Source of the DNA: Sphingomonas sp.
Lineage (GTDB): Bacteria > Pseudomonadota > Alphaproteobacteria > Sphingomonadales > Sphingomonadaceae
Length of the DNA stretch: 32,336 nt
Direction: 5' to 3'
NCBI GenBank assembly: GCA_013361785.1
Contig: JABFXK010000095.1
Span: 1-32,336, forward strand
The position numbers and the translations under genes are program-made. This document shows, piece after piece, positions 1-32,336 of the stretch. Numbering within the stretch: the stretch's first letter is position 1; each line of letters opens with the position of its first letter. The notes under the pieces were generated by a model, which ran no database searches, was not told the origin of the DNA, and was given only the letters and a program-made list of their open reading frames with translations.

Positions 1-1152
1 CTCGAGCGCCCGAACCTCGATGCGCAGGGACATTTCGAGCAGCCGATCATTATCCCGCAAATGACGTTCAGCGCACCGCGTCTCTATCTCGCGAACGGCG
101 TGACCACGATGCGCACGACGGGCAGCGTCGAGCCGTACACGGATCTCAGCCTCAAGCGCGAGATCGACGCGGGGCACCTGGTGGGACCGCATCTCGACGT
201 GACCAGCCCGTACCTCGAGGGCCCCGGCGCCTTCTTCATCCAGAACCATCAGATCACCTCGCCGGATGATGCCAGAAATGAGGTCGCCTTCTGGGCGGCA
301 CAGGGCGTGAACGACTTCAAGGCCTACATGCACCTCACCCGCGCCGAGCTCGGGGCAGCGATCAAGGAAGCGCATCGGCACGGGCTGAAGCTGACGGGGC
401 ACCTGTGCTCGGTCACCTATCCAGAAGCGGTGGCGCTCGGGATCGACAACCTCGAGCACGGCTTCTTCGTCAATACGCAGCTCGACCCGGGGAAAGTGCC
501 GGACCAGTGCACGGACACGGCCGGCACGCCGACGTTGCTCAAGATGACGCCCGGCAGCCCGGAAGCGAGTGCGCTGATCAAGCTGCTCGTCGACCACCAT
601 GTGGCGATCACCTCGACGTTGCCCGTGTTCGCACAAAGCGTTCCGCTGCACGAACCGCTTCAGGCGCGTCAAATGGACGTGCTCAGCCCGCAGGCGAAGG
701 AGGCTTATCTCTATTCGCGCAACCTGGCCGCCAGCCGGGCTGGGACGGCGCGCGCCAACGACTTTGCCCAAGCGTTCAAGAACGATCTCGGCCTCGAGCG
801 CGGGTTCGTCGCCGCGGGTGGCCTGCTGATGGCGGGCCCGGACCCTACCGGCAATGGCGGTGTCATTCCCGGATTCGGCGACCAGCGTGAGATCGAGTTG
901 CTGGTGGAAGCGGGCTTTTCCCCCGTCGAAGCAATCAAGATCGCAACCCTCAACGGCGCCACCTACCTCGGCCTCGCAGGCCGCATCGGCTCGATCGCGG
1001 CGGGAAAGGATGCCGACCTGTTCATCGTAAAAGGCAACCCCGCCGCGAACATCAATGACGTCGAGAACGTGATCGTCGTGTTCAAGGACGGCGTCGGCTA
1101 CGATAGCGCAAAGCTCATCCGCTCGGTGAGGAGCCGGTTCGGCGAGTATTGA
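1..1152 (+). CDS. Amidohydrolase family protein (5' truncated by window edge)
   Basis: Reading frame is open to base 1. Contains [21 protein letters not shown] and the C-terminal '[24 protein letters not shown]' typical of imidazolonepropionase-like amidohydrolases. Confidence 0.85.
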
Positions 1153-1192
1153 GGTTGTCGCCAGCGGGGGGCATCGCTAAGTCGGCGGCCAC

Positions 1193-1269
1193 GCACCCGT
1201 AGCTCAGCTGGATAGAGCGTTGCCCTCCGAAGGCAAAGGCCACAGGTTCGAATCCTGTCGGGTGCGCCA
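1193..1269 (+). tRNA. tRNA-Arg (anticodon CCG), CCA encoded
   Basis: Cloverleaf read by eye: acceptor GCACCCG/CGGGTGC, D-arm GCTC..GAGC, anticodon arm TTGCC-CTCCGAA-GGCAA, T-arm ACAGG-TTCGAAT-CCTGT, terminal GCCA. Confidence 0.95.
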
Positions 1270-1275
1270 GCTTTT

Positions 1276-2325
1276 TCAGTCGCTTAGGAACGATGCGAGT
1301 GCCTTGTGCAGCTGCGCACGCGCCGATCCGACGATCATTCCGACGTGTCCGGAGGGGATGGCGACCTTATCGCCCGAAGGAGCAGTTGCTGCCGGCGCGA
1401 TTCGGTCGTGCTCGGCGGTGAGGTGCAACGCGGGGATGGCGACCCTGTCGCTTCCGATCCATTCGCCGGAGCGGGGCAGATCCTTGCCGAACAGCTCGTC
1501 GATCAGCTCCTTCGCCGCAGGGTAGGGCAGGGGCTCACCCTCGTTCGCCCATTCCTCGAGCTCGACGAAGCGGCGGGCGTCGTCGCTTGCCGGGTTGAGG
1601 CGGCCGAACTCGGCGAACTTGCGCACGGTACGCTCCGGATCGAGCGACCAGAATGCGGCCTGGAGAACCTCCATCGGAAGCGCGCCGAGCTGCTTCGCCG
1701 TAGGCTCGGCATGAGCCCACATGTCTTCGAGTGCCCGCTTCGACGGCATGGGATAGGCCGAGAAATTCCACGGCGCTGCAATGGTGACGAGCCGCTCGAT
1801 GGGAACGGCGCTCGCCGCCGCGATCGCCATCGTTCCGCCGAGGCAGTAGCCGATCACCGCCGCCGGATCGCCGATGCTGCGCAGCAGCGGGAGCAGCAAC
1901 TCCTCGATGTGACCTGCGACCGACAGCTCGCGTCGCTCGTCGGCTTTGCCCCAGTCGAGCAGGAGCGTGTGCCGGCCGATCCGTGCGATCGCGGCCGCCA
2001 ACGACACCTGCTCGTCCAGGTCGAGGATCCGCGGCGGGTTGATCAGTGAGGGGACGAGCAGCGCGGGTGGGCCGCTGCCGCCATGGTCGCGCAGCACCGC
2101 GCCACCAATGCGCGCGATCTCCGGCTTCGACTCCGGACGCCCACGCCGCGGCGCCTGCTCATACGCGCGCAAGCCCGCCAGGGCCGCGCGCGCGAGGTCC
2201 GGATCCCGCTCCGACACCTCGCGTACCAATTCGAGAAACAGGGGCAGCGGGCGGGGCGCGCGTTCATGTTGCGGTGCATGATGCTCCGGTAGTAAGCCGC
2301 CGTTCTCGTCTCGGGAGCTGTGCAT
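1276..2325 (-). CDS. Short PhaC-like alpha/beta hydrolase (poly-hydroxyalkanoate synthase-like fold)
   Basis: '[15 protein letters not shown]', 'LLLDWG', nucleophile elbow 'GYCLGG' (Cys in GxCxG) and C-terminal 'SGHVGMIVG'. Adjacent and divergent to phaR. Exact start uncertain: the ATG at 2325 overlaps the phaR ATG, and the ORF-track start at 2355 is TTG. Confidence 0.75.
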
Positions 2326-2842
2326 GGCCAAGTCTTCGGGCAAGGTGACGATCAAGAAATACGCGAACCGGCGGCTTTATGACACCGAAAGCTCCGCCTA
2401 CATCACGCTCGACCGGCTCGCGCAAATGGTGCGCGAAGGCCGCGAATTCGAAGTCGTCGACGCGAAGACCGGCGAAGACATCACGCGCCAGGTGCTGACG
2501 CAGATCATCGTTGACGAGGAAGCGCGCGGCTCGACCATGCTTCCGATCAATTTCCTGAAGCAGCTGATCGGTCTTTACGGCAATTCGATGCAGAATTTCG
2601 TGCCGTCCTATCTTGAAGCGGCGATGGAGGCCTTCCAGCGCAACCAGAGTGCGGTCAAGGACGCGTTCGGCGGCAACATGTTCGCGGACATGGCCAAGCG
2701 CAACATGGCGATGTTCGAAGGCGCTGCGCAGGCATTCACCGGAAAAGCGAACAGCGCGCCGAAGCCGAGCAGCAGCGAGGTCGACGAGCTCAAGGCGGAG
2801 CTCGCCGCGCTCCAGGCCAAAGTCGATAAGCTGAGCCGCTGA
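2324..2842 (+). CDS. phaR: Polyhydroxyalkanoate synthesis repressor PhaR
   Basis: 'KVTIKKYANRRLYDTESSAYITLDRLAQMVREGREFEVVDAKTGEDITRQVLTQII' is the characteristic PHB/PHA accumulation regulator N-terminal domain. SD GGGAG 6 nt upstream of the ATG. Confidence 0.95.
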   Translation: MAKSSGKVTIKKYANRRLYDTESSAYITLDRLAQMVREGREFEVVDAKTGEDITRQVLTQIIVDEEARGSTMLPINFLKQLIGLYGNSMQNFVPSYLEAAMEAFQRNQSAVKDAFGGNMFADMAKRNMAMFEGAAQAFTGKANSAPKPSSSEVDELKAELAALQAKVDKLSR

Positions 2843-2846
2843 CCGA

Positions 2847-3311
2847 ATGATGTTCGCGTTTTCTGCAGCGCTCGCGCTGATCGCGGCGCAGTCTCCGGCG
2901 GCGGCCGGTACTCCGGTCGAATCCAATCTCGAATATGCGAAGCCGGTTGCCGGCAATTGGGTTTACGCAACGGCGAGCGACGGCAGCTCGGCGACGTTCG
3001 ACAATTTGAGCGGTCAGCCGCAGCTGACGATCCGCTGCACGCGTTCGACGCGCCACGTCGCGATTCTCAAGAATTCGCCGATCGCATCCCCGTCGCTATG
3101 GATCTGGACAAGTTCGCAGACGAAGACCCTGCCTGCGACCTATGACGCGTCGTCCGGCCGGGTACGCGTGGACGTCGGCGCTTACGATCCGCTGCTCGAC
3201 GCAATCGCCTCTAGCCGCGGCCGGATCGGCTTCAGCACCTCCGGGCTTGCAGCGTTGGTGGTGCCGCCGTGGGCGGACGTTGCGCGAGTGATCGAGGATT
3301 GCCGCGCCTGA
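2847..3311 (+). CDS. Hypothetical secreted protein
   Basis: 154-aa ORF starting 4 nt after the phaR stop, with an N-terminal hydrophobic signal-like sequence 'MMFAFSAALALIAAQSPAAAG'. Confidence 0.65.
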   Translation: MMFAFSAALALIAAQSPAAAGTPVESNLEYAKPVAGNWVYATASDGSSATFDNLSGQPQLTIRCTRSTRHVAILKNSPIASPSLWIWTSSQTKTLPATYDASSGRVRVDVGAYDPLLDAIASSRGRIGFSTSGLAALVVPPWADVARVIEDCRA

Positions 3312-3422
3312 CGCGCGAAGCAAGGAAGTGTGACGATAATTCACACGAATACAAGTCTTGTCTTCGCGCTTCTAAAGACTCATCTTCCTCTTGGCTTCAA
3401 CGCAGCGAAAGGAGGTGATCCG

Positions 3423-3473
3423 ATGTCTCATGGTTCAGCAGGGAGGTCGGAAAGGGGTGTTCGTAAGCTCTAA
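3423..3473 (+). CDS. Putative 16-aa peptide ORF (MSHGSAGRSERGVRKL) with an extended Shine-Dalgarno
   Basis: ATG..TAA preceded by GAAAGGAGGTGATCC, complementary to the 16S rRNA 3' tail. Followed by a strong terminator hairpin. Below the ORF-track length cut-off. Confidence 0.5.
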   Translation: MSHGSAGRSERGVRKL

Positions 3474-3514
3474 TCGCTGACGGACGGCCACATCTCCGGC
3501 CGCTGACCATGTCG

Positions 3515-3556
3515 AAGGGCATCGCTGCGATTACGCGGCGGTGCCCTTTACATTTT
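3515..3556 (+). terminator. Rho-independent-like terminator hairpin of the mini-gene
   Basis: AAGGGCATCGCTGCG-ATTA-CGCGGCGGTGCCCTT forms a continuous 15-bp stem (2 G-U pairs), followed by the T-rich TACATTTTCT. Confidence 0.8.
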
Positions 3557-3652
3557 CTGCAGCTGCCGCGACCGCAACTTGCAACTCCTCACTTCATTAG
3601 GGAACCGGAACGGCCTTAAAGTGTCTTTCCCGACAACGGAGGGAGTTAGAAG

Positions 3653-4375
3653 ATGGCCAAATCCGCACGCAAAAGTTCTTCCCGTAGCAAATCATCGTCC
3701 GGTTCGCGTTCATCGTCGTCGGGTTCGCGATCGAGCTCGTCGCGTTCGAGCTCGAACAAGAACACCGTCGACAAGCTCGCGAAAGCCGCGATGAGCAAGG
3801 AAATGCTCGCCGCCGGACTGACCGCAGCAGCAGCAGCGATCGCCGCCAGCCCATCGGCGCGCAAGAAAATCCGCGACGCCGGGCTCGATGCCGCCGACAC
3901 CGCAGAACGCGCGGCGAGCAGCGTCGTGTCGAGCGCGACTAAGCTCGGTTCGTTGATCGCCGAAGCCGTCGCTGATGCGGCGCAGCGCGTGATGTCCGGA
4001 AAATGGTCGCCGAGCGACAGCTCGACCGGCGGCACGACCTCCGGTTCGTCGGCGTCGTCCTCGACCCGCAAATCGAGCGGCACGCGCAAATCCTCCGGAT
4101 CATCGAAAGCCAAGCGCTCGAGCAGCGGCTCGTCGCGCAGCTCGGCGGCGAAGCGGTCGACTGGCGGTGCGAAGAAATCGAGCTCGTCGCGCGCGAAATC
4201 GTCGAGCTCGGGCGCGAGCCGATCGTCCGGCGCTCGCAAGTCGAGCGGCAAATCCACTGCGAAGCGCTCGAGCGGCCGATCAAAATCGTCGCGCAGCAAG
4301 AGCTCCACTTCGCGCGGCGGCGGCTCGTCCGGATCGACCGGCGGCAGCAGCGGCGGCGGAAGCGCGTCCGGCTAA
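3653..4375 (+). CDS. Ser/Lys/Arg-rich low-complexity protein with a central Ala-rich helical segment
   Basis: 240-aa ORF preceded by ACGGAGGGAG. N-terminus 'KSARKSSSRSKSSSGSRSSSSG', central 'VDKLAKAAMSKEMLAAGLTAAAAAIAASPSARKKIRDAGLDAADTAERAASS', and a C-terminal half of repeated 'KSSG/RSSG/KRSS'. Confidence 0.75.
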   Translation: MAKSARKSSSRSKSSSGSRSSSSGSRSSSSRSSSNKNTVDKLAKAAMSKEMLAAGLTAAAAAIAASPSARKKIRDAGLDAADTAERAASSVVSSATKLGSLIAEAVADAAQRVMSGKWSPSDSSTGGTTSGSSASSSTRKSSGTRKSSGSSKAKRSSSGSSRSSAAKRSTGGAKKSSSSRAKSSSSGASRSSGARKSSGKSTAKRSSGRSKSSRSKSSTSRGGGSSGSTGGSSGGGSASG

Positions 4376-6156
4376 GCGGCGCGGTCTTCGAACTGCAGTC
4401 GGGCCAGCCGCGCGTAGAGCCCTCCGCGCGCGTTGAGGCTCGCGTGCGTGCCCTCCTCGACGATCCGCCCCTGGTCCATGACCACGATGCGGTCGGCGGC
4501 GCGTACTGTCGCAAGCCGATGCGCGATCACGATCGTGGTTCGGTCCGACATCAACCGGTCGAGCGCGTCCTGCACCAGCCGCTCGCTCTCCGCATCGAGC
4601 GCGGACGTGGCTTCGTCGAGCAGGAGCAAGGGCGCGTCGCGCAGAAGCGCCCGAGCAATCGCGATGCGCTGGCGCTGCCCGCCTGACAGACGTGCGCCGC
4701 CTTCGCCCATGAACGTGTCGAGGCCTTCAGGGAGCGCGCGGAGGAACTCCTCGGCGTTCGCGTCACGCGCGGCCTGCCACAGCTGCTCCTCGCTCGCGTC
4801 CCAATTTCCATACCGCAGATTGTCGCGCGCCGAAGCGGCGAAGATCACGACTTCCTGCGGCACCATCGCAATGCGCTGGCGAACGTCCGCCGGATCGGCG
4901 TCCTTCAAATCGACTCCGTCGAGCAGCACACGTCCCTGCTGCGGATCGTAGAAGCGCTCGGCGAGCTGGAAGATCGTCGTCTTTCCCGCGCCCGAAGGGC
5001 CGACGAGCGCGAGGCGCTCCCGCGAGCGGACGCTTAACGAGAAATCGTCGAGCGCGGATGTTTCGCGCCGAGTAGGATAGTGGAACGTCACATGTTCGAA
5101 CGCGAGAGCGCCCTGTGCTGGTTCGGGCAACTTCGCCGGGGTCGCAGGGGCGCGAATCTCCGGCTCGGCATGAAGCAGTTCCGACAATCGCTCGGACGCG
5201 CCCGACGCGCGCAGCATGTCGCCATAGACTTCCGACAGGTTGCCGAGCCCGCCGGCTAGTAGTCCGCCATAAAGGACGAACGCCGCGATCGTACCGCCGG
5301 TCATGCGCCCAGCCGACACGTCGACAGCGCCGATCCAGATCACCGACACGATCGCGCTGAACATCAGCACGATTGCGATTCCGGTCATGAACGCGCGCAC
5401 CAGGATCCGGCGCTTGGCGGTTCCGAACACCCGCTGCACGGCGTCGCCGAAGCGCGCCGCCTCGCGCCCCTGCTGATTGAACGACTGGACAATCTTCATC
5501 GCGCCGAGGACTTCGCTGGTGATCGTGCCGACGTCCGCGATGCGGTCCTGGCTTCTCACCGAAATGGCCCTGACCCGCCGTGCGAGCAGGATGATCGGGA
5601 CCATCACCAGCGGGACTCCGAGCATCATCAATCCCGCGAGCTTGGGCGCGAGAACGAACATGATCACGACGCAGGCGAGCGACATGATCGTGTTGCGGAG
5701 CGCGACGGAGATGGTCGTTCCGACGACCTGTTCGATGATCGTGGTGTCGACCGTCAGCCGGGAGGTGATTTCCGCCGGCCTGTTCTCCTCGAAGAACCCA
5801 GGCGACAGGCGCAGCAGGTTGCGGTGGACGGCGAGACGGATGTCAGCGACGGTCCGCTCGCCAAGCCAGGAGACTAAATAATATCGGCAGGCGGTCGCAA
5901 CCGCCATCACCAAGACGACGCCGAGCAAGCCTTCGAACCATTTGGCGATGTGGTGCGGGTCGCCCGCGCCCGTTCCGAAACCCTTGTCGATGATCAGCTT
6001 CAGGCCATAAGGAATGGAGGTCGCCGCCGCCGCCGCGATCACCAGCGCCAGCGCCGCGCACGCAATCCGCGCCGGATGTTTGGCAGCGAAACCCCACACC
6101 ATCCTGAGGTTCTTGATCGATCGGCCCTTCGGCCGATTGGGAGCGCGGGTGGCCAT
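4372..6156 (-). CDS. ABC transporter, fused permease and ATP-binding protein (MsbA-like exporter)
   Basis: Walker A 'GPSGAGKTT', signature 'LSGGQRQRIAIARALL', Walker B 'LLLLDEATSALD', H-loop 'IVIAHRLATV', N-terminal TM region. ATG at 6156. Confidence 0.95.
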   Translation of the reverse strand: MATRAPNRPKGRSIKNLRMVWGFAAKHPARIACAALALVIAAAAATSIPYGLKLIIDKGFGTGAGDPHHIAKWFEGLLGVVLVMAVATACRYYLVSWLGERTVADIRLAVHRNLLRLSPGFFEENRPAEITSRLTVDTTIIEQVVGTTISVALRNTIMSLACVVIMFVLAPKLAGLMMLGVPLVMVPIILLARRVRAISVRSQDRIADVGTITSEVLGAMKIVQSFNQQGREAARFGDAVQRVFGTAKRRILVRAFMTGIAIVLMFSAIVSVIWIGAVDVSAGRMTGGTIAAFVLYGGLLAGGLGNLSEVYGDMLRASGASERLSELLHAEPEIRAPATPAKLPEPAQGALAFEHVTFHYPTRRETSALDDFSLSVRSRERLALVGPSGAGKTTIFQLAERFYDPQQGRVLLDGVDLKDADPADVRQRIAMVPQEVVIFAASARDNLRYGNWDASEEQLWQAARDANAEEFLRALPEGLDTFMGEGGARLSGGQRQRIAIARALLRDAPLLLLDEATSALDAESERLVQDALDRLMSDRTTIVIAHRLATVRAADRIVVMDQGRIVEEGTHASLNARGGLYARLARLQFEDRAA

Positions 6157-6256
6157 GGCTGCTCACTATCAGTGGCGCGGCGGCGCCTCAAATGCGGCTT
6201 GCGCCTGCGCTACAAATGTAGCAGTCCATGGACGGGTCTCTTGAAGGGCAGTCGAG

Positions 6257-7057
6257 ATGCGTCTCCTTGTTGCAGCAGCGCTAATCGGGTCGGCGCTCTG
6301 CTCGGCCGCCGCCACGAAACCCGCCGCTGCACCTGTTACTAGCGTCATGATCGTCGGCGGCTATCACATGTCCAATCCCGGCCATGACCTCCACGACGTC
6401 CATGCTGACGATGTGCTCGCGCCCAGGCGGCAGAAGGAAATCGTCGCGATCACCAATGCGCTGGCGCGATTCCATCCCACCAAGGTGGCGGTCGAATGGG
6501 ACGCCCCCGTGGTTGCTGAACGTTATCCCAAATATCTCGCCGGAACGCTGCCTCCATCGCGCAACGAAGTTGTCCAACTGGGCTTCCGCCTCGCCAACAC
6601 CGCCCACGCGCAGGGCGTATGGGGAATCGATGCCGACGGCGACTTTCCGTACGATCGACTCCTCGCTTACGCGAAGGCGCACGGCCAGGAAGGGCTGATG
6701 CAGCAACTCGACGCTGACATCGTCAGGAGCGTCAGCGAGACAGACCAAATCCTTGCCCACGGGACGGTCGCCGATGCGCTGCGGTACCTCAACCAGCCGT
6801 CGACGATATTGGCCAGCCAGCAATTCTACCGCCGAATTCTCGAGGTCGGCTCGGGTGCCGACCAGCCCGGCGCGGAGCTCGACGCCGCCTGGTACAAGCG
6901 CAATTTCCTTATCTGCGCGCACCTGATCCAGCTCGCGAGGCCCGGGGACCGAATCGTCGTGTTCTATGGCTCGGGCCACGCTTATCTGCTTCGGCAGTGC
7001 GTGACGGAGACGCCCGGCTTCCGCCTTGTCGAGGCAAACGACTACCTGCCAAGGTGA
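6257..7057 (+). CDS. DUF5694-like domain protein with signal peptide
   Basis: N-terminal signal sequence; 'VMIVGGYHMSNPGHDLHDVHADDVLAPRRQKEIVAITNALARFHPTKVAVEWD' and 'FYGSGHAYLLRQCV' resemble the DUF5694 family from memory. Confidence 0.7.
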   Translation: MRLLVAAALIGSALCSAAATKPAAAPVTSVMIVGGYHMSNPGHDLHDVHADDVLAPRRQKEIVAITNALARFHPTKVAVEWDAPVVAERYPKYLAGTLPPSRNEVVQLGFRLANTAHAQGVWGIDADGDFPYDRLLAYAKAHGQEGLMQQLDADIVRSVSETDQILAHGTVADALRYLNQPSTILASQQFYRRILEVGSGADQPGAELDAAWYKRNFLICAHLIQLARPGDRIVVFYGSGHAYLLRQCVTETPGFRLVEANDYLPR

Positions 7058-7100
7058 GCCGCTGGACCGCGGGTCGCAAACCGGCGCTGCCCGCGTTCTT

Positions 7101-7164
7101 TTGCACTGCAACATTCCCTTGCAAGGCGACCAAAGGCGGGCCACATCTGTTCCTCTTGCAAGGG
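7101..7164. promoter_or_regulatory. Cluster of TGCA-centred palindromes upstream of phaZ; candidate PhaR operators
   Basis: TTGCA-C-TGCAA (7101-7111), CCTTGCAAGG (7117-7126), CTTGCAAG (7155-7162), all within 80 bp of the phaZ ATG. Confidence 0.45.
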
Positions 7165-7179
7165 AAGAAACGAGGTCGG

Positions 7180-8409
7180 ATGCTCTACGACGCCTATGAA
7201 GTGCAGCGCTCGCTTCTCGCAGGTGCGAGCAAGCTTGCAGGACTGGGCGCCGGATGGCTGAACAATCCCGCCAATCCCTTCGGCTATAGCGCCATGGGAC
7301 CGCTCGTCGCCGCCAGCCTCGAAGTGTTCGCCCATGCGGCCGCGCCGCGTGGAAAGCCCGAATTTGCGATCGGCAGCGTCAAGATTGGCCGCAAGCAGGT
7401 CTGCGTCGACGAGCAGATCCTGCTGCGGAAGCCGTTCGGTCAGCTCAAGCACTTTTCTCGTGACGGCGTCGACAACGGCCCCTCGCTGCTGATCGTCGCG
7501 CCGATGTCAGGCCACTATGCGACGCTCCTTCGCGGGACGGTCGAGCGCCTGCTCCCGAGCTTCGACGTCTACATCACCGATTGGCGCGACGCGAAATGCG
7601 TGCCGCTGGCGGACGGCAGTTTCGATCTCGACGACTATGTCGATTACCTTATGGAATTCGTCGAGTTCATCGGCGAACGAACTGGCGAGCGGCCGCACCT
7701 GCTCGCCGTCTGCCAGCCGGCGGTGCCCGCCTTCGCTGCGACCGCGCTGATGAATGCCGACAAGAATCCGTGGCGGCCGAAGTCGCTGACGATGATGGGC
7801 GGGCCGATCGACACCAGGGAGGCGCCAACGGCGATCAACACGCTCGCGACGCAGCGGCCGTTCAGCTGGTTCGAGCACAATGTGATCGCGACCGTGCCGA
7901 TGTTCTATCCGGGCGCGGGGCGAAAGGTTTATCCGGGCTTCCTGCAGCTCGCCGGCTTCATGGCGATGAACCTCGGCGATCACCTGATCAGCCATTGGGA
8001 GATGTTCAAGCACCTCGTCGAAGGCGACGACGAGCACGCTGCCGCGACGCAGAGGTTCTACGACGAATATCGCTCGGTCTGCGACATGACCGCCGAATTC
8101 TACCTTCAGACCGTCGACGTCGTCTTCCAGCGGCACCTGCTTCCGAAAGGCCAGTTGGAGCACCGCGGGCGGCTGGTGGACCCGGCCGCGATCCGAGACA
8201 CGGCGCTGCTCGCGATTGAGGGCGAGCGCGACGACATCTCCGGCATTGGCCAGACGAAGGCCGCGCTCGACATCGCGACGAAGCTTCCGGCGAAGAAGAA
8301 GCAGTATCTGCTCGCCAGGGATGTCGGCCATTACGGCATCTTCAACGGCCGCAAATGGCGCGACCGGATCGCGCCCGTGGTCGAGAAGTTCATTGCCGCG
8401 AACGACTAG
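7180..8409 (+). CDS. phaZ: Polyhydroxyalkanoate (PHB) depolymerase, intracellular type
   Basis: 'MLYDAYEVQRSLLAGASKLAGLGAGWLNNPANPFGYSAMGPLVAASLEVFAHAAAPRGKPEFAI', 'PHLLAVCQPAVPAFAATALM', 'DVGHYGIFNGRKWRDRIAPVVEKFI'. The ATG at 7180 fits the family better than the ORF-track start at 6997. Confidence 0.92.
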   Translation: MLYDAYEVQRSLLAGASKLAGLGAGWLNNPANPFGYSAMGPLVAASLEVFAHAAAPRGKPEFAIGSVKIGRKQVCVDEQILLRKPFGQLKHFSRDGVDNGPSLLIVAPMSGHYATLLRGTVERLLPSFDVYITDWRDAKCVPLADGSFDLDDYVDYLMEFVEFIGERTGERPHLLAVCQPAVPAFAATALMNADKNPWRPKSLTMMGGPIDTREAPTAINTLATQRPFSWFEHNVIATVPMFYPGAGRKVYPGFLQLAGFMAMNLGDHLISHWEMFKHLVEGDDEHAAATQRFYDEYRSVCDMTAEFYLQTVDVVFQRHLLPKGQLEHRGRLVDPAAIRDTALLAIEGERDDISGIGQTKAALDIATKLPAKKKQYLLARDVGHYGIFNGRKWRDRIAPVVEKFIAAND

Positions 8410-9809
8410 GCGCGGTTCTTCATCCTGACGTTCCCGAGCATCGTCAACGCAACGCCGCTCGAAACCGCCGCGACCGCTGCGGAAACCGTCATCGCCACAT
8501 GAAAGCCGCCGAACAGCGCATTGCCGCTGCTCGCGAGCACGGCACCGAGAAGCGCGGTGGCGATCAGCCCGCCAGTGCGCGCGACCGCGCTGTTGAACCC
8601 TGACGCCATCGCGACATGCTTCTCCTCGACCGAACCGAGCACCGAGGCGGTGAGCGGCGCGACCGCAATCGTCATGCCGAGCGCCATCACGACGATCGCC
8701 GGGAATGCGCCCGTCCAGTAGCTGGTTTGCGCGCGGATCAGCCAGGATAGGAGCAGGCCGGCGGCGACGACGAGCGGCCCGATCGTGAGCGGAAGCCGCG
8801 CTCCGACCCGCATAGCAAGCGCACCCATCCTCGGCGATGCCGCGGTCATCAGGATCGGCAACGGAAGGAGCGCGAGTCCCGCCTCGACCGGCGAATAGCC
8901 GCCGCTGCTGATCAGGACGTACGGGATCAGCAGCATCGCCGCGGCGAACGCGCCGTAGAGCAGGAAGGTGAGCAGGTTCAGACCGGAGAAGCAGATGTTG
9001 GCGAATAGCTGCAGCGGCATCATCGCACGCTCGCCGCGCCGTTGCTCCGCACCAAGGAAAGCTCCGAGCAAGACAATCCCTGCCACGATCGAGATCAGCG
9101 CGACCGCATCCGCTCTGCGGTGCGCGGACCACAATGTGAGGCCGTAGGTCAGTCCGAAGAGCCCGGCGGTCGCGAGCACGGCTCCGGGATAATCGGTGCG
9201 CCCGGCGCCTCGCTCCCGGCTCTCGGCGACAAAGCGCAGCGCGAGCAGGATCGCGCCGAGTGCGAGCGGGAGGTTGATGTAGAAGATCGCCGGCCAGCCG
9301 ACCGTGCCGACCAGCCACCCTCCGATCAGCGGCGCGACGGCGGCGCACGCCGCGCCGGCAGCGGCCCAAATCCCGACCGCTCGCCCGCGCTTCTCGCCGG
9401 AATAAGCTGCATTCAGGAGCGCCAGGCTGTTAGGCAGCAATAACGCGGCGCCGATCCCCTGCGCAGCTCGCGCGGCGAGCAGGAGCGGCAGGCTCGGCGC
9501 CAGCGCGCAGGTCAGGGACGCGAAGCCGAACAGGCTCGTTCCGATGACGAGCAGCCGCCGCCGTCCATAATGATCGCCAACCGCGCCGCCGAGCAGCAAT
9601 AGCGCCGACAGCGGCAGCAGATAGGCGTTGACCACCCATTGCACGTCCGCGGCCCCGGCCGCGTAGCTCTGGCGGATCGCCGGGAGCGCGATGCTCGTCA
9701 CCGATCCATCGACGAAGCTCAGGCTCGATGCGAGGATGCAGCAGACGAGCGTCCAGCGCGCGTCCGCGCGGCGGGTTTCAGCCCCTCTGCTGGCGTCGCG
9801 CGGGCTCAA
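8406..9809 (-). CDS. MFS transporter, DHA2/EmrB-QacA-like
   Basis: Hydrophobic multi-TM protein; 'SSLSFVDGSVTSIALPAIRQSY', 'GDHYGRRRLLVIGTSLFGFASLTCALAPSLPLLLAARAAQGIGAALLLPNSLALL'. Start codon appears to be TTG. Confidence 0.9.
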   Translation of the reverse strand: MSPRDASRGAETRRADARWTLVCCILASSLSFVDGSVTSIALPAIRQSYAAGAADVQWVVNAYLLPLSALLLLGGAVGDHYGRRRLLVIGTSLFGFASLTCALAPSLPLLLAARAAQGIGAALLLPNSLALLNAAYSGEKRGRAVGIWAAAGAACAAVAPLIGGWLVGTVGWPAIFYINLPLALGAILLALRFVAESRERGAGRTDYPGAVLATAGLFGLTYGLTLWSAHRRADAVALISIVAGIVLLGAFLGAEQRRGERAMMPLQLFANICFSGLNLLTFLLYGAFAAAMLLIPYVLISSGGYSPVEAGLALLPLPILMTAASPRMGALAMRVGARLPLTIGPLVVAAGLLLSWLIRAQTSYWTGAFPAIVVMALGMTIAVAPLTASVLGSVEEKHVAMASGFNSAVARTGGLIATALLGAVLASSGNALFGGFHVAMTVSAAVAAVSSGVALTMLGNVRMKNRA

Positions 9810-10057
9810 TCCACGTGCTGCGCGATTGCCGCCTCGACCATGTTACGCCACACGTCCGCGTCGCCCACCGCGGCCATCGCTTCGTCCGGCTCGCGCGCGG
9901 TGTGAAGCACGGCCAGCGCCTGGTTCACATGCTCGCGCCAGGTGCGATCGACTTCGGTCGCCGCATGGCCGTTATGACCATCGGCATTCGCGCTCAGCTT
10001 CGCGCCAGCGAGCACCCGCGCGATTCGTTCGACCAGCGGGCAATTGGATTCCGGCAT
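9806..10057 (-). CDS. Small hypothetical protein
   Basis: ATG at 10057 with SD AAGGGAGGAG, 'MPESNCPLVERIARVLAGAKLSANADGHNGHAATEVDRTWREHVNQALAVLHTAREPDEAM'. Its stop overlaps the MFS start. Confidence 0.7.
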   Translation of the reverse strand: MPESNCPLVERIARVLAGAKLSANADGHNGHAATEVDRTWREHVNQALAVLHTAREPDEAMAAVGDADVWRNMVEAAIAQHVD

Positions 10058-10105
10058 TTGCTGCTCCTCCCTTTGCGCGGACAACCCGCGTCGGAGACTT
10101 TGGGT

Positions 10106-11287
10106 TCAAAGCACTTCGAACAGCCCCGCCGCGCCCATTCCTCCACCGACGCACATGGTGACGACGACGTAGCGCCCGCCGCGGCGCTTGCCCTCGATCA
10201 GCGCGTGGCCGGTCATGCGCGCGCCGCTCATGCCGTAGGGGTGGCCGATCGAGATCGACCCGCCGTCGACGTTCATGCGGTCTTCGGGGATCCCGATCTG
10301 CTCGGCGCTGTAGAGCACCTGCACCGCGAAGGCCTCGTTCAGTTCCCACAGGCCGATGTCGTCGACCTTGAGATCGAAGCGGTTGAGCAGCTTCCTGACC
10401 GCGTCGATCGGCCCGATCCCCATCTCGTCGGGCTCGGTGCCGGCGACCGCCATCCCGACGTAGCGGCCGATCGGCGTGAGGCCGCGCCGCTCCGCCTCCT
10501 TCGCTTCCATCAGGATGCAAGCCGAGCTTCCGTCAGACAGCTGGCTCGCATTGCCTGCGGTGATCGACGTGTCCGGCCCGAGCACGGGATTGAGCGCTGA
10601 AAGCCCCTCGATCGTCGTGTCGGGGCGGTTGCCCTCGTCCTTGGCGATGGTCACTTCGCGCTGCGAGACTTCGCCCGTATCCTTGTTCGTAACGTTCATT
10701 GTGGTGGTGACGGGGACGATCTCGTCGTCGAAGCGGCCGGCCGCCTGAGCCGCGGCAGTGCGCTGCTGGCTCTTCAGCGCATATTCGTCCTGCCGCTCGC
10801 GGCTGATCCCGTAACGCTTCGCGACAGTCTCCGCCGTCTGCAGCATCGGCATGTAGATGTGCTTGTGCATGGCCATCAGCGACGGATCGGGCGTGATCCG
10901 CATCTCGGGCGTCTGCACCATGCTGATCGAGTCCTGGCCGCCGGCGGCGACCACATCCATCCTGTCGATGACGATCTGCTTGGCGGCGGTCGCGATCGCC
11001 ATCAGCCCCGACGAGCATTGGCGGTCGATCGTCATGCCGGAAACGCTGACGGGGCACCCGGCGCGCAAGGCGACTTGCCGGCCGATATTGCCGAACTGCG
11101 TCCCCTGCGTGAGCACCGCGCCCCACACGACGTCGTCGATATCGCCAGGATCGATCCCGGCGCGCTCGATCGCCGGCTTGAGCGAGAATGCACCGAGCGT
11201 CGGCCCGAGCGTCGCGTTGAACGCGCCCTTGTAAGCGCGGCCGATCGGTGTCCGCGCTGTCGAAACGATCACGGCATCGCGAGCCAT
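10106..11287 (-). CDS. Acetyl-CoA C-acyltransferase (thiolase)
   Basis: '[15 protein letters not shown]', active-site '[11 protein letters not shown]', 'NEAFAVQVL', '[20 protein letters not shown]', '[18 protein letters not shown]'. Confidence 0.95.
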
Positions 11288-11297
11288 TCTTCTCTCC

Positions 11298-11753
11298 TCA
11301 GGTCACAATCAGGGCGAGCCAGACCGCGCTCAGCGCCGGCTTATCCTCGCCTTCGATTTCAACGGTCACATTGTGGCGAAGCAGCACTTGCCCCGGCGCT
11401 TTCTCCTCGACCGAGTCAAGGCTGAAGCGGCCGCGAACGCGCGTGCCCGACCGCACCGGCGCGAGAAATCGAACGCGGTCCAGGCCATAGTTGATCGCCA
11501 TTTTCATCCCGTCTGGCACCAGCATCACCTCCGCGCCCATGCGCGAGAGCAGCGACAGCGACAAAAATCCGTGCGCGATCGTCCCGCCGAAGGGCGTGCG
11601 CGCAGCCGCCTGCGGATCGACATGGATGAACTGCCGGTCCTCGGTCGCGTCGGCGAACGCGTCGATCCGCGCCTGGTCGATCGTGATCCATGACGAGACG
11701 CCGACTTCCTGTCCTGCACGCGACCGGATTTCCTCAAAGGTGGCTAACGGCAT
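11298..11753 (-). CDS. MaoC family dehydratase (R-specific enoyl-CoA hydratase-like)
   Basis: '[48 protein letters not shown]' matches the hydratase-2/MaoC motif. Confidence 0.93.
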
Positions 11754-12799
11754 CAGAAGGGCAGTGGCGCCGGCGGCTGGTCGGACGCGCGGGCGAGCTG
11801 CAGCTTGTGCCCCTGCAAAACCTCGATGAGCGCGCGCAATATCGCTGCCCTGTCCGCTGCCAGCTTGTCCGAATCACGCGTCGCGTCGTCGTAGACGAGG
11901 TCGAACGCGAGCCCTCCGCCGCCCGCGCCTGAGAGCGCGCAGCGGACGAGCTTGCAGCCCTTCTGAGCCGACACCGCGGCTTCCGCCGCAGCAGCCACCG
12001 CATCGATGGACTTGGCCGACGCTTCGCCGGCGACGGCGAGATAGAGCGTCACTCGCCGTGCTTTCGTCATGGCCATATTGTGGATCTCGCGCTCGAGCAG
12101 CTTGGTGTTGGCCATGATCAGCTGCTCGCCGGTGATCGAGCGCAGCCGCGTCGTCTTGAGGCCGATCCGCTCGACCGTTCCGGTGCTGTTGTCATAGCGG
12201 ATGGTGTCGCCCTTCTTGAACGGCTGGTCGAAGAGGATCGAAAGCGCGGCGAACAGGTCGGCGAAAATGCCCTGTGCCGCCAGGCCGATGGCGATTCCGC
12301 CGACACCCAGCCCCGCGACGAGCGCAGTCACGTTTACGCCGAGATTGTCGAGGATCAGGATCAGCGCGATCGCGAACAATGTCACGCTGACCAGCAGCCG
12401 GATGATCGCCATCGCGTTGCCAAGCGCGCCCGAACCGCTCTCGACCGCCACCCTGCGGCCGATCAGGCCGAGGATCAGCTCGCGTCCCCAGACCGCGCCT
12501 TGCAGCGCGAACGCAATGACGAACGCGATGTCGAGCAGGCGCTCGATCTTGTGCGGAAGCCCGCCGTACGTCGCGACCACGTCGGCGGCGGCAAGAACCA
12601 TGAACACGAGACTGGTCTTTGCGAACACGCGCCCAATGACCGACCGCCAGCCCCAGCCTTCGGGGTCGCGCCGCACCCAGCTCCTTCCGAATTCGCGCAG
12701 GATCAGCATCGCTGCGACCAGCGCCGCGGCGACGGCAATGCCGATCAGCAGCCCGTCACGGTTCGCTTCGAACCAGCTCGCAAGGCCATTCACCCCCAT
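11753..12799 (-). CDS. Mechanosensitive ion channel family protein (MscS-like)
   Basis: TM segments followed by 'GLGVGGIAIGLAAQGIFADLFAALSILFDQPFKKGDTIRYDNSTGTVERIGLKTTRLRSITGEQLIMANTKLLEREIHN'. Start uncertain (ATG 12799, or TTG 12835 as in the ORF track). Stop TGA overlaps the MaoC ATG. Confidence 0.93.
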   Translation of the reverse strand: MGVNGLASWFEANRDGLLIGIAVAAALVAAMLILREFGRSWVRRDPEGWGWRSVIGRVFAKTSLVFMVLAAADVVATYGGLPHKIERLLDIAFVIAFALQGAVWGRELILGLIGRRVAVESGSGALGNAMAIIRLLVSVTLFAIALILILDNLGVNVTALVAGLGVGGIAIGLAAQGIFADLFAALSILFDQPFKKGDTIRYDNSTGTVERIGLKTTRLRSITGEQLIMANTKLLEREIHNMAMTKARRVTLYLAVAGEASAKSIDAVAAAAEAAVSAQKGCKLVRCALSGAGGGGLAFDLVYDDATRDSDKLAADRAAILRALIEVLQGHKLQLARASDQPPAPLPF

Positions 12800-12831
12800 C
12801 GGCCATGTCTTGGCCGCGAGCGAAGCCGCAA

Positions 12832-13884
12832 TCAAGCAGCGGCGGCGGAGACGCTCTCGTTTGCGGCAGCTTCAGCCTTGCGCTTCCGCCGCCGGCGACC
12901 ACCGCGCGCGAGGAACTCCAGGAGTCCGACTTCGGCGCTGGAAAGCCACTTGCGGCCCCGCGGCCGTTCCATCCCGTCGAGCGGATCGCGCGGTTTCTCC
13001 TTGACCGCCTCGAGCAGCTTCGGGTGGACATAGGACTTGCGGCTGATCGCGGGCGTGTTGCCGAGCGCCTCGGCGACCGGCTCGACCACCGTCTTGACGC
13101 TGATCTTCGCGTCTTCCGCTTTCTTCAGCATCTGCTCGAAGGCGATCACGCTCGCGCTCCACGTGCGGAAATGCTTGGCGGTGAAGTCGCCGCCCGACGC
13201 CTCCTTGATATAGTCGTTCACGTCGCTCGAGGTGACGGGCTTCGGCTCGCCGTCGCCGTTCACATATTGGAATAGCATCTGACCCGGCAGGTCCTGGCAG
13301 CGCTTGCAGATGCGCTTCAAATTGGTGTCGGTGATCTTCACCTCGTGGACGATGCCGTGCTTTCCGGTGAAGCGCATCATCAGCCCGTGGCCAGTCCGCC
13401 TGAGGTGGCGCGTGCGCAGCGTGGTCGCTCCGAAGCTCTTGTTCTGCTTGGCATATTCCTCGTTGCCGATGCGGATATGCTCGGTGTCGAGGAGGCGGAC
13501 GACGGCCGCGAGCACCGCCTCGCGCGTCAGGTCGCGGCGTTTGAGGTCCCGTTCCACACGCCGCCTGAGGCGCGGGAGCGCCTTTCCGAACTCGAGCAGT
13601 CCTTCATATTTGGCGCTCTCCCGCTTCTCTCGAAATCCGGGGTGGTATCGATATTGCTTGCGCCCGCGGGCATCCACGCCCGTGGCCTGCAGGTGGCCGT
13701 CTGGATCGGCGCAGAACCATGCGTCGTCATAGGCCGGCGGAAGCCCGACCGCGTTCAGCCGGTCGATCTCGTCCCGGTCCGTGATCCGCTCTCCGTCCGC
13801 ATCGAAATAGGCCCAGTATCGGCCCATCCGCTTTCGACTGATTCCCGGCTCCGTGTCGCTGCTGTGCCGTAACAACGCCTTCAC
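12832..13884 (-). CDS. DNA topoisomerase IB (bacterial/poxvirus-like type)
   Basis: 'GRYWAYFDADGERITDRDEIDRLNAVGLPPAYDDAWFC', 'RKQYRYHPGFREKRESAKYEGLLEFGKALPRLRRRV', 'FRTWSASVIAFE', 'RKSYVHPKLLE'. GTG start at 13884 has an ideal AAGGAG SD; the ORF-track start at 13995 would overlap the next gene. Confidence 0.92.
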   Translation of the reverse strand: MKALLRHSSDTEPGISRKRMGRYWAYFDADGERITDRDEIDRLNAVGLPPAYDDAWFCADPDGHLQATGVDARGRKQYRYHPGFREKRESAKYEGLLEFGKALPRLRRRVERDLKRRDLTREAVLAAVVRLLDTEHIRIGNEEYAKQNKSFGATTLRTRHLRRTGHGLMMRFTGKHGIVHEVKITDTNLKRICKRCQDLPGQMLFQYVNGDGEPKPVTSSDVNDYIKEASGGDFTAKHFRTWSASVIAFEQMLKKAEDAKISVKTVVEPVAEALGNTPAISRKSYVHPKLLEAVKEKPRDPLDGMERPRGRKWLSSAEVGLLEFLARGGRRRRKRKAEAAANESVSAAAA

Positions 13885-13957
13885 TCGTCTCCTTAAGAGG
13901 TCTAAGCGAGCGAGAGAGCGGGCGGGTTCCTGAAGAGGAATGGAAGGAGTCTTGCCG

Positions 13958-14536
13958 ATGCAAATTTCCGACTCGCGTATCCTCATTGTCGCCACCGACG
14001 GTTTCGAGGAATGGGAGCTGTTCGGGCCGCGCCAGATCCTTCAGGACCGCGGCGCCGAGGTCGTGCTTGCATCGCTGACCCGCGACCCAATCGAGGCGAC
14101 GGTTCACGACAAGCCGGGCAAGACGATCATGCCGGACCTGACGATCGACGAAGCCAATGCCGACGCTTTCGACGCGGTGATCCTGCCGGGCGGCGTCCGC
14201 AATCCCGACCAACTGCGCCTTCACGGAGACGTCATCGCGCTGATCCGTCTCTTCGCCGAGCAGGGGAAGCCGGTCGCAGCGATTTGTCATGGGCCATGGC
14301 TACTGGTCGAAGCGGACCTGCTTCGCGACCGCTCCGCGACCAGCTGGCCGTCGATCCGAACCGACCTGCGCAATGCGGGCGCGACGGTCGTCGACGAAGC
14401 GGCGGTGACAGACGGCAATATCATCACCAGCCGCAATCCGGATGACGTCGAAGCCTTCACCGATGCGCTCATCGAGCTCGTCGAGAATGGGCCCGCCGTG
14501 CGCGAGATTAACGAGCCCAACGAGGTTCCCGCCTAA
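13958..14536 (+). CDS. DJ-1/PfpI family (type 1 glutamine amidotransferase-like) protein
   Basis: 'RILIVATDGFEEWELFGPRQILQDRGAEVVLAS', nucleophile elbow 'AAICHGPWLLVEADLL', 'RSATSWPSIRTDLRNAGATVVDEAAV'. SD GGAAGGAG precedes the ATG at 13958. Confidence 0.92.
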   Translation: MQISDSRILIVATDGFEEWELFGPRQILQDRGAEVVLASLTRDPIEATVHDKPGKTIMPDLTIDEANADAFDAVILPGGVRNPDQLRLHGDVIALIRLFAEQGKPVAAICHGPWLLVEADLLRDRSATSWPSIRTDLRNAGATVVDEAAVTDGNIITSRNPDDVEAFTDALIELVENGPAVREINEPNEVPA

Positions 14537-14571
14537 CCGTATCGCAACCAATTCAGGCTAGTTGCGCCGTC

Positions 14572-15090
14572 ATGGACGCGCGATCCGTCACGCTGATCGA
14601 ACGCAACGTCGACCGGGCAGCCTCGGCGCTGTTCGCCGCGGCTTCGGGCTATGCGGCTTATTCGGCACTCGCGTCGCATTTCGCTCAGCGCCTGCTCGTG
14701 GCCGAAGCCGCGGCCGCCGTCGCATTCGCTTACTGGCTCTGCCTTCGGACGCTGGGCGCGGTTCAGCCGGAAGCGCGCCGGCTCCCTGTTCCGGTCTTCG
14801 ACGTTCGCCAGATCGAGGAGATCGAACCGGCTGAGCTGCTTCTGACCGACATCTATCCGGGGGCGCCCGACGCTGCCGAAGAGCCGCTGGTGCTCGACGA
14901 CATTCTCGCCGAGCTCCAGCCGGACTCGCGCGTCGTGCGCCTGTTCGACCCGAGCGCGATGCCCACTCCGGGGCAGATCAGCGCCCGCATCGACCGGCAC
15001 CTGGCCGGCGGCTTCTCTCCCGCGGCGGCGGCGGACGCTTCACAGGCGCTTCACGACGCGCTCGCCGAGTTGCGCCGCTCGCTGTCCTAA
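14572..15090 (+). CDS. Hypothetical protein with N-terminal hydrophobic segments
   Basis: 172-aa ORF, ATG at 14572, two hydrophobic stretches then an acidic, probably cytosolic part. Confidence 0.65.
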   Translation: MDARSVTLIERNVDRAASALFAAASGYAAYSALASHFAQRLLVAEAAAAVAFAYWLCLRTLGAVQPEARRLPVPVFDVRQIEEIEPAELLLTDIYPGAPDAAEEPLVLDDILAELQPDSRVVRLFDPSAMPTPGQISARIDRHLAGGFSPAAAADASQALHDALAELRRSLS

Positions 15091-15422
15091 TTTTCGCTGA
15101 CGGTCAGCGCTTCGATCATCAGCTCGGTTGCGCCGTCGCACTGGCGCGCTGGAGCTCCGACGACGGCGATGTCGGCGACGATCACGCCCGGGATGCTGAA
15201 CTCCGCATCCTCGAGGCCGGCGCACATGCGCCTGGCGATCTCGGCTGAATCCAGCCCCGTCACTCGAAAAGCAATCTGGTGACGTTCGCCGGTCAATGTC
15301 AGCGACTGCCAGTCGACTGATTGGACGTCCGTAAGTAGAATCCTATTTCGCTCGACCCTTGCCCGCGCGACTAGCGCCCGGATGAGGCTGGCGGCGGCTT
15401 GCGACATCGCCATCTTGATCAT
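15087..15422 (-). CDS. Hypothetical protein (about 111 aa)
   Basis: ATG at 15422 with SD GAAGGAG; 'MIKMAMSQAAASLIRALVARARVERNRILLTDVQSVDWQSLTLTGERHQIAFRVTG'. The longer ORF start at 15602 runs into the neighbouring regulatory region. Confidence 0.65.
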   Translation of the reverse strand: MIKMAMSQAAASLIRALVARARVERNRILLTDVQSVDWQSLTLTGERHQIAFRVTGLDSAEIARRMCAGLEDAEFSIPGVIVADIAVVGAPARQCDGATELMIEALTVSEN

Positions 15423-15649
15423 TGCGCGCACTCCTTCAGGTAGGCGCGCACGCGTGCGACGGTCGTCGGACGCGGATCGCGTCCCCTTCGCAGATCGAAC
15501 ACAAATCGAGGATCGCCAACGGCTTCCCGGCCAAAACGGGTCGCTGGCGTATCGTTCTGACGCAAAAATTTCTCCACTTCTCGTAGCAAATGCACCTGTC
15601 ATGTCCTTATCAAGTCTCGCGACTCGGCTTCACATCCATTCCCAACGCA

Positions 15650-15676
15650 ATTCCTACTTGTCTAGGGACATTCCTA
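15650..15676. promoter_or_regulatory. Repeated ATTCCTA / TGTC-TAGG-GACA element, candidate operator of the S24 regulator
   Basis: ATTCCTA at 15650-15656 and 15670-15676 (20-bp period) with inverted repeat TGTCTAGGGACA (15659-15670), 20-50 bp upstream of the regulator ATG. Confidence 0.35.
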
Positions 15677-15696
15677 TCAGTACTAAGAGGTCATTA

Positions 15697-16344
15697 ATGG
15701 TGCCGGATCCCCGTCTTGTCCTTGAGCGTCTCTGCGCGGAGCGCGGCGAAGACTTCGCCGGCCTGTCACGGATGCTCGGGCGCAATGCCGCCTACATTCA
15801 GCAATTCGTCCGCCGAGGCGTGCCCAAGCGGCTCAAGGAGGAGGAGCGGCGCAAGCTCGCACGCTATTTCTCCGTCCCGGAGACGCTGCTCGGCGGACCG
15901 CCCGAGAGCGAGCACCCGTCGACTGGTCTGCTGAGCATCAAGCGCCATCCGGTCAGTGTTTCGGCCGGTCCCGGCTCGGTGGTCACCGAAGAGCTGGGCA
16001 AGCCTTATTTCGCTTTCGACGAGCGCTGGCTGAAGGCGCTGACTCCAAGCCAGCCGTCGAAACTGTCGATCGTCCGCGTGGAAGGCGATTCGATGGCGCC
16101 GACGCTCAACGCCGGTGACGACATTCTCGTCGACCTCGGCGATGCGGCCGGTCGTCTTCGCGACGGGATCTATGTGCTGAGGATCGACGACGCCGTGGTG
16201 GTGAAGCGGCTGGCGCTCAACCCGACCGGGCGCCGGGTCACGGTTCAGTCGGACAATCCGGCCTATCCCGACTGGCCCGACTGCAGCCTCGACGACATTA
16301 AGGTGATCGGCCGGGTGATCTGGTCCGGCCGCCGGATCGTCTAG
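15697..16344 (+). CDS. S24 (LexA-like) family peptidase / HTH transcriptional regulator
   Basis: HTH-like N-terminus 'LSRMLGRNAAYIQQFVRRG'; S24 domain with 'VRVEGDSMAPTLNAGDDILVD' (Ser) and 'VVVKRLAL' (Lys). ATG at 15697. Confidence 0.88.
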   Translation: MVPDPRLVLERLCAERGEDFAGLSRMLGRNAAYIQQFVRRGVPKRLKEEERRKLARYFSVPETLLGGPPESEHPSTGLLSIKRHPVSVSAGPGSVVTEELGKPYFAFDERWLKALTPSQPSKLSIVRVEGDSMAPTLNAGDDILVDLGDAAGRLRDGIYVLRIDDAVVVKRLALNPTGRRVTVQSDNPAYPDWPDCSLDDIKVIGRVIWSGRRIV

Positions 16345-16517
16345 GAGCCGCGACGGGCCTTATCGATCAGCCAGGTGGCGACGGCGAGCACGATGCCGAT
16401 GCCAAGGCCGATGAGAACGCCTTTCAGCGGATTTCGGATCGACAGGCCGTAGACGAAGCCCAGGAGAAGGAAGAGCGCGAGGAAACATCCTCCTGCCCTG
16501 GTCGTGCTGCCTTGCAT
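16341..16517 (-). CDS. Small (58 aa) membrane protein with two predicted TM helices
   Basis: Translated by hand: MQGSTTRAGGCFLALFLLLGFVYGLSIRNPLKGVLIGLGIGIVLAVATWLIDKARRGS*. Its stop overlaps the S24 gene stop (CTAG). Not in the supplied ORF track. Confidence 0.7.
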   Translation of the reverse strand: MQGSTTRAGGCFLALFLLLGFVYGLSIRNPLKGVLIGLGIGIVLAVATWLIDKARRGS

Positions 16518-16555
16518 GGCCGAGGCTCATGCCAGAGCGGGGATGAGCGCGCCAG

Positions 16556-18460
16556 TCAGGCCGAAGGGACGTTCATTTCCGCTACGACTGCGTTGAACCG
16601 CGGCTCTCCACGAATTGGGTCGAGGCGCGGGTCGATCCTGATGCTGATGAGGCCTCCGTCACGAATGGTGTAAGCGTGCTCGAGCGCGGACAAGGCGCGG
16701 TCGTGATCGCCGAGTTGAGCGTAGATGCCGCCGTATTGATAGCTCGTCGACTCTCCATAAAGCCGCTTTAGCTTCGAGAGTTTCCGCATTGCCGCTGGGC
16801 GGTCGCCGGCGGCGATCAGCGCCAGCGTTTGCCCATTCAGTTGCTGCCACGAATCGGGACTCATGCGTCCGTATGCGTCATAGGCTTCTTGTGCCCGGCC
16901 CAGCTCGAGCAGGCAGTCGGCAATAAGACCGGGCGCCCTGAATAGCTCGGGCGAGCGTCGCTGGACCTTCAGGGCATAATCCAGGCCGTCTTGATACCGC
17001 CGATTGTCATACAGCGCGCTCACGCGATACTCGTACGAGAGGTGATTTAGAGGATCGAGGCCGATGACTCGGTCGGCTTCTTCGAGCGCTTGAGCCTGTT
17101 TGCCGAGCCGCGCGAGCAGCGAAATATGGTGGCCGACGATCTCGGCGTTGCTCGGCGCGAGCTTGACGGCAAGCGCCGATTCGTTCGCAGCTCCCGCGAT
17201 CTCCAGATTGCTCTGGAAGATCCGGCCGACGGCTGCATGTCCGGCGGCGAGTCTCGGCGCAAGCGCTACCGCCTTGCGCGCGAACCGCATCGCTTCGGCG
17301 CGATCGGTTGCAAGTTCGGCTGCATCCTTTGCAAAGCTGTCGGCATACGAATTGAGCTCGAGCGCTCTTTGCGCATAGGCGTCGGCATAGTTCGGATCGA
17401 GCCGGATGGCGCTGTCGATCAGGTCTATCGCATGCTGACGGGCTTCTCTCGTGCCCTCGCGCCCGGTGACCCGCGCTTCGAAGACCAGTCTTTGAGCCTC
17501 GGCGACGGATGTTCCACCGAGGCCGATTGCAGCCCGCGCGGCAATTCCCAACGTCTCGGCGAGTGATGTCGCGACATTCTGCGCAATGTCCGTCTGGATC
17601 ATGATGGCGTCACCGGGTGTTCGGTCATAATCCGCGGACCAGCGGTCGATGCCTGTCCGGCCGTCGATCAGTTCCGCAGTAATCCGCATGGTCGACGGCG
17701 ATTGCCGGACCGTTCCGGTAAGGACGTTGGCGACCCGCAGCTTCCTGGCCGCGGTTTGCGCATCAAAATTGCGAACCGCTTCAGACGATATCCGTCCGAC
17801 GACCTTCAGCCCCGCGACACGCGCGAGCGCGTTTCGCAACTCCTCGGCGATTCCGTCCGAAAAATAGTTCTGTCGCGGATCGCCGCTGAGGTTGGCAAAG
17901 GGCAGAACCGCGATGCTGTCGGATGCCGCGGCCTTTGCAGGTTTGAGCACGGCCCAACCGCCGATTGCCAGCGCTGTGATCGTCGCTGCGGCACTTGCGA
18001 GGGCTGTGCGCCGGCTGACTCGGGAACCATCCAGAGGGTCTGGAACGCGGTAACGGTGGGGCTTTCCTTCAATCGTCGCTCGGATGCCATCACGCAGTTT
18101 GATGTATCTCGGATCGGCCGTGTCTCCGTGCCACCCGGCGAGGGAGAAGGCCTGCGTTTCGCCGAATCCTAGCGGCAGGTGCACCTTGTCGATTGTGACT
18201 GGGAGGTAGACGTGGCGCTGCCGGGCATGTGCCGCCTCGTCCTGCACGAAGTCGCCGCTCGCGCCCGTCGCGCGCTTGCTCCAAACCACCACGACGCAAC
18301 GGGCAGCAGCGAGCTCGGCCTCGATCGTGTGCCGCCAGGAACAGCCTCCGCCGATCTGTTCGTCCCACCAGACCGAGAAGCCCTCGGCACGCAGCGCGTC
18401 GACGAGCGGCCTCACGCGCCGCCGATCCTCGGCCTTGTACGAGACGAACACGTCCGACAT
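16556..18460 (-). CDS. TIR-domain protein with TM segment, TolB_N/FlgO-like domain and C-terminal TPR repeats
   Basis: N-terminal 'DVFVSYKAEDRRRVRPLVDALRAEGFSVWWDEQIGGGCSWRHTIEAELAAARCVVVVWS'; TM 'ALASAAATITALAIGGWAVL'; 'SIAVLPFANLSGDPRQNYFSDGIAEELRNALAR'; multiple TPR-like helices after that. ATG at 18460. Confidence 0.88.
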   Translation of the reverse strand: MSDVFVSYKAEDRRRVRPLVDALRAEGFSVWWDEQIGGGCSWRHTIEAELAAARCVVVVWSKRATGASGDFVQDEAAHARQRHVYLPVTIDKVHLPLGFGETQAFSLAGWHGDTADPRYIKLRDGIRATIEGKPHRYRVPDPLDGSRVSRRTALASAAATITALAIGGWAVLKPAKAAASDSIAVLPFANLSGDPRQNYFSDGIAEELRNALARVAGLKVVGRISSEAVRNFDAQTAARKLRVANVLTGTVRQSPSTMRITAELIDGRTGIDRWSADYDRTPGDAIMIQTDIAQNVATSLAETLGIAARAAIGLGGTSVAEAQRLVFEARVTGREGTREARQHAIDLIDSAIRLDPNYADAYAQRALELNSYADSFAKDAAELATDRAEAMRFARKAVALAPRLAAGHAAVGRIFQSNLEIAGAANESALAVKLAPSNAEIVGHHISLLARLGKQAQALEEADRVIGLDPLNHLSYEYRVSALYDNRRYQDGLDYALKVQRRSPELFRAPGLIADCLLELGRAQEAYDAYGRMSPDSWQQLNGQTLALIAAGDRPAAMRKLSKLKRLYGESTSYQYGGIYAQLGDHDRALSALEHAYTIRDGGLISIRIDPRLDPIRGEPRFNAVVAEMNVPSA

Positions 18461-18551
18461 TGCTTGCCCCCGATTCATCTTAGCATGGTAAACGTCAGGT
18501 TGACGACATTTGTCGGGACTACGTGAAGAGGGCCTCGGTTACTTACGCCGA

Positions 18552-18761
18552 ATGGACGCTCTCTTCATCCATGACCACCTCGCCCTCGCCGACGCTTCCG
18601 ACCTCATCGAACGCTATGGCGAAGATGCCGCATTCGAGGCGGCAATGCGCGCCGAACGGAGCCGCGACGACGGGAACGTCGTGCGCTTCTGCCACTGGCG
18701 GCACATTGAGCGGGTGATCGCGACGTTGACCAGCGACGAGGTCCGCGGGACCGTCCACTAG
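18552..18761 (+). CDS. Small hypothetical protein (69 aa)
   Basis: 'MDALFIHDHLALADASDLIERYGEDAAFEAAMRAERSRDDGNVVRFCHWRHIERVIATL' looks like a genuine compact protein. Confidence 0.65.
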   Translation: MDALFIHDHLALADASDLIERYGEDAAFEAAMRAERSRDDGNVVRFCHWRHIERVIATLTSDEVRGTVH

Positions 18762-18826
18762 TCCTCTTTGGCAGCCGGGGCCTAGACTGGCGCCGTTCAG
18801 GAGCGCTGGGTAAGGCTCCTCGCCTG

Positions 18827-20830
18827 ATGAGCGGGCGGGGACCAGTGTCGGGCGCAGCGCGGCTGCTGTGCGCGGCCGGCAGCTTTGCCCTGTCCGCAGC
18901 GCCCGCGTTCGCGCAGACAGCTCTCCCGCCGCCGCCGGCTCCTCCGCCCGCGCAGCCTGGAGAGCTCGACCCGAACGCGCCGATGGCGCCGATGCCGGAT
19001 CTCGGCGTCGACTGGCCCGACCTCAACGCCAAGGACACGATGCTTCCCGCGCAACCGGCGGCGCCGGCCTCTGCCGGGACTACGGAAGCGACGGGCACGA
19101 TCCGCTACACGCTCGATGTCGAAGGTCTCTCTTCGGTCCCGGGTTCCGTGGACCTGCTCAATGCCTTTCGGAAGCAATCGACGCTCGAGGCCGAGCGCAA
19201 GCATCCCGCGAACGCCGCGCAGATCGGCCGCCGCGCGAGCGCCGACGCGGACCTCCTTGTTCAATTGCTCCGCAGCCAGGGTTATTACGATGCTGCCGTC
19301 GAGCCGCGAACGGTTCGTACCGGCGATGCGCTTCGAGTCGTCCTCACGGCGGACCCGGGTGTCCAGTACCGCTTCGCCTCGGTCGAGCTGACGGGTCTCG
19401 ACGCCGCCGGTGTCGACGCCGCGAAGCTCCCTTCGGCCTTCGCCGTGAAGGCCGGCGATCCCGTGATCGCGCAAAATGTGATCGCGGCCGGCGCCGCGCT
19501 GACGACCGCGCTCGGCGAAGAGGGTTTTGCCGAGGCGAGGCTCGGCGAGCAGGACATCGAGGTCAATCATCAGACGCACCTCGCCGCGTTGAAGCTGCCG
19601 GTGAATCCGGGGCCGGTCGCCCGCTTCGGCGTGATCCGCGTCAGCGGACGTCCGCCGTTCAGCGCCCGGCACGTGGCAATCATCGCCAGGTTCAAGCCGG
19701 GGGACCGTTTCGAACGCTCGAAGATCGACGACCTCAGGCGCGCGCTGATCGCCACGACTCTGGTCGCGAACGCGGACATCAAGGTCGTGCCCGTGCAGGG
19801 CGGCCGTGTTGTCGATGTCGACGTGCATCTGGAGCCGGCGCCGCAGCACACGATCGCTGGCGATATCGGCTACGGCACGGGGCAGGGCGCGCTGATCGAG
19901 GCGACCTGGACCGACCGCAACTTCTTCAATCCCGAAGGCGCGCTGACGCTTCGCGGGATCGCCGGCACCAGCGAGCAGCTCGGCGGGGTCGAGTTCCGCC
20001 GCTCCAATTTCGTCCAGCGCGACCAGACCCTCGACCTCCAGTTCACCGCCTCACACCAGAAATTCGATGCGTTCGAGGCGAAGACCATCCTGCTCGCCGG
20101 GCACATCGAGCGGCTGAGCAACTTCATCTGGCAGAAGAAATGGACATGGAGCTACGGCGCGCAGCTCCTCGCGACCGACGAGAACGGCGTGTTCAGCCCC
20201 GACGGCGAGAAGGACACCCGAACCTTCTTCATCGCCGCGCTTCCGCTGACGCTCGGCTATGACGGAAGTGACAATCTGCTCGATCCGACGCGGGGCTTCC
20301 GCCTGAGCGGCTGGATCAGCCCCGAATATTTCGGGCATGGGAAGAGCCTGACCTATGGCCGCTCGCAAATCGACGCGAGCGCTTACTACCCGGCGAGCGA
20401 CCGTGTCGTCGTGGCCGGGCGCATCCGCGTCGGCACGATCCTCGGCGCAAGCGCGTTCGACCTCGCGCCGTCGCGGCGCTTTTATTCGGGCGGCGGCGGG
20501 TCGGTGCGCGGCTACGGCTATCAGCAGCTCGGGCCGAAGGACGCGGCCGGCGACCCCATCGGCGGGCGCGGCCTCGCCGAGTTCGCGCTCGAAGCGCGGA
20601 TCCGCCTCAAGCAGTTCGGCGGCAATTTCGGAATCGTGCCCTTCTTCGACGGCGGGTCGCTGACGACAAAGGCGATGCCCGGATCCGGCGCATGGCGCTT
20701 CGCCGTGGGTGCGGGCGTCCGCTATTATTCCAGTTTCGGGCCGATCCGCGTCGACTTCGGTATCCCGCTCGAACGGCAGAAGGGCGACGGGCCGTTCGCC
20801 GTCACCGTCTCGCTCGGGCAGGCCTTCTGA
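18827..20830 (+). CDS. tamA: Autotransporter assembly complex outer-membrane protein TamA (BamA/TamA family)
   Basis: Signal peptide, POTRA-like repeats, C-terminal Omp85 barrel ('DPTRGFRLSG', 'RFYSGGGGSVRGYGYQQLGP', 'PIRVDFGIPL', ending 'VSLGQAF'). Directly followed by a DUF490/TamB gene. Confidence 0.93.
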   Translation: MSGRGPVSGAARLLCAAGSFALSAAPAFAQTALPPPPAPPPAQPGELDPNAPMAPMPDLGVDWPDLNAKDTMLPAQPAAPASAGTTEATGTIRYTLDVEGLSSVPGSVDLLNAFRKQSTLEAERKHPANAAQIGRRASADADLLVQLLRSQGYYDAAVEPRTVRTGDALRVVLTADPGVQYRFASVELTGLDAAGVDAAKLPSAFAVKAGDPVIAQNVIAAGAALTTALGEEGFAEARLGEQDIEVNHQTHLAALKLPVNPGPVARFGVIRVSGRPPFSARHVAIIARFKPGDRFERSKIDDLRRALIATTLVANADIKVVPVQGGRVVDVDVHLEPAPQHTIAGDIGYGTGQGALIEATWTDRNFFNPEGALTLRGIAGTSEQLGGVEFRRSNFVQRDQTLDLQFTASHQKFDAFEAKTILLAGHIERLSNFIWQKKWTWSYGAQLLATDENGVFSPDGEKDTRTFFIAALPLTLGYDGSDNLLDPTRGFRLSGWISPEYFGHGKSLTYGRSQIDASAYYPASDRVVVAGRIRVGTILGASAFDLAPSRRFYSGGGGSVRGYGYQQLGPKDAAGDPIGGRGLAEFALEARIRLKQFGGNFGIVPFFDGGSLTTKAMPGSGAWRFAVGAGVRYYSSFGPIRVDFGIPLERQKGDGPFAVTVSLGQAF

Positions 20831-23800
20831 TGGCCGAAGCCGTCGCCGAGCGCACCCGAGCCGAGCCGACGCGCGTTCGGCTTAGGCGCGACTGGCGATT
20901 GCGCCTGCTCGACGAGCTGTTCGCGCTGTTCGTCGCCTTCCTGTTTCTTCTCGCAGCGCTGATCGTCCTCCTCGACAGTGCGCCAGGCCACCGCTTCATC
21001 GTCGACCAGCTCGGCAGGTTCGAGACCGCTTCGGGCCTGCGCATCCGCGTCGGACGGATCGACGGCTCGATCTTCGGCAAGTCGCAGCTCCGGAACGTCA
21101 CCGTCGCCGACCCGAACGGCGTGTTCCTGACCTCGCCCGACATCAAGCTCGACTGGACTCCCGGCGCCTGGCTCGCAAACAAACTCAGCATCAGCAGCAT
21201 GACGGCGGAGCGCGTCACGCTGATCCGCCTGCCGAAGCTCAAACCGAGCACGAAGAAAGGGCCGATTCTCCCCGGCTTCGATATCCATGTCGGCGAGCTC
21301 CGCATCGACCGGCTCGACATCGGGCCGCAGGTCGGCGGAAAGCCACGCAGCGGCCGGCTGTGGGGCAAGGCCGACGTGCATTCCGGCCGAGCGCTGGTCG
21401 AGCTGAAAGCGCTGATGAATGATGGCGGCGACCGCGTCGCGCTCCACCTGGACGCTGAGCCCGACCGCAACAAGTTCGACGTCGCGGCCCGGGTGATCTC
21501 GCCCGCCGACGGTCTGGTGCCGGCGCTGATCGGCACCCACCGGTCGATCAACCTGCTGGTCGGCGGCAACGGCAGCTGGGCCCGCTGGCGCGGCACCGCG
21601 GCGCTCGACTTATCCGGCCGTCCGACTGCCCGACTCGTCCTCGGAGTCGACGGGGGCCGCTATCGCCTCCAGGGCCAGTGGGCGCCGTCGCAATTCCTGA
21701 CCGGCAAGCTCCAGCGCCTGACCGTGCCGCTGGTGACGATCCGGGGCAGCGCGACGCTCACCGACCGCATCCTCGACGGCGAGCTAGCGGCCGCTTCGTC
21801 CGAGCTTCACGCGGTGGCCAAGGGCGCGGTCGACCTGGCGCACAACCGCTATCGAGCCATGCGCCTCGGCATCGATCTCGTGAAGCCGCCCGCGCTGTTC
21901 CCGAATATGACCGGCAGGAACGTGCGGATGGTGTGGACGCTCGACGGCCCATTCGCGGCCGCCGATTATTCGTATCGCCTGACCTCCGATTACGTGCAGT
22001 TCGACAACAACGCGTTCGTCGGCCTTCACGCCGAGGGGCGGGGGCGCCTCACGCCCTGGCCGATGCGCGTGCCGATCCGCCTTTCGGCCCGAGCGATCAC
22101 CGGTGTCGGCGACGTCGCCGGCGCGATGCTCGCCAACCCGAGCATCAGCGGGTGGCTGACGATCACGCCAAAATTCGTGCGGGGCGACGGCCTCCAGCTC
22201 ACCAGCGCCAAGTGGACCGGCAAGATCTCGGTCCTGATCGACCTCGTGACCGGCCAGTTCCAGGTGCTGCTCTCGGGCGCGATGCAGCGCTATTTGATCC
22301 CCGGCGTCGGAATCGTCGACGTGATGACCGACCTCAAGGTCGTGCCCGGCCCCAACGGCCACGGCAGTCATGTCGTCGGCACCGCCAGGGCCTGGGTCCG
22401 CCGCCTCGACAACAGCTTCTTCCGCGATCTCACGGGCGGCCTTCCGTCGCTCACCACAAACCTCGAGCGCGGCAATGACGGGATCGTCCATTTCACCAAC
22501 CTGCAGCTTTATTCGCCCAAGCTGAGGCTGTCGGGCGCCGGCGAGCGATTCAAGGACGGCACGTTCCACATCGTCGCGACGGGGCGGCAGGCGAAGTACG
22601 GGCCGCTGCGGATGGTGCTCGACGGCGACATCGCGCGCCCGCGCGTCGACCTGCTCCTCGCCAGGCCGAACGATTCGCTTGGGATCAAGGCGATGCACCT
22701 GCTGCTCGATCCGACCGCTGCCGGCTTCAATTATCGGGCAAGCGGCGGGTCGAACCTCGGACCCTTCACCAGCAACGGCCAGATCCTGCTCCCTCACAAC
22801 GGGCCGACAACAATCGCGATTGCCGCGCTCGACACCGGCGGCGCGCACGCGAGCGGCAGCCTGCGATCGGATCCGGGCGGCTTCACCGGACGGCTGACTC
22901 TCGCCAACGGCACCGTCGGAGGGACACTCGATTTCTCCCCTGTATCGGGCGCTCAGCGGATCGACGCGCACCTGACCGCCGCCAACGCCAATTTCCCCGG
23001 AGCCTTCGCAGTTCACAGCGGACGCGCCGACGGGGTCATCGTCCTTGCCGACCAGCAAACCACCATCCAGGGCAATGTCGACGCGCGTGGCCTCGACGCC
23101 AGCGGGATCACGCTCGCTCGGTTCACCGCCAATGCGCGGCTCATCAACGGCGCCGGCCAGGTCCGAGCGCAGTTCGCCGGCCGCCGCGGCGCCAACTTCG
23201 ACTTCGCGACGCTCGCGGACGTTTCGCCCGACACCATCCGCCTGACCGGCAACGGTCACATCGAACGCCAGCCGCTGGTCCTCAACCAGCCGGCGGTGCT
23301 GACCCGTGCCGGCGACGGCTGGGCGCTCAACCCCACCGGCGTCGGCTTCGCCGGCGGCACCGCCACCGTCTCCGGCCGCAGCGGCTCCGCTCCCGAAATC
23401 CATGCCCAGGTCGCCGCCATGCCGCTGGAGGTGCTCGACATCTTCTGGCCCAATCTCGATCTCTCCGGCTCCGCATCAGGCCGCGTCGATTATGCGTGGA
23501 AGCAGAACCGCAGCGGGCGGCTGGACCTGAAGGTCCGCGGTCTCAGCCGCGCCGGACTGGTGCTGGCCTCCAAACCGATCGACGTCGGCGTCGCCGCGAT
23601 CGTCAACGGCAACCAGGCGGCGCTCCGGGCCGTGGCCGCGAGCGACGGGGCGATCATCGGCCGCGCGCAGGCACGCTTCGCGCCAATGGGCAATGGCCCG
23701 CTGACGGCCGAGCTCCTCAATGCGCCGCTCTTCGCGCAGATCCGCTATGCCGGCCCTGCCGACACGCTCTGGCGGCTGACTGGAAGCGAGGTCATCGATA

Positions 23801-25002
23801 TGTCGGGCCCGCTCGCGGTCGGCGCCGATATCGGCGGCCGCCTCGCCGACCCGGTGATCCGCGGCTCGCTGCGCACCCAGAACGCCCGTCTCGAAAGCCA
23901 GGTCACGGGCATGGTCATCGATCATCTCGCGGCCGACGCCCATTTCTCGGGCCCGCAGCTGCTCTTCAGCCAGATCACGGGGCAGACCAGCGGCGGTGGA
24001 TCGGTCAGCGGCAACGGCTCGGTGACCTTCTCCGGCGGCAATGCGCTGCTCGATCTCGCCTTCAGTGCCAATCAGGCGCTGCTCCTGAACCGCGACGACG
24101 TCGCCGCTCGCGTCACCGGACCGCTGCGCCTGCATTCGACGGCGAACGGCGGCACCATCTCCGGCAACCTCCGACTCAACAAGGGTCGATTTCAGCTCGG
24201 GCGCGCAAGCGCGGGAGCCGCGGTGCCGCAGCTCAACGTCCGCGAAACCGGGCTCAACGAAGAGGACGTGATCGAGCCCGCGGCGGTTCACCACTGGAAC
24301 CTCGACCTCAAAGTCGCGGGCGGCGATCTTTCGGTGACGGGTCTCGGCATCAACAGCCGCTGGAAAGCGAACCTGGCGATCGGCGGCTATGCCGATGCGC
24401 CGCGCTTCACCGGCCGCGCCGACCTTGGCCAGGGCAATTATGATTTCGCCGGGCGCATCTTCCGCCTCGACCGCGGAGTCATCCGCTTCGAGGGCGAGAG
24501 CCCGCCCAATCCCTTGCTCGACATTCACGCCGAGGCTGCCGTCCAAGGCCTCGACGCAAGCGTCAACGTCCGCGGCACCGGGCTCAAGCCGGAGATCAGC
24601 TTCGCCAGCTCGCCGCCGCTGCCGCAGGACGAGCTCTTGTCGCGGATTCTGTTCGGAACCTCGATCACCAACCTGTCCGCGCCGGACGCGCTCCAGCTTG
24701 CCTCGGCCGTCGCCGCGCTCCAGTCGGGCTCGGGCAGCCTCGACCCGATCAACGCGCTTCGAAAGGCCGTCGGCCTCGATCGCCTCCGGATCGTCCCTGC
24801 CGACGTCGCGACGGGCCAGAAGACCGCGATCGGCGCCGGCAAGTACATCACCCGCAAGCTGTACGTAGAGGTGGTGACCGACGGCGCCGGCTACTCGGCG
24901 ACTCAGGTCGAATATCAGATGACCCGCTGGCTCTCGATTCTCTCGACCGTCTCCACCATCGGCCGCTCGAGTGCGACCGTGCGCGTCAGCAAGGATTATT
25001 GA
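20830..25002 (+). CDS. tamB: Translocation and assembly module protein TamB (DUF490)
   Basis: About 1390 aa, N-terminal TM anchor, AsmA/TamB-like beta repeats, conserved C-terminus 'PPLPQDELLSRILFGTSITNLSAPDALQLASAVAAL ... GKYITRKLYVEVVTDGAG'. ATG overlaps the tamA stop (TGATG). Confidence 0.95.
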   Translation: MAEAVAERTRAEPTRVRLRRDWRLRLLDELFALFVAFLFLLAALIVLLDSAPGHRFIVDQLGRFETASGLRIRVGRIDGSIFGKSQLRNVTVADPNGVFLTSPDIKLDWTPGAWLANKLSISSMTAERVTLIRLPKLKPSTKKGPILPGFDIHVGELRIDRLDIGPQVGGKPRSGRLWGKADVHSGRALVELKALMNDGGDRVALHLDAEPDRNKFDVAARVISPADGLVPALIGTHRSINLLVGGNGSWARWRGTAALDLSGRPTARLVLGVDGGRYRLQGQWAPSQFLTGKLQRLTVPLVTIRGSATLTDRILDGELAAASSELHAVAKGAVDLAHNRYRAMRLGIDLVKPPALFPNMTGRNVRMVWTLDGPFAAADYSYRLTSDYVQFDNNAFVGLHAEGRGRLTPWPMRVPIRLSARAITGVGDVAGAMLANPSISGWLTITPKFVRGDGLQLTSAKWTGKISVLIDLVTGQFQVLLSGAMQRYLIPGVGIVDVMTDLKVVPGPNGHGSHVVGTARAWVRRLDNSFFRDLTGGLPSLTTNLERGNDGIVHFTNLQLYSPKLRLSGAGERFKDGTFHIVATGRQAKYGPLRMVLDGDIARPRVDLLLARPNDSLGIKAMHLLLDPTAAGFNYRASGGSNLGPFTSNGQILLPHNGPTTIAIAALDTGGAHASGSLRSDPGGFTGRLTLANGTVGGTLDFSPVSGAQRIDAHLTAANANFPGAFAVHSGRADGVIVLADQQTTIQGNVDARGLDASGITLARFTANARLINGAGQVRAQFAGRRGANFDFATLADVSPDTIRLTGNGHIERQPLVLNQPAVLTRAGDGWALNPTGVGFAGGTATVSGRSGSAPEIHAQVAAMPLEVLDIFWPNLDLSGSASGRVDYAWKQNRSGRLDLKVRGLSRAGLVLASKPIDVGVAAIVNGNQAALRAVAASDGAIIGRAQARFAPMGNGPLTAELLNAPLFAQIRYAGPADTLWRLTGSEVIDMSGPLAVGADIGGRLADPVIRGSLRTQNARLESQVTGMVIDHLAADAHFSGPQLLFSQITGQTSGGGSVSGNGSVTFSGGNALLDLAFSANQALLLNRDDVAARVTGPLRLHSTANGGTISGNLRLNKGRFQLGRASAGAAVPQLNVRETGLNEEDVIEPAAVHHWNLDLKVAGGDLSVTGLGINSRWKANLAIGGYADAPRFTGRADLGQGNYDFAGRIFRLDRGVIRFEGESPPNPLLDIHAEAAVQGLDASVNVRGTGLKPEISFASSPPLPQDELLSRILFGTSITNLSAPDALQLASAVAALQSGSGSLDPINALRKAVGLDRLRIVPADVATGQKTAIGAGKYITRKLYVEVVTDGAGYSATQVEYQMTRWLSILSTVSTIGRSSATVRVSKDY

Positions 25003-25108
25003 GCGGCCGGCGCCGAGATTTCGCTGTCCTACAGCTATGGTCCTGTGCTTGTTCAGTGACCGGCATGAGTCTCGAAACACGATATTTCTACCGATTCGCT
25101 ATGCTGCC

Positions 25109-25243
25109 GTTACCCTCAATGTCACCCTTGCACTCCGCTCCGTTGTCACCCTCGCACGGCCAGCTCCGGAGAGCATTCGCAGCTCCGAGGGTGACAAAGT
25201 AGAGGAAGTAGAAGAACCCCCTGATTCAAGCAGTCAGGGTAAC
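25109..25243. repeat. Intergenic nested inverted and direct repeats
   Basis: TTGTCACCCTCG (25143-25154) / CGAGGGTGACAA (25186-25197) is a perfect 12-bp inverted repeat. A further TGTCACCCT copy lies at 25120. Outer GTTACCCT (25109-25116) / AGGGTAAC (25236-25243). CCCTGA (25219-25224) / TCAGGG (25234-25239). Confidence 0.7.
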
Positions 25244-25312
25244 ACGATCAGCGGATTGCCTCGGCAGCGAAGACTTGGCTAGGCTGGCGCCAAAGGGGAG
25301 GGATTCCGCGAC

Positions 25313-26725
25313 ATGAAGAACTGGAACGTCCGCAAGGCGGTGGTCGCTCGCGAAGACATGCCCGAGGAGCACCGGCTTCGGCAGTCGCTCGGCTGGCCGC
25401 ACCTCGTCGCCCTGGGAGTCGGAGCGATTGTCGGCACGGGCATCCTGACCCTGATCGGCGTCGGCGCAGGCAAGGCGGGCCCCGCGGTGATCCTCTCCTT
25501 TGCGATCGCCGGCGTGATCTGCGCCTGCGCTGCGCTGGCTTATGCCGAGGTCGCGACGATGATTCCCGCCTCGGGCTCCGCCTACACTTACTCCTACGTC
25601 GTCTTCGGCGAGCTGCTTGCGTGGATGGTCGGCGTGGCGCTGATCCTCGAATATACGCTGGTCGTGAGCGCGGTCGCGGTCGGCTGGTCGGGTTATGCTG
25701 CGGGATTCCTCAAGTCGATCGGCCTCGGCCTGCCGGACGCGCTAATCCAGGGACCCGAGCTCGGCGGAGTCATCAACCTGCCCGCGATCTTCATCATCTG
25801 GGTGGTGGCGAGCATGCTCATCGCCGGGACGCGCGAAAGCGCGACCGTCAACGCCATCCTGGTGGTCATCAAGATGGCCGCGCTGGCTTTGTTCATCGCC
25901 GTCACGCTGCCGGTGTTCGATCCGTCGCATTTTCATCCGTTCATGCCTTACGGTTTTCCGCGCAACGGGCCGTCCGGAAGTGAGGTCGGCGTGATGGCCG
26001 CAGCGGCGATCATCTTCTTCGCCTTCTACGGCTTCGACGCGATCGCCACCGCGGCCGAGGAGGCCAAGAACCCCGGCCGCGACCTTGCCATCGGGATTGT
26101 CGGATCAATGCTGGTTTGTGTCGCCATCTACATGGCCGTCACGGCGTGCGCGATCGGCGCCGTGGTCACGACCGGCTTCGCCAACAGCCCGGAGCCGCTG
26201 GCGTTGATCCTTCGCGAGATCGGCAAGCCGTGGGCGGCGCGGATTCTCGGCGCCGCCGCCGTGATCGCGCTGCCGACGGTGATCCTCGCCTTCTTCTACG
26301 GCCAGAGCCGCATCTTCTTCGTCGTCGCGCGTGACGGGCTGCTTCCGCCGAGCCTCGCTCGGGTGTCGCGGCGGGGCACGCCGGTGCGAATCACGATCTT
26401 CACCGCGATCGTAACCTCGGTCTTCGCCGGCCTCATTCCTCTGGCGAGCATTGCCGCGCTGGCGAATGCGGGGACACTTGCCGCGTTCGTCGCGGTTTGC
26501 TCGGCGATGCTGGTGCTGCGCCGGCGCGAACCCGGGGCGGAGCGGAAGTTCCGCACGCCGCTGCCGTGGCTCGTCGGTCCGGTCGGCATCCTCGGCTGTC
26601 TCTATCTGTTCATCAGCCTGCCCAACCGAACGCAGATATTCTTCGTCACCGCGCAGGTGATAGGGCTGGTGCTCTACGCGATTTACGGCAGCCGGGCGGC
26701 CGAGCGGGCGCGCACTACCGCTTGA
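25313..26725 (+). CDS. APC family amino acid permease
   Basis: 'LGVGAIVGTGILTLIGVGAGKAGPAVILSFAIAGVICACAALAYAEVATMIPASGSAYTYSYVVFGELLAWMVG' and multiple TM segments, typical of cationic amino acid/APC transporters. Confidence 0.95.
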   Translation: MKNWNVRKAVVAREDMPEEHRLRQSLGWPHLVALGVGAIVGTGILTLIGVGAGKAGPAVILSFAIAGVICACAALAYAEVATMIPASGSAYTYSYVVFGELLAWMVGVALILEYTLVVSAVAVGWSGYAAGFLKSIGLGLPDALIQGPELGGVINLPAIFIIWVVASMLIAGTRESATVNAILVVIKMAALALFIAVTLPVFDPSHFHPFMPYGFPRNGPSGSEVGVMAAAAIIFFAFYGFDAIATAAEEAKNPGRDLAIGIVGSMLVCVAIYMAVTACAIGAVVTTGFANSPEPLALILREIGKPWAARILGAAAVIALPTVILAFFYGQSRIFFVVARDGLLPPSLARVSRRGTPVRITIFTAIVTSVFAGLIPLASIAALANAGTLAAFVAVCSAMLVLRRREPGAERKFRTPLPWLVGPVGILGCLYLFISLPNRTQIFFVTAQVIGLVLYAIYGSRAAERARTTA

Positions 26726-27704
26726 GGAAGCCTTCGAGCTCGTGGAGCTCGTGGCTGATCTGACGAACGGTCAGGCGCTTCCAGCGCGGGTCCCACGGGT
26801 CGGACTGGGCCTGCGCCTTCTCGTCGCCCGCCTCTAAGTAAGCCGGACGTTTCCACTTCTCCGGAGGAGAAGGGGCAGCAGCGGCGGCGATTTCGGGCTT
26901 GGACCGCGCGAGGAGGCGCATGTCGAACGGCGTGTGAAACTTCAGGCCGACCTGTGCGCCGACGACCCACTGAACGGTCCCGGACAGCGACGTCTCGTCG
27001 CCGAGATCGAGCACGGGCTCGGCGCCCACATCGATGCTTTCGGTGCACTCGATCATCGCCCCGGTGCTCGAGATATTCCGAACTCGAACCGCGGCGCGCC
27101 AGTGCCCGAGGTGAAGAGTGCCGGTCCAGATCAACGGGTGACGCGCGGCGCGGCGATGGTCGCTGGCGCTCGAACGCGAGTTGTCGGCCACGACGGGACC
27201 GGGTTGCTCGACCGGCACTGCCGGAGACATGGATTGCTGATCGCTCGCTTCTTCGAACGAAGCATCGGGAAAGGAGCGGATGATGACGTCGCGAAGCACG
27301 CTCGCCCGCTCGTCCGACGAGCAGTCGAGCCGCGTCTCGTGGGCGAATTCGAGCCCGATGCGGTCGCCGCGCATCCAGCGCACGGCGCATTCGATGGTGC
27401 CGTGCTCGCCGAAGTGCAGTTCGATCGTGTCCCAGAGCTTAAGCTCGAGCGGGCCGCGGACCATCACGCCGCCGCCGGAGACGTTGATCAGCTGCGCCTC
27501 GTGCGACACGCCGTCATGGGTGATCGTGACGATCTCTTCGGACAGCCGGTGCCGGTCTTCGGTGCGGCTGTTGCCGCGCCGGGCCTCGCCGCGTTGCACG
27601 GTGATGCTGTCAAGCGCGTCGGGCCTGGCGCCCTTCGGTCGCTTGTCGCGAAAAATCGGCTCCTGCGGTTTGCTGCTGCCGTAAATTTTCGCCCTGATGT
27701 TCAT
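26715..27704 (-). CDS. Tandem PilZ domain protein (putative c-di-GMP receptor)
   Basis: Two PilZ-like modules, each with RxxxR and NxSxxG: 'RGNSRTEDRHRL...LINVSGGGVMV' and 'RRAARHPL...VRNISSTGAMIE'. Confidence 0.85.
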   Translation of the reverse strand: MNIRAKIYGSSKPQEPIFRDKRPKGARPDALDSITVQRGEARRGNSRTEDRHRLSEEIVTITHDGVSHEAQLINVSGGGVMVRGPLELKLWDTIELHFGEHGTIECAVRWMRGDRIGLEFAHETRLDCSSDERASVLRDVIIRSFPDASFEEASDQQSMSPAVPVEQPGPVVADNSRSSASDHRRAARHPLIWTGTLHLGHWRAAVRVRNISSTGAMIECTESIDVGAEPVLDLGDETSLSGTVQWVVGAQVGLKFHTPFDMRLLARSKPEIAAAAAPSPPEKWKRPAYLEAGDEKAQAQSDPWDPRWKRLTVRQISHELHELEGFLKR

Positions 27705-27789
27705 TCGCGCACTCCGTGGTCCAGCGCGCGCGAGTGTAAGCGCCGCATGGTTACGGAATCGTGCACTTTAAGATGAAGGGGAGCGCGAT

Positions 27790-27835
27790 GCCGGTGGAGA
27801 GAAAAGGGAAGGTGGGAGGGTTTCCCTCCACCGGC
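27790..27835 (-). terminator. Hairpin between glnA and the PilZ gene, likely terminator or processing signal
   Basis: GCCGGTGGAG (27790-27799) pairs perfectly with CTCCACCGGC (27826-27835), with an inner GGGAA/TTCCC. No strong U-tract on the minus strand. Confidence 0.45.
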
Positions 27836-27863
27836 GTCCCGAAAGGAGCAGCTTAACTCAAAA

Positions 27864-29276
27864 TTACGACGAATAATACATGTCGAATTCAACGGGACTG
27901 GGCGTGGTTTCCCAGCGCATCACGTCCTCCCATTTGAGATCGATGTAGCTGTCGATCTGGTCGTCGCTGAAGACGTCGCCGCGGGTGAGGAAGGCGCGGT
28001 CGTTCTGCAGGCTGACCAACGCTTCGCGAAGCGATCCGCAGACGGTCGGAACGTTGACCAGCTCCTGCGGCGGAAGGTCGTACAGGTTCTTGTCCATCGG
28101 GTCGCCTGGATGGATGCGGTTCTGGATGCCGTCGAGCCCGGCCATCAGAAGCGCTGAATAAGCGAGGTATGGGTTGGCAAGCGCATCGGGGAAGCGGAAC
28201 TCGACCCGTTTGGCCTTCTCGCCGGCTCCGTAGGGGATTCGGCACGAGGCGGAGCGGTTGCGGCTCGAATAAGCCAGCAGCACCGGCGCCTCGAAGCCGG
28301 GCACCAGGCGCTTGTAGCTGTTGGTCGTGGGGTTGGTGAAGGCGTTGAGCGCGCGGGCGTGCTTGATCACGCCGCCGATGAAATAGAGCGCTGTCTCGCT
28401 CAGTCCCGCATAGCCGTTGCCGGCGAACAGCGGCTTCTTCGCCTTCCAGATCGACATGTGGGTGTGCATGCCGCTGCCGTTATCCTTGGCGATCGGCTTG
28501 GGCATGAACGTCGCGGTCTTGCCGTAGGCATGCGCCACCATGTGCACGACATATTTGTAGATCTGCATCCGGTCGGCGGTTTCGACGAGGCCGCCGTAGG
28601 TGAGGCCGAGCTCGTGCTGCGAAGCCGCGACCTCGTGGTGATGCTTGTCCATCGGAAGCCCCAGCTCGAGCATGGTCGCGACCATCTCACCGCGGATGTC
28701 CATGGCGCTGTCGACCGGAGCGACCGGGAAATAGCCGCCCTTGGCGCGCGGCCGGTGAGCGAGGTTGCCGCCTTCATATTCGCGCATCGTGTTGGTCGGC
28801 AGCTCGATATCGTCGATGCGGTAGCAGCTGGCGTTGTAGCTGTCCTCGAAGCGGACGTCGTCGAACATGAAGAATTCGGCTTCGGGACCGACAAACACCG
28901 TATCGCCGATGCCTGTCTGCTTGAGATAGGCCTCGGCCCGAGTCGCGGTCGATCGCGGATCCCGGCCGTAGAGCTCGCCCGTCGAAGGCTCGACAATGTT
29001 GCAGAAGATGACCAGCATCGGCGTGGCGCTGAACGGGTCGACATAGACCGCGTCGAGGTCCGGCTTCAGGATCATGTCGGACTCGTTGATCGCCTTCCAT
29101 CCCGCGATCGAGCTCCCGTCGAACATGAAGCCGTCGGTCAGCATGTCCTCGTCGATCACGCCCGAGGCCATGGTCAGATGCTGCCACTTTCCCTTGGGGT
29201 CGGTGAATCGGAGGTCGACCCAGTCGATCTCCTCGTCCTTGATGCGCGAAAGGACCTTGCCCGCATTATTCGCCAT
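27864..29276 (-). CDS. glnA: Glutamine synthetase type I
   Basis: '[21 protein letters not shown]', '[13 protein letters not shown]', '[30 protein letters not shown]', adenylylation-type 'KNLYDLPP'. ATG at 29276 gives 470 aa. Confidence 0.97.
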
Positions 29277-29463
29277 GTGAGTTTCCCGCTCTCTTGTGCC
29301 GTCTACGCCCGAACAAATGCCCTCGGCCCGGCGGTGCCGAGCGAAGACGAGACGATTCGAGCTTGGGACTGTGAGATTCCCCACCGTGAGCGCAGAGTCA
29401 GGAGGGCAGCGAATATTTCACCGCCGCGCTTGCCTACCGGGCCATCGGCTGTGAAGGTGCCGA

Positions 29464-30357
29464 ATGCTCGTTGCACTCCTGGTGCCGCTCGGCCTCGCCA
29501 TCCTGTTCTTTGCGGCGATGCTGACTCGTGCCGCGATCGTCGAACGGGCGGTGCCGAGGATCGAAGCGATCCTGCTCGGCGCAGTCGTGAGCTTTTTCGA
29601 CACGCTCGGCATTGGCTCGTTCGCTCCGACCACGGCGTGGATGAAGTTCCGAAAGCTCGTTCCGGACCGGCTGATCCCGCCGACCATGCTGGTCGGACTG
29701 ACTCCGCCGGCGATGACGGAGAGCGTGATTTTCCTGATCCTGCTCGGAGTGAAGGTGGACCCGGTCCTTCTGTTTGGCTGCGCGATTGCGGTCCTGCTCG
29801 GCGGCCTCGTGGGAGCGCCGCTGGTCGCGCAGGCTCGCGTGTGGATCGTGCAGCTCGTGGTCGCCGTCGGGCTGATCCTCGCTGCCATCGCTTACGCGAT
29901 GACCAACCTCCATCTGTTCCCCGGCGGAGGCACCGCTGCCGGTCTTCCGCTCGGGCTCACCATCGCTGCTATTGCTGCGAATTTCGCCTTCGGGGTGCTG
30001 CTGAACTTTGGCGTCGGAAATTATGCGCCGACGCTGGTCACGCTGAGTTTGATGGGCATGGACCCCCGGCTGATCTTCCCGATCATGGCGGCAGGTGCGG
30101 CGGTGATGGGAGCAGGCGCCTGCGTCCGCCATATCCAGATGGGCCGGATGGACCTGAAGGTGGTCGTCGGCCTGGCTATCGGCGGCGTCCCTGCCGTCCT
30201 CGTCGCGGCCTTTATCGTGAAGACGATGCCGCTTGAGCTACTACGATGGCTGGTGATCGTCGGCGTCGTATATGCGGCCGCGGTGATGGGCCGAGCGGCT
30301 ATGCTCGGACGGCGCGCGGAGCCTCTCACCCCAGAGGAGGTCGTCGCGACGAGCTGA
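29464..30357 (+). CDS. Sulfite exporter TauE/SafE (TSUP) family permease
   Basis: Multi-TM protein; 'LLGAVVSFFDTLGIGSFAPTTAWMKFRKLVPDRLIPPTMLVGLTPPA' and an internally repeated 'GFGVGNYAPTLV'-like motif. Confidence 0.85.
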   Translation: MLVALLVPLGLAILFFAAMLTRAAIVERAVPRIEAILLGAVVSFFDTLGIGSFAPTTAWMKFRKLVPDRLIPPTMLVGLTPPAMTESVIFLILLGVKVDPVLLFGCAIAVLLGGLVGAPLVAQARVWIVQLVVAVGLILAAIAYAMTNLHLFPGGGTAAGLPLGLTIAAIAANFAFGVLLNFGVGNYAPTLVTLSLMGMDPRLIFPIMAAGAAVMGAGACVRHIQMGRMDLKVVVGLAIGGVPAVLVAAFIVKTMPLELLRWLVIVGVVYAAAVMGRAAMLGRRAEPLTPEEVVATS

Positions 30358-30421
30358 ACAGCCGTGGAACCGTTGCGCAGCCAGATCATTCCTGCGCGGA
30401 GCGGTATGACGGAGGTTTGTC

Positions 30422-30502
30422 ATGCGATCGATCCTGCTCTGGCTGATCGGCGTTCCCATTCCGATCATCCTTCTGCTCGCGCTCTGCACTCATCACTTCT
30501 AG
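30422..30502 (+). CDS. 26-aa hydrophobic single-TM peptide ORF
   Basis: MRSILLWLIGVPIPIILLLALCTHHF*, SD CGGAGG 6 nt before the ATG. Absent from the ORF track because of length. Confidence 0.6.
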   Translation: MRSILLWLIGVPIPIILLLALCTHHF

Positions 30503-30567
30503 ACGGCTGACTCCGCCTTTCGTCCGACAAGTTGCGCGCGACTTCGCCGCATGCGATTTTCGGCTCG

Positions 30568-30855
30568 ATGCCCAACGTGCCGATCACCCTCGCGCTCGCC
30601 GTGGTCGTGGTCCTCGTGCACTTCAGTTTCGTCGATTTCCGCTTCCGCTACCGCCGCGGCATCATCTGGTTCTGGCTGCTCAATCCCGCTCCGCCGCTGA
30701 TGTGGCTGTCACGCGCTACAATCCTTGCAGCATTGGCCGTGGCGCTATGCGGACCAGTTGTTGGCATGAACCAGACCTTTGCGCTCGTACTGTGCGGATT
30801 CATGGTCCTTCACTTCGTCAGTCTGGTCCTGCTCGAGGTGCTCGAACCCCGCTGA
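30568..30855 (+). CDS. Small hypothetical membrane protein
   Basis: 95 aa, about three hydrophobic segments: 'MPNVPITLALAVVVVLVHFSFVDFRFRYRRGIIWFWLLNPAPPLMWLSRATILAALAVALCGP'. Confidence 0.6.
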   Translation: MPNVPITLALAVVVVLVHFSFVDFRFRYRRGIIWFWLLNPAPPLMWLSRATILAALAVALCGPVVGMNQTFALVLCGFMVLHFVSLVLLEVLEPR

Positions 30856-31015
30856 ACGATCGCGCGCCGCGAGACATGTGAAAAGCGGAAGTCAGCCCCT
30901 TCACAGAGCCGGAACCCCTCGCTATCAGGCCCGCCAATCGCACCGGCGTTCTGACCGGAGCGAGCCTGCTCACGCGCCTTCCGGCGGGTGAAGTCACATC
31001 GGTCAAAGGGGAAAG

Positions 31016-31606
31016 ATGGCCACCAAGGCAGGGTCCGCTGAGGGTTCGCAAACCGCAGGTGCGGAAGGTGAAGGCGAAGGCCTTCGCCGCCGCGACTATC
31101 TGAAGGTCGGCGCCGTCGCTTTCGCCGGTGTCGGCACGGTCGTCGCGATCGCGCCTTTGTTCGTGCAGATGGCGCCGTCGGCCGACGTGCTTGCCCAGGC
31201 CACGACGGAGGTCGACATCTCCAAGGTCCAGCCAGGGCAGGGGATCAAGGTCAGCTGGCGCAAGCAGCCGGTGTTCGTCCGCAACCTCACCCCCAAGGAG
31301 ATCGCCGAGGCCAACACGGTTCAGCTATCGGAGCTGCGCGATCCCCAGACGCTGGCCGAGCGAACCAAGCCGGGGCACACCAACTGGCTGATCACGCTCG
31401 GCGTCTGCACCCATCTCGGCTGCGTGCCGCTGGGCATCGGCGAAGGCGAAAACCGCGGCAAATACGGCGGTTACTTCTGCCCGTGCCACGGCTCGCAATA
31501 CGATACCGCCGCGCGCATCCGCCAAGGTCCCGCTCCGAAGAACCTCGTGGTGCCGGACTATAAGTTTGAATCGCCGACCACGGTCCTGATCGGCGCAAAG
31601 GGGTAA
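31016..31606 (+). CDS. petA: Ubiquinol-cytochrome c reductase iron-sulfur (Rieske) subunit
   Basis: Twin-arginine-like 'LRRRDYLKVGAVAFAGVG', Rieske boxes 'CTHLGCVPLG' and 'CPCHGSQYD'. Confidence 0.97.
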   Translation: MATKAGSAEGSQTAGAEGEGEGLRRRDYLKVGAVAFAGVGTVVAIAPLFVQMAPSADVLAQATTEVDISKVQPGQGIKVSWRKQPVFVRNLTPKEIAEANTVQLSELRDPQTLAERTKPGHTNWLITLGVCTHLGCVPLGIGEGENRGKYGGYFCPCHGSQYDTAARIRQGPAPKNLVVPDYKFESPTTVLIGAKG

Positions 31607-31615
31607 TCAGAAACA

Positions 31616-32336
31616 ATGAGCTTTTCCTGGGCGAAGCCGTACGAACCCAAGAGTCCGTTCATGCGGTGGATGGACGAGCGGCTGCCGCTTCCGCGCCTCG
31701 TTTATGGAGCGGTGGGCGGCGGCTATCCCGTGCCGAGAAACCTCAATTACTGGTGGAATTTCGGCGTTGCCGCCGGGCTGTTCCTGACGATCCAGATCAT
31801 CACCGGAATCGTCCTCGCGATGCATTTCACCGCATCGACCGATGGTGCCTTCACCTCGGTCAATCAGCTGATCATGCGCGACGTCAACGCAGGCTGGCTG
31901 CTTCGCTACGCGCACATGAACGGGGCGAGCTTTTTCTTCCTCGTCGTCTACATCCACATTTTCCGGGGACTCTATTACGGGTCCTACAAGGCGCCGCGCG
32001 AGATGGTGTGGATGCTCGGCCTAGTCATCTACCTGTTGATGATGGCCACGGCCTTCATGGGCTATGTCCTCCCCTGGGGACAGATGAGCTACTGGGGCGC
32101 GCAGGTCATCACCGGCTTCTTTTCGGCCTTCCCGGTCGTCGGTGATCCGCTGCGCATCTGGATCCTCGGCGGCTACGCGCCCGACCAGGCGGCGCTGACC
32201 CGCTTCTTCTCGCTCCATTATCTGCTGCCGTTCGTGATCGCCGGAGTCGTGGTGCTGCACATTTGGGCGCTGCACATTCCCGGCTCCAGCAATCCGACCG
32301 GCGTCGATGTGACGGACGAGCGCGACACCTTGCCGT
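31616..32336 (+). CDS. petB: Cytochrome b of the bc1 complex (3' truncated by window edge)
   Basis: Translated by hand: [50 protein letters not shown]..., with '[17 protein letters not shown]' further on. Directly follows petA. Open to the window end, so missing from the ORF track. Confidence 0.96.

Follow-up and report, generated by a model that had tools for sequence, protein, structure and literature searches.

A conserved sphingomonad RNA related to CC2171 pairs a 15-nt complement of the 16S rRNA tail with a framed micro-ORF and may act as a start-site switch

Why would a bacterium keep, at a single place in its genome, a 15-nt complement of the 3′ tail of its own 16S rRNA in front of an ORF of 16 codons? 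The question is raised by a short element on the forward strand of a Sphingomonas sp. contig, within a stretch of 32,336 nt that is called the window here. The original prediction offered three functions for it: a highly expressed micro-peptide, a ribosome-binding decoy or sponge RNA, and a leader regulated by ribosome occupancy. Our preferred reading (probability roughly 55%) is a dual-function RNA whose start site would switch between a closed fold and capture by the 30S subunit. If so, it would be a compact start-site switch and a natural gauge of free ribosomes in bacteria that are sparing with Shine-Dalgarno (SD) sites. The element also matters in two further respects: its exceptional ribosome match is nearly unique in its genome, and a conserved RNA, found in a bacterial class that ranks among the largest, appears to have been catalogued simply as an sRNA despite its framed micro-ORF.

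Results and discussion

The features discussed below, in coordinates of the window, are as follows.

3351-3361, + strand: palindrome ACAAGTCTTGT (ACAAG-T-CTTGT inverted repeat), present in 29 of 30 same-genus loci
3357-3362, + strand: -35-like element CTTGTC, part of the ACAAGTCTTGT palindrome
3381-3386, + strand: -10-like element CATCTT, 18 nt past the -35-like element; position of CATCTT/CACATT conserved in same-genus and family alignments
3407-3421, + strand: 15-nt complement of the 16S 3′ tail, GAAAGGAGGTGATCC, an exact match
3423-3473, + strand: 16-codon ORF MSHGSAGRSERGVRKL plus TAA, with frame 0 closure conserved in relatives
3429-3439, + strand: 5′ strand of helix P1, CATGGTTCAGC, pairing with 3502-3511; compensatory changes class-wide at the equivalent helix
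3445-3450, + strand: GGTCGG as 5′ strand of helix P1b, with its complement CCGGCC at 3496-3501; conserved in 138 of 152
3491-3497, + strand: internal anti-SD-like CATCTCC, pairing with GGAGGTG at 3411-3417 in the predicted minimum-energy fold
3496-3511, + strand: 3′ strands of P1b (CCGGCC) and P1 (GCTGACCATG), from the alignment
3514-3549, + strand: intrinsic terminator with a 16-bp stem, kept by compensatory changes in relatives

An exact complement of the 16S tail

The SD-like block is real, and its first base is 3407, one base before the start at 3408 originally given. Within the window it is the sole match at up to three mismatches, and the exact 14-mer AAAGGAGGTGATCC occurs once in its own genome, at this block. 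The tail was taken from the sole same-genus genome with an unmasked 16S end (GGCTGGATCACCTCCTTTCTAAGG), as 16S looks masked in most other genomes examined; all 15 block bases pair with that 3′ end, given as GGCTGGATCACCTCCTTTCT, so the predicted perfect 15-nt match is exact. The predicted duplex with the tail reaches -28.0 kcal/mol versus -9.2 for AGGAGG. Sites of the form AGGAGGTGATC-N0-4-ATG number about one per genome and are present in 34 of 41 same-genus genomes, where nearly all of them belong to this element and the reversed-pattern control gave 0 sites. In this the element resembles Flavobacteriales rpsU, likewise the single gene of its genome whose pairing with 16S is exceptional. Across 159 family-1 elements, 23 family-2 elements (a second copy, described below) and 30 class members the block is near-invariant, and position 12 carries the sole frequent in-block change common to all groups, A to G, which retains a G-U pair with 16S. 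In GTG-start relatives the complement is longer and takes in the first base of the start codon.

Two trivial origins were considered. Chance is rejected by the conservation and the controls. A displaced piece of rRNA can be dismissed as well, since the block runs antisense to 16S, matches over just 15 nt and is conserved in place. Separately, at L217, L216, L220 and similar loci, the ORF contains CUGGAUCNUCGCCUC, a sequence similar to the 16S tail GGCUGGAUCACCUCC itself.

A complement of this length (longer still in the GTG-start relatives) goes beyond the need of ordinary initiation, and together with the strong predicted duplex it would suit a trans-acting decoy or sponge that soaks up 30S subunits or covers 16S tails, stationary phase being one possible setting. 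Such an RNA would need a very high copy number, however; its SD is predicted to be closed, and the conserved stop suggests that ribosomes traverse the ORF. We strongly doubt this explanation.

Distribution across the family and class

Originally described as an orphan, the unit proves to be conserved across the family and to have a class-wide RNA relative. By DNA search, about 30 of 37 same-genus genomes contain it, and its sequence hardly varies from CAGCG through TTCAGC. By pattern search, it is present in 335 of 401 family genomes, representing 87 of 96 genera (reversed-pattern control near 0), among named genomes in Sphingomonas, Novosphingobium, Sphingobium, Erythrobacter, and Qipengyuania. 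The SD-like block, the start codon and the distance to the stop are all conserved among the family relatives, bearing out the conservation among sphingomonads that the original prediction would entail. The block-plus-start pattern is present in 97 of 385 class genomes, and outside the class just a few scattered one-mismatch sites were found. Five complete same-genus genomes have no detectable element between PhaR and the gene at 3653, so the element is not essential.

Many genomes hold the family-2 copy, which starts MSHC and in several loci lies directly after PhaZ. It was sought after PhaZ in the window (8406-8700) and is absent there; the ORF directly after PhaZ lies on the opposite strand and looks, by eye, like an MFS-type transporter. 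One family-2 element (L101) lies on a contig labelled Candidatus Kuenenia stuttgartiensis (a MAG), probably a misbinned Alphaproteobacterial contig.

A putative transcription unit and its neighbours

Upstream of most family-1 loci lies ACAAGWCTTG(T) with CATCTT or CACATT, and [AT]CAAGNCTTG occurs within 110 nt upstream of 109 of the 159 family-1 elements versus 1 of 148 in a control window. A promoter scan with an E. coli-type consensus found none at the element. The conserved signals suggest that the element has its own promoter, with transcription starting near 3393. The inverted repeat ACAAGTCTTGT stands at the -35 position in most relatives and could alternatively be a regulator site. The predicted dedicated terminator exists, its stem being one pair longer on inspection (16 bp at 3514-3549, not 15 bp at 3515-3548), and the small hairpin (inverted repeat 3485-3502) has its arms at 3485-3489 and 3498-3502 as described. 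Together, the sequence signals support the compact, complete transcription unit that had been proposed, probably an RNA gene in its own right, some 160 nt long.

In 126 of 138 family loci the element is preceded, in the same orientation, by hyp2847 (2847-3311), which encodes a putative exported protein of 154 aa. The element as a by-product of hyp2847 was rejected, since several same-genus loci (L021, L022, L025) carry the element with no detectable hyp2847 and the element has promoter-like signals of its own; the five complete same-genus genomes that keep PhaR and the 3653 gene without the element also show no detectable hyp2847. Downstream, 3653-4375 encodes a Ser/Lys/Arg-rich protein of 240 aa (histone H1-like by eye), beside PhaR and near PhaZ. 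Neither hyp2847 nor the 3653 gene has a match in Pfam or NCBIfam.

Could the element be a cis-acting attenuator of that Ser/Lys-rich gene? Its terminator ends about 100 nt before the gene, which follows the element in nearly all same-genus loci. Yet the 3653 gene is conserved inside the genus only, with no conserved downstream gene across the family and hence no conserved regulated gene directly downstream of the element, and it occurs without the element in five genomes. Nor do the predicted alternative helices, which end before 3514, overlap the terminator stem as an antiterminator would. Class members share no neighbour genes beyond close relatives. Attenuation of the 3653 gene thus seems scarcely credible. 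The predicted leader regulated by ribosome occupancy holds up as a self-contained switch and fails as a leader in the strict sense, there being no downstream gene conserved family-wide.

The micro-ORF: a selected stop and a variable peptide

The 16-codon ORF is present at 3423-3473 as first described. Of 159 family-1 elements, 157 have a frame 0 that ends after 15-20 codons, while the other frames close at scattered lengths; the same holds for the 23 family-2 and the 30 class elements. In eight of the eleven loci that represent the window's clade, the stop comes directly after codon 16, where TAA, TGA, and TAG replace one another. Selection on the ORF stop is supported by this pattern. In codons 7-17, 875 nonsynonymous versus 220 synonymous single changes were counted and position 3 differs least, so that the excess of synonymous change expected of protein-type conservation was looked for in these codons and not found. 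As the place of the stop is kept, although the codon used there and the residues at the C-terminus vary, selection seems to act on translation up to a fixed point and much less on the peptide. One copy (L010:1454-1703) is frameshifted, and its ORF extends to 66 codons through the terminator region.

These data bear on one alternative, a plain small mRNA in which the long SD drives strong translation of a functional micro-peptide. It would account for the invariant SD, the fixed spacing, and the conserved ORF start (MSHGSA or MSHC) and stop. It is at odds with the pattern of change in codons 7-17, MSHGSA overlaps P1 so that its constancy may be at the RNA level, and in the predicted folds the SD is paired. 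We consider this alternative quite unlikely, and the highly expressed micro-peptide first suggested is not favoured, given the missing synonymous excess and the predicted pairing of the SD.

A fold that may compete with the ribosome

RNA 3393-3556 folds far better than its shuffles (-82.4 vs -56.7 kcal/mol, z -6.1). In the predicted minimum-energy fold of the window's element, GGAGGTG/CATCTCC and CAGCG/CGCTG are paired and P1 is excluded, the CATCTCC/GGAGGTG pairing and P1 being mutually exclusive. GGAGG was mostly unpaired in 0 of 152 predicted family-1 ensembles. Taken alone, the internal anti-SD duplex is no better than shuffles in family 1 (mean z -0.37); as a general feature of family 1 it is not supported by duplex energies, and the closed state in the window therefore rests on folding prediction.

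Covariation was assessed for P1, the block-to-ORF helix and the terminator in 40 class and family-2 sequences. Each helix beat all 500 shuffles and all slid controls, and 15 of 21 pairs in the three helices changed on both sides versus 5.9 in shuffles. P1 scarcely varies in family 1, and its support stems from the relatives. The block-to-ORF helix, strong in class relatives only, is fully complementary in 27 of 91 sequences versus a mean of 6.2 (maximum 12) with blocks permuted among sequences, a contrast inflated by related sequences; yet distinct variants (CAG/CTG, CTG/CAG, and CCG/CGG) exist. P1 and this helix cross, and would make a pseudoknot if formed together. The SD block can thus be locked within the RNA: many relatives have the compensating helix for this, and the window has its predicted minimum-energy fold.

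From the conservation, the 16S complementarity, the helices, the ORF frame and the promoter-like and terminator signals, all read directly in the sequences, we infer transcription, translation, a competition between fold and ribosome, and a target for the switch. In the closed state of the proposed dual-function RNA, the SD block and the ORF start would both be held in intramolecular pairs. In the other, open state, the 15-nt block would be captured by the 16S tail of a 30S subunit, and translation of the ORF would then melt the helix between the ORF and the 3′ end. Fold and ribosome binding would compete, which may let the RNA respond to how many free 30S subunits there are or to the state they are in. 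Judging by general ribosome geometry, the AUG should be kept out of the P site while all 15 bp of a duplex that stops one base short of it are formed. A wider version, which we put forward tentatively, would hold for an Alphaproteobacteria-wide RNA: an ORF mimic of the 16S tail (CUGGAUC..GCCUC, Caulobacter-type) might shut the complement until displaced by free 30S subunits, making the RNA a gauge of ribosome supply or of 16S-tail accessibility.

Relation to RF01867 (CC2171)

At the Rfam gathering score, only tRNA was found in the window and nothing for the element. With E-value reporting, the RF01867 (CC2171) model aligns over its whole length (positions 1-159) to window positions 3399-3547 with a score of 41.7 bits (whole-genome E 2e-7), below the gathering score of 75 bits; other sphingomonad loci score 36-67, the best reaching 66.7 bits. 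Searched class-wide, RF01867 matched 85 of 385 genomes; of 14 named genomes used as controls, Caulobacter vibrioides alone had a match. The RF01867 consensus has the same block followed by GUGUCUCAUUGUC, and a helix around a variable middle (P1) whose letters differ from ours and whose pairing is the same, with compensatory changes. We read the element as a diverged sphingomonad paralogue of RF01867, not a member by Rfam's own rule; the family-2 copy is closer to RF01867 than the window's element.

CC2171 is reportedly a Caulobacter sRNA originating from Landt et al. 2008, and it is little studied; among the papers open to a literature search, none describes its function. If its filing were taken at face value, the element would be a base-pairing regulatory sRNA with an incidental ORF. 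The Rfam class ("Gene; sRNA"), the element's own promoter-like signals and terminator and the strong structure fit such a role, but an incidental ORF would hardly keep its frame in 157 of 159 relatives or turn over its stop codon at a fixed place, and the most conserved stretch is the 16S match. We regard this as unlikely. A published Caulobacter map counts against the translated, dual-function reading in that its ncRNAs were generally not translated, although two formerly predicted ncRNAs were; SD sites were present in 24.6% of genes (PMC4117421).

Comparison with known systems

The nearest known relative is CC2171 itself, which shares the 5′ block GAAAGGAGGUGAUCC, UGUCUCAU at the ORF start, P1 at the equivalent place, the terminator and alignment over the full length. 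It differs in its P1 (CAUUGUC/GACAAUG versus CAUGGUUCAGC/GCUGACCAUG in the element) and in that the element starts with ATG; the Rfam entry lists no ORF. Sinorhizobium rnTrpL/peTrpL (PMC10117765, PMC7298713) is likewise small, with a translated ORF of 14 codons and a terminator, and is a dual-function attenuator RNA; in contrast to the element, which has no conserved downstream operon, it is leaderless and lies upstream of trpE. In Staphylococcus aureus, extended SD pairing also goes past GGAGG and accepts G-U for A-U, but involves about two extra pairs in many mRNAs, compared with 14-15 nt at one locus here (PMC13009471). In Flavobacteriales, rpsU has an extended SD and is autoregulated by ribosomes lacking bS21, and in Flavobacterium this SD is read by a ribosome subpopulation (PMC9976891). 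That gene encodes a ribosomal protein, not a micro-ORF, and belongs to a different phylum, and it is not known to have an internal lock like the one proposed for the element. In both cases a single gene of the genome carries an exceptionally long complement of the 16S tail; the sensing of ribosome state, shown there for rpsU, is what we propose for the element.
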